Source: an uncultured Thiodictyon sp.
Lineage (GTDB): Bacteria > Pseudomonadota > Gammaproteobacteria > Chromatiales > Chromatiaceae
Length of the DNA: 64,000 bases
Assembly (NCBI RefSeq): GCF_903946935.1
Contig: NZ_CAJAXH010000008.1
Location: 1-64,000 of the forward strand
Direction of reading: 5' to 3'
Part shown: in pieces, positions 1 to 64,000 of the stretch
How the letters are laid out: each line of letters begins with the position of its first letter
Position numbering within the stretch: position 1 is the first letter of the stretch
The notes under the pieces: generated by a model
Databases searched by the model: none
The model's input: only the letters and a program-made list of their open reading frames with translations
Told to the model about the DNA's origin: nothing
Made by a program: the position numbers and the translations under genes

Positions 1-2
1 AC

Positions 3-101
3 GACCTTTGCCAGAAAATCAAAAACTTCATCGACTATTTCAACAAGACAATGGCCAAACCATTCCGCTGGACCTACCAAGGCAAGCCGTTGGCAGCCTA
101 G
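3..101 (+). CDS. IS630-family transposase, C-terminal end (partial)
   Basis: The window opens inside this gene; only the last 32 codons and the TAG stop are present. The tail reads FIDYFNKTMAKPFRWTY followed by QGKPLAA, a C-terminus typical of IS630-type DDE transposases. The protein would cut and join the insertion sequence ends. The integrity of the rest of the element cannot be judged. It lies 21 bp from the convergent end of the primase gene, so the insertion may define or truncate the left side of the integrated element that follows. Confidence 0.65.
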   Translation, partial: DLCQKIKNFIDYFNKTMAKPFRWTYQGKPLAA

Positions 102-122
102 CTTGACATGGTCCGAGCACTT

Positions 123-1529
123 TCATCCTGCGGTACTAGGTGCATACCCTAGTGCGTCGGCTTCTTGGCGATTCTTAGACGTTTCCCATAACGGGAACGT
201 ATTTTGATCGTCTGTTGTTTTATCCTTATCCTTTGCTTTAGTCTTGTGCGAGGCTAAGTAATCCTTTAACTGCTGCACTGACATTGGGTCAGTATCCGGC
301 GGGTCTGTCAGGTCAACAATCCCCTTCCTTTTCACAAAGACGAATCGCTGAAGCGCGGCTGCTACGTCTATGTTCCTATCACACGCGCGACGGGCATTGG
401 TGCGCGGGGGCAGTGGCGGCGGATTCAACGTCTCAGCATTATCGAACATTTGCGCAACCGTGGGCTTGCCCGTTTCGGTGTCGCTTCGGTCCCATGCTCG
501 CCAGATTTGGCGGTGTTGGTCGGGCTTATCCGCGGCTAAGTTCTCAGCATAGAACGCGACGTGAAAATACTCTTTCTCGGTGAAACCCCACTTCTTGAGC
601 CGTCCCGCCAGCATGAACAGGTACCCGCTCCCGGTAGTATCCCCGCCGGTCTTATCCCCGGTAACATACTTGCGAAGCTCGCTATCTTGATCTTTCGCAG
701 CGTTGAAGCGAACCATAAGAAGCCGCGCTTCTTCGTCACCCAGCGGGGTTTCGTCTCCCGTCTCCTTCGTGCTCCCGGTAGACTGCGCCCCACTGTGCGC
801 AACCGTAACTGCAACCGCAACATTAGAAAGCGCGGCTTCCATATCTTCCACGCTGTACAGCGCACCGGGGTTATGAGCCAGCAAACCCGAAAGGCCCGCT
901 TCAACCGGGTAGCCTTTTGCAAGCTTCTTGGCTGTCGGGTGGTTGAGCGTCCCGGGCAGTCGCATTAGCCGGGATATGTCCTGGCAGTTATCCCCGCCGT
1001 GCGATAACGCCAGCTTCTTGTTAAGTGTCTCAATCCGTGCGATTGCTTCCCCCCGTGCGGGTTCTTCGTCGGGTAACGTGAAACTGTTGCGCAGCTTCCA
1101 GAACACCCCTAAGCCGTTCCCCGAGTCCACAATAAAGGTCGGGGGGTGCGCCGATGCTTGGAGCATGGGCACGGTGCTGTTAAGCAGATGCCCCCGGGCG
1201 GCTGCAAGGTCCGGGTCTATGTCAACGTGAAGGTACTCCGCGGCTGCAATGTGCTCTTTCCCGACACTGCGCCGACTCTCGATTCCTTCACGGTGCGGGT
1301 TCACGGTGAAGTAGAGGTTAGCAGATGGGATTCTTTCAGCGTTGTGGCTCCACGCGTGCCCGGCTGCATCATCGAAGCCGAACACGTCACCCGTAAACCG
1401 GGTATCAACCCGGTTGGCCCCTTCCACGATACGGGCAATGTTCACTTCCCCACCGTCCCGAAACAGGGAAAGGAAGGTGTCAATCTCTTGAATCTGTTGC
1501 GTGCGGTTGAGTTGTGCGGTATTATTCAT
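123..1529 (-). CDS. RepB/AEP-type DNA primase of an integrated element
   Basis: A 468-residue protein that looks like a primase of plasmids, phages or satellite elements. The N-terminal 220 residues contain YLHVDIDPD (acidic metal-binding motif), DSGNGLGVFW and DISRLMRLPGTLNHP, the order seen in archaeo-eukaryotic primase/RepB-like domains. A helical segment around residues 300-350 (FMLAGRLKKWGFTEKEY) resembles a primase C-terminal region. It would make primers for replication of the element. It is the last leftward gene after the integrase and the small gene at 1694-2014, as in integrated satellites. Base composition is visibly less GC-rich than the core genes. The C-terminus lies 21 bp from an IS630 relic and could be altered by it. 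The family call rests on motifs only. Confidence 0.6.
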   Translation of the reverse strand: MNNTAQLNRTQQIQEIDTFLSLFRDGGEVNIARIVEGANRVDTRFTGDVFGFDDAAGHAWSHNAERIPSANLYFTVNPHREGIESRRSVGKEHIAAAEYLHVDIDPDLAAARGHLLNSTVPMLQASAHPPTFIVDSGNGLGVFWKLRNSFTLPDEEPARGEAIARIETLNKKLALSHGGDNCQDISRLMRLPGTLNHPTAKKLAKGYPVEAGLSGLLAHNPGALYSVEDMEAALSNVAVAVTVAHSGAQSTGSTKETGDETPLGDEEARLLMVRFNAAKDQDSELRKYVTGDKTGGDTTGSGYLFMLAGRLKKWGFTEKEYFHVAFYAENLAADKPDQHRQIWRAWDRSDTETGKPTVAQMFDNAETLNPPPLPPRTNARRACDRNIDVAAALQRFVFVKRKGIVDLTDPPDTDPMSVQQLKDYLASHKTKAKDKDKTTDDQNTFPLWETSKNRQEADALGYAPSTAG

Positions 1530-1567
1530 GTTCGTGTTTCCTGTCGCTTCGGGGGATACGTTGCCGG

Positions 1568-1593
1568 TGCAACCGATCCCGGGATCGGTTGCA
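1568..1593. repeat. perfect 26-bp palindrome upstream of the primase gene
   Basis: A perfect self-complementary sequence centred on gatcccgggatc, 39 bp upstream of the primase start. Such a site could be an operator for a dimeric repressor or part of a replication origin used by the primase. No protein partner is visible, so the role is inferred. Confidence 0.55.
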
Positions 1594-1645
1594 TCGGGGT
1601 TGCGGTCTGGTAAACCGCGGCTTTTGGGTTTGAGGTTGAGTTCTT

Positions 1646-1682
1646 AAGGCCCCGTGCAGGCTAGTCGCCACGCCGGGGCCTT
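1646..1682 (+). terminator. GC hairpin followed by T-rich run
   Basis: The arms aaggccccg and cggggcctt flank an 18-nt loop and are followed on the + strand by ttttctttg. On the minus strand it lies between the 106-residue gene and the primase, so it could also act as an attenuator. The T-rich run is on the + strand, where no gene precedes it. Confidence 0.4.
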
Positions 1683-1693
1683 TTCTTTGCGCG

Positions 1694-2014
1694 TCAGGCG
1701 GCGGCTTTGCGTGCCTGTGCGAACGCAGCCCGGGCGGCTTGGTGTTGTTCTTCCCGGACCCGTGCCCACCTCACCACGCAGCCGCGGGCCTCGTGCCGCA
1801 GGTCCGGTGCCGGCTCAATCACCATGCGCCCTTGTTCAACGGCTTCCAGAGCTGCGAAAATAAGGGCCTCGGTGACGGCATAGCGGGTTGTCCCGTGGCG
1901 CACGGCGGCGGCGGCAATGGCCTCACGCGTGGCCAAGTCAACGGCAATGGCGCCGCGGTGCGGTGCCCGGGGGACGGCGGGGGGCGGGGTGTAGCTTGCG
2001 GCGGCGGTCGGCAT
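1694..2014 (-). CDS. Small protein of the integrated element, function unknown
   Basis: A 106-residue protein between integrase and primase. The middle (about residues 25-70, DLATREAIAAAAVRHGTTRYAVTEALIFAALEAV in pieces) is helical and could be a DNA-binding fold such as ribbon-helix-helix or a small HTH. The C-terminus is Arg/Ala-rich. Its place matches the regulatory or excision genes of satellite elements, but no family is recognised. A purine-rich GGGAGC lies just before the ATG. Confidence 0.4.
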   Translation of the reverse strand: MPTAAASYTPPPAVPRAPHRGAIAVDLATREAIAAAAVRHGTTRYAVTEALIFAALEAVEQGRMVIEPAPDLRHEARGCVVRWARVREEQHQAARAAFAQARKAAA

Positions 2015-2087
2015 GGTGGCGGGGCTCCCGTGTTGTTACTGCTTCTTACAGAATAAGCAGCCGGGAGCCCGAAAGCAATGAAAACGC

Positions 2088-2107
2088 CGGGGGCGAATCA
2101 ACCCCCG
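2088..2107 (-). terminator. Likely terminator of the integrase gene
   Basis: Read on the minus strand, the arms cgggggt and ccccccg-like (six G-C pairs, 8-nt loop) are followed by gcgtttt. It lies 27 bp past the integrase stop at 2134, where an intrinsic terminator would be expected. The T-run is short. Confidence 0.4.
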
Positions 2108-2133
2108 CTTAATACGAGTTAAAAAAACTACGA

Positions 2134-3459
2134 TTAGGAAATTTTATATCGCACTTTTTCAACCGCTTCACGCAGCACAGCGACACCCGGCCCCGCGCTG
2201 TAATTCCCGAACGACATTGAGTTTCTACCGTGCCCCGCAAGCGACTCTGCAACCGACTGGGGTACTCCCGCGGCTTCCAGCTTCGTTATGAAGGACTTGC
2301 GCATACAGTGCAGATTCAGCGAGCCATCAAAGCCCCAAACGGTCTTATATCGGCTAAACCTGTTTGATGCAGGGCGCGAACGCTTGTTATCGACTCCCGC
2401 GGGCGTTAAGCCGGGAATCAGATACTCATCGGCACCAAGCCCGGTAACATAGCAAGCTAGCGCACTATGCACGGGAACACTGCGCAAACTGTTCTTGTTC
2501 TTGGCCTCACGAATCACAAAGCAGTTATCTACGATGTCCGAACCGCGGATGTTGCATACTTCCTCTGCACGCATACCGCTATACAGTGCAACGTGAACAA
2601 GCGTAAACATATAATCATCGGGCGGCAGTTCTTCCCGCATCTTGTTTAGTAACTGCGAAAGCTCGCTATCTGTCCACGCACGCACGGCGGCGGGGTTAGT
2701 AACTCCGCGTGTCGTGTCACGCACAAGCTTGGTGAGATTTTCGGAAGGATCGGCGTCCAGCAAGCCCGATGCCTTCGCCCAACGGAAGAACACCCGCAGG
2801 TCTACCACGAACGCCTTTTTCGTCTTGGGTGCGAGGTCGGCGGCGGTCACATGGGAGCGCACGAACCCGGCAAGGTCCGCACGGGTGACGCTGGCAAGGG
2901 GCGGGTCCTTCAGGGCCTCTACCAAGGCGTTCAGGCGGCGGCAGCGGGTTCTGACAGTGGAGGGGCGGGCGTGGGCCAGGTCGGCAAGGTGGGAGGCTAC
3001 AGCGGCACTCAGGGCCAGTGGCAGGGGTTCCCCAGTAAGGAGCGCGCGGGCCTCTGCCATGGCGGGGGCAAGGTCCGGGGGGAAGGTCAAACCGTTGGGG
3101 TCTGAGTCGCGCGCCCGGTGCCACGCCTCAAGGTCGAACCCCTCTAGGGCGTCACCCGGGCGGACCCTGCCCAGCGCCACCTCTGCGGCAACGGCAGCCC
3201 CTACCGCGAGGATACCCGCGGGCGTGGTCCACTCGGGTGCAGCCGTCCGGTGTGCAGCCCAAGCCCGTTCAAGGTCGCCAAGGGCGATATTTCGGCGTTG
3301 CTGCGCTTCCTTAAGGTCGCGCGTCTTGAGCGACTGGACGATGATCTTACCGCCAAGGAAGGCGGGCTTGCGCACCACGAGGTACCATGTCAGGCTACCC
3401 CGTTGGGTTAGATGTTTGGTGTCTTGCTTGGTCTTGCTCACTGATTGCCCCCGATACAT
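2134..3459 (-). CDS. Tyrosine site-specific integrase
   Basis: A 441-residue phage/island-type tyrosine recombinase that would integrate and excise the element. Catalytic landmarks are visible in the C-terminal half: the first Arg in ALYSGMRAEEVCNIRG (about residue 297), HCMRKSF (His-x-x-Arg), GHGRNSM and the Tyr in SFGNYSAG. The N-terminal 270 residues hold a core-binding domain (LADLAHARPSTVRTRCRRL). It is the outermost gene, reading into the element, so the attachment site should lie in 3460-3660; no tRNA gene is seen there. Alternative starts exist (a GTG a few codons in). Two direct repeats and an inverted repeat sit just upstream. Confidence 0.85.
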   Translation of the reverse strand: MYRGQSVSKTKQDTKHLTQRGSLTWYLVVRKPAFLGGKIIVQSLKTRDLKEAQQRRNIALGDLERAWAAHRTAAPEWTTPAGILAVGAAVAAEVALGRVRPGDALEGFDLEAWHRARDSDPNGLTFPPDLAPAMAEARALLTGEPLPLALSAAVASHLADLAHARPSTVRTRCRRLNALVEALKDPPLASVTRADLAGFVRSHVTAADLAPKTKKAFVVDLRVFFRWAKASGLLDADPSENLTKLVRDTTRGVTNPAAVRAWTDSELSQLLNKMREELPPDDYMFTLVHVALYSGMRAEEVCNIRGSDIVDNCFVIREAKNKNSLRSVPVHSALACYVTGLGADEYLIPGLTPAGVDNKRSRPASNRFSRYKTVWGFDGSLNLHCMRKSFITKLEAAGVPQSVAESLAGHGRNSMSFGNYSAGPGVAVLREAVEKVRYKIS

Positions 3460-3482
3460 GCCCCCGGGCGGGGGCGGACGGG

Positions 3483-3505
3483 GGCATGTTATGCAGGCAT
3501 GTTAT
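3483..3505. repeat. Two 10-bp direct repeats upstream of the integrase
   Basis: The word ggcatgttat occurs at 3483-3492 and again at 3496-3505, 13 bp apart. Spaced direct repeats next to an integrase gene can be arm-type or excisionase binding sites; that role is inferred. Confidence 0.45.
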
Positions 3506-3537
3506 ACATAGCAAGGCGCAGCAGTCCTTGCTATGTA
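3505..3537. promoter_or_regulatory. 12-bp inverted repeat, possible operator or attachment core
   Basis: tacatagcaagg and its exact complement ccttgctatgta flank nine bases. The sequence is AT-richer than its surroundings and lies 46 bp upstream of the integrase start. It could be a repressor operator or part of the recombination site. Confidence 0.45.
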
Positions 3538-3565
3538 AGCATTTTAGGGGCTTACATGCTGAAAC

Positions 3566-3588
3566 GGACGGGGTTTCAAACCCCGTCC
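3566..3588. repeat. REP-like palindrome, ggacgggg family
   Basis: The arms ggacgggg and ccccgtcc flank a 7-nt loop (tttcaaa). The same arms recur at 6880-6901 and 41996-42017, so this is a dispersed element rather than a one-off terminator. No T-run follows. Confidence 0.6.
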
Positions 3589-3664
3589 CGCCAGAAGCCC
3601 GCATTGCCAACCCGCCCCGCCGCGGGTATAAAGCCCTAAACCCACGCCCCCGACGGACCCCGCC

Positions 3665-6600
3665 ATGCCCGCCGCCAGCCAGGCTCGCCGCGACCGCGAT
3701 TTCGAGCGCCCGTTCGAGCTCTTCGTCAGCTACTCGCACGCCGCCGAGCCGATCAAGGACCGGCTGCTGGTCCACCTGGCACCGCTGAAGCGTGCCGGGC
3801 TGATCTCGACCTGGACCGACCGGGAGATCCCGCCCGGAGAACTTTGGCGCGATGAGATCGCCGCCGCCATCGAGCGCGCCGACGGGGCCCTCTTCATCGT
3901 CTGCGCGGACTTTCTGAACTCGGCGTTCTGCATGGACGAGGAACTGCCCGCCTTCCTCGCCCGTCGGCGCGACGCCGGCACCCTGGTCCTCTTCGTGCTG
4001 GCGGACCATTGCAACTGGGACCTGGACCCGATCATCAAGGCGCACCAGATGGTGCCCAGGGACGCCAAGCCCATCACCACCCACCGGCCCAAGTCCATGG
4101 CCTACACCGCCGTGGTGCGCGAGATCCATCAAGTCCTGGATTGGCACCGCAAGGACCGCGGCCTGGCCCGGCGCAGCGCCCAGCCGATTGCGCCCACCGA
4201 CCGCACCCAGGACGCCCTAGCCGCCCTGCTCGCCGAGCTCCCCGGCGCCACCGCCCGCCTCTATGGCCGCGCGGCGGACCTGGCCCGCCTCGACACCCGC
4301 TTCGGCGGCGGACCGCGGCCCAGTCAAGGCGGCGTGCTGCTGTGGGTCGCCCCCGGCGGGGTCGGCAAGTCGGCCCTCACCCGCTGGTGGATCGCGCACC
4401 GCGACTGGCCGGCCGGCACCCGCTGCATCGGCCACTCCTTCTATTCGCAGGGCAGCCACAACCAGAGCGTCAGCGCCCGCGCCTTTCTGTTCCGCGCGCT
4501 GGCGGAACTGGGCGACACGCCCGAGCCCACGACCTCGGACTACGACCTCGGCCACCGGCTCGCCGGGCTTGCCGCCGCGGCCCCGACCCTGATCGCGCTC
4601 GACGGGCTGGAGCCCCTACAGCAGGCGTCCGCCGACCCCAAGCTTAACGGCCAACTCAAGGACCAGGGGCTCGCCGCCCTGCTCGAAGGGCTCGGGCCCG
4701 CCCCGGGCCAGGCACTGTGCCTGGCGTCCTCGCGCCTGCCGATCCCGGACCCGCTGATCGAGTGCCAGCCGGCCTTCCACCAGGTCCGGCTCGGTGTACT
4801 GCCGCGCCCGGGGGCGGTCGAACTGCTCGCGGCCCGCGGCCTCACCGGCACCCCGGACCAACTCGACGCCCTGGCTGGGCGCTGCGCCGACCACCCGCTA
4901 GCCCTGGTCCTGGCCGCGGAGCTGACCCACGGCTTTCTCGACAACCAGGCCCAGACCTTTCTGGACCGCGATTGGCCGGTGCCGGCCGCCGCGGGACCCG
5001 ACCGGCACGCCGCCACCGTCATGGGCTGGTTCGATGAGGCACTGCGCGACGAGCACGCGGCCCTCGACCGTGCCCTGGTGCGGGTGCTCGGGCTCTTCGA
5101 CCGCCCGGCGCCCTGGGGGGCGATCCAGGCACTCAAGGAACAGGACCCGCCCATCGCCGGGCTGACCGAGCCGCTGCATAGGGCCACGGACGCGGAGCTC
5201 GAGGAGGCGCTCGCGCGGCTGCGGCAATGGGGGCTCGCGGACCGGGACAGTCACGGGGCCGGCGCTGGGTGTTTTTTTGGGTTACACGCCGACAGAATGT
5301 CGGCGCTCCTTGACGCCCACCCGCTGGTGCGCGAGCACTTCGGGCGCGCACTGGAGCAGGAGGCACCCGCGGCCTGGCGGGCGGCCCATGGGTTGCTGTT
5401 CAACTGGTTCCGGGCACTGCCCGAACAGCACCGGTCGGATACGCTGGAAGGGCTGGAGCCGCTCTACCGGGCGATCGGGCATGGGTGTCGGGCGGGGCGG
5501 TATGCACAGGCGCGGCGCGAGGTCTACCAGGACCGCATCCTGCGCGGCGACCAGTACTACAGCCTGTTACAACTCGGCGCCATCTCCTCGGACCTCTCGG
5601 CCCTGGCGGGCTTCTTCCCCGATGGGTGGTCGCGGGCGCCGGTGACCGGGGACCTGAGCGAACCCGAGCGCTCCTGGCTGATCGCCACGGTCGCCTACTG
5701 TCTCATGTCGCTCGGCCGACTCGACGAGGCACTGGGGCCGCGGCGGATGGAGCGTGAGCAGTGGCGCGAGGCCGGGGACTGGGACAGCTTCTGTCGCTCA
5801 TCGGAGAACCTGGTCGATCTGCTGACTCCGCTCGGCAATTGGCGTGAGGCCGAGTCAGTGGCGCGCGAGGCGCTGGAGACCGCGGGACGCGTCGTAGACA
5901 AGGACAAGGCCCGGCGACTCGGGCTCGCGGCTCTGGCCCGCATCGGCCGTGCATTGCAGGGTCAGGGCCGACCCCTGAAGGCGGCGCAGGCCTTCGCCAA
6001 GGCCGAGGCCGTACAGACCGAGCGCACTCCGCACCTGCCGACGCTAGTGGGCCTGGATGGTTTCGACTACGCCCAGCTCTTGCTGGAGCAGGCCCGGACC
6101 CCGGCCGAGCTCCGCGCGGTGCTGGAGCGCGCGCGGGCGTCACTGGCGATAGTCGAGCCTGCAGGTCATCTTGTGTCCGTCGCACTCGACCACTGCACCA
6201 TCGGCCAGGCACTTGCCAGGCCGAACGGATCGGCGGGCGGCTCCGATAGCGAGGCTCGGGAAGCCGGCGCCCTGGATCTGGCCATCGAGACCATGCGCCG
6301 GGCCAGCAAGACGCAATACCTGCCGCTCCTGTACCTCACGCGCGCCCACCACCGCCGCACCCAGGCCGATCCGTCCGGCGCCCGTGCCGACCTCGAGTCC
6401 GCACTCGCCATCGCCACCCCGCCCGGCATGCGCACCTACATCGCCGAGGCCGCCCTGCTGGCCGGTCAGCTCGCCTTGGACCGGGCCCAGGCCGGCACCG
6501 CGCCAAACCCCGCCGCCCCGGACCCGGTCCCCGAGGCCGCCCGGCACTGGACCCAGGCCGATCTCTTAATTCGCGAGACCGGCTACGCCCGCCGCGAGGC

Positions 6601-6772
6601 CGAGTTGCACCTCCTGGAGGCCCGCCTCAAGCACCACCAGTCCCGCCCCGACGAGGCCCACGCCGCCCTGGCCCGCGCCGAGTCGCGCCTGCGCACCCTC
6701 GGCCAGTGGGGCCTCTGGCCTCAACTCGTGCGGGTCGCCACCGAGCTCGGCCTCCCGGACCGCCGACTTTAG
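3665..6772 (+). CDS. TIR-STAND NTPase-TPR protein, putative phage defence
   Basis: A 1035-residue multidomain protein. Residues about 15-150 are a TIR domain (FELFVSYSHAAEP; SAFCMDEELPAFL carries the expected Glu), a fold that often cleaves NAD+ in bacterial immunity. Residues about 195-420 are a STAND NTPase with Walker A APGGVGKSALTRWW and Walker B-like PTLIALDGLEPL, followed by the HPLAL turn seen in AP-ATPases. The remainder is helical TPR-like sequence (GRLDEALG, ADLESALAIA), probably the sensor. Expected mode: ligand binding by the repeats, NTPase oligomerisation, TIR activation and cell death. Two REP-like palindromes touch the gene: one is read in frame near residues 541-547, and the stop codon lies inside another. 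It is monocistronic and convergent with an AIPR gene. Confidence 0.8.
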   Translation: MPAASQARRDRDFERPFELFVSYSHAAEPIKDRLLVHLAPLKRAGLISTWTDREIPPGELWRDEIAAAIERADGALFIVCADFLNSAFCMDEELPAFLARRRDAGTLVLFVLADHCNWDLDPIIKAHQMVPRDAKPITTHRPKSMAYTAVVREIHQVLDWHRKDRGLARRSAQPIAPTDRTQDALAALLAELPGATARLYGRAADLARLDTRFGGGPRPSQGGVLLWVAPGGVGKSALTRWWIAHRDWPAGTRCIGHSFYSQGSHNQSVSARAFLFRALAELGDTPEPTTSDYDLGHRLAGLAAAAPTLIALDGLEPLQQASADPKLNGQLKDQGLAALLEGLGPAPGQALCLASSRLPIPDPLIECQPAFHQVRLGVLPRPGAVELLAARGLTGTPDQLDALAGRCADHPLALVLAAELTHGFLDNQAQTFLDRDWPVPAAAGPDRHAATVMGWFDEALRDEHAALDRALVRVLGLFDRPAPWGAIQALKEQDPPIAGLTEPLHRATDAELEEALARLRQWGLADRDSHGAGAGCFFGLHADRMSALLDAHPLVREHFGRALEQEAPAAWRAAHGLLFNWFRALPEQHRSDTLEGLEPLYRAIGHGCRAGRYAQARREVYQDRILRGDQYYSLLQLGAISSDLSALAGFFPDGWSRAPVTGDLSEPERSWLIATVAYCLMSLGRLDEALGPRRMEREQWREAGDWDSFCRSSENLVDLLTPLGNWREAESVAREALETAGRVVDKDKARRLGLAALARIGRALQGQGRPLKAAQAFAKAEAVQTERTPHLPTLVGLDGFDYAQLLLEQARTPAELRAVLERARASLAIVEPAGHLVSVALDHCTIGQALARPNGSAGGSDSEAREAGALDLAIETMRRASKTQYLPLLYLTRAHHRRTQADPSGARADLESALAIATPPGMRTYIAEAALLAGQLALDRAQAGTAPNPAAPDPVPEAARHWTQADLLIRETGYARREAELHLLEARLKHHQSRPDEAHAALARAESRLRTLGQWGLWPQLVRVATELGLPDRRL
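5287..5305. repeat. REP-like palindrome read in frame inside the STAND gene
   Basis: cgccgacagaatgtcggcg is a perfect inverted repeat of seven bases around a 5-nt centre. Positions 5288-5309 match 42344-42365 exactly over 22 bp. It encodes part of HADRMSALL, just before a segment (DAHPLVREHFG) that looks like ordinary protein sequence. Confidence 0.7.
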
Positions 6773-6850
6773 TCGGCGCGAACCCCCGTCGCGGCCGATC
6801 CCATGGGCTCTGTCCGGTCGGCCGCGATACTCGCCGACTGAAAGTCGGCG
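6761..6850. repeat. REPIN-like doublet at the 3' end of the STAND gene
   Basis: Two palindromes of the cgccgac...gtcggcg family (6761-6778 and 6832-6850) flank a second inverted repeat (tcgcggccga at 6789-6798 and tcggccgcga at 6818-6827). The whole could fold into one hairpin. The TAG stop of the upstream gene is inside the first palindrome. Confidence 0.65.
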
Positions 6851-6879
6851 ATCCCAGGAGATGCCGCCGTTCCCGCGCC

Positions 6880-6901
6880 GGACGGGGCATTCGCCCCGTC
6901 C
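6880..6901. repeat. REP-like palindrome, ggacgggg family
   Basis: ggacgggg, loop cattcg, then ccccgtcc. It differs from the copy at 41996-42017 by one loop base. It lies between two convergent defence genes and may also act as a bidirectional terminator. Confidence 0.6.
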
Positions 6902-6964
6902 GAAACCGTTTGAAGCGGCTGGCGAATCCGCTATACCCGCCGGCCCCCAAACATTCGGGGACGA

Positions 6965-8689
6965 CTAGAATAAGTCCTCCGATTGCGGGCCGCTATCCCG
7001 CTCCTCCCAGACTTTTCTGTGGCGCAACATATCGATCAAGTCGCCGCGCCTGAAGGTTGCGGAAAGCTGCTGCATCGACACCTGCTGCTCACCGTAAAGA
7101 CGCTTGAGCGCCCATTCGACATCCGCGACGCACGCTGCGAAGTAGTGCTCGCCGCGCGCTTCGATCAGCGCCTTCGCCCGCGCGAAGTTGCGATGATCCA
7201 AGCCATCGAACTTCGCCTGCAAGTCGTCGAGCAGTCGCCCCCCCATCTGCATCGCAACAAAGCACGAGGCATAGCGTACAAAGGGCGGATCGCTCGGCTC
7301 CGGGCGGCGGCGACGGTTCTCGGCAATCCGGTACAGCAGCACGGCAACGATGGTCTGTGCGGCGTTCAGGGTAGCGGTAAAGATGGTGTCGTAAAGCTTA
7401 CCGAAATGCTCGCGGGTCAAGAACTTCGCCTGATGAGGCGCGTAGCGCCAGACGGCGAGAATGGCCTCGGCAGCGGCCCCGGATGTGATTTCGCTCGGCT
7501 TGGCGGCACTCTCCATCCGCTTGCGCCGATAGGCAAAGCCTAAATCCGCGATGCCGGTCTCCAGACGTCGCTGCTTCTCGTCGTTGGAGCGAAGGTCTTT
7601 CAGATCGACCGGATTCTGGCTATTGGTGGCGTGTGTAATCTGCAGGACAATATCCCGGTCGTCCTTGGGCAGCTTGTAGATCCGCACCAGGACGCTGGCA
7701 TCCTGCGGCAGGGGTTGCCCCGCGGCCAGCAGCTCATCGAACGTCCTCGCGATCGTCACGCTGGTCTGTCCGCCATTGACGATCTGTAGGTTTTCAACCT
7801 TCACCCGATAATCGCCGCCCTGCAAGGCATTGTAAGAAAAATCGCTGCACACCAGCGTCAGGCCGTTGTTGAAAAAATAGAAATTCGCCGGATTGTCGGA
7901 GCGCAACGTCTCGCGGATACCTTCGTTGACGCGGTTGCCGTGCAATCCCAGGTAACGGCGAACATTACGCTCCAAGAGCCGCTCGCCATGCCTGCGCATC
8001 AGCTCGGCAATCTCAGCGACCGGAATGCGACCGATGCACACACGGCTGAAATTCATGTCCTCGACGATCGCCTTGCCGGCCAGGCGCAGGGTCTCGTCGA
8101 TCGGGCGCTGGTGTTGCAGAACGCCGATCAAGACATCCTGGTTGACATGCTCCCAGGTCACCTGACTCCCGAAGTCGGCACGCGTGATCGCCACTTGCGC
8201 GTTGACGTCCCAGTGCAGCCCATTGTTGCAGGCGATGGCCCGGACGCGCGGAATGAATCCGTCGCGAATCATCGCGCGAACGGACTCCACCTTGGCCTTG
8301 AGACGGTCGTTGATCGCACCGAGCGCGGACGCCGGGTCGAAGAGATGGCGAATGGCGTCCACCAAGGCGTCGATGCCGCTTTCCGGGAAATTCGCATCCC
8401 CCTCGAGCTTGGTCTTGTATTTCGCCTGAAATAGTGTGACCCCGAATTCGCCGTCGATTTCTTCGGTCATATGCATGGCATCGACGCCAAAGTCCCCGCC
8501 GCCCTCGGTTAGGCAATCGAACGCCTCTTCCGGATCCAGATCGAGCATGGTCTTGACGCACAGATAGACGAAGGCGAGCGTCTTGCGGCGCTCCGCGTCC
8601 TTGATCCCAAGCTCCGCCTCCGCCTGGACGCGGATCTCCTCCGCAATTCCGGCGAGGCGCTGATCGATGATGGCTGCATTGATATTCAT
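6965..8689 (-). CDS. AIPR-family abortive infection protein
   Basis: A 574-residue protein of the AIPR (abortive infection phage resistance) family. Hallmarks are FYFFNNGLTLVC (about residues 271-282) and QIVNGGQTSVTI (about 301-312). The N-terminus contains GGGDFGVDAM (about 63-72) and TLFQAKYK (about 85-92), which fits a PD-(D/E)xK nuclease core (Asp...Gln-x-Lys), so it may be a nuclease effector. Family members accompany restriction or abortive-infection loci and are toxic when triggered. It converges on the TIR-STAND gene across REP palindromes. The stop of an upstream short reading frame overlaps its ATG (tcat), suggesting coupling to a lost upstream gene. Confidence 0.75.
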   Translation of the reverse strand: MNINAAIIDQRLAGIAEEIRVQAEAELGIKDAERRKTLAFVYLCVKTMLDLDPEEAFDCLTEGGGDFGVDAMHMTEEIDGEFGVTLFQAKYKTKLEGDANFPESGIDALVDAIRHLFDPASALGAINDRLKAKVESVRAMIRDGFIPRVRAIACNNGLHWDVNAQVAITRADFGSQVTWEHVNQDVLIGVLQHQRPIDETLRLAGKAIVEDMNFSRVCIGRIPVAEIAELMRRHGERLLERNVRRYLGLHGNRVNEGIRETLRSDNPANFYFFNNGLTLVCSDFSYNALQGGDYRVKVENLQIVNGGQTSVTIARTFDELLAAGQPLPQDASVLVRIYKLPKDDRDIVLQITHATNSQNPVDLKDLRSNDEKQRRLETGIADLGFAYRRKRMESAAKPSEITSGAAAEAILAVWRYAPHQAKFLTREHFGKLYDTIFTATLNAAQTIVAVLLYRIAENRRRRPEPSDPPFVRYASCFVAMQMGGRLLDDLQAKFDGLDHRNFARAKALIEARGEHYFAACVADVEWALKRLYGEQQVSMQQLSATFRRGDLIDMLRHRKVWEERDSGPQSEDLF

Positions 8690-8986
8690 TGGCGTTTACC
8701 GGGGTTGAGCAGGAATCGGTCAGGACCTCGTAACATCTCGATGGGCGCTCGCATGACCCGAAGAGCGGTATGGCGGACCATCAGGACCTGCATCAGGCTG
8801 TGCATCGGGGTTATGGAAGCGCGTGGTGCCGCGGTAGATAGAGTCCTCGCCCTGACCCAGGTCGAAATAGGGGTCGGGCGCACGAGCATAGCTTGTGTGG
8901 GTTGCGGGCGTGACCATCTTGAGCGACCGCTCCCTCAAGCCCGCCTGGCGCGCCGCGCGGCAGCAGAAACCCGGCGGCGAGGGCAT
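8686..8986 (-). pseudogene. Possible decayed gene upstream of the AIPR gene
   Basis: About 350 bp separate the AIPR start from rsmI. On the minus strand one frame carries THTSYARAPDPYFDLGQG and EDSIYRGTTRFHNPD, which looks like real protein; a second frame then carries MRAPIEMLRGPDRFLLNPGK and stops in a TGA overlapping the AIPR ATG. The two frames together look like the 3' end of a frameshifted gene once coupled to the AIPR gene. No family is recognised. It could also be chance. Confidence 0.3.
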
Positions 8987-9041
8987 GCGCGCGCTGCTCC
9001 AGGGCGGCGGGACCGATGATCAAACCGGGAGCGCAACGCCC

Positions 9042-9914
9042 CTACTCCTTAAGCAGCCCCTGCCCCAACCCCAGCTCAATCCCCATCCGATACAGGTCGT
9101 TCTTGCGCCCGCCGGTGAGACGGGCGGCCAGTCCCGCGGCCCGGCGCAGCGGCAGTTCGGCGGCAAGTACACGCAGCACGCGCTCCTGCTCCACCTGGTC
9201 CGCGGACCCCGCGTCCGGCAAGCCCTCGATCAGGAGGACCATCTCCCCCAGGCGCTGCTCGTCCTCGGCCGTCAGCCGGTCGGCCAGCTCCCGCACGGTG
9301 CCGCTAAGGAAGGTCTCGAAGCGCTTGGTGAGCTCCCGGCCCACCACGGCGCGGCGGGTCTCCCCGAGCACGGTCGCCGCATCGGCCAGCGTCAGGGCGG
9401 CGCGGCGGCCGCTTTCGTAGAGGATCAGGGTGCCGGGTTCCCGCGCGACGGCCTCTAGCCAGACCCGCCGCTGGGCGCCGGTGCGGGGCGGAAAGCCGAG
9501 GAAGAGGAAGCGGTCGCTGGGCAGACCGGCCGCCGATAGTGCGCAAATGGCGGCATTGGCCCCGGGGACCGGCACCACGGTGAGCCCCCGGGCGCGGGCA
9601 GCGACGACCAGATCGTAGCCCGGGTCGCTGATCAGGGGGGTGCCGGCGTCCGAGACCAGGGCGACACTGAGCCCAGACTCCAGGGTCTCGATCAGACGGG
9701 CGGCGGCCGTGGCCTCATTGTAGTCGTGATAGGCGATGAGCCGGGTGGTAATGCCGCAATGGGCCAGTAGTCGGCGGGTCTCGCGGGTGTCCTCGGCAGC
9801 GATCAGGTCGACGTCCGTCAGGACCTTGCGCGCCCGCTCGGTCAGGTCGCCCAGATTGCCGATAGGCGTTGCCACCACGTATAGTAAGCCACGTCGTTCG
9901 TCCATTCCGATCAT
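9042..9914 (-). CDS. rsmI: 16S rRNA (cytidine(1402)-2'-O)-methyltransferase RsmI
   Basis: A 290-residue SAM-dependent methyltransferase that methylates the ribose of C1402 in 16S rRNA. The family signature is complete: LYVVATPIGNLGDLTERA at the N-terminus, AEDTRETRRLL, LVSDAGTPLISDPGY and VPVPGANA. The length matches the family. A second ATG nine bases inside (MDERRG) is also possible. It is divergent from lpoA with only 26 bp between starts, the arrangement found in Enterobacteria and many other gammaproteobacteria. Each promoter must therefore overlap the neighbouring coding sequence. Confidence 0.95.
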   Translation of the reverse strand: MIGMDERRGLLYVVATPIGNLGDLTERARKVLTDVDLIAAEDTRETRRLLAHCGITTRLIAYHDYNEATAAARLIETLESGLSVALVSDAGTPLISDPGYDLVVAARARGLTVVPVPGANAAICALSAAGLPSDRFLFLGFPPRTGAQRRVWLEAVAREPGTLILYESGRRAALTLADAATVLGETRRAVVGRELTKRFETFLSGTVRELADRLTAEDEQRLGEMVLLIEGLPDAGSADQVEQERVLRVLAAELPLRRAAGLAARLTGGRKNDLYRMGIELGLGQGLLKE

Positions 9915-9940
9915 CCCGCTGCTGTAATGGAACGTCTATC

Positions 9941-11302
9941 ATGCACCAAGATCGCCCCGTCCCCCACGCGTATTGTGCCCCGGCCCGGGTCGCCGGCACC
10001 CTGATCCTGGCCCTCGCCCTGAGCGGCTGCGCCGGCTTCCCCTGGCAAAAGGCGCCGCCGCCCAACACCCGCGGCGGCTATGCGGCCGGCGACAAGCTGC
10101 TGGTCATCCTGCCCGGCAAGGGTCCGGTGGCAGAGGCGGCCAACGCGATCCGCGAGGGGCTGCGTGCGGCCAACGGTGCGGACGACACGGCCGCCAAACC
10201 GGCCTTGACCTTCATTGCCAACGACGACCCGAAAAAGATCCCGGTTGCCTATCAGGAGGCCATCGGCGCGGGCGCAACCCAGGTGATCGGCCCGCTGCTC
10301 AAGCCCGCCGTGGACGTCCTGGCGGGCGGCCCGGCGCTGAAGGTGCCGACCCTGGCACTGAATCAGACGACCAGGCCCGGCAAGCCTGCGGCCAATCTCT
10401 ATCAGTTCGCCCTGGCCCCGGAAACCGAGGCGGTGGAGGTGGCCAACAAGGCGAAGGCCCTGGGTTTCACGCGCGCGCTGATGCTCTCCCCCAAGGGCGA
10501 GGCGGGGAGCCGGCGCACCGAGGCCTTCCGCCACCAGTGGAAGACGCTCGGCGGGACCCTGGTGGGCGAGGCCAGCGTCGACCCGGGCACGGCAAACCTG
10601 GCCAAGCCACTGAACGCCTTGTTGCACAAGGGCGCGGCGGACTTCCTGTTCCTGGCCACCGACGCCGACCAGGCCCGCAAGGTCTATCCGGCGGTGCGCG
10701 ACGGGTCGGTCGCACTGCCGGTGGTGGCCACCTCCGCGGTCTATTCCGGTCAGCCCGACCCGGTTCGGGACCAGACACTGGCCGGGCTGTATTTCGTCGA
10801 CGCCCCCTGGGTCCTGGGGGTGGGTGCGGCGGATGATCCGCTGGCACGCAGCAAGCTCAAGCGGGGCTCCAATGCGCTCGCCACGCCGCTGGGACTGCGA
10901 CTCTATGCCATGGGCATCGACGCCTACCGGCTGGCCCCGCGCCTGAGCACGCTGGCCAAGGGCGCGAACGCCACCTTCCCGGGCGAGTCCGGCACCCTGT
11001 CGATCGACGGCGCCGGGCGGGTCCAACGCCAACTGACGCTGGCCCAGTTCACCGCGAGCGGCCCCCAGCCGACGACCGCCATGGTGGCGGCCAAGCCCGG
11101 CGCGCCGGCCACGGCGGCACCGGCCGACCAGCCAGCCAAACCCGCCAAGGCAAAGCGTGCAGCCAAGCCCAAGCCCGCCGCCAAACCAAAACCCGCCGCC
11201 CAGACAGCGCCCGCGGCCAACCCGGAGCCGCCGACCCCGATCGCGCGGCCGCAGCCCATCGCCCCGGTGCCGCGGCCGGAGCCGGTCGCGCAGCCCGGGT
11301 GA
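9941..11302 (+). CDS. lpoA: Penicillin-binding protein activator LpoA (lipoprotein)
   Basis: An outer-membrane lipoprotein that stimulates PBP1A during peptidoglycan synthesis. The ATG at 9941 was chosen because it gives a signal peptide ending in the lipobox LALSGC (Cys about residue 28). The body has a type-1 periplasmic-binding-protein fold (VILPGKGPVAEAANAIREG; GATQVIGPLLKPAVDVL). The C-terminus is a long Pro/Ala/Lys-rich tail (PAKPAKAKRAAKPKPAA). At about 453 residues it is shorter than the E. coli protein because the N-terminal TPR domain is missing, as in many non-enteric LpoA proteins. It forms an operon with yraN (4-bp overlap) and dolP. Confidence 0.88.
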   Translation: MHQDRPVPHAYCAPARVAGTLILALALSGCAGFPWQKAPPPNTRGGYAAGDKLLVILPGKGPVAEAANAIREGLRAANGADDTAAKPALTFIANDDPKKIPVAYQEAIGAGATQVIGPLLKPAVDVLAGGPALKVPTLALNQTTRPGKPAANLYQFALAPETEAVEVANKAKALGFTRALMLSPKGEAGSRRTEAFRHQWKTLGGTLVGEASVDPGTANLAKPLNALLHKGAADFLFLATDADQARKVYPAVRDGSVALPVVATSAVYSGQPDPVRDQTLAGLYFVDAPWVLGVGAADDPLARSKLKRGSNALATPLGLRLYAMGIDAYRLAPRLSTLAKGANATFPGESGTLSIDGAGRVQRQLTLAQFTASGPQPTTAMVAAKPGAPATAAPADQPAKPAKAKRAAKPKPAAKPKPAAQTAPAANPEPPTPIARPQPIAPVPRPEPVAQPG

Positions 11303-11664
11303 CCGACCCCGCGTCCCCGGGCGCGGTCGGCGAGGACAAGGAACGCCTCGCCGCCCAGTACCTTCAGGCCCAGGGACTGCGCCTGTTGGCCCGTAACCAT
11401 CGCTGTCGTTTCGGCGAAATCGACTTGGTGATGGGCGACCGTGACTGTCTGGTCTTTGTAGAGGTCCGTTATCGTCGCAGCGGGCGGTTCGGCAGCCCTG
11501 AACAGACCGTGGACTACCACAAGCAACGGCGTCTCTGCGCCGCCGCCGCCCACTATCTCCAGTGTCATCCCAGCGTGCTACCCTGCCGCTTCGACGTGGT
11601 GGCGATCCGCGCCCAGGATCAAATCCGGTGGATCAAGAATGCATTCAGTGTACCGGGAGGCTGA
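11299..11664 (+). CDS. yraN: UPF0102/YraN family endonuclease-like protein
   Basis: A 121-residue protein with the YraN motif set: G..KE..AA.YL...G..LLARN, then FGEIDLVMGD and LVFVEVRYR, the E-x(n)-D-x(n)-ExR/K layout of a PD-(D/E)xK nuclease fold similar to Holliday junction resolvases. It starts at a GTG that overlaps the lpoA stop (gtga), so it is translationally coupled. The physiological role of the family is unsettled. Its place between lpoA and dolP is conserved; diaA, present in E. coli between yraN and dolP, is absent. Confidence 0.92.
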   Translation: MTDPASPGAVGEDKERLAAQYLQAQGLRLLARNHRCRFGEIDLVMGDRDCLVFVEVRYRRSGRFGSPEQTVDYHKQRRLCAAAAHYLQCHPSVLPCRFDVVAIRAQDQIRWIKNAFSVPGG

Positions 11665-11670
11665 ACCAAC

Positions 11671-12294
11671 GTGTCTCATCTGAAGAAACCTGGACGTTCC
11701 AACGGCCCGCGGCGGCGAGCGGCACTCCTCTTGGTGACGGTGGCGGCGTCGCTCACCGGCTGTGTCCCGGTCATCATCGGCGGCGCGGCGCTGGGTGCGG
11801 CGGCCGTCTATGACCGCCGTGGCCCCTCCGCCGTCATGGAAGACCAGCAGATCGAATTCAACGCCATGCGCGCACTCGAGGACGAGCCTGGACTCAAGGG
11901 GCGTGGTCGCATCTCGGTGACCAGTTACAACTACCAGGTGCTCTTGACCGGACAGGTGCGCGGCGCCGCGGAGCAGGAGTTGGCCGCCGGGGTGGTCCGC
12001 CGGATGTCCAAGGTGCGCAAGGTCATCAACGAGGTCACGATCGGACCGGACATCAGCCTGCCACGCAAGAGCGAGGATGTACTCGTGACCTCGCGGGCGA
12101 AGCTGGCGCTCTTCAACGTCGAGGTCCCCAACTTCGACCCGACCCGGGTCAAGATCGTCACCGAGGACGGTGTGGTCTATCTGCTGGGCCTGGTCTCGGA
12201 GGAGGAGGGTAACGCGGCGGCCGAGCAGGTCCGCTATGTCCCCGGGGTCAAGCAAGTGGTGAAGCTCTTTGAGTATCGGCAACCAAGGACCTGA
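11671..12294 (+). CDS. dolP: BON-domain outer-membrane lipoprotein DolP (YraP)
   Basis: A 207-residue lipoprotein with a signal peptide ending in ASLTGC (Cys about residue 31). Two BON domains follow: about residues 60-125 (RISVTSYNYQVLLTGQVRG) and about 135-205 (VKIVTEDGVVYLLGLVSEEE). In E. coli this protein sits at division sites and supports the outer-membrane barrier and BAM function. The GTG start is preceded by gggagg at a suitable distance. The 3' end overlaps the next gene by 26 bp. Confidence 0.9.
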   Translation: MSHLKKPGRSNGPRRRAALLLVTVAASLTGCVPVIIGGAALGAAAVYDRRGPSAVMEDQQIEFNAMRALEDEPGLKGRGRISVTSYNYQVLLTGQVRGAAEQELAAGVVRRMSKVRKVINEVTIGPDISLPRKSEDVLVTSRAKLALFNVEVPNFDPTRVKIVTEDGVVYLLGLVSEEEGNAAAEQVRYVPGVKQVVKLFEYRQPRT

Positions 12295-13672
12295 ACTCAG
12301 CCCCGGACTGCGCTCCGACCTGGCCGCCGCCGTCGGGCCGGATCGGCTGCTCACCGACCCGGCGGACTGCTGGCCCTATGGCTATGACAACAGCCGCCGA
12401 CACGCCCTGCCCCAGGCGGTGGTCTTTGCCGCGGATGGCGAGCAGGTCGCCCGCCTGGTCAGGCTCTGTGCTGGGGCAGGCCTGCCACTGATCGCCCGTG
12501 GACGCGGCACCGGGACGACCGGGGCGACGGTCCCGGATCGCGGCGGGGTGGTCCTCTCATTCGAGCGCATGAACCGCATCCTGCGCATCGCCCCCGGTGA
12601 CCGGCTCGCCATTTGCGAACCCGGGGTGGTCAACGCCGACCTGCAGCGGGCGGTGGGTACACAGGGCTTTTTCTGGCCGCCCGACCCCACGAGTGCGGCG
12701 GTCTGCACCATCGGCGGCAATCTGGCCTACAACTCGGCCGGCCCCCGGGCGGTGAAATATGGCACCCCGCGGGAGAACACACTGGGGCTCACGGCCGTGA
12801 CCGGGCGCGGGGAGACCATCCGCACCGGCGTACTGACCACCAAGGGCGTGGTCGGCTATGACCTGACACGGCTCATCATCGGCTCCGAGGGGACCTTGGC
12901 GCTGATCGCACAGGCGACGCTCAAGCTCACCCCGCTCCCCGAGGCCACCCGCACGCTGCGCGCCGCCTACCGCGACATCCATGCGGCGGCAGCGGCCGTC
13001 TCCGCGCTCATGGCCCAGCCGGTCATCCCCTGCGCACTCGAATTCATGGACGCCGCGGCGCTGGCCATGGTGCGCGGTTATGCGGCGCTCGACGTGCCGG
13101 CGGCGACCGGCGCCCTGCTGATGATCGAGGTGGACGGACCGGCCGCCTGTATCGACGGTGCCGTCGCCGCCGTGGCGCAGGCCGCCGGTAATGAGGGTCT
13201 GCTGGAGGTCCGTCACGCCCGGGATGAGGCGGAGGTCGCGGCCCTGTGGCGCACGCGCAAGGCCCTGTCACCGGCACTGCGCCAGGCCGCCCCCAAGAAG
13301 ATCAACGAGGACGTGGTGGTGCCGGTCTCGCGCCTCGGCGAGTTTATCGATGGACTGGAGCGCCTGGCCCGGGAGACCGGCATCCGCATTGTCAACTTCG
13401 GCCATGCCGGTAACGGCAATATCCATGTCAACCTGCTGATGAATCCGGACGACCCGCAGGAGATGGCGCGCGCCCGGAACTGTCTGGACGGGGTCTTCTC
13501 ACTGGTGCTGGGGCTCGACGGGACCCTCTCCGGGGAACACGGGGTGGGGCTGGAGAAGCGCGACTTCGTCGCCCGGGAGATCGACGCCCCCACCCTGGCG
13601 GCGATGGCCGCGGTGAAGCAGGGCTTCGACCCGGCGGGGATACTCAATCCGGGGAAGGGGCTGCCAGGCTAA
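12269..13672 (+). CDS. FAD-linked oxidase, GlcD/D-lactate dehydrogenase type
   Basis: A 467-residue flavoprotein of the FAD-binding_4/FAD-oxidase_C family. The FAD site shows LIARGRGTGTTGATVPDRGG and TIGGNLAYNSAGPRAVKYG; the C-terminus has NFGHAGNGNIHVNL and GTLSGEHGVGLEKR, typical of GlcD and D-lactate or 2-hydroxyglutarate dehydrogenases. It would oxidise a 2-hydroxy acid and pass electrons to quinone or a partner subunit; the substrate cannot be read from sequence. The frame starts at TTG inside the dolP end; no better start is obvious. No glcE/glcF partner follows. Confidence 0.85.
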   Translation: MSIGNQGPELSPGLRSDLAAAVGPDRLLTDPADCWPYGYDNSRRHALPQAVVFAADGEQVARLVRLCAGAGLPLIARGRGTGTTGATVPDRGGVVLSFERMNRILRIAPGDRLAICEPGVVNADLQRAVGTQGFFWPPDPTSAAVCTIGGNLAYNSAGPRAVKYGTPRENTLGLTAVTGRGETIRTGVLTTKGVVGYDLTRLIIGSEGTLALIAQATLKLTPLPEATRTLRAAYRDIHAAAAAVSALMAQPVIPCALEFMDAAALAMVRGYAALDVPAATGALLMIEVDGPAACIDGAVAAVAQAAGNEGLLEVRHARDEAEVAALWRTRKALSPALRQAAPKKINEDVVVPVSRLGEFIDGLERLARETGIRIVNFGHAGNGNIHVNLLMNPDDPQEMARARNCLDGVFSLVLGLDGTLSGEHGVGLEKRDFVAREIDAPTLAAMAAVKQGFDPAGILNPGKGLPG

Positions 13673-13678
13673 CAGCAA

Positions 13679-13757
13679 TGGCCGTTCCCCCACCCCGTCC
13701 TTACCATAAAAGGGGAGGAAGAATTGGAGCGCGCCCCCGGCGCGACTTTCACGGTAA
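13679..13757 (+). repeat. 79-bp dispersed repeat, copy 1
   Basis: Starts tggccgttcccccacccc and ends gcgactttcacggtaa. A closely similar copy, with a few changes and a 1-bp length difference, lies at 32589-32666. Both stand in the same orientation in intergenic DNA. The central gaggaagaa part faces a complementary stretch and may form a weak hairpin. No protein is needed to explain it. Confidence 0.7.
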
Positions 13758-13840
13758 CGACCGATACACTGAGCGAAGCCTTGAACCGGGCGCTGGGCGA
13801 CCAGATCGAACGGATTGGGGATGACCTTTTTGTCACTTAA
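13757..13840 (+). pseudogene. Possible enolase fragment
   Basis: Immediately after the repeat an open frame reads TLSEALNRALGDQIERIGD and ends DLFVT-stop. LGD.I..IGDDLFVT is the enolase segment that carries the metal-binding Asp (LGDKIQLVGDDLFVT in E. coli). Only about 15 residues match, and the following codons do not continue the enolase sequence, so this is at most a small relic. Chance similarity is not excluded. Confidence 0.3.
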
Positions 13841-13997
13841 GTGGCACGTATGGCACCAACCACCGAGCACACTAGGGAAGGACCGGGATGGTCGAGCGCC
13901 GCCGGAACCCAGGTGACAGCCGGCCCAGTCGCTCGGGTCACGCCGACGCCGCTGGCAGGGCTGCGCGCGAGCGGCGAGACCAGGGAATTTATGAGGG

Positions 13998-14387
13998 CTA
14001 GTGCGCGCAGGCGCGAGCGGCCTCGTCACGGGTGTAGAAGCGTCCGTCACGGATGAAACCGCTGACGAGCCCGGGGCAGGTGTGGGTCACATGCCCGTGC
14101 TCATCGCGCTCGGCGATCCAGTTTTCGGGAAGCCCATCAAGCACATGCAGCGGGGCCGCCGAGCCGTCCGCGAACCGGGAGATGGCCAGATCGCCGCTCT
14201 CGTTGTCGCGAAAACCGGGCAGGAAACCGTGGCGGTCATTGTTCAGACTGATACCCCGGGTGCGCTCGAACAAGATGTTCTCGTCCCGAAGTGACAATTG
14301 GGTCAGTGCGCCCCGCAACTGGCGTGTACGTTCCTGCTGCTGGGGTTCGACGGTCGCGATGCTTAGTTGTAGTGAATCGGCGTACAT
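13998..14387 (-). CDS. Hypothetical protein
   Basis: A 129-residue protein beginning MYADSLQLSIATVEPQQQE. The ATG at 14387 is chosen because GGGAGA lies eight bases upstream; the open frame continues further upstream into unrelated sequence. The second half (LPENWIAERDEHGHVTHTCP, GFIRDGRFYTRDEAARA) looks like a small globular domain. No family, signal peptide or membrane segment is recognised. It follows a decayed P-loop gene on the same strand. Confidence 0.5.
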   Translation of the reverse strand: MYADSLQLSIATVEPQQQERTRQLRGALTQLSLRDENILFERTRGISLNNDRHGFLPGFRDNESGDLAISRFADGSAAPLHVLDGLPENWIAERDEHGHVTHTCPGLVSGFIRDGRFYTRDEAARACAH

Positions 14388-14983
14388 CTTGGTTCTCCCG
14401 GTCTTGGTGCTGTCCCCGATGGGGTCCCTTGGCCAAAATGCAGCATTCGGCGTGCCAATGGTCCTGAGGCGATCCATTGCAGTGCCGCGGCCGGCCGCTG
14501 GCTCCATCACCCGCGGCAGATGCAGGTGCCACACCCGCGGACAGCGGGAGAGGAAGGCATCGGCGACCGGACGCATCAAGACGCCGACGCTGACCACGAG
14601 ACCGGCGCGCGCCAGGTCGCGGATCTCGGCCAGCGTGATGCCGCCCTGGCTCTGCGCCACGTGATCCTCGTCGCGGAGCTGACCATCGCGTGAGCCCGAG
14701 AGATCGGGCAGTGCGCAGCCGAAGTCGATCAGCAGTTCCCTGTGCGTCGACCGGATACGAGAAATTAGGATGCTTCCCCTTTCAGGAGCTTTTCCGTGAT
14801 GCCGAGCGCGCGACCCGATGCGCTGGAGCTCAACCGCCCGAGTGGAGACGCGAGCAAGGCCGCGGTCAGGAAGGTGCTTTTACCCGCGGCCATATAGCCG
14901 AGAAAGGTCGCCTTAATCTCCGGCACGCGGGCCTTGACCGCGCCGGCCGTCTGCGATGGAAAAACACTGGTCATCATCTGCAA
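14388..14983 (-). pseudogene. Frameshifted P-loop NTPase relic
   Basis: From 14983 a frame reads VPEIKATFLGYMAAGKSTF with Walker A (GYMAAGKST) and stops at 14765. A second frame takes over across the stop with ILISRIRSTHRELLIDFGC and GITLAEIRDLARAGLVVS, down to about 14500. The two frames join naturally near 14770, so one gene was broken by a small indel. The rest is too short to name the NTPase family. Confidence 0.4.
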
Positions 14984-15254
14984 TCCTTACGTGTCCGGTA
15001 GATGAGGGAGCGACAGGCCGAGGTGCGGTCCGGCCGTCTGTTGCTCGCGTGGGTGTCGGCCCCGGTGATCACGCGGCGCGAGACCGTGACAGCGCGTGCG
15101 TTCTTCAGTCTGGGAGACACGGGCAATCCGCCGGAAGTCGACCGGATCGAAACCCGTGTTGCACGACCGTAACGGACCCTTGCGCGGGAGAGATCGGCGC
15201 GCGCAATGGATTCGGATCGTTGCACCGTAAGGCAGGGCAAAGGTGGCGCCGGTG

Positions 15255-15635
15255 CTAATGCGCCCGACCTGGCCTGTTCGCCAACGGCCGGTGCCTGAGG
15301 GTCTCGCCGTCAAAGACGCAGAAATGCCCTTCCAACAATGCGCCACTCGCGTAGAGCTCCACCATCCATCGCGCCGGTTCCTCGGGCTCGTAGGACGGCA
15401 CCCTCAACAACAGTATCAGCGGAGGCGGCGGCAGGTGCCGTTGGAATACCAGCTCGCCATAATCGCGATCAAAGGTGATCAGCCAACGGGCTTCTGCGCA
15501 GGCCAGCGCCATCACGGCCTCGTCGGTCACGCTCGCGTACCGCTCGGCGATGTGCAGTACCTCCCAGCCTGCCGCGCGCAGGCGTCGTGCCGCCGGGATC
15601 GGCATGTTTTCGTTCAGCAGCAGTCGCGGCTTCAT
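15255..15635 (-). CDS. DUF5615 PIN-like toxin-type protein
   Basis: A 126-residue member of the PIN-like Mut7-C/DUF5615 family. The N-terminus KPRLLLNENMPIPAARRLRA carries the acidic first motif, followed by ITFDRDYGELVF, the usual D-x-D-x-x-F/Y block of the family. PIN-like proteins are typically ribonucleases and act as toxins. It overlaps the upstream DUF433 gene by 4 bp (ATGA), so the two form a VapBC-like module in which DUF433 is the putative antitoxin. Toxin activity is inferred from pairing. Confidence 0.75.
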   Translation of the reverse strand: MKPRLLLNENMPIPAARRLRAAGWEVLHIAERYASVTDEAVMALACAEARWLITFDRDYGELVFQRHLPPPPLILLLRVPSYEPEEPARWMVELYASGALLEGHFCVFDGETLRHRPLANRPGRAH

Positions 15636-15874
15636 ACGCCCGCCTTCGCCACCGCGATGAACCGCTCCTCACGAAAGACCTCGCTGACAAAGCTGATCGC
15701 CGCCAGCACGTCATCGCGGCTCAGCCGTGGATAGGCGTCAAGGATCTGCTCAATGCTCCAGCCGTCCCCGAGCCGATCCAAGAGCAGTTCCACGGAGATG
15801 CGGGTGCCGCGGACGATCGGCTTGCCGACCAGCACCTCGGGGTCGACGGTGATACGGTTACGCCATTCGGTCAT
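15632..15874 (-). CDS. DUF433 antitoxin-type protein
   Basis: Eighty residues starting MTEWRNRITVDPEVLVGKP, with the DUF433 core VGKPIVRGTRISVELLLDRL and SIEQILDAYPRLSRDDVLAAI. This is a small winged-helix-like domain that pairs with DUF5615 toxins. The ATG at 15874 is preferred over one 21 bases upstream because GGAG lies nine bases before it. It would neutralise the downstream PIN-like protein and probably repress its own promoter. Confidence 0.78.
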   Translation of the reverse strand: MTEWRNRITVDPEVLVGKPIVRGTRISVELLLDRLGDGWSIEQILDAYPRLSRDDVLAAISFVSEVFREERFIAVAKAGV

Positions 15875-16447
15875 TGATCGAAACTCCGGTTGCATCGCGA
15901 TGGGATAGACTACGTGATTATTCTCGCTGCATCCCGTCCTGCCAGTTCCCAACTTCCAGTTGGGCACGCGGTCCGCAAAGCTTTGCTGCGCGTAACACAG
16001 GACGCTGGAGCGTCGGAGGACGGCGAACGGTATTTAGCACGTCGTGGCCCCGTGCGGCAAGTCAGCGGATCACCGTCGCAACCGAAAAGGCAGGGTGCGA
16101 GACAGCGGCGCGTTGCGGGCGTCGTTGGCGGACGATTCCTGATTGACCCGCTCCAACACCCCATCGAAGCGCCCCCATCCTGACTGTCCCACAGACGGTC
16201 GAGGTCACCGAGCAGGTCCGCGGCCACGGTCGGTTCGGCGTTCCCTGGTTTTCGAGAATCCCGCCAGGATCCGCCGCGCCCCGCTGACTCCAGAACAGGC
16301 TGCGCCGGAGTCCGACGGGTACGCGCCCCGCTCAGCCACTCGTCCGAGTAGGCACCCCGGCGCTGCTGATGGATAATCCACGCACGCCGGCCCCCGCGCG
16401 GCGTCGATGCCTCCCCGATCCCTGGCGATTGTCAGTAGGTACCCCCG
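15875..16447. other. Gene-free interval between two modules
   Basis: No convincing coding sequence is seen on either strand in these 570 bp. It must hold the promoter of the leftward DUF433-DUF5615 pair and of the rightward TIR operon. aggtacc before 16448 can serve as ribosome binding site for the TIR gene. Confidence 0.4.
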
Positions 16448-16831
16448 ATGGTCAATGTGTTTCTCTGCCACCGCAAGGCCGACGCCGCGCTCGTCGAGCG
16501 CCTTGCCATCGAACTGCGCGGCGCGGGCCATCAGGTCTGGCTCGACGACTGGCGGATCGGCGTTGGGGATTCCATCGTCGCCGAGATCGACAAGGGCCTG
16601 CCCAGCTCCCATTACCTGGTGACCTGCTATTCGGCCGACGGGCCGTCGGACTGGACCGACCGCGAATGGCAGTCCACGCTGCACCGCCAACTCGCTGGGC
16701 ATCCGGTCAAGATCCTGCCCGCACGCATCAGTGGCGGCGTGCGGCCCGCGATCCTCGCGGACATCGCCTATGCGGACCTGGTCGCCGACTGGAATAAGGG
16801 CGTTACCGACCTGCTGCGGGCCATCCGATGA
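16448..16831 (+). CDS. Stand-alone TIR-domain protein
   Basis: A 127-residue protein that is entirely one TIR domain: VNVFLCHRKADAALVERLA (strand A), VWLDDWRIGVGDS (BB-loop region) and WTDREWQSTL with the Glu expected of NAD+-cleaving TIR domains. It has no other domain. Its stop overlaps the ATG of the next gene by 4 bp, so it is co-translated with the TIR-like-NACHT protein. The obvious reading is an effector (TIR) controlled by a sensor ATPase (NACHT), but enzyme activity is not shown by sequence alone. Confidence 0.75.
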   Translation: MVNVFLCHRKADAALVERLAIELRGAGHQVWLDDWRIGVGDSIVAEIDKGLPSSHYLVTCYSADGPSDWTDREWQSTLHRQLAGHPVKILPARISGGVRPAILADIAYADLVADWNKGVTDLLRAIR

Positions 16832-19384
16832 CGATCAAGGTACTGATTGCGCACGCCGAGGGCGAAGAGGCCGAGGCGGATCGGCTCGCCGGGCCAATCC
16901 GCGCCGCTGGCTACGAGGTTGCGCACGCGGGCACGGTCATGGTCGGCGAATCGGTGGTTGCCGAGGCCAGCCGGCTGCTGGCCGAGGGCTCGCCGGTGGT
17001 GCTGTGCGGCACCATCAACGCGATCGGCACCGGATGGGCGCCCCAGGTGGTGCAGGCCGCCCGCGCCCGTCCGGGCGTGCGGGTCTTCGTCGTGCAGATG
17101 GAAGAGAAAGCCAACACCGGTTCGCTCGATTTCGGCGAGAAAGTCGCCCGCTACTGGCAAGACCCAACCAAGGCCCCGGCGGACTTGGTCGCGGCATTGC
17201 GCAAGCAGTACCCGCCCGACATCGACACGCGCGAGTTGGAATTGCGTCGGCTCTACGTCGCGCTACGCATGCACCTGGAGGTCCGCGCCGGTGACGAGCC
17301 GGACGACGCGACCCTCAAGGAGCTGGAACGCCGCCGGGTCCCGGCCTGGGGCGATCATCGGCGTCACCACGGCGATAAGGACCGCGTGTCCGTCGGCGAG
17401 CGCCTCGGCGCGGTGCGCCGGCTGGTGGTGCTCGGCGGCCCCGGCGCTGGCAAGAGCACGCTGCTGCGCTGGCTCGCGACCTCGTACCTGCTGCGGCTGC
17501 AACAAGCCCCGGACTGGGCCAACCTGCCGGACATCGCGACCCTGCCCGACGAGGACTGGCTGCCGATCCTGATCCGCTGCCGCGACCTGCCGCCGGAGGC
17601 CGATACGCTGGACGCGATGCTGCTGCACAGCCTACGCCGCGGCGAGATTGCCGCGGAGCACTGCGAGCCGCTGCGCCAATTGCTGCGGGGCAAGCTCACC
17701 CGCGATGAGGCCCTGTTGCTCGTGGACGGGCTCGACGAGATTACCGACCCCGGCGTCCGCGCGCGCTTTGCCGGTCACCTGGAGACGATCCACCGCGCCT
17801 ATGACCGGGCAGCCATGGTCGTCACGTCGCGCATCGTCGGCTACCGGGAGGTGGGCCATCGGATCAGGAGCGGCTTCGAGCACCTGACCGTCGCCGACCT
17901 GTCCGATCAGGACAAGGACAACTTTGCGCGACGCTGGTGCGGGCTGACCGAACGCGCCGAGCGCCGCGACGCCGCTGCGGCCGAACTGATCCGCGACATC
18001 CATGCCAGCGACCGCATTGAGCGCCTGACCGGCAACCCGATGCTGCTGACCACGACGGCCCTGATCAAGCGCAAGATCGGGCGCTTGCCGCAGCGGCGGG
18101 TGGACCTGTACGAGAAGGCCGTCGAGGTGCTGCTGAACTGGCGAAGCCTGGTGGATGCCCCGTTGGACCCACGCGAGGCCCCGCCGCAACTCGAATACCT
18201 GGCCCATGCCATGTACGCGGACGGCGTACAGCAGGTCCGCGAGGACCAGGCCCTGGACGTGCTGCGGCGCGTGCGCGCGAACTTCCCGCAGATCCACGCG
18301 CTTGGGCAGCACGGCCCCGAAGAGTTCCTCGACCTGTTGGAGCGCCGCACCGGACTGCTGGTCCAGAGCGGCCACACCCGCCATCAGGGGCACAGCGTGC
18401 CGGTCTACGAGTTCCGCCATCTGACGTTTCAGGAGTATCTGGCCGGCATCGCGCTGGTGCAGGGGCATTACCGGGAGCGGGACCATTATAAGGACATGGC
18501 CGAAGCGCTGGCGCTGCTCGCGGGGCACGTGGGCGAGCGCTACAGCCCCGATGACCCGTACAAACGGGAATTCGCCGTCGTGGAGAACTGGCGTGAGGCG
18601 CTGCGCCTATGCATCGCGGCCTGCGGCGATGACGAGGTGGACGCCGCGCTGCTCGCAATCCTAAGCCCGTTGCCCGGTGAGACGTTCACTGCGCGCCCCC
18701 GCGCGATCATGGCCGCCCTCTGCCTTGCCGACGAGCCGAACGTCAGCAATGGGATGGCGGAGGAGACATGCCGCGCATTCGTTGCGTCGATCGAAAAAAA
18801 AAGCGATGGTTGGGGATCTGCGCCCTTGAGCCTGGACGCTGCGGCGATGGAATTGGGCCGATCACGTTGGTCGACCACCCTCAGCGACTATGAGGATAGC
18901 GGTTGGAGACCGGACTGTGAGCAGCTAGCTCGGCTTATCGCCGCAGTCATGAGTCCGGATTGTGAAAGCGAAACGCTGTACTGGCTGGCGCATATTTTCG
19001 GCTACGCTAAGACAGGTCAGGCTGTCGTCCATTTGCTGACGCGCTTGCCCGCGAGCCCGCCCCGAACTCAAGCGGCCATTTTGGATGCTTTGGGCGCCAT
19101 AGGCGAGCAGCGGGGACTCAACGCGTTACAGGACTATCTGGACAGCGACGATAGGTTTCTACGGATCGCCGCGTTGGATGGCCTCGCTAAGAGCTGCGAA
19201 GACGAGATCGACCGCAAACTGCTTTCGCACGGCCGTATTGGCGTAAATCCGCTGCTTGATCCGCGCTCGCCGATCCGCGCGCGGGAGATCGAGATCGCGG
19301 CCGAGCGCCTCGAACGGCCCCCCGCAAGAAATCCGCGCACGCTACGAGCGCCTCGCCAGGCAGTTCGGCCTCCTGCTGGACTGA
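16828..19384 (+). CDS. TIR-like-NACHT-HEAT NTPase, 3' end frameshifted
   Basis: An immune-type NTPase. Residues 1-130 resemble a second TIR-like fold (IKVLIAHAEGEEAEADRLA; GESVVAEASRLL). The NACHT domain follows, with Walker A VVLGGPGAGKSTLLRWLA (about 200-217) and Walker B ALLLVDGLDEITDP (about 295-308), then a winged-helix part (FEFRHLTFQEYL-like EFRHLTFQEYLAG) and HEAT-like repeats to the end. The frame from the ATG stays open to 19719, 257 bp into the next gene, but after the C6 run at 19318-19323 the alternative frame reads QEIRARYERLARQFGLLLD and stops at 19384, a natural C-terminus. One extra C therefore seems to have extended the protein artificially. It is coupled to the upstream TIR gene. 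Confidence 0.75.
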
Positions 19385-19462
19385 TCGGCCTCCCGAGCGC
19401 TGGTTTGTACATCATCGGCAGCGGCGGGTGCGCCGCGCCCCAGACGACTGAAGGAGCCACAC

Positions 19463-21250
19463 GTGGCGTCAGCAAAAGAGATCGAAAGCCGTCCCGACCA
19501 TCGTCTGAGCGTGGAAGAGGTCCTGGACGACCTGGTGGCAGACGGCCTGATCACGGCCCCGGCCGCCCAGACCCTGCTATTCAGCGTCACCGCCAAGGAC
19601 CGGGCGGATCGCCATGCGCTGGAGGTGGTGGCCGACGCCAAGCTCCATCATACCAACTCCAAGCGCATCATCACCTTGGAGGAGCTGACCCTGTGGCTCG
19701 CCAAGCGCACCGGGCTTGAGTACCTGCGCATCGACCCGCTGAAAATCGACGCCCCCAACGTGGGCGACCTGGTCACCGCCTCCTATGCCACCTGGAACCG
19801 CATCCTGCCGGTGTCGATCAGCCCGCAGCGAGTGGTGTTTGCCACCTCCGAGCCCTATCTCACCGGCTGGATCGAGGAGCTCGGCGGGATCATCAAGCGC
19901 GAGATCGGCCGGGTGCTGGCCAACCCGCGCGACATCGAGCGCTACCGTAAGGAGTTCTTCGGTGTATCCAAGTCGGTCAAGGGGGCGAACGCCGCCGATG
20001 GGAACAAGCGCTTTGTCGGCCTCGGCAACCTCGAGGCCCTGGTGGAACTGGGCAAGTCCGGGCAGCTCGACGCCAACGACAGCCACATCGTACACATCGT
20101 CGACTGGCTGCTCCAGTACGCCTTCGACCAGCGGGCCAGCGACATCCATCTGGAGCCGCGGCGCGAGGTCGGCAACATCCGCTTCCGTATCGATGGGGTT
20201 ATGCACGCGGTCTACCAGGTGCCGGCCCTGGTGATGACCGCGGTCACCAGCCGCATCAAGATCCTGGGGCGCATGGACGTGGCCGAGAAACGCCGCCCGC
20301 AGGACGGCCGCATCAAGACCCGCTCCGAGGACGGCAAGGAGCTGGAACTGCGCCTCTCCACCATGCCCACCGCCTTCGGCGAAAAGCTGGTGATGCGCAT
20401 CTTCAACCCGGACGTCCTGCTGCGTAAGTTCACCGACCTGGGATTCGGCGAAGAGGACTCCAAGCGCTGGCAGGCCATGGTCAGCCGCCCGCACGGCATC
20501 ATCCTGGTGACCGGCCCGACCGGCTCGGGCAAGACCACCACCCTGTATTCCACCCTCAAGACCCTGTCCACCCCGCAGGTCAATGTGTGTACTGTGGAGG
20601 AACCCATCGAGATGGTGGAGCCCGCCTTCAACCAGATGCAGGTGCAGCACAACATCGGCCTGGACTTCGCCAGCGGCATCCGCACCCTGATGCGTCAGGA
20701 CCCGGACATCATCATGGTCGGCGAGGTCCGCGACCGGGAGACCGCGGAGATGGCGGTGCAGGCATCGCTCACCGGGCACCTGGTCCTGTCCACCCTGCAC
20801 ACCACCGACGCCCCGTCCGCCATCACCCGGCTCTTGGACATCGGCGTGCCCCATTACCTGCTCAAGGCGACCATTGTCGGCGTGGTCGCGCAGCGTCTGG
20901 TCCGCACCCTCTGCCCTCACTGCAAACAAGAGGCCCCCACCGATTTGGACCTCTGGGAATCGCTGGTCAGTCCCTGGAAGCTCAACGCCCCGCCCAACCT
21001 GTGGCACCCCAAGGGGTGCCTGGAGTGCCGCAATACCGGCTATTTCGGACGCATCGGGCTCTATGAGATCCTCACCCTCGATGCCGAGATCCGCGACCTC
21101 ATCACCGCCACCTTCGACGAGACCCCGTTGCGCCGGCTCGCCTACCAGAAGGGCCTGCGCCCCCTGCGCATCAGCGGCGCCTTCAAGGCCGCCCGCGGGG
21201 TGACCAGCATGGAGGAGGTGCTCAAGGTCGCGCCGATCCGGGCGGATTGA
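19463..21250 (+). CDS. GspE/PulE/PilB-family secretion ATPase (orphan)
   Basis: A 595-residue hexameric ATPase of the type II secretion/type IV pilus assembly family. N-terminal GspE domain (about 30-150), then the ATPase with TGPTGSGKTTTLYST (Walker A), CTVEEPIE (Asp box), DIIMVGEVRDRETAEMA (Walker B) and TLHTTDAPSA (His box). A zinc-binding tetracysteine CPHC...CLEC is present near the C-terminus. It starts at GTG 19463. No other T2SS or pilus genes are near, so its partner machine is elsewhere in the genome. Residues are intact, so it is probably active. Confidence 0.88.
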   Translation: MASAKEIESRPDHRLSVEEVLDDLVADGLITAPAAQTLLFSVTAKDRADRHALEVVADAKLHHTNSKRIITLEELTLWLAKRTGLEYLRIDPLKIDAPNVGDLVTASYATWNRILPVSISPQRVVFATSEPYLTGWIEELGGIIKREIGRVLANPRDIERYRKEFFGVSKSVKGANAADGNKRFVGLGNLEALVELGKSGQLDANDSHIVHIVDWLLQYAFDQRASDIHLEPRREVGNIRFRIDGVMHAVYQVPALVMTAVTSRIKILGRMDVAEKRRPQDGRIKTRSEDGKELELRLSTMPTAFGEKLVMRIFNPDVLLRKFTDLGFGEEDSKRWQAMVSRPHGIILVTGPTGSGKTTTLYSTLKTLSTPQVNVCTVEEPIEMVEPAFNQMQVQHNIGLDFASGIRTLMRQDPDIIMVGEVRDRETAEMAVQASLTGHLVLSTLHTTDAPSAITRLLDIGVPHYLLKATIVGVVAQRLVRTLCPHCKQEAPTDLDLWESLVSPWKLNAPPNLWHPKGCLECRNTGYFGRIGLYEILTLDAEIRDLITATFDETPLRRLAYQKGLRPLRISGAFKAARGVTSMEEVLKVAPIRAD

Positions 21251-21363
21251 CAAGCGAAATTCCTTGGCTCGATCATGATTCGGAGAAAGGACCCTGTGGA
21301 TCTCAAGCCCGTCGACCCGGCGGGCCTTGATCATAACTCCGGCCTGCGGCGATCGGTTCGCTG

Positions 21364-21416
21364 CGCGGACCAACGGCCTCGCCGTCAGCGCGGCGGCCAG
21401 GATTACGACCGAGGCC
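21364..21416 (+). repeat. 53-bp dispersed repeat, copy 1
   Basis: Begins gcggaccaacggcctcgcc and ends acgaccgaggcc. A near-identical copy lies at 29510-29561, and a more diverged copy in reverse orientation at 39342-39393. Here it sits between the orphan ATPase and hsdR. Confidence 0.65.
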
Positions 21417-21497
21417 ACCCCGCGATGCCGCTGCCCTTGGGGTCAGACTTGGGCTAAACTTCCCGCGCTCATCGACCACCTAGGACAGGAACGCCCC

Positions 21498-24281
21498 GTG
21501 CCCACCCCCGAAGAACTCGCGCGCCAAGAAATCGACCGCCAGTTGGAAGCCGCCGGCTGGCAGGTTCAGGATTTCAAGACCATGCACATCCATGCCGCCG
21601 CGGGTGTGGCGATTCGGGAATTTGAGCTCAAGGCGGGTACCGTCGACTACCTGCTGTATGCCGGCGGTCAAGCCATCGGCGTGGTCGAGGCCAAACCCAA
21701 GGGTCATACGCTGACCGGGGTGGAGTTCCAATCATCGAAATACACCTTTGGCTTGCCGGACCAGGTCCCGGTCTGGCATCGCCCCTTACCCTTCGCCTAT
21801 GAAAGCACGGGGGCCGTGACTCAATTCACCAATGCGCTCGACCCCGAGCCCTGCAGCCGGGAGGCATTCACCTTCCATCGCCCCGAAGAATTGTTGCGTC
21901 TGGTCCAGTTGGACACCCAATTGCGCGGACGGCTGCAACAGTTGCCGCCGCTGGACACCGAAGGGCTGTGGGCGGTGCAGACGACGGCCATTACCAACGT
22001 GGAACACTCACTGGCCCACCAGCGCCTGCGCGCACTGGTCCAGATGGCGACCGGATCGGGCAAGACCTATACCACCGTCTCGCTGTGCTACCGACTGATC
22101 AAGTTTGCCAAGGCCAGGCGCATCCTGTTCCTGGTGGACCGCAACAACCTCGGCCGGCAGGCCTTCAACGAATTCCAGCAGTATCAAAGCATCGCCACCA
22201 ACTACAGCTTCACCGAGGAATACCCGGTGCAGCGACTGACCAAGAATACCATCGACCCGGCCGCCAAGGTGGTCATCACCACCATTCAGCGGCTCTATTC
22301 CATACTGCGGGGCGAGCCGGAGTATCGGGAAGAGAACGAGGAGGAATCGCTCTTTGAATCGGCCAGCCCGCTGGGGCACGAGGCCCTGCCGGTGGTCTAC
22401 AACCCGCTGATCCCGATTGAGACCTTCGACTTCATCGTCATCGACGAATGCCACCGCTCCATTTATAACCTGTGGCGGCAGGTCCTGGAATATTTCGATG
22501 CCTTTCTGATCGGCTTGACGGCCACGCCCTCGCCCCAGACCATCGGCTTTTTCCACGGCAATGTGGTGCAGGATTACTCCCATCAGCGGGCCGTGGCCGA
22601 CGGTGTCAATGTCGGCTATGACGTCTATCGCATCGCCACCCGGATCACCGCGGCCGGCGCCACGCTGGCCAGTCAACCCGGCTTTTTCGTTCCGCACCGC
22701 GACCGCCGGACCCTGAAACGGCGCATGGCGGAACTGGATGGCGACCTCACCTATACCGCCAACCAATTGAATGTGGACGTGGTGTCCATGCCGCAACTGC
22801 GCCTGATCGTGCAGACCTTCCGCGACCGGCTGTTCACCGAGATATTCCCCGGCCGCATCGACGTACCCAAGACCCTGGTCTTTGCTCGCAATGACCTGCA
22901 CGCCGAGGATATCGTGAAGGTCATCCGCGCTGAATTCGGCAAGGGCAACGACTTTTGCGTCAAGATCACCTCCAAGACGACCGGCGAGAAACCTGAGACC
23001 CTGCTGCAACGGTTTCGCAACAGCTACCTGCCCCGGATCGCCGTCACCGTCGACATGATCGCCACCGGCACCGATGTCAAGGCCATCGAGTGTCTGCTGT
23101 TCCTGCGCAACGTCAATTCGGCCTCCTATTTCGAGCAGATGAAGGGCCGGGGCGTGCGCATCATCGACCACGACAGCCTGCGTGCCGTGTCCGGCTACCA
23201 GACCCCATCCAAGACCCGTTTTGTCATCGTCGATGCCGTGGGCGTCTGCGCGCGGGACAAGACCCAATCCAAACCGCTGGACCGCAAGCCATCGGTCAGT
23301 TTTGACAAGGTGTTGTCACTGGTCGCCCAGGGTGTCGTCCATCCCGACCTGGTGTCCACCCTGGCGGCGCGATTGGCGCGGCTGGCCCTGGAGATGAACA
23401 CGGAGCAGGCGGCCGAAGTCCGGGCCACCGCCGGCCAACCCATCGAGGGGCTGACGACTGGACTGCTGGAATCGCTCGACCCCGACCTGAACGAGGCGCG
23501 GGCCAGGGTCATGTTCAAACTGCCACCGGACACCGAACCAACCGAACAGCAATTGGACGCCGCCGAGCGCGCGGCCATGGGCGCGGCCCTGCGGCCGTTT
23601 TGCGATCCGGCGCTGCGCGAGCTATTGCTCAGGATCAAGCGTAGCCTGGAGCAGGTCATCGACGAGGTCAACGAGGACGAGTTGCTGACCGCCGGATTCG
23701 ACTCGGCGGCACGGGACAAGGCGCAAGCGGTCATGGGCGAACTGCGCGCCTTTTGCGAGGCGCATCGTGACGACATCGAGGCATTGCAACTGCTGTATCG
23801 TAAACCGCACCGGGCCGGGCTGCGCTACCGGCAAATCAAGGAACTGGCCAAGCAATTGAACCGCGCACCCTTCCATATCGATCCGGCCAAACCGGACAGC
23901 GTGTTGCAGCTTTGGCGCACACAGCGGCAGGCCGAACCTGAGCAGACCCAGGGCGAGCCCAGGGGGCTGGTGGACCTCATTGCACTGGTGCGCCATGCAC
24001 TGCACCCGCAGGAGCCGGTGATCCCGCTACAAACCGAAATCGAGGCGCGTTACCTGGACTGGCTGAACGATCAGGCGACGCGCGGCATCACCTTTAGCCC
24101 GGAACAACGTGAATGGCTGGACATGATCAAGAACCATGTGGCGACGAGCCTGGCCATCGATCGGGAGGATTTTCAGGAGACGCCCTTTATCCAGCGCGGC
24201 GGGCTGGGGAAGGTGTATCAGTTGTTTGGCGATAAGCTGGAGATGGTCTTGGATGAGTTGAATGAGAGGTTGGCGGCGTGA
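21498..24281 (+). CDS. hsdR: Type I restriction enzyme, R subunit (HsdR)
   Basis: A 927-residue motor/nuclease subunit that translocates DNA and cuts it when the HsdMS methylation pattern is absent. N-terminal nuclease: Asp in GTVDYLLYAGG and VVEAKPKG (ExK), residues about 48-68. Helicase: QMATGSGKTYTTVS (motif I, about 180-193), FIVIDECHRSIYN (DECH, about 311-323), then ARNDLHAEDIVK, ATGTDVKAIECLL and QMKGRGVRI (C-terminal RecA motifs). The GTG start at 21498 is preceded by aggacagga; an in-frame extension upstream comes from the dispersed repeat and is unlikely to be coding. The stop overlaps hsdS (gtga). Confidence 0.92.
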   Translation: MPTPEELARQEIDRQLEAAGWQVQDFKTMHIHAAAGVAIREFELKAGTVDYLLYAGGQAIGVVEAKPKGHTLTGVEFQSSKYTFGLPDQVPVWHRPLPFAYESTGAVTQFTNALDPEPCSREAFTFHRPEELLRLVQLDTQLRGRLQQLPPLDTEGLWAVQTTAITNVEHSLAHQRLRALVQMATGSGKTYTTVSLCYRLIKFAKARRILFLVDRNNLGRQAFNEFQQYQSIATNYSFTEEYPVQRLTKNTIDPAAKVVITTIQRLYSILRGEPEYREENEEESLFESASPLGHEALPVVYNPLIPIETFDFIVIDECHRSIYNLWRQVLEYFDAFLIGLTATPSPQTIGFFHGNVVQDYSHQRAVADGVNVGYDVYRIATRITAAGATLASQPGFFVPHRDRRTLKRRMAELDGDLTYTANQLNVDVVSMPQLRLIVQTFRDRLFTEIFPGRIDVPKTLVFARNDLHAEDIVKVIRAEFGKGNDFCVKITSKTTGEKPETLLQRFRNSYLPRIAVTVDMIATGTDVKAIECLLFLRNVNSASYFEQMKGRGVRIIDHDSLRAVSGYQTPSKTRFVIVDAVGVCARDKTQSKPLDRKPSVSFDKVLSLVAQGVVHPDLVSTLAARLARLALEMNTEQAAEVRATAGQPIEGLTTGLLESLDPDLNEARARVMFKLPPDTEPTEQQLDAAERAAMGAALRPFCDPALRELLLRIKRSLEQVIDEVNEDELLTAGFDSAARDKAQAVMGELRAFCEAHRDDIEALQLLYRKPHRAGLRYRQIKELAKQLNRAPFHIDPAKPDSVLQLWRTQRQAEPEQTQGEPRGLVDLIALVRHALHPQEPVIPLQTEIEARYLDWLNDQATRGITFSPEQREWLDMIKNHVATSLAIDREDFQETPFIQRGGLGKVYQLFGDKLEMVLDELNERLAA

Positions 24282-25840
24282 CTATTAGCCGATGGAAAAC
24301 GCCTGAGACTTGGGTATGGAGTCGCATGGGTGAGGTGAGCAGGATTGTCAGTGGCGGGACTCCGCGCACTGATGAGATTGATAACTACAGAGACGGTGAT
24401 ATCCCATGGATTACGCCCGCCGATTTGTCTGGCTATAATGAGAAATATATTTCCCGGGGAAGACGTAACATTACTGAAAAGGGAATGTTAGCGTCATCGG
24501 CAGTCCTTATGCCGGCTGGCTCCGTGTTATTTAGCTCTCGCGCGCCGATTGGTTACGTTGCAATAGCACAGAACGACTTAACAACCAATCAGGGCTTCAA
24601 GAGCTTTGTTTTGCAAAAGGAATTAGAGCCTCACTTCTTATATTACTACCTCAAGTTTGCGAAGGCATTAGCCTTAGAACTAGCTAGCGGCACAACGTTC
24701 CAAGAAATCTCTGGTCGATCGGTGGCTTTGCTCCCAATTGTTATTCCGCCACACCAGGAACAACTGCGAGTCATCGCCAAGATCGAGGAAATATTCTCCG
24801 ACCTAGATGCCGGAATCGTCGCACTGGAACGGGCAAGAGCGAATGTTAAGCGTTACCGTGCCTCAGTACTCAAGGCCGCCGTTGAAGGCAGGCTGACGGC
24901 GGAATGGCGAAAGAGCAATCCTCCGACCGAAACCGGCGCGGAATTGTTGGCCCGCATCCTCAAAGAACGTGAAAAACAGAGCGCTAACCAACAAGTTAAT
25001 AATACCTCCAGACCGAGAAAAGAATCGATAGCCTGTCGGGACAAATGTTTGCCGCCGCTTGATGCCGACACGAACCGACTTCCAGGATTGCCTGACGGCT
25101 GGTGTTGGGCGAGAGTCGCGATTGTGGGTGACGTGATAGGTGGACTTACGAAGAACCCGAAGCGGGCGGCCCTGCCGAAGAAGCTGCCGTATCTTAGAGT
25201 TGCAAATGTCTACGCTAATGAGCTTCGCCTTGAAGAAATCGAAGAGATCGGGGTAGAAGACGAGGAACTTGAGAGGCTGCTGCTGAATGAAGGAGATTTA
25301 TTGATTGTCGAGGGCAACGGAAGCCCAGATCAGATCGGGCGGGTCGCCGTTTGGGATGGCTCTATTACGCCATGCGTCCATCAAAATCATTTGATCAAGG
25401 TGCGGATGAAATTCGGGTGTACACCGAGATGGGGTCTTAACTGGTTCTTGTCTCTGGATGGAAGACGCCATATTCGGAATATTGCAAGTTCCACTTCTGG
25501 CTTATACACACTAAGCGTCGGAAAGGTTCGCTCACTCCCAATACCGCTACCCCCCATTGCAGAACAAACTGAAATCACGAACGAAATCGAGAGCCGCCTC
25601 TCCATCGCCGACGCCACCGAAAAGACCATCGACAGCGCACTCAAGCGCGCCGCCCGTCTGCGCCAAGCCATCCTGAAACGCGCATTTGAAGGCCGCCTGG
25701 TGCCGCAAGACCCCAACGACGAGCCGGCCAGCGCGCTGCTGGAACGCATCCGCGCCGAGCGGGCCAAACAGAAACCCGCGGTGTCCAAACGCACCCGCAA
25801 GACCGAACCCACTGAACCCACTGATGCCCATGGAAACTGA
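24278..25840 (+). CDS. hsdS: Type I restriction specificity subunit (HsdS)
   Basis: A 520-residue specificity protein with two target recognition domains. TRD1 is about residues 1-150 (SGGTPRTDEIDNYRDGDIPWITPADL), followed by the first conserved helix (QEQLRVIAKIEEIFSDLDAGI). TRD2 is about 265-430 (LPYLRVANVY, GDLLIVEGNGSPDQIGR), followed by the second helix (EQTEITNEIESRLSIADA). The TRD-coding DNA is clearly more AT-rich than the flanking genes, as expected for exchanged specificity modules. It starts at GTG overlapping the hsdR stop. The recognition site cannot be deduced. Confidence 0.92.
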   Translation: MTISRWKTPETWVWSRMGEVSRIVSGGTPRTDEIDNYRDGDIPWITPADLSGYNEKYISRGRRNITEKGMLASSAVLMPAGSVLFSSRAPIGYVAIAQNDLTTNQGFKSFVLQKELEPHFLYYYLKFAKALALELASGTTFQEISGRSVALLPIVIPPHQEQLRVIAKIEEIFSDLDAGIVALERARANVKRYRASVLKAAVEGRLTAEWRKSNPPTETGAELLARILKEREKQSANQQVNNTSRPRKESIACRDKCLPPLDADTNRLPGLPDGWCWARVAIVGDVIGGLTKNPKRAALPKKLPYLRVANVYANELRLEEIEEIGVEDEELERLLLNEGDLLIVEGNGSPDQIGRVAVWDGSITPCVHQNHLIKVRMKFGCTPRWGLNWFLSLDGRRHIRNIASSTSGLYTLSVGKVRSLPIPLPPIAEQTEITNEIESRLSIADATEKTIDSALKRAARLRQAILKRAFEGRLVPQDPNDEPASALLERIRAERAKQKPAVSKRTRKTEPTEPTDAHGN

Positions 25841-26891
25841 GTCCACTCCCTGCACGCTCACCATTACCGGCACTGAAACGGCACGACACAGTGCGTCCAT
25901 CGAAACCGTGACCAAGGTGTTGAACGGCATTCAGAAGACCGCTTTTCTCCTGGCGACGGCGAAACATCAACAGCCACTGCAGACGCGCTTTAGCCCGAGC
26001 AAGGACATCAAGCGACTTTACACCCTGCAAGTGGGCATACCGGAACCCGGCAGCTATCGCCTGCCGATTATCCAGTTGTCGCTCGAACCCGATCTCTTCC
26101 CGGAACACGACATCCTATCCGCGGTGAACGAACTGTTTGCTACGGTCGCGAACGGCTCGCGTGAGCGCTTGCAAGGACTGTTGCCGGATTCGCGGTTTCT
26201 CGAAAAGGTGCTAAGGGAAATGGCCCGGTTTCTGCCCAGGCCGGGCAGCCGTTGGGGAATGAGCTTTCAGCATGGCGCCCAACCGCCGGTAACGCTTGAG
26301 TCAAAAGTAGTCCGCACGGTCGAGCACTGGCTGCTACAGGAAGAGGAACAGGACGCCACCATGACCGTCACCGGGGAGTTGATTCGAATCGATTTCGACA
26401 AGAATCTCGTCACCTTACGCTACCCACCGACGGCCCGTGAGCTGGAATGCAGCTATGTGCAGGATATCGAGGACACCATCGTCGAGAATCGGCGCGGCCT
26501 GATCCAGGTCACCGGACGCTTCACGCTTGATACCGAAGGCCATCCGAAGAGCCTGACCGATGTGTCTCGCATCGAGCCGGTGGATCTAAGTCAAATGATA
26601 TTCGACTCATTCGAGCAGGGCGAGAGGGCCTTGTGCCTCGATCCGCCGCTGGTTCTCGAACCCTTCCTGGACGAAGAAAGTCAACAGCTATTGATCGTTA
26701 CGGACGATGTATTTGACTTGCGTGTCTATGCGCAAACGCGCGAACAGTTGGCGGACGATTTGGCTGCGGAGATGTTCTTTTTATGGGACGAATATGGTAA
26801 GGAGCCCGCGGAACAATTAACGGTAACGGCGCAGCAACTGCAAGCCGCGTTGTTGAACCGCTGCCGGGAGGAGAAAACCCATGCCGCGTGA
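25824..26891 (+). CDS. Unknown protein in type I RM operon, antitoxin-like C-terminus
   Basis: A 355-residue protein beginning MPMETESTPCTLTITGTET, overlapping the hsdS end by 17 bp. No named domain covers most of it. The last 60 residues (DDVFDLRVYAQTREQLADDL, EMFFLWDEYGKEPAEQLT) resemble the short C-terminal domain found in antitoxin-like proteins paired with HicA-type toxins (a 'TREELL...LWEEY' pattern). The next gene is HicA-like and overlaps by 11 bp, so the two look like a pair placed between hsdS and hsdM. No membrane segment or signal peptide is seen. Antitoxin function is inferred. Confidence 0.5.
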   Translation: MPMETESTPCTLTITGTETARHSASIETVTKVLNGIQKTAFLLATAKHQQPLQTRFSPSKDIKRLYTLQVGIPEPGSYRLPIIQLSLEPDLFPEHDILSAVNELFATVANGSRERLQGLLPDSRFLEKVLREMARFLPRPGSRWGMSFQHGAQPPVTLESKVVRTVEHWLLQEEEQDATMTVTGELIRIDFDKNLVTLRYPPTARELECSYVQDIEDTIVENRRGLIQVTGRFTLDTEGHPKSLTDVSRIEPVDLSQMIFDSFEQGERALCLDPPLVLEPFLDEESQQLLIVTDDVFDLRVYAQTREQLADDLAAEMFFLWDEYGKEPAEQLTVTAQQLQAALLNRCREEKTHAA

Positions 26892-27165
26892 TAAGCGGAA
26901 AATCGAAGAGGCTCTAACCGGCAAAGGGTTCGAGCGCAATGAAGGCGATCATCATTTTTTTGTTTACCGAACTATCAAAGGTCGCAAGACCAGCATTCGC
27001 ACGAAAACCAGCCACACACCCAAGATGAAGGAAATCGGTGACAGTATACTCACGCAAATGGCGAAGCAATGTCACTTGAACAAACAGGAATTTCTCAATC
27101 TTGTCGACTGCCCTTTGAGCCGGGAAGGCTTTGAAACTCTGTTAGCGGACCGGGGCAAGCTATGA
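26881..27165 (+). CDS. HicA-like small toxin candidate in type I RM operon
   Basis: A 94-residue basic protein. The N-terminal 60 residues follow the HicA pattern: KRKIEEALTGKGFERNEGD, then HH (residues 24-25) and a beta-rich KTSIRTKTSHTPKMKEI. The HicA catalytic motif is usually G-S-H-H; here the Ser is Asp but the His pair is kept. HicA proteins are mRNA interferases with a dsRNA-binding fold. The C-terminal 30 residues (NLVDCPLSREGFETLL) are an extra extension. It overlaps the upstream gene by 11 bp and hsdM by 4 bp, so it is translated with the RM system. RNase activity is inferred. Confidence 0.55.
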   Translation: MPRDKRKIEEALTGKGFERNEGDHHFFVYRTIKGRKTSIRTKTSHTPKMKEIGDSILTQMAKQCHLNKQEFLNLVDCPLSREGFETLLADRGKL

Positions 27166-28709
27166 ACAACCTGACCCAGCAAATCGTCAACAAGGCCTGG
27201 AATTTCGCCCATGTCCTGCGCGACGACGGACTGTCCTATATGGGCTATACGGAGCAGATCAGCCTGCTGCTGTTCCTCAAGATGGCCCATCAGCAAACCC
27301 TACCGCCGCACAATCAACCACACATCGTGCCGCCGGATCTCGGCTGGACCAGTCTGCTGCGCCGGGACGGCGACGAACTGGAGATTCATTACCGCCATGT
27401 CCTCGAGGAACTGGGAAAGAAGCGCGGGATGCTCGGCGAGATCTTCAAGAAGGCCCGCCCGGATATCCAGAACCCGGCGACCCTCAAGCGGTTGATTGTC
27501 GATCTCATCGAACCTGAGAACTGGCTGTCCATGGACGCCGACATCAAGGGTGACATCTACGAGGGCTTGCTGTCACGGTCAGCGGAAGAGTCACCCAAGG
27601 GCGCCGGGCAATATTTTACCCCGCGGGCGGTCATCAAGGCCATCGTCGATGTGATGCAGCCGGCACCAGAGGATACGGTCTGTGATCCGGCGTGCGGCAC
27701 CGCCGGTTTTCTACTGGCGGCGCACCACTATGTGTCACGCCATTTCGGCGCGGCGCTCGATCCCGACCAGAAGCGCCACCTGCGCACCGGTTTCGTTAAG
27801 GGCGGGGAGTTGGTACCGGCCACCGGACGCCTGGCCATCATGAATCTCATGCTGCACGGCATCAATGCCAGTCCCTGCCCAATCCGCTCCGGTGTCGACA
27901 GCCTGGCCAGCGACCCGAGCGAAAAGTTCAGCCTGGTACTGACCAATCCGCCGTTCGGCAAGAAGAGCACCATCGCCATCGTCAACGGCGAAGGCGATCT
28001 GGAAAAGGAGGACCACACCTACGAGCGCCAAGGCTTCTGGGTGACGACCAAGAATAAACAGCTCAATTTCCTGCAACATGTCACCACGCTGCTCAAGATC
28101 AACGGGCACTGCGCCATCGTGGTTCCCGACAATGTGCTCTTTGAGGGCGGGGCCGGCGAAACCATTCGGCGTACCCTGCTCAAGCAATATGACGTGCATA
28201 CCCTGTTGCGGCTGCCGACCGGGATCTTCTACGCCCAAGGGGTCAAGGCCAACGTGTTGTTCTTCGATGCCAGGCCTGCTCAGGAAGCCCCGTGGACGCA
28301 CAAGCTGTGGGTCTATGATTTCCGCACCAATATCCATTTCACTCTGAAGACCAACCCGTTGCGGCGCAAGCACTTGGATGACTTCATCGGCTGCTGGTTC
28401 AACATCGCACCCGACGCGGTCGCGGCGATGCGCGATCCCAAGCAATCGCTACTCCCGCCGTCACTGACGCGATTCAACCGGGAGCCAACCTTCAGCGCGG
28501 AAAGCCCGGAGGGCCGCTGGCAGTGCTTCGATTATGCCGACCTGATCAAACGCGACAAGGCGAATCTCGACATCTTTTGGCTCAGGGACAAGGGCCTGGA
28601 AGACGCGGAGAACCTGCCGGAACCGGACATGCTGGCCGCGGAAATCGCCGACGATTTGCAAGCCGCCTTTGAGCAATTCAGCTCGATTGCGGCCGAATTA
28701 CAGGCATAA
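27162..28709 (+). CDS. hsdM: Type I restriction modification methyltransferase (HsdM)
   Basis: A 515-residue N6-adenine methyltransferase subunit. The N-terminal helical HsdM_N domain (QIVNKAWNFAHVLRDDGLSYMGYTEQI in pieces) precedes the catalytic domain with SAM motif I DPACGTAGFLLAAH (about 177-190) and catalytic motif IV TNPPFGKKS (about 261-269). With HsdS it protects host DNA; with HsdR it forms the restriction complex. It is the last gene of the hsdR-hsdS-X-Y-hsdM operon and overlaps the preceding gene by 4 bp. hsdM being downstream of hsdR and separated from hsdS by two genes is unusual. Confidence 0.93.
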   Translation: MNNLTQQIVNKAWNFAHVLRDDGLSYMGYTEQISLLLFLKMAHQQTLPPHNQPHIVPPDLGWTSLLRRDGDELEIHYRHVLEELGKKRGMLGEIFKKARPDIQNPATLKRLIVDLIEPENWLSMDADIKGDIYEGLLSRSAEESPKGAGQYFTPRAVIKAIVDVMQPAPEDTVCDPACGTAGFLLAAHHYVSRHFGAALDPDQKRHLRTGFVKGGELVPATGRLAIMNLMLHGINASPCPIRSGVDSLASDPSEKFSLVLTNPPFGKKSTIAIVNGEGDLEKEDHTYERQGFWVTTKNKQLNFLQHVTTLLKINGHCAIVVPDNVLFEGGAGETIRRTLLKQYDVHTLLRLPTGIFYAQGVKANVLFFDARPAQEAPWTHKLWVYDFRTNIHFTLKTNPLRRKHLDDFIGCWFNIAPDAVAAMRDPKQSLLPPSLTRFNREPTFSAESPEGRWQCFDYADLIKRDKANLDIFWLRDKGLEDAENLPEPDMLAAEIADDLQAAFEQFSSIAAELQA

Positions 28710-29071
28710 GATCGCGAACCTTATTCATCGCCCTGGCCACAGCACTTGCCGGGCGGCCAGGCGGCTAGAGTTCCGGAGCTATGACGGAAAGCGTAAGCGT
28801 GAGGACTTTTACCGCCTAACCGGTGGAACGAAGGTGTCCGCCGGTCTTCCGAAGAAAGTGCTTTCTTGTTCCCACACTCCCGCGTGGGAATGCCGTGCGG
28901 ACGCTCTGCGTCCGGTCTGGCCGCTGGACGTGGAGCGCCGGCTTTCGCTCCGCGCCGGGGCGAAAGTACCGCGTCATTCCGGCAGGATGCCGGAATCCAG
29001 TGCCATTGATGATAAGCCGGAATCGGCCACAGGTTCTCAGTACTTGATTCCGCTTCTTGCCAGGTTCCGCC
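28710..29071. other. Repeat-containing interval after hsdM
   Basis: No gene is recognised. A REP-type palindrome (attccgg/ccggaat around 28976-28996) and GC-rich inverted words such as tcccac...gtggga near 28870-28893 are present. They could terminate the hsd operon transcript. Confidence 0.4.
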
Positions 29072-29450
29072 TCACGCCCCCACCAACACTGTCTGCACGA
29101 TACTCCAGTCGCATGGGCCTGGTCCTTATCCCACCAGCGCAGGCGGTACTCGCGGCTCTCCGGGACACCCGGGCTGGCGAGCGGGCGGTCGTTGCTGATG
29201 GTCTCTTGGGTGAAATGACCGAGCGGCAACCAGGGGCCGGCATTGATGCGATTGTCGACCAAGACGCCGCCGTGGCCAAATTTGGTGTAATCGATATGCA
29301 CCTCCACCACTTTGGCACCTTGCACGGTGGTGAGGGTGAACTCGGGCACCGAATGCTCGGTGGTGTCCGCGATTGGTAGGATGCCCAGGTCCCGGCCGAT
29401 GCCCTCGTCATAGCCGCGGTGCCGCTTGATGCGCTGCACTTCATAGCGAC
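29072..29450 (-). pseudogene. C-terminal relic of an unknown protein, frameshifted
   Basis: On the minus strand, GRYEVQRIKRHRGYDEGIG and KVVEVHIDYTKFGHGGVLVD run to EYRLRWWDKDQAH, after which a one-base shift gives DWSIVQTVLVGA and a stop at 29072. This reads as the end of one protein broken by an indel near 29115. The upstream part is replaced by a long palindrome and a dispersed repeat. The beta-rich sequence is not assigned to a family. Confidence 0.45.
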
Positions 29451-29458
29451 CGGCGATC

Positions 29459-29516
29459 GGTCCGCACAGCGGACCCTACGGCTTGCACCGCGCCCGTAGG
29501 GTCCGCTGTGCGGACC
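29459..29516. repeat. Inverted repeat with 22-bp arms
   Basis: The arms at 29459-29480 and 29495-29516 are exact complements (ggtccgcacagcggac... and its complement) around a 14-nt loop. The right arm runs directly into copy 2 of the 53-bp dispersed repeat, so the two may be parts of one mobile unit. It abuts the broken end of the preceding relic. Confidence 0.7.
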
Positions 29517-29561
29517 AACGACCTCGCCGTTAGCGCGGTGGCCGGGATTATGACCAAGGCC
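29510..29561 (+). repeat. 53-bp dispersed repeat, copy 2
   Basis: Begins gcggaccaacgacctcgcc and ends atgaccaaggcc. It differs from copy 1 (21364-21416) at several scattered positions, mostly transitions. It lies beside the 22-bp-arm palindrome. Confidence 0.65.
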
Positions 29562-29701
29562 CGCTCGAGCCGGTTCCGGCGATGATACCATGCGCGCCTG
29601 ACTCCCTGCGGAAATGCAGCTCGGAAAGCGCTGCTTTCCGTCGCCGTCCAGGGAAGGGGTATTTCCCTGACCCGGTTACCAAGCGGAACCCGGCAACCGG
29701 A

Positions 29702-29707
29702 TATAAT
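29702..29707 (+). promoter_or_regulatory. Candidate -10 box for the DUF433 gene
   Basis: A perfect tataat lies 35 bp upstream of the ATG at 29743. No good -35 hexamer is found at 16-18 bp (ccaagc is at 17 bp), and an inverted repeat ccggtt/aaccgg overlaps the spacer, which would suit a repressed promoter. Confidence 0.35.
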
Positions 29708-29742
29708 CAGTCCCAAGTCCCCCCTTATCCGGTACCACCGCC

Positions 29743-29985
29743 ATGGCCCAGCGCTTCGACCGCATGAACGGCCAGCCTTGCATTCGCGGGATGCGGCTCA
29801 CCGTGCGACGGGTGGTCGCGGCGGTCGCCCTCTATCCGGACCGCGCTGAGATGAGGCGCGAGTATCCCGAACTGGAAGATGAGGATATCCGCCAGGCCCT
29901 GGAGTATGCGGCGGAAAGCGTCGAGGATCAGATCATCAGCTTGGAGTCCAAGGCTTCAGCCTTGGTCCTGTCCATCCAAGGCTGA
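29743..29985 (+). CDS. Orphan DUF433 antitoxin-type protein ending in a repeat
   Basis: An 80-residue DUF433 protein (RFDRMNGQPCIRGMRLTVRR; EYPELEDEDIRQALEYAA). This subfamily is normally followed, with overlap, by a DUF5615 PIN-like toxin, as at 15255-15874. Here no toxin gene follows. From residue about 66 the protein is encoded by a palindromic repeat (SLESKASALVLSIQG), so the native C-terminus and the partner gene appear to have been lost. It may still repress or be non-functional. Confidence 0.65.
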   Translation: MAQRFDRMNGQPCIRGMRLTVRRVVAAVALYPDRAEMRREYPELEDEDIRQALEYAAESVEDQIISLESKASALVLSIQG

Positions 29986-29998
29986 AGCCTTTGACTCC
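29943..29998. repeat. REPIN-like inverted repeat, 23-bp arms
   Basis: The arms 29943-29965 and 29976-29998 are complementary except for one base (core aaggcttcagcctt). The left arm encodes the C-terminus of the DUF433 protein; the stop codon is in the right arm. A strong stem here would also terminate transcription. Confidence 0.65.
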
Positions 29999-30009
29999 AG
30001 CCACTGGAG

Positions 30010-30093
30010 GTCGAGGCTTTAGCCGGTCCGGCGTGCAGACACCAATGATTTCTCTTGGAACTGTCGGGAGCCGCCACCGGCTAAAGCCTCGAC
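30010..30093. repeat. REPIN-like inverted repeat, 17-bp arms
   Basis: gtcgaggctttagccgg at 30010-30026 and its exact complement at 30077-30093 enclose 50 bp. The core ggcttta/taaagcc resembles the neighbouring ggcttca/tgaagcc repeat, so both may belong to one family. Confidence 0.6.
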
Positions 30094-30169
30094 CTGTTGC
30101 AGAGGGACCGCCGCTGGTCGCGACGATGATCAAGGCGTCACATAGGGACGACGTCATGAGGTTGTCCGC

Positions 30170-31270
30170 TCAACCCGGCCGATCGCCCTTGGCCGAGGCC
30201 GCACTGAGCGCCCGGCGCAGGTCGCCTTCCAAGCGCTCCAGTTCCTGGCTGGCCAGGGCGCGGGCGCGCTTGCCCTCGTCGGCGATCTTCAGTCCCTCCT
30301 CAATGGTGGCGATCAGGGTCTGGTTGGCCTGGCGGACGACTTCGATGTCGAAGACGCCGCGCTCGATCTCGCGGCGCGCCTGGGTGTTGGCGGTCTTGAG
30401 GTTCTCTGAGTTGGCGCGCAGCAGGTCATTGGTGAGATCGGTGGCCGCGCGCAGGGTATCGGCCGCCTGCCCGGAGCGGTAGATGGTGACGGCCTGGGCC
30501 AACTGCTGGCGCCATAGCGGCACGGTGTTGACCAGGGTGGAGTTGATCTTATTGATCAGGCCCTTGTCGTTCTCCTGCACGAGCCGGATGCTGGGCAGGC
30601 CCTGCATAGTCACCTGCCGGGTCAGCTTCAGGTCGTGGACGCGCCGCTCCAGGTCGTCGCGGGCGCCGCGCAGGTCGCGCAACTGCTGGGCCATGACCAT
30701 GTCGGCGGCCGACTCGACCCGCGCCGCCTGGGCGGGGATGACCGACTCATCGAGTTCGCGCAGCTTGGTCTCCCCGGCCGCGATGTATTGTTCCAGTGCG
30801 CGGAAATAGTCCAGGTTGGCCTGGTAGAGCCGGTCGAGCGCGGTGACATCGGTCAGTAGTTGGGTCTTGTGACGCTCCAGGGTGCGGCCGATCACCTCGA
30901 TCTGGTCGCGCACCGCCTCGTATTCCTCCAGAAAGCGGGCGATCGGTCGGCCCTGGCCCATGAACCGGGAAAACAGACCCGGCTTGCGGTTGGGGTTCAG
31001 CGCAGCGACGTCGAAGCCCTTGAGCGTGGTCACCATCTCGCTCAACGCCGCCCCGGCGGGGCCGACGTCCTTGGCGCGCACCCCCTCCAGCATCCGGTCC
31101 GAGACCTGGGTCAACTGCTCCTGCGCCTTGGCGCCGAAGAACAGCACCGACTGACTGTCGGTGAGGTCGAGTTCCTTGAGCAAGTTCGCGACCGCCGGGT
31201 CCAGGTCGGTGCCGGCGGCCGGGGTGAGGTTGGTGGGACTGGTCTGCATCAAGTCGGTGTGTTCAGTCAC
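30170..31270 (-). CDS. telA: TelA/KlaA family toxic anion resistance protein
   Basis: A 366-residue TelA-family protein. Diagnostic blocks are FMGQGRPIARFLEEYEAVRDQI, TQLLTDVTALDRLYQANLDYF, QGLPSIRLVQENDKGLINKI and NSTLVNTVPLWRQQLAQAV in order. The whole chain is predicted to be helical coiled coil. Members are linked to tellurite and other envelope stress resistance; the mechanism is not known. It lies downstream of an XpaC-family gene on the same strand, the usual pair. The interval between them holds an inverted repeat. Confidence 0.9.
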   Translation of the reverse strand: MTEHTDLMQTSPTNLTPAAGTDLDPAVANLLKELDLTDSQSVLFFGAKAQEQLTQVSDRMLEGVRAKDVGPAGAALSEMVTTLKGFDVAALNPNRKPGLFSRFMGQGRPIARFLEEYEAVRDQIEVIGRTLERHKTQLLTDVTALDRLYQANLDYFRALEQYIAAGETKLRELDESVIPAQAARVESAADMVMAQQLRDLRGARDDLERRVHDLKLTRQVTMQGLPSIRLVQENDKGLINKINSTLVNTVPLWRQQLAQAVTIYRSGQAADTLRAATDLTNDLLRANSENLKTANTQARREIERGVFDIEVVRQANQTLIATIEEGLKIADEGKRARALASQELERLEGDLRRALSAASAKGDRPG

Positions 31271-31310
31271 GTCAGGGTCTCCTGATATGGGTTCCTATGT
31301 GTTCAGCCAA

Positions 31311-31392
31311 AGCGATTTCCCGGCAATGCGTTATCAAAGGAGCGGGCGTCTCGCCCAGCGTCCTTTCTATCAGATCTCTCGGGGAAATCGCT
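31311..31392. repeat. Inverted repeat between xpaC and telA
   Basis: agcgatttccc (from 31311) and gggaaatcgct (to 31392) flank an inner stem gagcgggcg...cgcccagcg. The right arm touches the xpaC stop codon. Such a stem can stabilise or attenuate the transcript between the two genes. Confidence 0.5.
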
Positions 31393-32374
31393 ATGCAATG
31401 CCCTCGCGTTCGAGCTGCTTCTTGAGCACCTCGATCTGGATGTCCAGGTCCAGTACATCGGTCTCCAGGAGCCGTTGCCGCTGTTGCTCGAAGACCTCCT
31501 CCACCGTCACCAGCACATTACGGAAGTTCTGCTCCAACTCCCGGGAGTCGGCGCGCCGGTGGGTGCTGGCATAACCGGCGGCGACCTGCTGGACGCCTTC
31601 CAGATAGACGTTCAGAAACTTACGCGCCCGGTAGAGATCGGTCGGCCGATCGGCGATCTGATCGAGGATGCCGCGTCCTTGGGCACCGAGGCGCGTGAGC
31701 CGCGCCTTGAGTTCCGGATTGGTGAGTGACTGTGCGGTCTGCTCCAGGTCCAGTAGCCGGCCCTCGGCCTCGGCCAGGGCCTCGGCCACCCGGCGCGATG
31801 GTTCGTTGCCGCCGCCGAAGGCCCGCTGCCGCCCCAGGGGCTCGAAACCGTAGGCCAGATGAAATCCGATGGCCGCCACGGCCGCGAAGGCCAGGCTGAT
31901 GCCCGGGCCATGACCCGCGGCGAGGTTTGCGGTCACACCCGCGCCCAGGGCCGTCAGCACCCCGCCCAGGGTCTTGAGCGGCCAGCGCGCCAGGCGGACA
32001 AAGCGCGGCTGGGGCCCGGCATAGTCGGCGCGCAATCCGCGTCTGGTGAGCCACGCGGCAGTCATGAAGAGTGCAAACCCGCCGGCCTTCGCCAGAAAGC
32101 TACCGAGGTGCCCGGCGCCCAATGCGATTACGGCGGCCAACAGCAGCGGGGCCGGCAGGACCCACAACAGGGCACCTTTGCGGCGGGGCAACTGTCCGGG
32201 TCGGGGCTGCAACAGGGTGCCGAGACGCCCCGGCAGGACTATCGGCCGGGGTTGGGAGACTTGCAGTGGCAACGCGTCCGGCCGCGCGCCGGCGAAGAGG
32301 GAGCGCACCAGAGGCAGCAGGTCGTGTGGACGCAGCGCTCGGGGTGGTTCGGGGGGGATGGTCACCGCGTACAC
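31391..32374 (-). CDS. XpaC-family (5-bromo-4-chloroindolyl phosphate hydrolysis) protein
   Basis: A 327-residue protein partner of TelA. The C-terminal half shows the XpaC pattern: LTRLGAQGRGILDQIADRP, KFLNVYLEGVQQVAAGYAS and ELEQNFRNVLVTVEEVFEQQ. Two or three hydrophobic segments lie near residues 70-165 (LLAAVIALGAGHLGSFLAKA; GISLAFAAVAAIGFHLAYG), so it is membrane-bound. The N-terminal 60 residues are Pro/Arg-rich. It is the promoter-proximal gene of the xpaC-telA pair, possibly preceded by a very small membrane protein gene. Confidence 0.82.
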   Translation of the reverse strand: MYAVTIPPEPPRALRPHDLLPLVRSLFAGARPDALPLQVSQPRPIVLPGRLGTLLQPRPGQLPRRKGALLWVLPAPLLLAAVIALGAGHLGSFLAKAGGFALFMTAAWLTRRGLRADYAGPQPRFVRLARWPLKTLGGVLTALGAGVTANLAAGHGPGISLAFAAVAAIGFHLAYGFEPLGRQRAFGGGNEPSRRVAEALAEAEGRLLDLEQTAQSLTNPELKARLTRLGAQGRGILDQIADRPTDLYRARKFLNVYLEGVQQVAAGYASTHRRADSRELEQNFRNVLVTVEEVFEQQRQRLLETDVLDLDIQIEVLKKQLEREGIA

Positions 32375-32383
32375 CTCGTCAAG

Positions 32384-32509
32384 TTAAAGGGTGAACAGTG
32401 CCTGACACGAGACCAGACCGACGCTGCCGATGAGTAGGACGGAGCCGAGGAGGCGCAACCCGAACGCGGGCCGCGGTGTTGGGACTGGGGGGTGTTGCAG
32501 ATCGGACAT
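32384..32509 (-). CDS. Possible 41-residue single-span membrane protein
   Basis: The short frame MSDLQHPPVPTPRPAFG followed by LRLLGSVLLIGSVGLVSC (one membrane span) ends 9 bp before the xpaC start. Its position and hydrophobic profile suggest a small gene co-transcribed with xpaC-telA. The ribosome binding site is poor, and no homologue is recalled. Confidence 0.4.
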   Translation of the reverse strand: MSDLQHPPVPTPRPAFGLRLLGSVLLIGSVGLVSCQALFTL

Positions 32510-32588
32510 GACGTTATGCAGATTTCCAGGGGCGGCGGCAACGGCCATGGTGCCCGCGCACCCCGCAAGATGAAAGTGGCGGGCGCCT

Positions 32589-32666
32589 TGGCCGTTCCCC
32601 CACCCCGCCCTCCCCCAATAGGGGAGGAAGAATTTGAGCGCGCTCCCGGCGCGACTTTCACGGTAA
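32589..32666 (+). repeat. 79-bp dispersed repeat, copy 2
   Basis: Same element as at 13679-13757: tggccgttcccccacccc at the left and gcgactttcacggtaa at the right, with a few substitutions between. It lies in the intergenic region between the xpaC operon and the mutarotase gene. Confidence 0.7.
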
Positions 32667-32835
32667 GCGGCGCGTCTCAATGACCCCGAAGAGTGGGGGT
32701 GGATCCTCCCCAATCCAAGACACGCCGCCCTATGCGCGCTTCCCGTTTCCCGCCGTCGGGGGTACCCTCGCGTTTTGCGCGCCCTGCCCCATCCATTCAT
32801 CCGCGATCGGCGGATCTATTTCCGGAGGCCTCAGC

Positions 32836-33747
32836 TTGAACATCGACGCACTCAATGCCGAATTCGGGATCGACGGGACCCTGCGCATCGTCGCGGGGCG
32901 CGGCGGGCTGGCGATCATCGAGGTTTACAATCCCCTGGCCAACGCCACCCTCTCACCCTATGCCGGACAGGTCTTGTCTTACTGCCCGGTGGCGGCGGCC
33001 GATGACCTGCTGTTCGTCAGCGAGCGCGCCTTCTTTGAGTCCGGCAAGGGGATCAAGGGCGGGATACCCATCTGCTGGCCCTGGTTCGGTGCGGCTCGCG
33101 CGGGACAGACCGGGCCCGCCCACGGGTTCGCGCGCACCCTGCCCTGGTCCATCCTCGCCACCGCCACGCTGCCGAGCGGGGCGACCCGCATCACCCTGGG
33201 CCTGGCGGACGACGGTGAGACTCAGGCGCTCTGGCCCTATCATTTCAACCTGTTGGTAGAGATCACCGTGGGCGCCGCCCTCACGGTGGAGTTGATCACC
33301 CGCAATGCCGGCGACCAGGCCTTCCAGATCACCCAGGGCCTGCACAGCTATTTTCGGGTCGGCGATGCCACCCGGGTGCGCGTCCTGGGGTTGGATGGGT
33401 GTAGCTATATCGACAAGGCGGCCGGAGCCAATGACGCCATCGTGACCCAGCAGGGGCCGGTGACGGTGGCCGCCGAGGTCAACCGCATCTATGAGTCGGT
33501 ACCCGCGGCGCTGACGATCGAGGACCCGGTGCTGGAGCGGCGTATCCGCATCGCCAGCCGGCACAGCGCCACCTGCGTGGTCTGGAACCCCTGGGTCGAG
33601 ACCGCCCGCGCCATGGCCGACCTGGACGACCTGGACTATCGCATCATGCTGTGTGTGGAGACCGTCAACACCGCCTCGGAGGTGATCGAGGTGCCCGGTG
33701 GCGGCGAGGCGCGCCTGGCGGCCGAGTACGCCATCGAGCCCCTGTGA
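32836..33747 (+). CDS. D-hexose-6-phosphate mutarotase (YeaD/aldose-1-epimerase-like)
   Basis: A 303-residue galactose-mutarotase-fold protein that interconverts anomers of glucose-6-phosphate-type sugars. Motifs: GGIPICWPWFGAAR and GPAHGFARTLPW (substrate loop and first His), QGLHSYFRVGD (second catalytic His), VVWNPWVE. The TTG at 32836 is preferred because ggagg lies 7 bp upstream; the frame is open further upstream, but that part is intergenic repeat-flanked DNA. The stop overlaps the glnE GTG (gtga). Confidence 0.85.
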   Translation: MNIDALNAEFGIDGTLRIVAGRGGLAIIEVYNPLANATLSPYAGQVLSYCPVAAADDLLFVSERAFFESGKGIKGGIPICWPWFGAARAGQTGPAHGFARTLPWSILATATLPSGATRITLGLADDGETQALWPYHFNLLVEITVGAALTVELITRNAGDQAFQITQGLHSYFRVGDATRVRVLGLDGCSYIDKAAGANDAIVTQQGPVTVAAEVNRIYESVPAALTIEDPVLERRIRIASRHSATCVVWNPWVETARAMADLDDLDYRIMLCVETVNTASEVIEVPGGGEARLAAEYAIEPL

Positions 33748-36614
33748 CGGCCACGGTGACCGCCGCGCTGCACGCCCTGACGGAGATCCCTGAGCGCTGC
33801 TGGCAGGTATGGCTGGACTGGGCGCAGACCCAGGGCCGGGCGGTGCCGCTCGCGGCCGACGTGGCGGCCATCCGGGCGCGGGTGTGGGAGGGCAGCGACT
33901 ATGTCGCCCAGGCGGCCGCCCGCCACCCAGAGGACTTCGCGGTACTCCTGGACTCCGGCGACTTGGGGCGCGCCGACCGCCCCGGAGACCTTGCCGCCCG
34001 ACTGGCTGCCGCGCTTGCGGGCGTCGCGGACGAGCCCGCCCTGCACCGCGTGCTGCGCCTCGCCCGCCGCCGCGAGATGACCCGCATCATCTGGCGCGAT
34101 CTCGGGGGGCTGGCGGGGCTCGAAGAAACCCTGGAAGACCTCTCCGAGCTGGCTGACTGCTGCATCCGCGCCGCCCTGGACCGGCTCCATGACTGGACCT
34201 GCACTGAACTGGGCACCCCGCGGGATGACCAGGGCCGGGAGCAGCGCCTGCTGGTCATCGGCATGGGCAAGCTCGGGGCGCGCGAGCTCAACCTCTCATC
34301 GGATATCGACCTGATCTTCGCCTTCCCCGCCCCGGGCCAGGTGGCGGGGCGCGCGCGCCCGCTCGACAATCAGCAGTTTTTCACCCGCCTTGCCCAGCGG
34401 CTGGTACAGGCACTGCATGCCCAGACCGTCGACGGCTTCGTCTTCCGTGTCGATACCCGCCTGCGGCCCTTCGGTGACTCGGGTCCCCTGGTCGCGAGCT
34501 TCGATGCGCTGGAGGACTATTACCAATCCCAGGCGCGGGAGTGGGAGCGCTACGCCATGATCAAGGCGCGCGTGCTGACTGGTGAGCCGCAAGACCGCGT
34601 GACCCTGGAGGCGCTGTTGCGGCCCTTCGTCTATCGCCGTTATCTCGACTTCGGCGCCATCGACTCGCTGCGTGAGATGAAGCAGATGATCGCCAAGGAG
34701 CTCTATGCCAGGGGCATGGACGCCAACATCAAGCTCGGCCCCGGCGGTATCCGTGAGATCGAGTTCATCGGTCAGGCGCTTCAGTTGGTGCGCGGTGGGC
34801 GTGACCCGGCGCTCCAGGTCCGCCCGATCCGCCAGGTGCTGGCCCTGCTTGCGGCGCGCGACCTGCTGCCGCCCGCGGCCCTGCCCGCCCTGGACGACGC
34901 CTATTGCTTCCTGCGCCTGGTGGAGAACCGCATCCAGGCCTATAAGGACAAGCAGACCCATTTGCTGCCGAGCGACGACCTGGGCCGGCTGCGCCTGGCG
35001 CGCAGCATGGATTGCCCCGATTGGGCCAGCTTTGCGCCGCTGCTGGAGGGGCACCGGCAGCGCGTCCAGGGGCTGTTCGATCAGGTCTTCACCCCCCGGA
35101 AGGCCGAACCCGCGGGACCGGACCAGGACCTGGTGGCGCTCTGGCGCGGGACCCTGGACGCGGAGCGCGCCCGGGAGATCCTGGTGGCACACCACTTTGC
35201 CGACCCCGCGGCGGCGCAGGAGCGCCTGGCCGCCTTCCGCCTGGCCAGCGCCCGCAAGGGTATGAGCGCCAAGGGGGCGGAGCGGCTCCAGCAGGTGCTG
35301 CCCCAGGCGCTCCAGGTGATTGCCGACAGTGAGTCGCCGGACTTGGCCCTGGAGCGGGTGCTCAAGGTGCTGGAGTCGGTGGTGCGGCGCACCGCCTATC
35401 TGGCGATGCTGATCGAGCGGCCCATGGCCCTGGCCCAACTCGCCCGGCTCGCCGGCATGAGCCCCTGGATCGCGGAGCAGATCGCCCGCCAGCCCCTGCT
35501 CCTCGATGAACTGATCGACCCCGGCCGGCTCTATGCCCTGCGGCAACGCGCGGACCTGGAGACTGAGCTGGATGCCCTGCTTGCACCCATCGCCCGGGAG
35601 GACCTGGAGCAGCAGATGGAGCGGCTGCGCCAGTTTGCCCACGGCAATGTGCTGCGGGTGGCCGCCGCGGACCTCACCGGCGGCGTGCCGCTGATGAAGA
35701 TCAGCGATTATCTCACCGAGATTGCCGAGGTCGCCGTCGGGCGCACCCTGGCCCTGACCTTCGCCCACCTGAGCGAGCGCCACGGCCGGCCCGCGGGGCT
35801 CGCCGACACTGACACCGGGGTCCTGATCCTGGGCTACGGCAAACTGGGCGGGCTGGAACTGGGCTATGGTTCCGACCTGGATCTCGTGTTTCTCCACGGT
35901 GCCGACGAACCCGCGGCCGAGACGGCCGGCCCCAAGGCCATCAGCGCCGAGCAGTTCTACAACCGGCTGGGCCAGCGCCTGATCCACATGATGACCACCC
36001 ATACCCCCTCGGGCATCCTCTACGAGTTGGACATGCGCCTGCGCCCGGATGGCAACAAGGGCATGTTGGTGCGCTCCATCAGCGCCTTCGCGGACTATCA
36101 GACCAACTCGGCCTGGACCTGGGAGCACCAGGCACTGATCCGCGCCCGACCAGTGGCCGGGGACCCGGGACTCGCCGAGCGCTTCGCCGCGATCCGCCGC
36201 GCCACCATCTGCCGCCAGCGCGACCCCGAACGGCTGCGTGAGGATGTGCGCGCCATGCGCAAGCGGATGCGTGAGACCCTGGACAAGAGCGGGCGCGGGC
36301 GTTTCGACCTCAAACAGGGCCGCGGCGGTATTGCCGATATCGAGTTTATGGTTCAATACTCGGTCCTGCGCTGGGCCGCGGACCACCAGGAGCTGGCCGA
36401 CTGGACGGACAATATCCGTCAGCTTGAGACCCTGGCCCGACTGGACCTGCTGCCAGGCACGGCGGCAGCGCAGCTCACGGCGGCCTACAAGCGGCTCCGC
36501 GGCGCCTATCACCGCAGTGCCCTGCAGGACCAGCCCAAGACGGTGGCGGACGACCAACTGCTCCCGGAGCGCGAGCGCGTCAACGCGCTGTGGCTGGACT
36601 TGATAGGCGACTAA
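33744..36614 (+). CDS. glnE: Bifunctional glutamine synthetase adenylyltransferase/deadenylase
   Basis: A 956-residue enzyme that adenylylates (inactivates) and deadenylylates glutamine synthetase in answer to PII and glutamine. The two nucleotidyltransferase domains are complete: GMGKLGARELNLSSDIDLIF (about residues 172-191; deadenylylation) and GYGKLGGLELGYGSDLDLVF (about 696-715; adenylylation). Helical GlnD_UR_UTase-like domains follow each. The length matches the family (946 in E. coli). The GTG start overlaps the mutarotase stop. It precedes ilvE by 67 bp, as in pseudomonads. Confidence 0.95.
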   Translation: MTATVTAALHALTEIPERCWQVWLDWAQTQGRAVPLAADVAAIRARVWEGSDYVAQAAARHPEDFAVLLDSGDLGRADRPGDLAARLAAALAGVADEPALHRVLRLARRREMTRIIWRDLGGLAGLEETLEDLSELADCCIRAALDRLHDWTCTELGTPRDDQGREQRLLVIGMGKLGARELNLSSDIDLIFAFPAPGQVAGRARPLDNQQFFTRLAQRLVQALHAQTVDGFVFRVDTRLRPFGDSGPLVASFDALEDYYQSQAREWERYAMIKARVLTGEPQDRVTLEALLRPFVYRRYLDFGAIDSLREMKQMIAKELYARGMDANIKLGPGGIREIEFIGQALQLVRGGRDPALQVRPIRQVLALLAARDLLPPAALPALDDAYCFLRLVENRIQAYKDKQTHLLPSDDLGRLRLARSMDCPDWASFAPLLEGHRQRVQGLFDQVFTPRKAEPAGPDQDLVALWRGTLDAERAREILVAHHFADPAAAQERLAAFRLASARKGMSAKGAERLQQVLPQALQVIADSESPDLALERVLKVLESVVRRTAYLAMLIERPMALAQLARLAGMSPWIAEQIARQPLLLDELIDPGRLYALRQRADLETELDALLAPIAREDLEQQMERLRQFAHGNVLRVAAADLTGGVPLMKISDYLTEIAEVAVGRTLALTFAHLSERHGRPAGLADTDTGVLILGYGKLGGLELGYGSDLDLVFLHGADEPAAETAGPKAISAEQFYNRLGQRLIHMMTTHTPSGILYELDMRLRPDGNKGMLVRSISAFADYQTNSAWTWEHQALIRARPVAGDPGLAERFAAIRRATICRQRDPERLREDVRAMRKRMRETLDKSGRGRFDLKQGRGGIADIEFMVQYSVLRWAADHQELADWTDNIRQLETLARLDLLPGTAAAQLTAAYKRLRGAYHRSALQDQPKTVADDQLLPERERVNALWLDLIGD

Positions 36615-36681
36615 GGTCCCTGGCGAATCTTCTTTAGATCAATCAGGGTGGGGCCAACGGCCCCGCCCTTCGGAGTAACAA

Positions 36682-37605
36682 ATGGCAACGATGGCGGACC
36701 GTGACGGTCTGATCTGGCTGGACGGCGAGATGGTGCCCTGGCGCGAGGCCAAGACCCATGTCCTGACCCATACCCTGCACTATGGGATGGGCGTCTTCGA
36801 GGGGGTCCGCGCCTATCAGACCGAGCGGGGCGCGGCGATCTTCCGCCTGACCGAGCATACGGATCGGTTATTCAACTCAGCCCATATCTTAGGCATGGCC
36901 ATGCCCTGGGATCGGGAGACCCTGAATGACGCCCAACGCGCCGTGGTGCATGAGAACACGCTCGCGTCGGCCTATATCCGCCCCATGTGCTTCTATGGTG
37001 CCGAGGGCATGGGCCTGCGGGCGGACAACCTCAAGGTCCATTGCATGGTGGCCGCTTGGGAGTGGGGTTCCTATCTGGGCGAGGACAACATGCAGAACGG
37101 CATCCGCATCAAGGTGTCGTCATTCACCCGTCATCATGTGAATATCACCATGTGCCGGGCCAAGGCCAACGGCAATTACATGAACTCCATGATGGCCCTG
37201 CAAGAGGCCCTGCGCGACGGCTATGACGAGGCCCTGTTGCTCGACGCCTCCGGCTATGTGATGGAAGGCAGCGGTGAGAATGTATTCATCGTGCGCGACG
37301 GCGTGCTGTATACCCCGGACCTCACCTCCGCCCTGGATGGTATCACCCGTCGTACAGTCATGACGCTGTGTGACGAGCTGGGGCTCAAAGTAGTGGAGAA
37401 GCGCATCACCCGCGATGAGGTCTATATCGCCGACGAGGCCTTCTTTACCGGCACCGCCGCCGAGGTGACGCCGATCCGCGAGGTCGATGGCCGCACCATC
37501 GGCAAGGGCGGGCGCGGCCCCATCGCCGAGCGACTCCAAACGCGCTATTTCGACCAGGTCCACGGCCGCCGGGATACCCACCCGGAATGGCTGACGCTCG
37601 CCTGA
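36682..37605 (+). CDS. ilvE: Branched-chain amino acid aminotransferase
   Basis: A 307-residue fold-type IV PLP enzyme that makes Leu, Ile and Val from their keto acids. THTLHYGMGVFEGVRAY marks the N-terminal domain; the PLP lysine is Lys161 in CRAKANGNYMNS; GYVMEGSGENVFIVRDG and FFTGTAAEVTPIREVDGR complete the family signature. cggagtaaca supplies a ribosome binding site. It stands alone after glnE with a GC hairpin (tggggcc/ggcccc, 36648-36667) in the gap, so it may have its own terminator-controlled transcript. Confidence 0.95.
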   Translation: MATMADRDGLIWLDGEMVPWREAKTHVLTHTLHYGMGVFEGVRAYQTERGAAIFRLTEHTDRLFNSAHILGMAMPWDRETLNDAQRAVVHENTLASAYIRPMCFYGAEGMGLRADNLKVHCMVAAWEWGSYLGEDNMQNGIRIKVSSFTRHHVNITMCRAKANGNYMNSMMALQEALRDGYDEALLLDASGYVMEGSGENVFIVRDGVLYTPDLTSALDGITRRTVMTLCDELGLKVVEKRITRDEVYIADEAFFTGTAAEVTPIREVDGRTIGKGGRGPIAERLQTRYFDQVHGRRDTHPEWLTLA

Positions 37606-37619
37606 CACCATGCGCCCGC

Positions 37620-37642
37620 GTGACACCGCTCAACGGTGTCAC
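37620..37642. terminator. Hairpin downstream of ilvE
   Basis: gtgacaccg and cggtgtcac, exact complements, flank ctcaa. It lies 15 bp past the ilvE stop. There is no T-run, so it may be a REP-type element rather than a true terminator. Confidence 0.45.
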
Positions 37643-37698
37643 GCCAGTGGTCGGCGCGATGATCAAGGCCCACACCAGCACCAGACAACGGAGGCCCC

Positions 37699-37905
37699 AT
37701 GTCTCAGACCCCAGTCCCGACCCCGATCGGGACCGCTTCACCCGGCGCCATCCCATTCAGCCGCGCCGACCTGCCGCTCGCCTGCCCAGGCCGGAGCGAG
37801 ACCCTCTGGAATATGCATCCGCGGGTCTATCTGCCGATTGAGGACGAACCCGATGGCGAGGCGATGTGCCCTTATTGCGGGGCGCGGTATCGCCTGAGCG
37901 ATTAG
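37699..37905 (+). CDS. zf-CHCC zinc-finger protein
   Basis: A 68-residue protein with the zf-CHCC pattern of bacterial relatives of mitochondrial NDUFS6: Cys in LPLACPGR, His in LWNMHPRVYLPI, and CPYCGARYRL. Zinc binding is expected. Its exact role in bacteria is not settled; it regularly follows ilvE in gammaproteobacteria. A strong ribosome binding site (cggaggcccc) precedes the ATG. Confidence 0.85.
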   Translation: MSQTPVPTPIGTASPGAIPFSRADLPLACPGRSETLWNMHPRVYLPIEDEPDGEAMCPYCGARYRLSD

Positions 37906-37924
37906 CCCAAAGCCGCCAGGTGTT

Positions 37925-38051
37925 CACGCCAAGGCGCCAAGGCGCCAAGAAATCCAGCAAGATTAGGTTAGGCATCCAGCTCGTTCGTCGGGTGAATAGC
38001 CCGCCGACAACACACTGAAAAACCTTGGCGAACTTGGCGCCTTGGCGTCAC
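37925..38051. repeat. Inverted repeat of cgccaaggcgccaag type, copy 1
   Basis: The left part cacgccaaggcgccaaggc (37925-37943) is answered by ttggcgccttggcgtca (38035-38050), with acaacacactgaaaa before the right arm. A related region lies at 55137-55331. The unit looks like a small non-autonomous palindromic repeat. No gene is seen in 37906-38203. Confidence 0.6.
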
Positions 38052-38203
38052 ATCTGCCCTTTCTGGGGTTATCGCAGACTGCTCGCGCGGCCTGCCGGTT
38101 GGCGGCTGACGATGTCAGTCGCCCTGTTCCTGCGGCCGGCACTCCAGAGACGGATTTTCACCCTGTTTTCACCCTGGGGTCTGGCCGATAGCGGGCCACT
38201 TAA

Positions 38204-39298
38204 CTAGGGCCACGTCGGTTCGGCGACGCCTTCGCGGCGGTCAGACCCTGTGAGCTCCGTTGCCTGTTGCCGTATACAGCAGCGCGTCGTCACCTGGTAA
38301 TACAGCAGGGACAGCACCAGGAAGGCCCCGAACTGCAGGTATTCGGGTACGTTCAACCACCAGGCGGCGGCGCCCACTCCACCGGTGATCAGGGCGGTCG
38401 CCAGCAGGATCGCGGTGACCTTGGCATCCGACAGGCCGGCAACCAGCAGCAGATGATGCAGGTGCTGGCGGTCGGCAGCGAATGGATTGAGTCCGGCGCG
38501 CAGACGGCGGATCATCACCGCCACCGTATCGAGCAGCGGCACGGCCAGAATCCACACGGCCGTGATTGGGGCCATCACGGCCTGCTCGCCCTGAGACAGA
38601 TCGACCAGGAACCAGCTCAGGGCAAAACCCAAAAGCGTACTACCGGCGTCGCCCATGAACACGCTGGCCCGTTGCCGCCAGGGATGACGCAGGTTCCAGG
38701 CCAGGAACCCGGCCAGGACCGCGGCCAGTGCCATGAGCGCCGCGGCGGCACCGGGATCGGGAGCCGGTGCGGTGAGACACAGGACCGCCAGCCAACCGGC
38801 GGCGATCAGGGCCAGCCCGCCGGCCAGGCCGTCGAGTCCGTCGATCAGGTTGAAGGCGTTGATGATTCCCACCACCCCAAACAGGGTGAATGGCAGCGCG
38901 AAACCGGCCAGCGCGATGGCGCCCCAGCCCACCAGATCACCCAGGTTGGTTAGCCACCGATTGTCCCAGACCATGACCGATAGCACCACGGCGGCCTGCA
39001 ACACCAGCCGGATCGTCGGCCGGATGTGGCGCAGGTCATCGTAGGCGCCGATCAGGGCGAGTGCCGCCATACCGGTCAGTAGACCCATGTAACCATCTGA
39101 ATTATCAGGCATTAGCCACAGGGTCCCACAGAAGGCGATGCACATGGCCACCCCGCCGATCAGCGGCACCGGGTGGGAATGGTGCTTGCGGATGGCAGGT
39201 CTGTCCACCCAGCCGACGGCCCGCGCCGGTGTGATCAGCAGGCCGGTGAGGCTGGTGCTGAACACAAAAGCGTACAACAGCGTCCAATAGACATTCAT
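38204..39298 (-). CDS. WecA/MraY-type undecaprenyl-phosphate glycosyl-1-phosphate transferase
   Basis: A 364-residue polytopic membrane enzyme that transfers a sugar-1-phosphate (probably GlcNAc) to undecaprenyl phosphate, starting an O-antigen or exopolysaccharide repeat. About ten hydrophobic segments. Signature loops: DRPAIRKHHSHPVPLIGGVA, IGAYDDLRH, NAFNLIDGLDGLAGG and VFMGDAGSTLLGF; HLHHLLLVAGL is the His motif. The start at 39298 (MNVYWTLLYAF) is chosen because upstream codons lie in copy 3 of a dispersed repeat. It stands alone beside a MITE. Confidence 0.87.
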   Translation of the reverse strand: MNVYWTLLYAFVFSTSLTGLLITPARAVGWVDRPAIRKHHSHPVPLIGGVAMCIAFCGTLWLMPDNSDGYMGLLTGMAALALIGAYDDLRHIRPTIRLVLQAAVVLSVMVWDNRWLTNLGDLVGWGAIALAGFALPFTLFGVVGIINAFNLIDGLDGLAGGLALIAAGWLAVLCLTAPAPDPGAAAALMALAAVLAGFLAWNLRHPWRQRASVFMGDAGSTLLGFALSWFLVDLSQGEQAVMAPITAVWILAVPLLDTVAVMIRRLRAGLNPFAADRQHLHHLLLVAGLSDAKVTAILLATALITGGVGAAAWWLNVPEYLQFGAFLVLSLLYYQVTTRCCIRQQATELTGSDRREGVAEPTWP

Positions 39299-39341
39299 GG
39301 TGCTAGCTGAACCAATGCGTGTTCTTGTCAGGTCTGGTGTG

Positions 39342-39393
39342 GCCGCGATCGTCGTCTCGGTCACCCCGCTTCGGGCGAGGTCTTTGGTCCACA
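39342..39393 (-). repeat. 53-bp dispersed repeat, copy 3 (diverged)
   Basis: On the minus strand it reads tggaccaaagacctcgcccg... and ends gatcgcggc. It aligns with the copies at 21364 and 29510 but with many changes. It lies directly upstream of the WecA-like gene and extends its open frame. Confidence 0.45.
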
Positions 39394-39399
39394 TGGCGG

Positions 39400-39527
39400 A
39401 CCCTAGCAGGCTGTCGGACTTAGTGATGCAACCGATTGAATGCAAAGAGTTTCCTCTTTTGCGCCAAAAAGTCGTTTTCCTGTTTAATCAATCGGTTACG
39501 CCATCAAGTCCGACAGGCTGCTAGGGT
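39400..39527. mobile_element. 128-bp MITE with about 40-bp terminal inverted repeats
   Basis: The outer arms 39400-39439 and 39488-39527 are complementary over about 40 bp with a few mismatches (accctagcaggctgtcgga outward). The centre is AT-rich and non-coding. The ends are flanked by the palindromic tetramer ctag, so a ctag or TA target duplication is possible. It cannot encode a transposase and must be moved in trans by an element with the same ends. Confidence 0.75.
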
Positions 39528-39806
39528 TTGACCCCGCGGCCTTCGGGTTCGCTGGACGAACCGCTTGCCTGGTTGAAACCATGATCAAGGCCGTCCATGG
39601 GTCGCGTGATCGGCTCCGGACCGGGCGCTTGGCTTGTCCGGTAGTCTACTACATCCTCAAAGTGTCAAGCCAACTTAACAATGTGACGGGCCGCGCATTT
39701 TGCACACGATTGATAATTGTTTCTGGCCGTTGTCGCCAGTGAATCGAACACGCCGGCACGCCGACGGATAGGCGCCGCCGCCCGCGCCCTGCGAGCGCCC
39801 CGGGGA
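39528..39806. other. Gene-free interval beside the MITE
   Basis: No convincing gene is present on either strand. The word ccatgatcaaggcc near 39580 recurs in other intergenic regions (about 30126 and 37659), a further hint of short dispersed repeats. Confidence 0.35.
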
Positions 39807-41708
39807 TCAGTGCGCCGGGGCCTGGCGGATGGCGAACTCCACCCGTCCCCAGGTGTCGGCATGCGCGTCGAGTCGGGTGAGGTGGCCGACCAGGTGCTCT
39901 GCGGCGTCGAGTCGCCGGGCGATGTCGGCATTGACCCGGCGCGGGATATAGCCGATGCGCTCGCCGCCCCAACGCACGGCCACCGCCTGGGGGTCATGCG
40001 GATTGTCTGGTTCGCGTACCAACTCCAGCGTGTCACCCACGTCCATCTGGGGCTCAAGCTCCGTCCCACCGTGGAATTGGTAACCGGCGATGAAGTCGCG
40101 CAGCAGTTCGCCGTCAGCGAGGGCCGGGCGCAGGTGCGCCAGCACCGCCGCCAGCTCGCGTTCGCCCGCGGGGTCGAGCCGCCTGGTCTGGCGAGGCGCG
40201 GAACTTTGACCGGCCCGCCGGGCGCTCAGGTCAAGGGCCAGCTCGGCGCGCGCCGGGGCGCGCCCCAGTGCATTGAGTTCGGTCAGGATGGCCTGCGCAA
40301 ACGCCATCAGCGGTCCGCTGGCCTGCGCATTGTGCGGCCCGCGCAGTTGGGCGAGCGAAAAGCGTGCCTCGGACAGAGTGAATTGGTACTGCGCGGTGGC
40401 ACGCTCGGCCCCGATGCCAAGTGCGAAGATGCGGGTACCGCGGTCGCGGCACTCGGCCCAATACTGCGCGACGCAGTGGTGCATGGTCTCGCCCTCGCGC
40501 ACCAGGACCGCCGCCTCGCACAGCTCCCGCCCATGCGCCTCACCCTCTTGGTGTTCGCCAAGGATGGCCGCAATCCGGGTCCGGTCTTGCTGGTCCCAGT
40601 TCTGCTCTGGGTCTGCCTGGTCCCAGACGCGTTCGTGCCAGCGCCGCGATGCCACGAGCAGCGAGCGAAAGCCGCGTGACTCGATCCAGGCCAACTCCAG
40701 TCGGTGCGCGGTCAATCCACGGGGGCAGGGATGGGCTTGCCGCGCCCGTTCAAGGGCCGCCCGGATGAAGTCGAAGCAGTCCGCGAACGCGGGCCCCAAG
40801 GGTGCGAAGCGCTCCTGCAACGGCGCGCAGACCGCCTCTAAGCCCTCGCGAAACGCGGTCGCCCCCAGGCGTACGAGGTCGGCGTCGTCGTCGAGCAGGT
40901 TGGTGAGGTTGAATAGATCGATGGCCTGCGTGAACTCCCCGCACGCTCGGGGGCGGCGATGGGCCGGGATACCGTCCAGCAGCCGCAGCAGTCGCCGATG
41001 CGAGAGCGCCGTGTCGCCCCACATTTGCGCGCAGATGGGTGAGCGAACCAGGCCCTTGGAGATGCCGTAGTGGCGGGCGAGTGCGCCGGTCAGGTCGCGG
41101 CCCCAATCGATCGCCTCCAGGACCCTGGCATCGTGGTTTCGCCAGGCATGGCGCTTGCCGCCCGCGAACTCCAGATACCGATGGGCGCTGAGCAGGACCG
41201 GCGCGGCCAGCAGCGGGAAGCGGGTCACGGCCTGTAGTCGACGGCTGCGCCGTTCCGGGGCGAGGGCGGCCAGGCGGTTGTAGTTGCGCAGCGAGTCCCA
41301 CTGACGGTGGCGGTTGAGGCTGGCCAAGAGGCTCAGGACTTCCTGATCGAGCCCTGCGGCAAAGTCCCGGGCGGCGTGATGTCTGGGATCGCCCCACGGC
41401 AGTGCCGGGAGCGGGGCGGCCGGCGCGGCATAGAGCGGGATCGCGACACCGTCCCCGAACCGGGCCTCCAGCAGGGTGCCGCGCTGGTCCTGCGCGAACT
41501 GCTCCACCAACGCGCCAATGGGTTCATCGTCCGCCAAGGCCGCCGTCGGCAGGCGAAAGGCGAGCACCCGGCCGTCGTTCAGATGCAACCACAGGAACGA
41601 CTGTTCATTGCGCTGGCCGAGCCAGTCGCCGCGCAGCCACAGGCGTGCGCGCACGCCAGAGGGAAGGCCTTCTTGGGGACCATCGTGCCCCGGCGCCGTG
41701 CCGGGCAT
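39807..41708 (-). CDS. PcfJ-like and HIRAN domain fusion protein
   Basis: A 633-residue protein. The N-terminal 330 residues are mostly helical and Arg-rich without a recognised domain. Residues about 395-465 contain LCEAAVLVREGETMHHCVAQY and RIFALGIG...QYQFTL, the core of PcfJ-like proteins found on conjugative elements. Residues about 535-625 are a HIRAN domain (GDTLELVREPDNPHDPQAVAV; GYIPRRVNADIARRL), a module that binds single-stranded 3' ends at stalled forks or damaged DNA. The fusion suggests a DNA-end-recognising protein. The proposed start MPGTAPGHD has no clear ribosome binding site. Confidence 0.65.
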   Translation of the reverse strand: MPGTAPGHDGPQEGLPSGVRARLWLRGDWLGQRNEQSFLWLHLNDGRVLAFRLPTAALADDEPIGALVEQFAQDQRGTLLEARFGDGVAIPLYAAPAAPLPALPWGDPRHHAARDFAAGLDQEVLSLLASLNRHRQWDSLRNYNRLAALAPERRSRRLQAVTRFPLLAAPVLLSAHRYLEFAGGKRHAWRNHDARVLEAIDWGRDLTGALARHYGISKGLVRSPICAQMWGDTALSHRRLLRLLDGIPAHRRPRACGEFTQAIDLFNLTNLLDDDADLVRLGATAFREGLEAVCAPLQERFAPLGPAFADCFDFIRAALERARQAHPCPRGLTAHRLELAWIESRGFRSLLVASRRWHERVWDQADPEQNWDQQDRTRIAAILGEHQEGEAHGRELCEAAVLVREGETMHHCVAQYWAECRDRGTRIFALGIGAERATAQYQFTLSEARFSLAQLRGPHNAQASGPLMAFAQAILTELNALGRAPARAELALDLSARRAGQSSAPRQTRRLDPAGERELAAVLAHLRPALADGELLRDFIAGYQFHGGTELEPQMDVGDTLELVREPDNPHDPQAVAVRWGGERIGYIPRRVNADIARRLDAAEHLVGHLTRLDAHADTWGRVEFAIRQAPAH

Positions 41709-41995
41709 GATGAACTGCGCGCGCCCGATGCCTATGGCCGTCCCCCCGCGTTTGCCCTCTCATGTTTCTCGAACCGAATACCCTGGTCATCTGGCCAGGG
41801 TTCATGATGATCAAATTCCCCCAACCGGATAGGCCGGGGAATGCCCTGCGGAAACGCTGCACACGTGTGCCGGGGTGTCGGCGTCTTGTGTCGACACCGA
41901 CAGCACTGATCCGACCACAGATGGAAGAAATCCCAGCCGTCGAGGAAATCCATATCATTCATCACGTTATCGCTCATTCTCCAAGCCTCTGGCCC

Positions 41996-42017
41996 GGACG
42001 GGGCATCCGCCCCGTCC
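41996..42017. repeat. REP-like palindrome, ggacgggg family
   Basis: ggacgggg, loop catccg, ccccgtcc. The same 8-bp arms occur at 3566 and 6880. Confidence 0.6.
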
Positions 42018-42233
42018 CGCCGAGGTATCCGCTGACGGCGGGGAGATCTCCCCATGGACTACAATCCTCACCAATGACTGCCGCATCAAGACGGCCTATC
42101 CGATCGACCCGAACCGCCCATCGTTTGCCGACAACCAACGTGGTCTAGGATATACCGGCAATGAATCAGCCACCACAGAACGAAACGTCCAGGACCTTGC
42201 GCGGGTATTTGGGCCACATCAAACGTCGCCGCT

Positions 42234-42369
42234 CCTGGGAGCGCCGACATTCTGTCGGCGACGGCGCGAAGCGCCGTTCGGTCCTCGCGAAACCAAGGCC
42301 CTTTGCGATTAACCGCGAAATCGCGAACCGCCTGCGGCGGTTGGCCGACAGAATGTCGGCGCTCCCAGG
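42234..42369. repeat. 136-bp REPIN (two inverted REP copies)
   Basis: Positions 42234-42259 and 42344-42369 are exact reverse complements over 26 bp and each contains the palindrome cgccgac..gtcggcg. The 84-bp centre is GC-rich and non-coding. This is the classical REPIN layout. The inner 22 bp of the right half equal 5288-5309 inside the STAND gene. Confidence 0.75.
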
Positions 42370-42414
42370 CGCGAACATCCGCGGCCCTGTACCTGGAACG
42401 ACGGGGCGGGCGTG

Positions 42415-45400
42415 CTAGCCGGGCAGATAACGGCCATCCTCCAGCCGGCGGGCGTGGCCGAGGCTGGCCAGCGTCTCCAGCAGCTCGGCGACCCGGGCGC
42501 GCGGGGCGCGGGTGAAGCACTGGGCCAGGTCCGCGACGCTGTTGGGACCGGGACGGGTGGTGAGTGCGGCGCGTAGGGCCTGGAATTGCTCGGGCAGGGT
42601 CTTGGGCCAGTCCGGTTTGGGGCCGCTCGCGGGGGGGGTGGCGGTCAGCGCCGTCTCCGCCTGGACGGCGGTGGCGCCGGGCGGCTGGCCGGGATTCTGC
42701 AACGCCGGGCGCAGCCAGCGGATGAGGCCGCGGCGCTCCTGCGCCGCGCGTTCGGCGTTCAGTGCGACCAAGCGTTGCAGGATGGTTTCTTCCACCCCCG
42801 TCGAACCTGACTCAGCCGGTGGGAGGGCCGTTCCGGCGCGATCTGCGGCGTCTGAGTCGCTGCGAGGTCCGTCGCGGCGGGGCGCCGCTCCTACGGTTGC
42901 CAGCAACGCGGCGGTCAGGTCCGCCCAACCGTAGGCGGCGAGGACGGCGGCGTCGAGCTCGTCGTGGAGCTGGCGCAGGACCGAGACCAGGCCCTGTTCG
43001 TGGATCGCCCGGTCCTTGGGGCCCAAGGGCTCGCCGCGGCGCAATTGCTCCAGCACGTTATACATGCCGGTCATGGTGAGCCCAGGGTGCAGCGCCTGGC
43101 GCGCCTTGCGATGGGCGTCGAGGGCCTCGGCCAGTTGGCCGATTTCCTTTTCCGGCCCCGCTGGGGCCGGAAAAGGAAATGTGTCGAAACAGCGGGTCTT
43201 GGTATAGCGGGGGTCGTTGCCGACCCCCAATCGGGCACCGGTCGCCAGCGCCCAGCACACATGGACGCGGCTGGAGAGCACGCCCAGTGCCCAGGCGTCG
43301 TCCAGCGCGATGGCGATCAGCATGTTGTCCGGCAGGACGCTCCGATCCAGGAAGACGAACACCCGGTGCTTGGCGGTCTCGACAGTGGCGATGTAGCGGG
43401 GCAGCCCGGCGAGATAGCGCCGCAACTCCTGTCTGGGTTTGCCGTGCAACCACCACAAGGCCGCATAGCCGGCCCCGTCCTTGGTGTGGCCCTTGGCGTC
43501 CCGCTCCGGCTTCACCCGCTCCAGGACCCGCTGATAGACCTCCGGATAGCGCCCCCGAACCTCGTCGGCGGTCAGGCCAAACAGGTCGATGACCATGACG
43601 CCGCGCCTACTCTGCGTCAGGTCGCGGCCGTTGAGATACAGCCGGATATGCCGCTCCAGGCCAGGCACCCGGCCCAGCCCCAGGGCCGCTGCCTCCAGCG
43701 GGGTCACGATAAACCCGGCACCGTGGAGCTTGACCCCGGGGGAGCTCAGTCCCTGATTGGCGCGCAACGCCACCGCCGCGGTCACATCCGCCCCAATGCG
43801 CAGGTCCGCATGGATACGGCCGGCCGTCCGCTCCAGATCGACCTCCAGCCCCTCGCCCTGGCCAGTGCGTTCCGCCACCACCTGGTCGACCACGCCGGGC
43901 GACTCGCCCGCCTCGCCAACGGTCATGCCGATCCGCACCTGCGCCCCGTCCGCCGCGTCCACCCAGGGGTGGTCCGGTACGGCATAGCGCAGCGACAGGG
44001 GTTCGGCGGCGGTGAGGTGTCGCTCCAGCACCCGCCGGTTGAAGGTCTGGCGCAGGCTGTTGGTGGTGATGAAGCCGAAGCGGCGCAGTGCCCCGGTGCG
44101 GGTGAGCTCGGCGGCGTTCTCCCACCAATACATCACATAGTCGGCGGACTCCGGGACCTCGGACCAGGCCCCGCGCAGGGCCTCGACATAGCCGTCGCCC
44201 AGTGCCCGGCGCATGGGGCCGGCGCCGATGAAGGGCGGATTGCCGACCACAAAATCCGCCGCCGGCCACCGCGCCCGCCGCGGGTTGACATAGCGTTCCT
44301 GCGGTACCTGGGCGGCCTCGTCCGGCACCGCCTCGCCGGTGATCGGACTGGGCTTGACGGTCCGCCCGTCCCAGCGGGTGACGGGGCGGCCGGCCTCATC
44401 CGTCACCCACTCCATGCGGTCATAGTCGAGCACGGCGTCTCGGCACTCGATATTGCGGAAGTCGCGGATGACCGGCTCCGGCGGCTTCACCGCGCCGTGG
44501 GTGCGGAAGTGCCATTGCAGATAGCCGATCCAGAGGACCGTCTCGGCGATGGCGGCGGCCCGCGGGTTGAGTTCCAGCCCGAGCAGTTGGTGGGGGTCCA
44601 CGCTGATGCCCTCCATGGCCATCAGCAGTTGGCGCTGACCCAAGGACTCCAGGGTGTCCAGGACCTCGCCCTCCAGGCGTTTGAGGTGTTCCAGCGTCAC
44701 ATAGAGGAAGTTGCCCGAGCCGCAGGCGGGGTCCAGCACCCGGATGCCGGCCAGGCGGACCTGGAAGGCGCTGACCAGTTTGATGGCCTCGGCGTCCTTG
44801 CCCTGTTCGTGCAGGTTGAAAGCGGCGCTATGGACCGCGGTCCATTCCTCGCGCAGCGGATCGATGACCGTGGGCAGGACCAGGCGCTCGACATAAGAAC
44901 GCGGGGTGTAATGGGCGCCGAGCCGGTGGCGCTCCAGCGGGTCCAGCGCGCGCTCCAGCAGGGTGCCGAAGATGGCGGGCTCGACCTGGCGCCAGTCGGC
45001 GCGGCCCGCGTCGATCAGCAGATCGAGCTGGTCGCGGTCGAGCGGCAGGGCCTGGCCCTGGGCGAAGAGCCCGCCGTTGAAGCGCGGCACCCGCTCGCGC
45101 AGGATCACCGAGAAGGCGGCGCCGGTGTTCATGTCGCGCCACAGGTGTTCGGTGAGCGGGACGAACTGGGCCGGGTCGCCGCGCACCGAGCGCAGCAGGT
45201 CGGTGAATCCGTCCGGTTTCAGGAGTCCCACGTCCTCGGCGAAGAGTGTGAATAGACAGCGGATGAGGAATGACGCGGTCACCTCCGGCGGGTGGCCGGC
45301 GGATTCCAGCGAGACCGCGAGGCGCGCCAGCCGTTCGGCGATGTCGCGGGTGACGCGGGCGGCGCGGCGGCTGGGATCGAGGCTGCCGGGATCGAGCCAG

Positions 45401-45996
45401 AGCGCGCGCAGCCGGGCGCGGATCTCAGGCCGGCGCAGGTCATCCAGGCGCAGCCGATGCGAGCGCGGGTCCGGGTAGGGAATGTAGGCCCCGCCGCTGC
45501 GGCTGAACTCGCTATAGAGCTCGATGCTGCGACCCACGTCGACCACCACCACAAAGGGCGGGCGACCCTCCGGCGGGGGCAGTGCGCGGACATACTGCAC
45601 CGCCTGGCCGTGGGCACGCAGCATCGCCTTGTCCCAGCCGCCGGTATCGAGTCCCAAGCCGGTCTGTTTGCACTCCAGCACATAGCAGGCGCGGCGATAC
45701 AGGTCGATGAAGCCAAGGCTGGCGGTGCCGTCGCCGTGTTGGAAAACCACCCGGCGCTCGAAGCAGTAGGCGTTGTCCTCACCGTCGGCGCGCGCCGGGT
45801 CGGGCTGGGGCAGGCCGAGCAGGGCGCAGAGCTCGGTCAGAAAGAGCTGATAGTTGGCCCGCTCGGTGCCGGTGGCGGTGGACCAGCGGGCGATGAAGGT
45901 GTCGATGAGGGCGGGGGCGAGGGCGTCGGCGGCGGGCGGGTCGTCCGGAGCAAGGGGCAAGGAGTCAGAGACAAGGGGCAAGGGGGTGTCGTCCAT
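42415..45996 (-). CDS. MmeI-like type IIG restriction-modification enzyme
   Basis: A 1193-residue single-chain RM enzyme. Nuclease: [17 protein letters not shown] (Asp98, Glu108, Lys110; PD-ExK). A helical linker follows, then methyltransferase motif [18 protein letters not shown] (about 420-436) and motif [13 protein letters not shown] (about 582-592). A target recognition domain lies about 700-960 ([13 protein letters not shown] closes the family core). The last 150 residues are a variable Pro/Ala-rich linker plus a small winged-helix-like end ([22 protein letters not shown]). Such enzymes methylate one strand and cut about 20 bp away. No separate methylase is needed. It sits directly downstream of ribF. 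Recognition sequence unknown. Confidence 0.85.
43142..43180. repeat. Perfect 18-bp-arm palindrome inside the MmeI-like gene
   Basis: atttccttttccggcccc and its exact complement enclose only gct. It lies in the coding region of [14 protein letters not shown] hairpin of this strength within a gene is unusual; the encoded peptide still looks normal. Confidence 0.75.
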
Positions 45997-46079
45997 GGCG
46001 GGGCTCCGGGCGAGTGGGGTTGATCGGCGAATCTAGAAAGACCATTTGCGGCTTGACGGCTTTTCTTGGGAGCCAAGGC

Positions 46080-47051
46080 TCACAGGCAGCTCGTCTCGTG
46101 CGCTGGTGCCCGGCCCACGCCGCCGAGAAACGCCCGCGCCGCTGACGCGTCCAGGTCGATCTGGCGGCGCAGTTGCTCGAACGAGTCGAAGCGTTGCTCG
46201 TCGCGCAGCTTGAGGCTGAACTCGACCTCCAGATGGCGACCATAAAGGTCCTGGTCGAAGTCGAACAGGTGGACCTCCAGTCGATACCCCTGGCCATCGA
46301 CGGTCGGGCGGGTGCCGATGTTGGCCACCGCGGGGCGGGGGGCGCCGGGCAGGCCATGGACCTGGACGGCGAACACACCGTGCAATGGACTCACCCGGCG
46401 GTGCAAGTCGAGGTTGGCGGTGGGAAAGCCGATGGTGCGCCCGCGTTGGTCGCCATGACCCACGCGGCCCTGCATCCGGTAGGGCCGGCCCAGCAGGTGC
46501 GCGGCCTGTTCCAGGTCGCCGCGAGCCAGGGCCTCGCGGACCCGGGTGCTGCTCACGCGCTCCTGCGCATGGGTGATGGTGTGGTGGTTCTCGACCTCAA
46601 AGCCCCCGTCGGCGGCCGCCGCACCCATGGTGCGCAACAGTGCCTCGTCACCGCTGCGACCGTGGCCGAAGCGGAAGTCGTCGCCGATCATGAGGAAGCG
46701 CACGCCCAGGCCGTCGAGCAGCAGGCGCTGGACGAAATCGCGCGCATCGACCGTGGCCAGACGCGGCCCGAACTCCAGGAGCATGGCACGCTCGATCCCA
46801 CAGTCCAGGATGGCCTTGAGCTTTTCGCGCAAGCGGGTGAGGCGCGCGGGGGCCCGCGCCGGGGCGAAAAACTCCATCGGCTGGGGCTCGAAGGTGATGA
46901 CCGTCGCGGGGAGACCCAGGGCGCGCCCGCGCGCAATCAGTCGCTGGAAGACCGCGCGGTGTCCCAGGTGGACCCCGTCGAAGTTGCCGATGGTGGCAAC
47001 GCAGCCCCGATCCGCTGGGCGCAGGTTGTGTAAGCCGCGGATAAGTCTCAT
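46080..47051 (-). CDS. ribF: Bifunctional riboflavin kinase/FAD synthetase
   Basis: A 323-residue enzyme making FMN and FAD from riboflavin. FAD synthetase part: ATIGNFDGVHLGHRAVFQRL, IGDDFRFGHGRSGD, ERVSSTRVREALARGD. Riboflavin kinase part: GRTIGFPTANLDLH and PAVANIGTRPTVDG. The ATG at 47051 (MRLIRGLHN) is chosen over an in-frame upstream extension that lacks family similarity. In related bacteria it lies between murJ and ileS; here a Uma2 gene separates it from murJ, and an RM gene follows. Confidence 0.95.
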   Translation of the reverse strand: MRLIRGLHNLRPADRGCVATIGNFDGVHLGHRAVFQRLIARGRALGLPATVITFEPQPMEFFAPARAPARLTRLREKLKAILDCGIERAMLLEFGPRLATVDARDFVQRLLLDGLGVRFLMIGDDFRFGHGRSGDEALLRTMGAAAADGGFEVENHHTITHAQERVSSTRVREALARGDLEQAAHLLGRPYRMQGRVGHGDQRGRTIGFPTANLDLHRRVSPLHGVFAVQVHGLPGAPRPAVANIGTRPTVDGQGYRLEVHLFDFDQDLYGRHLEVEFSLKLRDEQRFDSFEQLRRQIDLDASAARAFLGGVGRAPAHETSCL

Positions 47052-47085
47052 GCGGTGGCGGTGCCGGCGATGGGGCTGGGCGGGC

Positions 47086-47832
47086 TCAAGGCTCGATGCC
47101 CAGGGCACGCAGCCGCTCGGCCAGGCGCTCCGCCCGTTCGTACTCCTGCTGCGCCCGGTGCTGTTGCCGATCCGCGCGTCCCGCCTCTTGCTCGGCCCGG
47201 GCGGCCTCCTGCTCGGCCCGGGCGGCTTCTTGTGCGGCCCGCTCGGCCGCCTCGCGCAGCCGCGCGGCCAGTTCCACCGAGGTCAGGAAGGGTTGACCCT
47301 GCGGATCGAAGATCTCCAGGGTTGCACCGCCCAGCGCAAAACGGATGCCCAGCCGCGGGCTGGTCCAGCCCTTGATGTGGGACATCCGGCGCAGCCGTCC
47401 GTCCTGCCGCAGCCAGACCTCCAGGGTATTGGCGGGGGGGTCGTAGACGTAGTATTCCTCCACCCCGTAGGTGTCATAGAAGCCGCGCTTATCGGCCATC
47501 TCCTTGGCACTGTTGGCCGGGGAGAGGACCTCGAACACCACCTGGGGGGCGATGCCGCCCTCCTCCCACTGTTTGTAGGAGCCACGCGGACCCTTGGGCC
47601 GGCCGAACACCACCATTACGTCCGGGGCCAGCGGGCCGGTGATGCGGCGGTTGGGGACCGGATACCAGAACAGGTCCCCGGCGACGAATACATTGGGGTC
47701 CTGCGCGAAGAGTATCTCGAGGTTCTCCTTGATCTTCACCAGCCATTCATACTGCTCGGTGTTTTCCGCCATGGGTGCGCCGTCGCTCGAAGGGTAAGGG
47801 TCGTCCGGGTCGTAATGGGAGAGGGGGTTCAT
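47086..47832 (-). CDS. Uma2 (DUF820) family putative endonuclease
   Basis: A 248-residue PD-(D/E)xK-fold protein of the Uma2 family. LAPDVMVVFGRP, QVVFEVLSPANSAKEMADK (E...K) and YDTYGVEEYYVYDP are the family blocks. The C-terminal 70 residues form a charged Ala/Glu/Arg coiled coil (RAAQEAARAEQEAARAEQEA). Family members are numerous in Chromatiaceae and cyanobacteria, with no settled role. The ATG at 47832 has aggagg ten bases upstream. It sits between murJ and ribF, apparently inserted. Confidence 0.8.
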   Translation of the reverse strand: MNPLSHYDPDDPYPSSDGAPMAENTEQYEWLVKIKENLEILFAQDPNVFVAGDLFWYPVPNRRITGPLAPDVMVVFGRPKGPRGSYKQWEEGGIAPQVVFEVLSPANSAKEMADKRGFYDTYGVEEYYVYDPPANTLEVWLRQDGRLRRMSHIKGWTSPRLGIRFALGGATLEIFDPQGQPFLTSVELAARLREAAERAAQEAARAEQEAARAEQEAGRADRQQHRAQQEYERAERLAERLRALGIEP

Positions 47833-47967
47833 CAAGGGGGTCCTCCTCACTGGGTCGGGGCAAGGGGCAAGCATAACCCCGCGACGCCGGGTTAGCACGC
47901 CCGCGCAAGAGCGGCAGCAGGCCTCGGCCGCGGGAGCGACAAGCCGAAACCGGTGCGGCGATGGCCT

Positions 47968-49515
47968 TCAGACCTGGAGCAAGTGCCGCGGCCGGATGCC
48001 GACGGCCAGCAGGGTGGCGGCATAGACACCGCCGCCGGCCAGCAGCCATAGACCGAGTTCCACGGCCCGTCGGCCGCCACTCATGGCCAACCAGTCGTCG
48101 ATCGGCCCGGTGCCCAGGAACAGCACGAGGCCCATGAGCAGGTTGGCGCCCAGGCCCTTGGCGAGCAGCACGCCCCAACCCGGCCGGGGGCGATAGATCG
48201 CCGCCCGGCGCAGTCCGCACAGCAGGAGCGCGGCGTTGGCGAGCCCCGAGAGGGTGGTGGCCAGGGCCAAGCCGGTATGCCCCAGCGGCCACATCAGCAG
48301 CAGACTGGCGACGACATTGACCGCCATGGCGATGACGGCGATATGCACCGGGACGACCATCTCCTGGCGGGCATAGAAGCCAGGGGCGAGCACCTTGACA
48401 CCGATGAAGCCGACCAGTCCCAGGGCATAGGCCATCAGGCTGCGGGCGGTCATACGGGCATCCTCGGCATTGAAGCCGGCGCCCGCCGGTTCACCGACAT
48501 AGAACAGGGTCGCGACGATCGGGCCGGCCAGGACCAGGAGCCCCACCGCCGCCGGCACCCCGAGCAACAGGAGCCAGCGCAGTCCCCAATCCAGGGTGTC
48601 GGAGAAGGCCCCCGGGTCTTCCGCCGCGTGGCGCTGCGAGAGCCGCGGCAGGATCACGGTGCCAAGCGCCACACCCAGCAGGCCCATGGGGAATTCCATC
48701 AGCCGATCCGAGTAGTAGAGCCAGGAGATGCTCCCGCTCGCCAGGAAGGAGGCGAGGATGGTGTTGAGCAGCAGGTTGAGCTGGCCCACCGAGGCGCCGA
48801 ACAGGGCCGGACCCATGAGTCGCACGGTGCGCCGCACCCCGGGGTCGCGCGGCGCGAGCCGTGGACGGGGCAGCAGCCCCAAACGCGCCAGGAACGGCAA
48901 CTGGAAGGCGAGTTGGGCGATGCCCGCGATCAGCACACCCCAGGCCAGGGCGGTGATCGGTGCGTCCATCCGCGGGGCGAGCCAGAGTGCGCAGCCGATC
49001 AGGGCCAGGTTGAGCAGGACCGGGGTGAAGGCCGGCACCCCGAAGCGCTCGTAGGTGTTGAGGATGCCGCCGGCCAAGGCGGTGAGCGAGATGAACAGGA
49101 CATAGGGGAAGGTGAGCCGCAGCATCGCCACCGTCAGTTCCCTCTGGCCGGGTTCGTCCCCAAATCCCGGGGCAAAGAGCATCACCAGGAGCGGTGCGGC
49201 CAGGATGCCAAGCAGGGTCACCACCAGCAGGACCGCCCCCAGGGTGCCCGCCATGGCGTCGATGAAGCCCTTGGTATCTGCGGCGTCGCGTCGCTCCTTG
49301 TATTCATTGAGCAGCGGCACAAAGGCCATGGAGAAGGCCCCCTCCGCGAACAGCCGGCGCATCAGGTTGGGGATCTTGAAGGCGACGAAGAAGGCATCGG
49401 TGCCCGCGTCCGCCCCGAAGACCCGGGCGATCGCCAGGTCGCGCACAAAGCCGAGCAGGCGCGACAGGAAGGTGTAGCTGCCCACCTTGGCGGTGGACGC
49501 GGCGAGGGATGACAC
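47968..49515 (-). CDS. murJ: Lipid II flippase MurJ (MviN)
   Basis: A 515-residue MOP-superfamily membrane protein that moves lipid II across the inner membrane for peptidoglycan synthesis. About 14 hydrophobic spans. The family N-terminus KVGSYTFLSRLLGFVRDLAIA and FKIPNLMRRLFAEGAFSMAFVP (including the essential Arg residues) are present, as is FYARQEMVVPV near the end. The GTG start at 49515 (VSSLAAST) is chosen for family length; an open frame continues about 46 codons upstream without similarity. It diverges from the Bat operon. tatact at 49544-49549 on the minus strand may be its -10. Confidence 0.92.
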   Translation of the reverse strand: MSSLAASTAKVGSYTFLSRLLGFVRDLAIARVFGADAGTDAFFVAFKIPNLMRRLFAEGAFSMAFVPLLNEYKERRDAADTKGFIDAMAGTLGAVLLVVTLLGILAAPLLVMLFAPGFGDEPGQRELTVAMLRLTFPYVLFISLTALAGGILNTYERFGVPAFTPVLLNLALIGCALWLAPRMDAPITALAWGVLIAGIAQLAFQLPFLARLGLLPRPRLAPRDPGVRRTVRLMGPALFGASVGQLNLLLNTILASFLASGSISWLYYSDRLMEFPMGLLGVALGTVILPRLSQRHAAEDPGAFSDTLDWGLRWLLLLGVPAAVGLLVLAGPIVATLFYVGEPAGAGFNAEDARMTARSLMAYALGLVGFIGVKVLAPGFYARQEMVVPVHIAVIAMAVNVVASLLLMWPLGHTGLALATTLSGLANAALLLCGLRRAAIYRPRPGWGVLLAKGLGANLLMGLVLFLGTGPIDDWLAMSGGRRAVELGLWLLAGGGVYAATLLAVGIRPRHLLQV

Positions 49516-49705
49516 GGCGGCGAGACTCCGCAAAAAGGGCGGGAGTATAGCGCTTGGGCGCGGCTGCCGACCTGGAGGGATGCGGGTGGCGTGCTCGTTG
49601 CTGGGCGCCGTCGGGCCACGGGGGCCGTCAGTCCAGGTCCTCAGGACCGCCAATTTCGGTTATAACTGCGGCCCACCCGACCGCCAACACGCTGCATCAT
49701 CGTCC

Positions 49706-50227
49706 ATGGCCAACCCTGCACCCCTACCCACTGCCCCGATCGCCGACCCCCTGGCCGGGCTGCGCGACTGGCACCTGCCGGGGCCGGTGTCCTGGTGGCC
49801 GCCGGCCCCGGGCTGGTGGCTGATCGCCGGGCTCGCCCTGGGCGCGCTCGTGCTGGCCGTCGTGCTGTGGCGGCGTCGCCGCCGCCGCGGGGCCGCGGTC
49901 AGGACGGCGCTCGGCGAACTACACGCCTTGCGTACACAACTGGGCGCCGGGCTGAACCCGCAGGGTTTCGCAGCAAAGGTCTCGGTCCTGTTGCGGCGCC
50001 TGGCACTCACCCGGTTCCCGCGCGAGCGGGTGGCCGGTCTCAGCGGGGCGGACTGGCTGGCCTTTCTCGATGCCACCGGCGGCGGCGAGGGGTTCTCGCA
50101 GGGGCCGGGACGTGTACTGGCCGAATCCCCTTACCGCAACCCCGCCGCGCCGACCAGCGGGGACCCCGCGGCCCTGGCGGACCTGGCCGAGCGCTGGATC
50201 CGTGCCAATCGAGGTGCCACCGCATGA
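49706..50227 (+). CDS. DUF4381 membrane protein of the Bat operon
   Basis: A 173-residue protein with one membrane span (GWWLIAGLALGALVLAVVLW, about 33-52) followed by an Arg-rich stop-transfer and a cytoplasmic helical domain (VSVLLRRLALTRFPRERVAGLSG; LAFLDATGGGEGF). DUF4381 genes regularly precede batA in gammaproteobacteria. It overlaps the next gene by ATGA. A tataac box at 49662-49667 may serve the operon. moxR and DUF58 genes, normally upstream, are missing. Confidence 0.8.
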   Translation: MANPAPLPTAPIADPLAGLRDWHLPGPVSWWPPAPGWWLIAGLALGALVLAVVLWRRRRRRGAAVRTALGELHALRTQLGAGLNPQGFAAKVSVLLRRLALTRFPRERVAGLSGADWLAFLDATGGGEGFSQGPGRVLAESPYRNPAAPTSGDPAALADLAERWIRANRGATA

Positions 50228-51225
50228 TCTCGCTCGCCTGGCCCTGGGTGCTCGCGGCCCTGCCGCTGCCGCTGCTGGCCGCGTTGTTGCCCCCGGCCAG
50301 GCCGTCCGGTGGGGCCGCGCTGCGTCTGCCTTTCTACGCCGAGCTGCCTGGAGTCGCCGCGGTGACGACCGGGCGCCGCTCCAGGTGGCGGGTCGCCGCT
50401 GCACTCTTGACCTGGTTGCTGCTGGTGCTGGCGGCGGCACGCCCGGAGTGGGTCGGGGCGCCGGTACACCTGCCGATGGCCGGGCGCGACCTGATGCTCG
50501 CGGTGGACCTGTCGGGCAGCATGGATCAAGCGGACTACGAACTGGATAACCGCATGGTCTCGCGGCTCGCGGTGGTCAAGGCGGTGGCCGCCAAATTCAT
50601 CGAGCGGCGCACCCAGGACCGACTGGGGCTCATCCTGTTTGGCAGCAATGCCTATGTGCAAACGCCACTGACCTTCGATGGTCACACGGTGGCCGCCATG
50701 CTGCGCGACTCGGTGGTCGGGTTGGCCGGCCAGGAGACCGCCATCGGCGACGCCATCGGCTTGGCAGTCAAGCACCTGCGCGAGCAGCCGGCGGACAATC
50801 GGGTGCTGATCCTGCTCACCGACGGGGCCAGCAATACCGGTGCGTTGGCGCCCCTGGCGGCGGCCGAACTGGCCAAACAGGCCGGGGTGCGCATCTACAC
50901 CATCGGCATCGGCGGGGGTGAGGTCGGCATCAATACACCATTTGGTGTGCGTCTGATGCGTCAGGGCGACGACTATGACCCAGAAACCCTCAAGCGGATC
51001 GCCGAGCTTACCGGCGGGCGCTTCTTCGCCGCGACCGGGCGCAAGGAACTGGAGGCCGTCTATCGGGAGCTGGACCGGCTGGAGCCGAGCCGCCGCGACG
51101 AGCGCACCTACCGCCCGCGTGAGTCGCTGTTTGTCTGGCCGGCGGCAGGGGCCTTGGTCTTGAGTGTTCTGATGGCATTGTCGCTGGTTCGCCGGCGGGT
51201 GCCGGGAGTCCGCGATGCCGCCTGA
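50224..51225 (+). CDS. batA: BatA-type VWA-domain membrane protein
   Basis: A 333-residue protein: N-terminal hydrophobic segments (about 5-25 and 55-75), a von Willebrand A domain with the MIDAS motif AVDLSGSMD (D-x-S-x-S) and ILLTDGASNTG, and a C-terminal span (LFVWPAAGALVLSVLMALSL). Bat proteins support aerotolerance and envelope stress resistance in bacteria and often act with MoxR AAA+ ATPases. It overlaps its neighbours at both ends (4 and 11 bp), so the operon is tightly coupled. Confidence 0.87.
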   Translation: MISLAWPWVLAALPLPLLAALLPPARPSGGAALRLPFYAELPGVAAVTTGRRSRWRVAAALLTWLLLVLAAARPEWVGAPVHLPMAGRDLMLAVDLSGSMDQADYELDNRMVSRLAVVKAVAAKFIERRTQDRLGLILFGSNAYVQTPLTFDGHTVAAMLRDSVVGLAGQETAIGDAIGLAVKHLREQPADNRVLILLTDGASNTGALAPLAAAELAKQAGVRIYTIGIGGGEVGINTPFGVRLMRQGDDYDPETLKRIAELTGGRFFAATGRKELEAVYRELDRLEPSRRDERTYRPRESLFVWPAAGALVLSVLMALSLVRRRVPGVRDAA

Positions 51226-53287
51226 ACTGCACTTTCTAAGACCCCAGTGGTTCTTGGCACTGGCGCCCCTGCTGTTGCTCCTGCTCGGGCTGTGGCGTAG
51301 CGAGGGCACGGCCAATGCGTGGCGCGGACTGGTGGATGTACACCTGCTGCCGCACCTGCTGGTGGGCGAGGCGGGCCGGCCGCGCCGCCTGCCGCTCATC
51401 CTGCTGGCACTGGCCTGGCTGATCGGGGCGATCGCCCTGGCCGGCCCGGTCTACGAGCGACTGCTGCAGCCGGTCTTTTCAACCACGACGAAGCGGGTGA
51501 TCCTGCTCGATCTCTCGCCCAGCATGAATGCCACCGACGTGGCGCCCTCGCGCCTGGCGCGGGCGCGCTTCGAGGTCCTGGACCTGCTCAACGCCACCCA
51601 CGAGGGCCAGGTGGCGCTGATCGCCTTCGGCCCGGAGCCCTTCATCGTCTCGCCGCTGACCGGTGACGCCCGGACCATTGCCGATCAGGTCCAGCGACTC
51701 GCCACCGACCTGCTCCCGATCCAGGGTCCCCGGCATACTGACCGGGCACTGGCGATGGCCGGCGACTTGCTGACCCAGGCCGGTGGGGGTGGCGGTGAGG
51801 CGATCCTAATCACCGATGGCGTGGGCGATGACAGCGGGGCCGGCCAGCGCGCCGACGCCGCCGCCCGGGCCCTGGCCGCACAGGGCGATCGACTCTCGGT
51901 GCTGGGTGTCGGGACTACCCAGGGGGCGCCGGTGCCGGGCGCCGACGGGGGCTTTGCCGCCGGGCGCGGCGGCGCCATCGCGATGTCCCGGCTCGAACGC
52001 GGCGCATTGGAGAGGCTGGCGCGGGCCGGCAACGGCCGCTATGTGGACTTCGACCCGGGGGAGCGGGACACCAAGTCGCTCATCGCCGGCTCACCGCGGG
52101 CCGCCACCACCGGGACCGGCATGGTCGAACAAAAGGGCCTGGTTGCCGACCAGTGGCGGGAGGAGGGTCCATGGTTGCTGCTCGTCCTGCTGCCCATCGC
52201 GGCGCTGGCTTTCAGACGCGGCTGGTGGCTGCCGGTCCTGGCGCTAGCCCTGGTGTTGCCGCCAAGCCCGGGTTGGGCCTTCGGCTGGGATGACCTGTGG
52301 CAGCGGCCGGACCAGCAGGCGGCGAGCCGGCTCGCCGCCGGCGATGCCGCCGCGGCGGCGGCCCGTTTCCAGGACCGGGACTGGCGCGCCGCCGCCCGCT
52401 ATCGCAGCGGGGACTATGCGGCGGCCGTGGCCGACCTGGCCGGCGCCCGCGGGCCGGACGCCGACTACAATCGCGCCAACGCCTTGGCCCGCCAGGGCCG
52501 GCTGGACGAGGCCATCGCCGGCTACGAGCAGGCCCTCAAGCAGGCCCCGGACGACGCGGACGCCCGCGCCAACCTGGAGCTCGTCAAGCAGTTGCGGGAT
52601 CAAAAGAAACAGGACGAGCGCAAAGACCAACCGGGCGACCAGGGGCAACAGGGGCAACAGGGACAGGACAAGAAGGACCAGAAAGACCAGAAGGACCAAG
52701 AAGACCAGAAGGGGAAACAGTCGCAAGACGGCCAGAAGGATCAGAAAGATCAAAATGACCAGGGCGGCAAACAGAATCAAGGCGGCGGTGCGGACCAACA
52801 GACGTCCGGCGCCGATCAATCCGGCGCCCAGGGTCAGGACCAACAGACCGGGAAGGGTGCGCCACCCGAGTCCAAGCCCAAGCCCGAGTCAGGCGGCAAG
52901 ACCGCCGACGGCAAGCAGGCCAAGGACTCGGACAAGGATAAGGACACCCAAAATGCACAGGGTTCAGCGGCCGGTCAGACCGGTAAGGCACCGCCACCCA
53001 AGCCCGGCGACCTGGGTCAGCAGGAGCCTGCGATCGACTTGCCCGACGCCAAGCCGTCGGCTGACCAACCGGCGGGGCCGACCGGCCCGGCCAAAGAAGG
53101 AAAGCCGGATGACCGCCCACCCACCGACAAGGCCGCCAGCGCCGGTACCGCCGACCTGAGCCCGGAGCAACGCGAGCAACAGCAGGCCATGGAGGCGCAG
53201 TTGCGGCGCGTCCCCGACGATCCCGCCGGCCTGCTGCGCCAGCGCTTCCTGCTGCAACAACTGCGCCGCGAGGGGCGGTTGCAGTGA
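51215..53287 (+). CDS. batB: BatB/BatC-type VWA-TPR membrane protein with Gln/Lys/Asp-rich tail
   Basis: A 690-residue fusion of BatB and BatC. Two N-terminal spans, a VWA domain (ILLDLSPSMNATD; AILITDGVGDDSG), then a further span (LLVLLPIAALAFRRGWWLPV), a TPR region (YNRANALARQGRLDEAIAGY), and from about residue 465 a long low-complexity tail of DQ, KD and PKP words (KDQKDQKDQEDQK). The tail is expected to be disordered in the periplasm. A short C-terminal block (QLRRVPDDPAGLLRQRFLLQ) is the conserved BatC end. The fusion is common in gammaproteobacteria. Confidence 0.85.
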   Translation: MPPELHFLRPQWFLALAPLLLLLLGLWRSEGTANAWRGLVDVHLLPHLLVGEAGRPRRLPLILLALAWLIGAIALAGPVYERLLQPVFSTTTKRVILLDLSPSMNATDVAPSRLARARFEVLDLLNATHEGQVALIAFGPEPFIVSPLTGDARTIADQVQRLATDLLPIQGPRHTDRALAMAGDLLTQAGGGGGEAILITDGVGDDSGAGQRADAAARALAAQGDRLSVLGVGTTQGAPVPGADGGFAAGRGGAIAMSRLERGALERLARAGNGRYVDFDPGERDTKSLIAGSPRAATTGTGMVEQKGLVADQWREEGPWLLLVLLPIAALAFRRGWWLPVLALALVLPPSPGWAFGWDDLWQRPDQQAASRLAAGDAAAAAARFQDRDWRAAARYRSGDYAAAVADLAGARGPDADYNRANALARQGRLDEAIAGYEQALKQAPDDADARANLELVKQLRDQKKQDERKDQPGDQGQQGQQGQDKKDQKDQKDQEDQKGKQSQDGQKDQKDQNDQGGKQNQGGGADQQTSGADQSGAQGQDQQTGKGAPPESKPKPESGGKTADGKQAKDSDKDKDTQNAQGSAAGQTGKAPPPKPGDLGQQEPAIDLPDAKPSADQPAGPTGPAKEGKPDDRPPTDKAASAGTADLSPEQREQQQAMEAQLRRVPDDPAGLLRQRFLLQQLRREGRLQ

Positions 53288-55128
53288 GTTTGCCAATCTC
53301 GATCTACACAGGCGCGACCCCTATGCCGAGTCTCAAGCACCGCCAGCCGCTAATCTCCCGGCTCATTCTGTTGGCACTCCTGCTGCTCGCCGTCCCGCTC
53401 GCCCGGGCGGATGGATTCAGCGCCGAATTGGACCGGAACCGGATCGGCGCCAACGAGACCCTAACCCTGCACCTCAGCGCCGAGGGCCAATCCGCGGATG
53501 ACCCGGACCTGAGCCCGTTGAGCAAGGACTTCGAGGTCTTGGGCCAGTCCAGCGGCAGCCGGGTGAACATCGTGAACGGGGCCATGAGCCAGACCCGGGA
53601 GTGGACCCTGGAACTAGCCCCACGGCGCACCGGCACGCTGGAGGTCCCCCCGCTCACGCAGGGCGGTCGGCAGAGCAAGGCGCTCAAGGTGGAGGTGGTA
53701 CCGGCGGATCAGGCCAACGCGGGCCAGGCGCCCAAGCCGATCTTCGTCGATACCCAGATCGAGGCCGCCAAGCCCTATGTCCAGCAGCCCTTCATCTATC
53801 GGGTGCGGGTGCTGTTTCGGGAGCAGCCGCGGCGCGCGGTCCTGGGCGACCCCGCAGTGGAGGGGGCCACCCTGGAGCGGCAGGGGGATGACAAGAATTA
53901 CACGGAAGAGGTCGACGGCCAGCGCTACAGCGTGGTCGAGCGGCGCTACCGGGTGGTGGCGCAACGCAGCGGCGCGCTCACCATCGGCGGGCCGCGGCTG
54001 GAGGCACTGATGCCGGACGCCCGGGCGGCGCGCCGCAGCCCCTTCGCTGACTTCGGCGACTTCGGGCCGGGCTTCCCCAACCTGCTGGACCAGACGGCCG
54101 GGCGCCGGGTGATCGAGCGCGGTCCCGATCGCACCATCCAGATCCGGCCCCAGCCCGACATCGGCGCCGCCGCCTGGCTGCCGGCCGAGTCGGTGCAGCT
54201 CTCAGACGAGTGGACCCCAACCCCACCGCGCTGGCGAGTCGGCGAGCCAGTCACCCGGACCCTGGCGATCACCGCCCGTGGCACCAGTGCGGCCCAGTTG
54301 CCGACCCTGGACCCCGGCACACCGGCCGGCGCCAAGGTCTATCCCGAGCCACCCAAGCTGGAAGACGTCCCGGGCCCGACCCTCACCGCGCTCAAGACCC
54401 TGAAGCTCGCGCTGGTCCCGACCCGCGCCGGGGCACTCACCCTGCCGGAGATTCGACTCGACTGGTGGGACACCACCACCGACCAGGCGCGCGTGGCGGT
54501 CATCCCCGCACGCACGGTCCAGGTCGCACCGGGCGACAACGCGGTCGCCGAACCGCCGCGGCCGGCCACCACGGCCCCCACCGCGGCGCCCGTACCTGAG
54601 CCCGCGGCGCCGCAGGGCGACGCGGCGGCGACTGAAACCAAGACGGCGGCCGGCAGCGGACTCATCGCCGGGCTTCAGGCCCATGCACCCTGGTCCTGGC
54701 TGGCACTGTTCTTTGCACTCGCCTGGCTGCTGACCCTGGCCTGGGCGGTGCGCCGCCAAACAGGGGCCAGGGCGTCGAGCCCCAAGGCCGCCGCCCGCCA
54801 GGTCGAATCCATCCGTGCCGCCCGCACCCAGGCGCGCCAGGCGTGCAGCGCGGGCGATCTGCGCGCCGCCCGCACCGCCCTGCTCGCATGGGGCCAGGCG
54901 CGCTGGCCGCAGCACCCGCCGGGCGGTCTGGGCGAGCTCGGCGAGCGCCTGGGTCCGGCCGCCGGCGGCCTGCTTGAGGCGATCGATCGGGCCATCTACG
55001 CCCCGGCCGGACAGGACTGGGACGGCACCGCCGCCTGGCAGGTCCTGGAACCCGCCCTGTTGGCGCAGGAGCGCACCGATGCGTCAGCGGGCACCGATCC
55101 GCTGCCGAACCTCTACCCAGGGAGCTAG
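53284..55128 (+). CDS. batD: BatD-family protein (aerotolerance operon)
   Basis: A 614-residue protein with a signal peptide (LILLALLLLAVPLARA), several Ig-like beta domains (ELDRNRIGANETLTLHL; ELAPRRTGTLEVPPL; AKPYVQQPFIYRVRVLF) and a membrane span about 455-480 (WSWLALFFALAWLLTLAWAV). It is the last Bat gene. The GTG at 53284 overlaps the batB stop and has gaggggcgg upstream; an ATG 39 bp further on is an alternative start. Function as part of a periplasmic VWA assembly is inferred from the family. Confidence 0.87.
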   Translation: MSLPISIYTGATPMPSLKHRQPLISRLILLALLLLAVPLARADGFSAELDRNRIGANETLTLHLSAEGQSADDPDLSPLSKDFEVLGQSSGSRVNIVNGAMSQTREWTLELAPRRTGTLEVPPLTQGGRQSKALKVEVVPADQANAGQAPKPIFVDTQIEAAKPYVQQPFIYRVRVLFREQPRRAVLGDPAVEGATLERQGDDKNYTEEVDGQRYSVVERRYRVVAQRSGALTIGGPRLEALMPDARAARRSPFADFGDFGPGFPNLLDQTAGRRVIERGPDRTIQIRPQPDIGAAAWLPAESVQLSDEWTPTPPRWRVGEPVTRTLAITARGTSAAQLPTLDPGTPAGAKVYPEPPKLEDVPGPTLTALKTLKLALVPTRAGALTLPEIRLDWWDTTTDQARVAVIPARTVQVAPGDNAVAEPPRPATTAPTAAPVPEPAAPQGDAAATETKTAAGSGLIAGLQAHAPWSWLALFFALAWLLTLAWAVRRQTGARASSPKAAARQVESIRAARTQARQACSAGDLRAARTALLAWGQARWPQHPPGGLGELGERLGPAAGGLLEAIDRAIYAPAGQDWDGTAAWQVLEPALLAQERTDASAGTDPLPNLYPGS

Positions 55129-55341
55129 CCCGGATATCTCACGCCAAGGCGCCAAGCTCGCCAAGATTTTTCAAAACGTTATCGGCGTTCAGCAACGCAC
55201 CCTCCGGGTGATGCCGATGCTGCGGACATCTCTTTGTTTCTTCTTGGCGTCTTGGCGTGAGCAATTCCCGGGCTTCGGATAACACACTGGAAAACTTGGT
55301 AAGTTTTGCGAGCTTGGTGTGAAACTCGCGAGAAATCCGGG
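55129..55341. repeat. Inverted repeats of cgccaaggcgccaag type, copy 2
   Basis: cacgccaaggcgccaag (55140-55156) and cttggcgtcttggcgtga (55243-55260) are nearly complementary; aacacactggaaaacttgg after 55280 matches acaacacactgaaaaacctt of copy 1 at 38008. No gene is seen. It separates the converging bat and ruvA genes. Confidence 0.6.
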
Positions 55342-55962
55342 TTAGGTGGGGTTCACCGCGCGCAGGGCGGCGCGGATGATTTCTTCCGAGGGCCGGGCGC
55401 CGTCGTCGGCTGCACGGGCCATGCGGTTGGCATCGGCCTGCTTGTAGCCGAGCGCGATCAGTGCGCTGACGGCGTCGGCCAGGGCGCCGGGGGGACTACC
55501 GGGAACCGCGCCGGCGCCGACCGCGCCGGGGGCTGACACGGTGGCGAAGCCAGCGCCGACCCCGTCGAGGCGGTCGCGCAGTTCCACCACCAGGCGCTGC
55601 GCGGTCTTGGTGCCGATCCCGGGGACGCGGGTGAGTGCGGTGATGTCCTCCTGCTCCACGCACTGGACGAAGCGCGCGGCGTCCATACCGGAGAGGATGG
55701 CCAGCCCGATGCGGGCGCCGATTCCGCTCACCTTGAGCAGCGCGCGGAAGAGGTCGCGGTCACGCACCCGGGCGAAGCCGTAGAGGCAGTGGGCGTCCTC
55801 GCGCACCACCAGATGGGTCACGAGGGTCACGGTGTCGCCCACCGGGGGCAGTTCGTAGAAGGTGGACATGGGCGCCTCCAGCTCGTAGCCGACGCCGTTC
55901 ACATCCAGCAGCAGGTGGGGCGGCTGCTTAACGAGGATCTGACCCCGCAGGCGCCCGATCAT
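55342..55962 (-). CDS. ruvA: Holliday junction branch migration protein RuvA
   Basis: A 206-residue protein that binds Holliday junctions as a tetramer and loads RuvB. OB-fold domain: MIGRLRGQILVKQPPHLLLD and VREDAHCLYGF; two helix-hairpin-helix motifs in LLKVSGIGARIGLAIL and LTRVPGIGTKTAQRLVVEL; C-terminal RuvB-binding domain (DAVSALIALGYKQADANRM). The ATG at 55962 overlaps the ruvC stop (4 bp). ruvB, normally next, is not present downstream. Confidence 0.95.
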   Translation of the reverse strand: MIGRLRGQILVKQPPHLLLDVNGVGYELEAPMSTFYELPPVGDTVTLVTHLVVREDAHCLYGFARVRDRDLFRALLKVSGIGARIGLAILSGMDAARFVQCVEQEDITALTRVPGIGTKTAQRLVVELRDRLDGVGAGFATVSAPGAVGAGAVPGSPPGALADAVSALIALGYKQADANRMARAADDGARPSEEIIRAALRAVNPT

Positions 55963-56501
55963 GGCCGCCAGTCCCGCCAGGAGGCCGCAGCCCGTTTGCG
56001 CGCCGGGATGCCCATCGAATGGGCGTGACACAGTGCGATGGCCAGTGCATCGGCCTCGTCCTCGCCCGGTTCGTCGGGTAGCGTCAGCAGGACCCTCACC
56101 ATGTGCTGCACCTGGGACTTCTCCGCGGCGCCGGTGCCGACCACCGCGAGCTTGACGGTCTTGGGGCTGTATTCGTGTACCGTCACCCCGCCCTTCAAGC
56201 CGGCGCACAGGACGGCGCCGCGCGCCTGCCCGAGCTTGAGCGCGGCCGCGGGGTCGCGGGCGAAGATCAGTTGTTCGACCGCCATGTCGTGGGGTCGATG
56301 CTCGGTGACGATCGCCACGACCCGGTCGAAGATCAGCCCCAGCCGCGCCGGCCAGGGCTCGCCACCCACGCGGATACAGCCGCTCACCACGCGCCGACTG
56401 CGGTGACCGTCGGTATCGATGACGGCGAAGCCGGTGTTGCGGGAACCGGGGTCGATGCCCAGGATGCGGTGCCGCAGGGTCTCCGCTGGGGGGATGGGCA
56501 C
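55959..56501 (-). CDS. ruvC: Crossover junction endodeoxyribonuclease RuvC
   Basis: A 180-residue Holliday junction resolvase. Acidic catalytic residues are visible: Asp in ILGIDPGSRNTGFAV, Glu in VEQLIFARDP, and two Asp in EDEADALAIALCHAH. The fold and length match the family. It stands between yebC and ruvA, the standard order, with 30 bp to yebC. Confidence 0.95.
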   Translation of the reverse strand: MPIPPAETLRHRILGIDPGSRNTGFAVIDTDGHRSRRVVSGCIRVGGEPWPARLGLIFDRVVAIVTEHRPHDMAVEQLIFARDPAAALKLGQARGAVLCAGLKGGVTVHEYSPKTVKLAVVGTGAAEKSQVQHMVRVLLTLPDEPGEDEADALAIALCHAHSMGIPARKRAAASWRDWRP

Positions 56502-56531
56502 GCTAGGCTTCAGCCAATCCCACGCGTTTCA

Positions 56532-57281
56532 TTAGCCATCGATGGTCGCCATGATCTCGTCTGAGATGTCGGCGTTGTGGTAGACCGCCTGCACGTCGTC
56601 ACAGTCCTCCAGTACATCCACCATCTTGAGCATCCGCTCGGCCGTCTCCCGGTCCAGCTCGGCGCTGGTGGAGCAATTGAAGGTCACCTCGCCCACCTCG
56701 GTATCGAGCCCGGCCTTGGTCAGTGCATCCTTCACCGCGGTGAACTCGTCCGGATCGGTGATGACGTCGATGGAGCCGTCGTCGTTGACCACGACATCCT
56801 GGGCGCCGGACTCCAAGGCCGCCTCCATCACCCGATCTTCGCTGGTGCCGGGCTGGAAGCTGATCACCCCCTGCTTGGTGAAGAGATAGCCGACCGAGCC
56901 GTCGGTCCCCAGGTTGCCCCCGTGCTTGGTGAAGGCGTGACGGACCTCGCCGGCGGTGCGGTTGCGGTTGTCGGTCATGCAGTCGACCATCACCGCCACA
57001 CCGCCCGGGCCGTAGCCCTCGTAGCGGATCTCCTCGTAGTCCTCACCCTCGGCCGGGCCGCTACCACGCTTGATGGCACGCTCCACCGTGTCGCGCGGCA
57101 TGTTGGCCTGGAAGGCCTTGTCTACGGCCAGGCGCAGGCGCGGGTTGCAGCCTGGGTCGCCACCGCCGGAGCGCGACGCGACCGTGACCTCCCGGATCAG
57201 CTTGGTCCAAACCTTGCCGCGGGTCTTGTCCTGGGCGGACTTGCGATGCTTGATGTTGGCCCACTTGCTATGCCCGGCCAT
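56532..57281 (-). CDS. yebC: YebC/PmpR family transcriptional or translation regulator
   Basis: A 249-residue member of the YebC/PmpR (TACO1-like) family. [20 protein letters not shown] at the N-terminus, [19 protein letters not shown] and [11 protein letters not shown] are diagnostic. Family members regulate transcription or help ribosomes at proline stretches. The ATG at 57281 was chosen because all family proteins begin MAGHSKW. First gene of the yebC-ruvC-ruvA operon. Confidence 0.93.
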
Positions 57282-57404
57282 CGTTGAGAACTCCTGACGC
57301 TGATGCACCCGGACTAGACCGGGCGGTCTTGCCTTGTCACCGGCGCATCGCACCGCGCGACTGGCGGGGGTGCTTCAAGCCGGCCACGGCTGGAAAAGCC
57401 CGAC

Positions 57405-57410
57405 ATTCTA
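57405..57410 (-). promoter_or_regulatory. Candidate -10 box for yebC-ruvC-ruvA
   Basis: Read on the minus strand, tagaat lies about 125 bp upstream of yebC. ttggtg occurs 19 bp further up, a longer spacer than normal. Only a weak prediction. Confidence 0.3.
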
Positions 57411-57508
57411 GCACCCACCGCCCGCCCTGCACCAAGCGCGGGTCGGACGGCCGCCCTGAAGCATGAGCGCACGGCCGGCCTTGGTCATATATAGCCGGAA
57501 ACAATCGG

Positions 57509-58047
57509 TTGCGGTGCGCCGGGGCCAGCGCAGTTGACTGCGTCTTCAAGGCCCTGCTGGGGGCAGAGTCCAATCGTGACCTGCTGATCCATTTCCTCAA
57601 CGCCGTCCTCGGCGCGGACCTGCCCCGCGCGATTACCGCGGTGGATATCCAGAACCCCTATAACGAGAAGGAATTCCTCGACGACAAGCTCACCGTCGTC
57701 GACGTCAAGGCCCGCGACGCGACCGGGCAGATGTATCAGGTCGAGGTCCAGCTGCTCAATCACCGCGACCTGCCGGCGCGCATCCTCTGATGAGGCGAGC
57801 CATGAACACACTGAAGGCATTTTCCGAGAAAGAACACGCCTACCATGCGTACCAGGCGCGGCAAGACTATCTGCGCGAACAGCAAAGCATTCAGCTCGAA
57901 TTCGACGACCTGCGCGCGGAGGTCGAGCAGGCGCGGGCGGCCGTGGAGCAGGAGCGGGCCGCCAAGGACGAAGCCTTGGCCGAGAACGAGCGGCTGAAGC
58001 GCTTGCTCGCCGACAAGCCGGCACCGTCCGACCCCGGGATGCGGTAG
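57509..58047 (+). pseudogene. Rpn-family recombination-promoting nuclease, internally deleted
   Basis: The first frame (57509-57790) has DCVFKALLGAESNRDLLIHFL and DKLTVVDVKARDATGQMYQVEVQLL, the Rpn/PD-(D/E)xK transposase N-terminal domain with Asp and E-x-Q. It stops at PARIL. A second frame beginning at 57790 (RRAMNTLKAFSEKEHAYHAYQ, then a coiled coil) is the C-terminal end of the same family. About 150 residues of the normal middle are missing, and the start codon region is abnormal (TTG, no ribosome binding site). The two parts join at a 1-base overlap (tgatga). Confidence 0.7.
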
Positions 58048-58344
58048 AGATCTCGGCCTGTCGTCAATTCCTGGTTCCGTAGAAAGCCCGGTCGAGTACG
58101 CGACGGGGAACGGTTTTCGGTTGGTTCCGCCGGGATGCGGTCCGCGCGGTGGAGCCTACCCCGCTTGCACCGACTCTGCTACGGCTTATTCCGCCAACGC
58201 CTCAAGAAAGCCCGGATTTCATGCAGCCTTACCGGAAGGACACGGACGCACCACAGGCCAGTTGCGCGATGGCCCCGGTGCAGTCAGGATTAGGCGTGGT
58301 GGTGATGGCCGCGCGGGCCGCGGTTCTGATGTGCATGTTCCCTG
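58048..58344. other. Gene-free interval
   Basis: Nothing convincing is seen on either strand between the Rpn relic and the GGDEF gene. It should contain the promoter of the latter. Confidence 0.3.
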
Positions 58345-60068
58345 ATGAACGATGGTAACAGTCTCTCAATGGCAATGATGACACCGTTTCGAGCGGCGCC
58401 GAGTGTCCTGATCGCCATCCTGCTGGCGATCGGCCTGATGGTCGCCTTTGCGCTGGGCGCGCGCGCGGCGCCCGTCCTCCTGGTCTTGGGCTCGGGCCTG
58501 CTCGTCCTGCTTTGGCGGACTCAGGTCGCGGTGCGGGAGAATCTCGGGGCCTCCGCCGCGGAGGTTCGCGCGCGGATCGCCCGGCTTGGCAGCGGGGACT
58601 TCGCGTTGGATTCCCCGGTCCTCGGATATCGCAAGGAGAGCGTGATGGGCTGGCTGGAGGAAGCCCAAGGCGAGCTGATCGCGATCGAACAGGCGCGCCG
58701 TCAGACCGAGGAGCGGCAGCAGGTCAGTGAGGCACGGTGTCGTCTGCTGGCTGAGAACGCATCGGATGTCATCTGGACCATGTCCCTGGACGGCCGGATC
58801 ACCTACGTCAGTCCCTCGGTGGAGCGACTGCGCGGCTTCACCCCAACGGAGGCCAGCAGCAGCCGCTCGAGGAGATCCTGACGCCGGAGTCTCAGGCGAT
58901 CACGCTGGACTATTTCTGGCGTTTGGCGTTTCTCCTCCAAGCCGGGCTCCCGCTGGAGCGGGTTCGCTACGAGCTCGAATATCGCTGCAAGGACGGTTCG
59001 ACCATCTGGTGCGATGTCTACGTGTTGCCGGTTTGCACCGCGGACGGGATCCCGGTGGAATTGCTCGGGATGTCGCGGGACATCACCGCCGTGAAGAGGG
59101 CCGAAAGCGAGGCGAAGCGCAGCGAGCGGCGCCTGCGCAAGATGCTGGAGCATCTGCCGGTCGGCATTGCGGTGGCGAGCTTGCAGCCGGACCAACGAAT
59201 ACTTCACCGCAACACCAAATTCGATCAGACCTTCGGCTGGACACCAGAGGAGATCCCAACCCACGATGCTTGGTTCCTGCGCGCCTATCCGGACGCAGAC
59301 TATCGCCGCGTCGTGCTCGATCAATGGGGCGCGGGGATCGCACGGGCAGTCGCGCAGCAGGGGCAGGTGACGCCGCACGAGTTTCGCGTGACGAGCCGGG
59401 ACGGGACGGTCAAGGATATCGTCATCAGCGGCACGGTCCTCGACGACCGGCTGATCTGCTCTTTCGTCGATATCAGTGAGCGCAAGCGGTTCGAGGCGGA
59501 ACTGGTCCAGGCGCGGGACGCGACGGAAACGGCAAATCGAGCGCTCCAGAAGGCCAACGCGGAGCTGCAACGACTCGCCGTCACGGACCGCCTCACCGGC
59601 GTTGGGAACCGGGCCTATTTCGAGGAGGCGGTCGCGGCAGAGATCGCGCGCGCCGCGCGTTACGGCGCACCATTGTCGCTCCTGTTGCTCGATATTGATC
59701 ACTTCAAGGCGATCAACGACACCCATGGCCATCTCGTCGGTGACCAGGTATCGATCGAACTGACCGGTCGTCTCGGCCAGCATTTGCGCGAGGTCGACGT
59801 CCTGGCCCGTTGGGGCGGCGAGGAATTTGTGATTCCGATGCCTCACTGCGGGGCAATCCAGGCGCTGCATGCGGCGGAAAAGCTGCGCGCCCTGGTTGCG
59901 GACCGAACCTTCCCCGAGGTCGGCGCGGTCACCATGAGCATCGGCGTGGCCGAATACCAGCCTCATGAAAGGGATAACGCCTGGATCAAGCGGGTCGATG
60001 ATGCACTCTACGCGGCCAAGTCCGGCGGCAGAAACCGCGTTTGTCTTTCCACTCGGGAGATTAGATGA
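58345..60068 (+). pseudogene. PAS-PAS-GGDEF diguanylate cyclase gene split by a frameshift
   Basis: First part (58345-58881): two membrane spans (VLIAILLAIGLMVAFALGA; APVLLVLGSGLLVLLW), a HAMP-like linker and a PAS domain (LLAENASDVIWTMSLDGRIT). It runs out of frame at a repeated agc run about 58853-58861. The continuing frame reads QQPLEEILTPESQAITLDYF, a second PAS/PAC and then a GGDEF domain with LLLDIDHFKAINDTHGH and RWGGEEFVIPM (intact GG(D/E)EF active site). A one-base indel therefore splits one gene into two. The second half might be expressed from an internal start (58923) as a soluble cyclase. If intact it would make c-di-GMP. Confidence 0.75.
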
Positions 60069-60231
60069 CCGTCTCGGGCACCGTCATGGGGTCAACTCAC
60101 GAAACGGACAAGGTTAAGGGGCCAGGCTCGAGTCGCTCCCTGCGGCACTCCCCGGCCGGATACGCAGGGATCTGGGGCCGATGACGGGGCGAAATCAGCG
60201 AAATAAGCAGCTAAATCAGGGATATACAACC

Positions 60232-60795
<564 letters not shown>

Positions 60796-60799
<4 letters not shown>

Positions 60800-61075
60800 G
60801 CGCAACGGCCCCGATCATGGACCTCGCGGTCCCGGCCTTGGTCTGGCTGCTGATGCTGGCGGTGGGTCTGGACCTGACGCCCGCGGACCTGGGACGGGTG
60901 CTGCGCTACCCCAGGACCGTGGCGCTCGCGACGCTGGGTCAGCTCGTGGCGCTCCCGGTCCTGGCCGCCATCCTGATCTGGACCCTCACCCGGGACCAAC
61001 CACGGTTGCCGGGATCGTGCTGCTGGCCGCGAGCCCGGGCGGCCCACTCTCCAACACCTACAGCTGTGGCATCCG
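60796..61075 (+). pseudogene. BASS (bile acid:sodium symporter) family fragment
   Basis: From 60796 a frame begins MSATAPIMDLAVPALVWLLM and LDLTPADLGRVLRYPRTVAL, the first spans of a BASS-type transporter. It goes out of frame near 61003 and the other frame continues VAGIVLLAASPGGPLSNTY before the end of suhB. Only about 95 residues of about 300 remain. It overlaps the end of the preceding relic (atga), so it was once the next gene of an operon. Confidence 0.6.
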
Positions 61076-61873
61076 TCAGGCCGTCAGGGTTCCGCCGAGG
61101 TGCGGGCGGATCAGCTCGATCATCGACTGATGGATCTTGAGGTTGCCGGCCACCAGGTTGCAGGTGTCGAAATAGCGGCTCCCGCCGCAGAGGTCGGTCA
61201 CGGTCCCGCCGGCCTCGGTCACCAACAGTGCCCCGGCGGCGAAGTCCCAGGGGGACAGGCCCAACTCCCAGAAACCGTCGGTGCGCCCGGCGGCCAGCCA
61301 GGCCAGGTCCAGGGCGGCGGAGCCGGGGCGACGCAGCCCGGCGGTGTTGAGCGTCATGTCCTTGAACATGGCCAGATAGGCGTCGATGTGGCGTTGGTCG
61401 CGGAAGGGAAAGCCGGTGCCGATCAAGGCACCCTCCAGCGAGGGCCGGGTGGCGATGCGCAGGCGCCGGTCGTTGAGCTGGGCGCCCTCGCCGCGGGCGG
61501 CGGTGAAGAGCTCCTCGCGCAACGGATCGTAGACCACCGCACACTCGAGCTGGCCGCGGTGGCGCTGCGCGATGGAGACTGAAAACTGAGGAAAGCCATG
61601 GAGATAGTTGGTGGTCCCGTCCAGCGGGTCGATGATCCACTCGAACTCGCCCTGCCCCTGGGCGCCGCTCTCCTCGGCGAGGATGGCGTGATTGGGGAAG
61701 CGGGCGCGCAGCTCCTGGATGATCGCCTGTTCGGCGCCGCGATCGACCTCGCTGACGAAGTCGTTGCGGCCCTTGGTTTGGGCCTTGACCTGATCGACCC
61801 GCTCGTAATAACGCAGCAGCACCTTGGCTGCGGCACGGGCGGCACGGATAGCAATATTTAGCGTGGGATTCAT
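61076..61873 (-). CDS. suhB: Inositol-1-monophosphatase family protein SuhB
   Basis: A 265-residue Mg2+-dependent phosphatase of the IMPase family. Metal-binding motifs: ILAEESGAQG (Glu), WIIDPLDGTTNYLHGFP, SAALDLAWLAAGRTDGFW and PWDFAAGALLVTEAGG. In E. coli SuhB also acts in rRNA transcription antitermination. The ATG at 61873 (MNPTLNIAIRA) matches family starts. It is divergent from trmJ, a conserved gammaproteobacterial arrangement. Confidence 0.93.
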   Translation of the reverse strand: MNPTLNIAIRAARAAAKVLLRYYERVDQVKAQTKGRNDFVSEVDRGAEQAIIQELRARFPNHAILAEESGAQGQGEFEWIIDPLDGTTNYLHGFPQFSVSIAQRHRGQLECAVVYDPLREELFTAARGEGAQLNDRRLRIATRPSLEGALIGTGFPFRDQRHIDAYLAMFKDMTLNTAGLRRPGSAALDLAWLAAGRTDGFWELGLSPWDFAAGALLVTEAGGTVTDLCGGSRYFDTCNLVAGNLKIHQSMIELIRPHLGGTLTA

Positions 61874-61949
61874 AGGTGACACAATACCCCAAGGCGCGCG
61901 GCGATCAAAGATTGACAATGGAGTGATATTCTGAAGAACTTGTCGCCCC

Positions 61950-62777
61950 ATGATCGAGCCAACCATCTTGCCCCCCGTCGAACACCCCAACGCACCACTG
62001 GAGCACATCCGCTGCGTGCTGGTGGGGACCACCCATACCGGCAATCTGGGCAGCGCCGCCCGGGCGATGAAGACCATGGGTCTCACGCGCCTGGAGCTGG
62101 CCAACCCACGCCACCCACCGGACGCCCAGGCCCTGGCCTACGCCGCCGGGGCGGACGACCTGCTGCAACGCGCCGGAATCCACGCCGACCTGGTGGGGGC
62201 GCTCGCCGGCTGCCGACTGGCGATCGGCACCAGCGCCCGGCCGCGCTCGCTCGCCTGGCCGCTGCTGGAACCGGCGGCGGCGGCGCGCCTGCTGCTGGCG
62301 GAGGCCGCGCTGGGGGAGGTCGCACTGGTGTTCGGGCGGGAAAATTCCGGCCTGACCAATGATGAACTGGGCTGCTGCCACCAACTGGTGCAGATCCCGA
62401 CCGACCCCGGATTCTCCTCGCTCAACCTGGGCGCCGCCGTGCAGGTACTGGCCTACGAGATCCGGCGCGCCTGGCGGGAGGGTCAGGCCGAGCCATTGGC
62501 GCCACCGCCCCGCGAACTGGCCACCGCGGAGGCGATGGCGGGCTTCCATACGCACCTGGCCCAGACCCTGCTTGAGATCGGTTTCGCCGACCCGAACCAG
62601 TCGACCCAGCTCCTGATGCGGCTGCGGAACCTGTTCAACCGGGCGCGCCCCGATCGGGTGGAGCTCAACATCCTGCGGGGCATCCTGAGCGCCGCCCAAG
62701 GGCGCAAAGGCGCGCGGCGCCCCGCCGAGGCGCCACCACCGGCCGCGGACCCACACCCCAAGGAACCCCATGTTTGA
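61950..62777 (+). CDS. trmJ: tRNA (cytidine/uridine-2'-O-)-methyltransferase TrmJ
   Basis: A 275-residue SPOUT methyltransferase that methylates the ribose of position 32 in t[28 protein letters not shown] in two pieces (motif 1), [17 protein letters not shown] (motif 2) and [19 protein letters not shown] (motif 3, knot) are complete. A ttgaca word at 61913-61918 may be a -35 element, with no clear -10. The stop overlaps cysE by 8 bp. Confidence 0.94.
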
Positions 62778-63585
62778 CCGGATCAAAGAAGACATCGCGG
62801 GCGTTTTTGAACGCGACCCCGCGGCCCGTACCCGCTTCGAAGTCCTGACCACCTACCCCGGCATCCATGCGGTGCTGGCGCACCGGGCGACCCACTGGTT
62901 GTGGGTGCGCAACCTCAAATGGCCGGCCCGGGTGCTGTCGAATGTGGCGCGGCTGTTCACCGGCATCGAGATCCACCCCGGCGCGGTGATCGGCCGCCGG
63001 GTGTTCATCGACCACGGGATGGGCGTGGTGATCGGGGAGACCGCCGTCATCGGCGACGACTGCACCCTCTACCACGGCGTGACCCTGGGCGGCACCAGTT
63101 GGCAGAAGGGCCGGCGCCATCCGACGCTCGGGCGCGACGTTGTGGTCGGCGCCGGGGCCAAGGTGCTGGGACCCATTCCGATCGGCGATGGGGCACGCAT
63201 CGGTTCCAACGCGGTCGTCGTCAAGGCGGTCCCACCGGGGGCCACGGTGGTCGGGATCCCCGGGCGGGTGATCGAGTGCGAGCAGGATGCGGATCGGCGC
63301 CGCCGTGCCGACACCGCCGCGCGCATCGGCTTCGACGCCTATGGCGCCACCCGCGACGCCCCGGACCCGGTGGCCAATGCCATCAACCGGTTGCTCGACC
63401 ACATCCACCACATGGACAGCCGCCTGGAGGCTATGTCCCAGGCGCTGGAGCGCCGTGGGATCATGCAGCATTTCGACCACGACGCGGACCTGGACGCGGG
63501 CGTGATCGACTCCCCCAGCGCGGCGGACGGCCTGGACCCAGGGGCGCCGGACGCGCCGGACCGTGGCGCGACGCCGCCGGCCTGA
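62770..63585 (+). CDS. cysE: Serine O-acetyltransferase CysE
   Basis: A 271-residue left-handed beta-helix acetyltransferase that makes O-acetylserine for cysteine synthesis. [44 protein letters not shown] (catalytic His in the HGVTLGGT loop), and [20 protein letters not shown] hexapeptide repeats. The N-terminal domain is the short type (about 60 residues), as in Azotobacter NifP-like enzymes. The C-terminal 70 residues are a variable acidic tail. Located in trmJ-cysE-iscR. Confidence 0.92.
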
Positions 63586-63593
63586 GCGATTAA

Positions 63594-63622
63594 TTGATCA
63601 ATGTGCTTGGTTAACGTACCAT
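63594..63622 (+). promoter_or_regulatory. Candidate iscR promoter
   Basis: ttgatc (63594-63599) and taccat (63617-63622) are separated by 17 bp and lie about 50 bp upstream of iscR. Each hexamer matches sigma-70 consensus in four of six positions. No clear IscR type-1 site overlaps it. Confidence 0.45.
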
Positions 63623-63671
63623 GCGCTCGAAAATCCCCACCGGGGAGTGAGTTGCACATGAGGACGCCCGC

Positions 63672-64000
63672 ATGAGACTAACCACCAAAGGCCGCTACGC
63701 GGTGACCGCAATGCTCGATCTGGCCCTCAATCAGGGGCAGGGGCCGACCGCGCTCGCCGACATCGCCCAGCGCCAGGGAATCTCACTGTCCTACCTGGAG
63801 CAACTCTTCGCCAAGCTGCGCCGCTGCACCCTGGTCACCAGCGTGCGCGGTCCCGGCGGCGGCTATAATCTGGCGCGCCCGGCCGCTGACATCCCAGTCG
63901 CCATGGTGATTGCGGCGGTGGACGAGACGATCGACACCACCCGCTGCAACCGGGCCGGGAATTGCCAGAATGGCGAGCCCTGCCTGACCCACGAGCTGTG
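63672..64000 (+). CDS. iscR: Iron-sulfur cluster regulator IscR (partial)
   Basis: Rrf2-family regulator; 109 residues are present and the window ends inside the gene. [33 protein letters not shown] and [12 protein letters not shown] (winged helix) are diagnostic. The three cluster ligands are visible in [13 protein letters not shown]. IscR with a [2Fe-2S] cluster represses the isc operon; iscS and iscU would be expected beyond the edge. Confidence 0.95.

Follow-up and report, generated by a model that had tools for sequence, protein, structure and literature searches.

A coupling of immunity systems to toxins, mostly without a typical antitoxin, has been argued for before (Makarova et al. 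2012, PMC3506569). Toxin-like genes intervening in type I restriction-modification (RM) loci have been on record from the Campylobacter rlo genes onward (cited in PMC2610378). Tested precedents for a toxin joined to type I RM include PrrC (PMC12707154) and DarTG2, which lies between hsdS and hsdR in a type I RM operon of EPEC (the RRDM island, which protects against phages); the hsdS|hsdR interval was proposed as a hotspot in the same study (PMC12255303). HicA, the toxin of the HicAB toxin-antitoxin (TA) systems, is an mRNA interferase (cited in PMC2701414). In the passages of Gerdes (2024, mBio, PMC10865869) that describe Class 8 hicBA, the antitoxin gene comes first, the two genes often overlap, and a DNA-binding domain is lacking. 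There, the Class 8 HicB has 342 to 356 aa and three domains (residues 1 to 171; 175 to 253, lysyl-tRNA-synthetase-like; and 255 to 342, with a HicB fold), and the Class 8 HicA, of ~95 aa, has an alpha-beta-beta-beta-alpha fold followed by two small C-terminal helices. The string "hsd" is absent from the main text of that paper, and its Class 8 passages describe no association with type I RM, type III RM, or DISARM.

Here, we describe a pair of this kind in a 64,000-nucleotide stretch of DNA (the window) from an uncultured Thiodictyon sp. Genes for HsdR, HsdS, a 355-aa protein, a 94-aa protein, and HsdM form one operon on the + strand (Table 1), and the presence of hsdR, hsdS, and hsdM together, recognized with Pfam, PADLOC, and NCBIfam models, identifies it as a type I RM operon. 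The first-pass annotation had put two overlapping genes in the hsdS-hsdM interval, the successive overlaps being 17, 11, and 4 bp, and these coordinates were exact. The open reading frame (ORF) of the 355-aa protein overlaps hsdS by 17 bp (or by 11 bp, if an alternative in-frame ATG at 25830 is used) and that of the 94-aa protein by 11 bp; the latter overlaps hsdM by 4 bp (ATGA).

Table 1. Features of the type I RM operon and its inserted gene pair (window positions)
Feature	Position	Strand	Evidence
hsdR, type I restriction subunit	21327..24281	+	Pfam ResIII 1.8e-36, EcoEI_R_C 2.5e-32; NCBIfam PRK11448 2.5e-110
hsdS, type I specificity subunit	24278..25840	+	Pfam Methylase_S 5.4e-33; PADLOC Specificity_I 9e-107
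hicB-like putative antitoxin, Class 8, 355 aa, three domains	25824..26891	+	AF2 domains; homologs always upstream of hicA-like gene; fit to PMC10865869
C-terminal putative antitoxin core of the 355-aa protein	26577..26888	+	Part always retained beside the toxin
hicA-like putative toxin, 94 aa	26881..27165	+	PF07927 2.7e-4; hhalign 97%; Foldseek 1whz prob 1.00
hsdM, type I methyltransferase	27162..28709	+	Pfam N6_Mtase 9.9e-64; PADLOC MTase_I 4.7e-176

The extent listed for hsdR is that of its open frame, and its start is probably the GTG at 21498. The frame of the 355-aa gene is open from 25686, and homologs point to the ATG at 25824 as its start. Upstream of the 94-aa gene is a good ribosome site (GGGAGGAG); the 355-aa gene has none, which suggests that its translation may be coupled to that of hsdS. 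Neither RNA families nor strong repeats were found at the gene junctions. Homologs of both genes occur in the same order as in the window, and dN was ~8 to 20% of dS in those pair comparisons where dS was unsaturated, indicating purifying selection; the two genes are therefore not chance ORFs. Downstream of hsdM, the window also contains an 80-aa ORF (positions 29743 to 29985, + strand), which we take to resemble a DUF433 antitoxin with no obvious adjoining toxin.

The 94-aa protein had been called HicA-like, with a GDHHFF motif in the place of G-S-H-H, and both points were borne out. With the Pfam HicA model, the window protein alone scored below the cutoff (21.4 versus 27 bits), but 12 of the 15 members of its family matched PF07927. 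Profile comparison (hhalign) of the family with ordinary HicA proteins from the same genomes gave a strong match (E value of 6e-11), and it aligned His24 of the GDHHFF motif, invariant in 15/15 family members, with the G-S-H of the ordinary HicAs. The AF2 model (pLDDT of 84.5) has the double-stranded RNA-binding domain (dsRBD) fold, with helices predicted at residues 5 to 14, 54 to 63, 68 to 76, and 81 to 90 and strands at residues 17 to 21, 25 to 30, and 36 to 42; the last ~30 aa contribute two extra C-terminal helices. Its best solved Foldseek match was Thermus HicA (1whz, E value of 8e-3), and Burkholderia pseudomallei HicA matched as well (TM-score of 0.69, normalized to its own length). 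Given what is known of the HicA family and the conserved His, the 94-aa protein is probably a ribonuclease toxin.

No library model matched the 355-aa protein in searches that included Pfam, PADLOC, and NCBIfam, which likewise returned no DNA-binding domain. Sequence searches of solved structures gave nothing usable. An AF2 model built with 12 homologs (pLDDT of 85, pTM of 0.49) consists of an alpha/beta domain (residues ~10 to 170), an OB-like barrel (residues 177 to 252), and a C-terminal part (residues 258 to 351) predicted to form four strands and then two helices. Against the PDB, this model mainly matched OB-fold proteins (RPA, SilF, and LysRS/LysU), and these matches were weak (E value of ~0.05). 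Against viral models, it matched phage proteins of the DUF6575 type with E values of 2e-10 and 1e-9 at low TM-scores (0.38), the best fold match being a record from Leptospira phage LE1. HicB was not among the best 50 whole-chain Foldseek matches of the 355-aa protein.

The C-terminal stretch had also been likened to antitoxins that pair with HicA, a likeness supported by anatomy but not shown by profile. By hhalign, the match between this part and HicB had a probability of 0.4%, versus ~100% for a positive control of two HicB halves; weak matches to PF12910 (PHD_like) were seen in the C-terminal part of 3 of 16 family members. In five related loci, however, the partner adjoining the same toxin consists of just this C-terminal part and a short leader (141 aa in L007, ~110 aa in L008, 106 aa in L019, 142 aa in L051, and ~100 aa in L053). 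Because it is the part common to all toxin partners, the C-terminal ~100 aa is the likely inhibitor. The short partners lack the N-terminal ~250 aa, for which a role in sensing or stability is the best reading. Across 395 genomes from two families, this region occurred only together with the toxin, and all matches were known pairs.

The window pair matches Class 8 hicBA in gene order, protein lengths, modeled domain boundaries, and predicted toxin helices. The antitoxin gene lies upstream and overlaps the toxin gene; the antitoxin has 355 aa versus 342 to 356 aa, and the toxin has 94 aa versus ~95 aa, with two extra helices. The antitoxin has three predicted domains, of which the middle one is OB/LysRS-like by a weak Foldseek match (E value of ~0.05), and in both cases a DNA-binding domain is lacking. 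The large antitoxin-like partner, which had been considered unusual, is thus typical of a described class. The pair itself belongs to this class, and the restriction context is the newer part. The Class 8 passages of PMC10865869 do not include forms with a C-terminal-only antitoxin of ~100 aa, as seen here in L007, L008, L051, and L053.

Counting the window, our searches yielded 23 loci; the other 22 are related pairs or their remnants and span several phyla. Scanning a single genome of each species with a HicA-like alignment gave 15 loci, and the others came from two family-wide searches, one search of relatives, and a plasmid search. The antitoxin gene comes first and overlaps the toxin gene in nearly all complete pairs, by 8 to 14 bp in most relatives. 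Searches of 274 genomes across the class and 399 across the phylum returned just the window's own copy; the Class 8-type family is therefore rare and patchy. Scans of IMG/VR with both proteins found no relative. One pair is located on a Geminocystis plasmid, and another is gp38-gp37 of Methanocaldococcus fervens tailed virus 1 (L197:2989-4282), a full three-domain Class 8 pair annotated as hypothetical proteins (profile E values of 6e-14 and 6e-20). Two loci, both from metagenome bins, carry damaged toxin genes. The hicA-like gene of L015 (positions 10001 to 10285) has an internal stop beside an intact antitoxin gene, both genes being intact in its close relative L014, and in L019 the toxin is truncated and the antitoxin core is intact. 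Damage to the toxin with the antitoxin spared is the asymmetry expected of a toxin and its antitoxin. In two loci, a SocA/Panacea-domain antitoxin gene and a small gene lie downstream of the pair (L014:5914-6916 and L015:10342-11344) and possibly form a second TA module. In L007 (positions 722 to 5421), two dynamin-like GTPase genes lie directly upstream of the short-antitoxin hicBA pair.

The separation of hsdS from hsdM had been regarded as unusual but proved to be the rule in the window's HsdM clade. We collected relatives of the window HsdM in its taxonomic family that had hsdS and hsdM on the same contig in the order R-S-X-M (n = 15, among L163 to L181). In all 15, hsdS and hsdM are 713 to 6,038 bp apart. 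On the basis of Pfam matches, the interval contains DarT and a macrodomain protein (i.e., DarTG) in L169, MNT and HepT in L171, AbiEi/AbiEii in L174, Fic in L167 (and in L172, to judge from its similar first residues), RhuM in L166 (to which L168 is nearly identical), a FitA-type ribbon-helix-helix (RHH) antitoxin in L165, a DUF1016 nuclease in L179 and L180, AAA ATPases in L175 and L181, a Schlafen AlbA_2 protein in L178, an SMC-like ATPase in L163, and only a transposase in L170. The same interval in L019 (positions 2241 to 4336), whose HsdM is 80% identical to that of the window, contains the decayed Class 8 pair followed by HipA_C and HIRAN genes. In more-distant HsdM relatives (40 to 45% identity; L154 to L160), hsdM and hsdS touch, though in the order R-M-S. 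The hsdS-hsdM interval is a cargo slot, occupied mostly by toxin, TA, or other defense genes. We found no paper on this slot within a partial coverage of the literature. The window pair is a putative toxin module inside an immunity operon, placed where relatives of that operon carry other toxins.

Restriction genes were frequent near the related pairs. A type I RM, type III RM, or DISARM gene was located within 3 kb of 10 of the 23 pair loci (the window, L006, L009, L011, L016, L019, L047, L049, L051, and L052), versus 2 of 67 ordinary hicA loci in 19 pair-carrying genomes (that of the window and 18 more). The Fisher P value of 1e-5 is a guide only, given short contigs and incomplete independence among the loci; with the window left out and near-copies collapsed, the counts were 8/17 versus 2/67 (P value of 2e-5). 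A match to a panel protein was counted only if that protein came from another locus; L017, which has an hsdS fragment, would raise the count to 11. In PADLOC searches, a methyltransferase and HsdS were detected in L005 and HsdM was detected in L016. In L049, drmMI and drmA of a class 1 DISARM system flank the pair (positions 8882 to 10226; DrmD, DrmMI, and DrmA by PADLOC), as they do in L009; the pair adjoins drmA in L047 and follows directly behind mod-res of a type III system in L051 (type III Res by PADLOC). A tree built from 17 antitoxins requires at least three changes of the type I label on well-supported branches. Together with the type I, type III, and DISARM contexts, these changes indicate that the module joined restriction systems several times. 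It had been asked whether the pair always accompanies hsdM/hsdS, and it does not: besides the type III and DISARM contexts, roughly half of the pairs stand away from any restriction gene (L007, L008, L010, L012 to L014, L018, L050, L053, and the Geminocystis plasmid pair), so the module needs no RM partner.

The repeated embedding in restriction systems suggests that the pair is a backup suicide or dormancy switch, and the recurrent link to three such systems fits a guard or an addiction role. With moderate confidence, we favor the reading that Class 8 hicBA in the hsdS|hsdM cargo slot of this R-S-X-M operon is a second-layer toxin behind restriction. The C-terminal ~100 aa of the 355-aa protein would keep HicA inactive, the two upstream domains (alpha/beta and OB barrel) would probably sense a signal, and the stop/start overlaps may keep synthesis of toxin, antitoxin, and HsdM in step. 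The trigger could be a phage that causes host shutoff, inhibits the restriction complex, or provides a ligand for the sensor. Once the antitoxin is lost or displaced, HicA would be freed and growth would stop, an arrest that may benefit the host as a second layer behind restriction, with a logic like that of PrrC and DarTG2. A more specific version, in which Class 8 HicB is a dedicated sensor of restriction status and a single architecture guards type I RM, type III RM, and DISARM, seems rather unlikely at present. Its alpha/beta and OB domains would monitor a signal shared by the three systems, such as an anti-restriction protein, the translocating complex, or a nucleic-acid product, and HicA would be released when the type I RM, type III RM, or DISARM system is blocked.

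That the pair is instead a selfish TA module in a tolerant slot, which prevents loss of the operon without monitoring restriction or providing specific defense, is less probable but plausible. Pairs that lack a neighboring restriction gene, that reside on a plasmid, or that are encoded by an archaeal tailed virus are as expected for such a hitchhiker, as is a slot that accepts many unrelated cargos, and defense and TA genes generally cluster in islands (PMC10865869). However, restriction genes are seldom found close to the ordinary hicA loci of the pair-carrying genomes (2/67), so general TA clustering fails to explain the link, and insertion within the operon, on the same strand and with overlaps to both neighbors, also argues against simple hitchhiking. 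We consider it improbable that the pair controls hsdM/hsdS expression or restriction in cis, with the OB domain binding the transcript and HicA trimming it. The position between hsdS and hsdM, the translational overlaps on both sides, and the OB-like middle domain would suit such a regulator, which would act at the RNA level, given the lack of a DNA-binding domain; but the same pair stands beside unrelated genes in DISARM, type III, and stand-alone contexts, and the junctions yielded no RNA family or strong repeat. The position inside the operon is likewise what would lead one to see accessory subunits of the methyltransferase or restriction complex, a very improbable reading that we rejected because homologs adjoin three unrelated restriction systems or occur without hsd genes; members of the HsdM clade, moreover, hold other cargos in the same slot.

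In contrast to the usual lack of typical antitoxins in toxin-coupled immunity systems, a complete putative TA pair, its antitoxin oversized, here forms part of type I, type III, and DISARM operons. The coupling hypothesis thereby becomes directly testable with one module in three restriction hosts; stand-alone pairs, some having the additional antitoxin domains and others lacking them, serve as natural controls. The association with restriction also gives Class 8 hicBA a biological context.

Compared with classical HicAB (Classes 3 and 4), the window toxin shares the dsRBD fold and conserved His of HicA, but the classical toxin gene comes first, whereas here the antitoxin gene does; classical HicB has a helix-turn-helix (HTH) or RHH domain, whereas the window antitoxin has neither and is ~2.5 times longer. 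DUF6575 proteins are phage-borne, and one is an anti-phage system in E. coli (PMC9519451). The whole 355-aa model resembles them by fold only, and at a TM-score of 0.38, either the arrangement differs or the model is uncertain; Pfam DUF6575 (PF20215) matched neither the window protein nor any other protein of the window's genome. PrrC/EcoprrI and RloC (PMC12707154, PMC2610378) are RNA-cleaving toxins within or near type I RM loci that act when restriction fails. The window pair is like a PrrC-type guardian in its position inside the RM operon, but PrrC lacks an antitoxin, being kept in check by the RM complex itself, whereas the window pair encodes a dedicated putative antitoxin. DarTG2 of the RRDM island (PMC12255303) is similar in being a complete TA pair inside a type I RM operon. 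It differs in that its toxin ADP-ribosylates DNA, it occupies the hsdS|hsdR rather than the hsdS|hsdM slot, and it has its own repressor, RptR; the DarTG pair of L169, however, does occupy the hsdS|hsdM slot.
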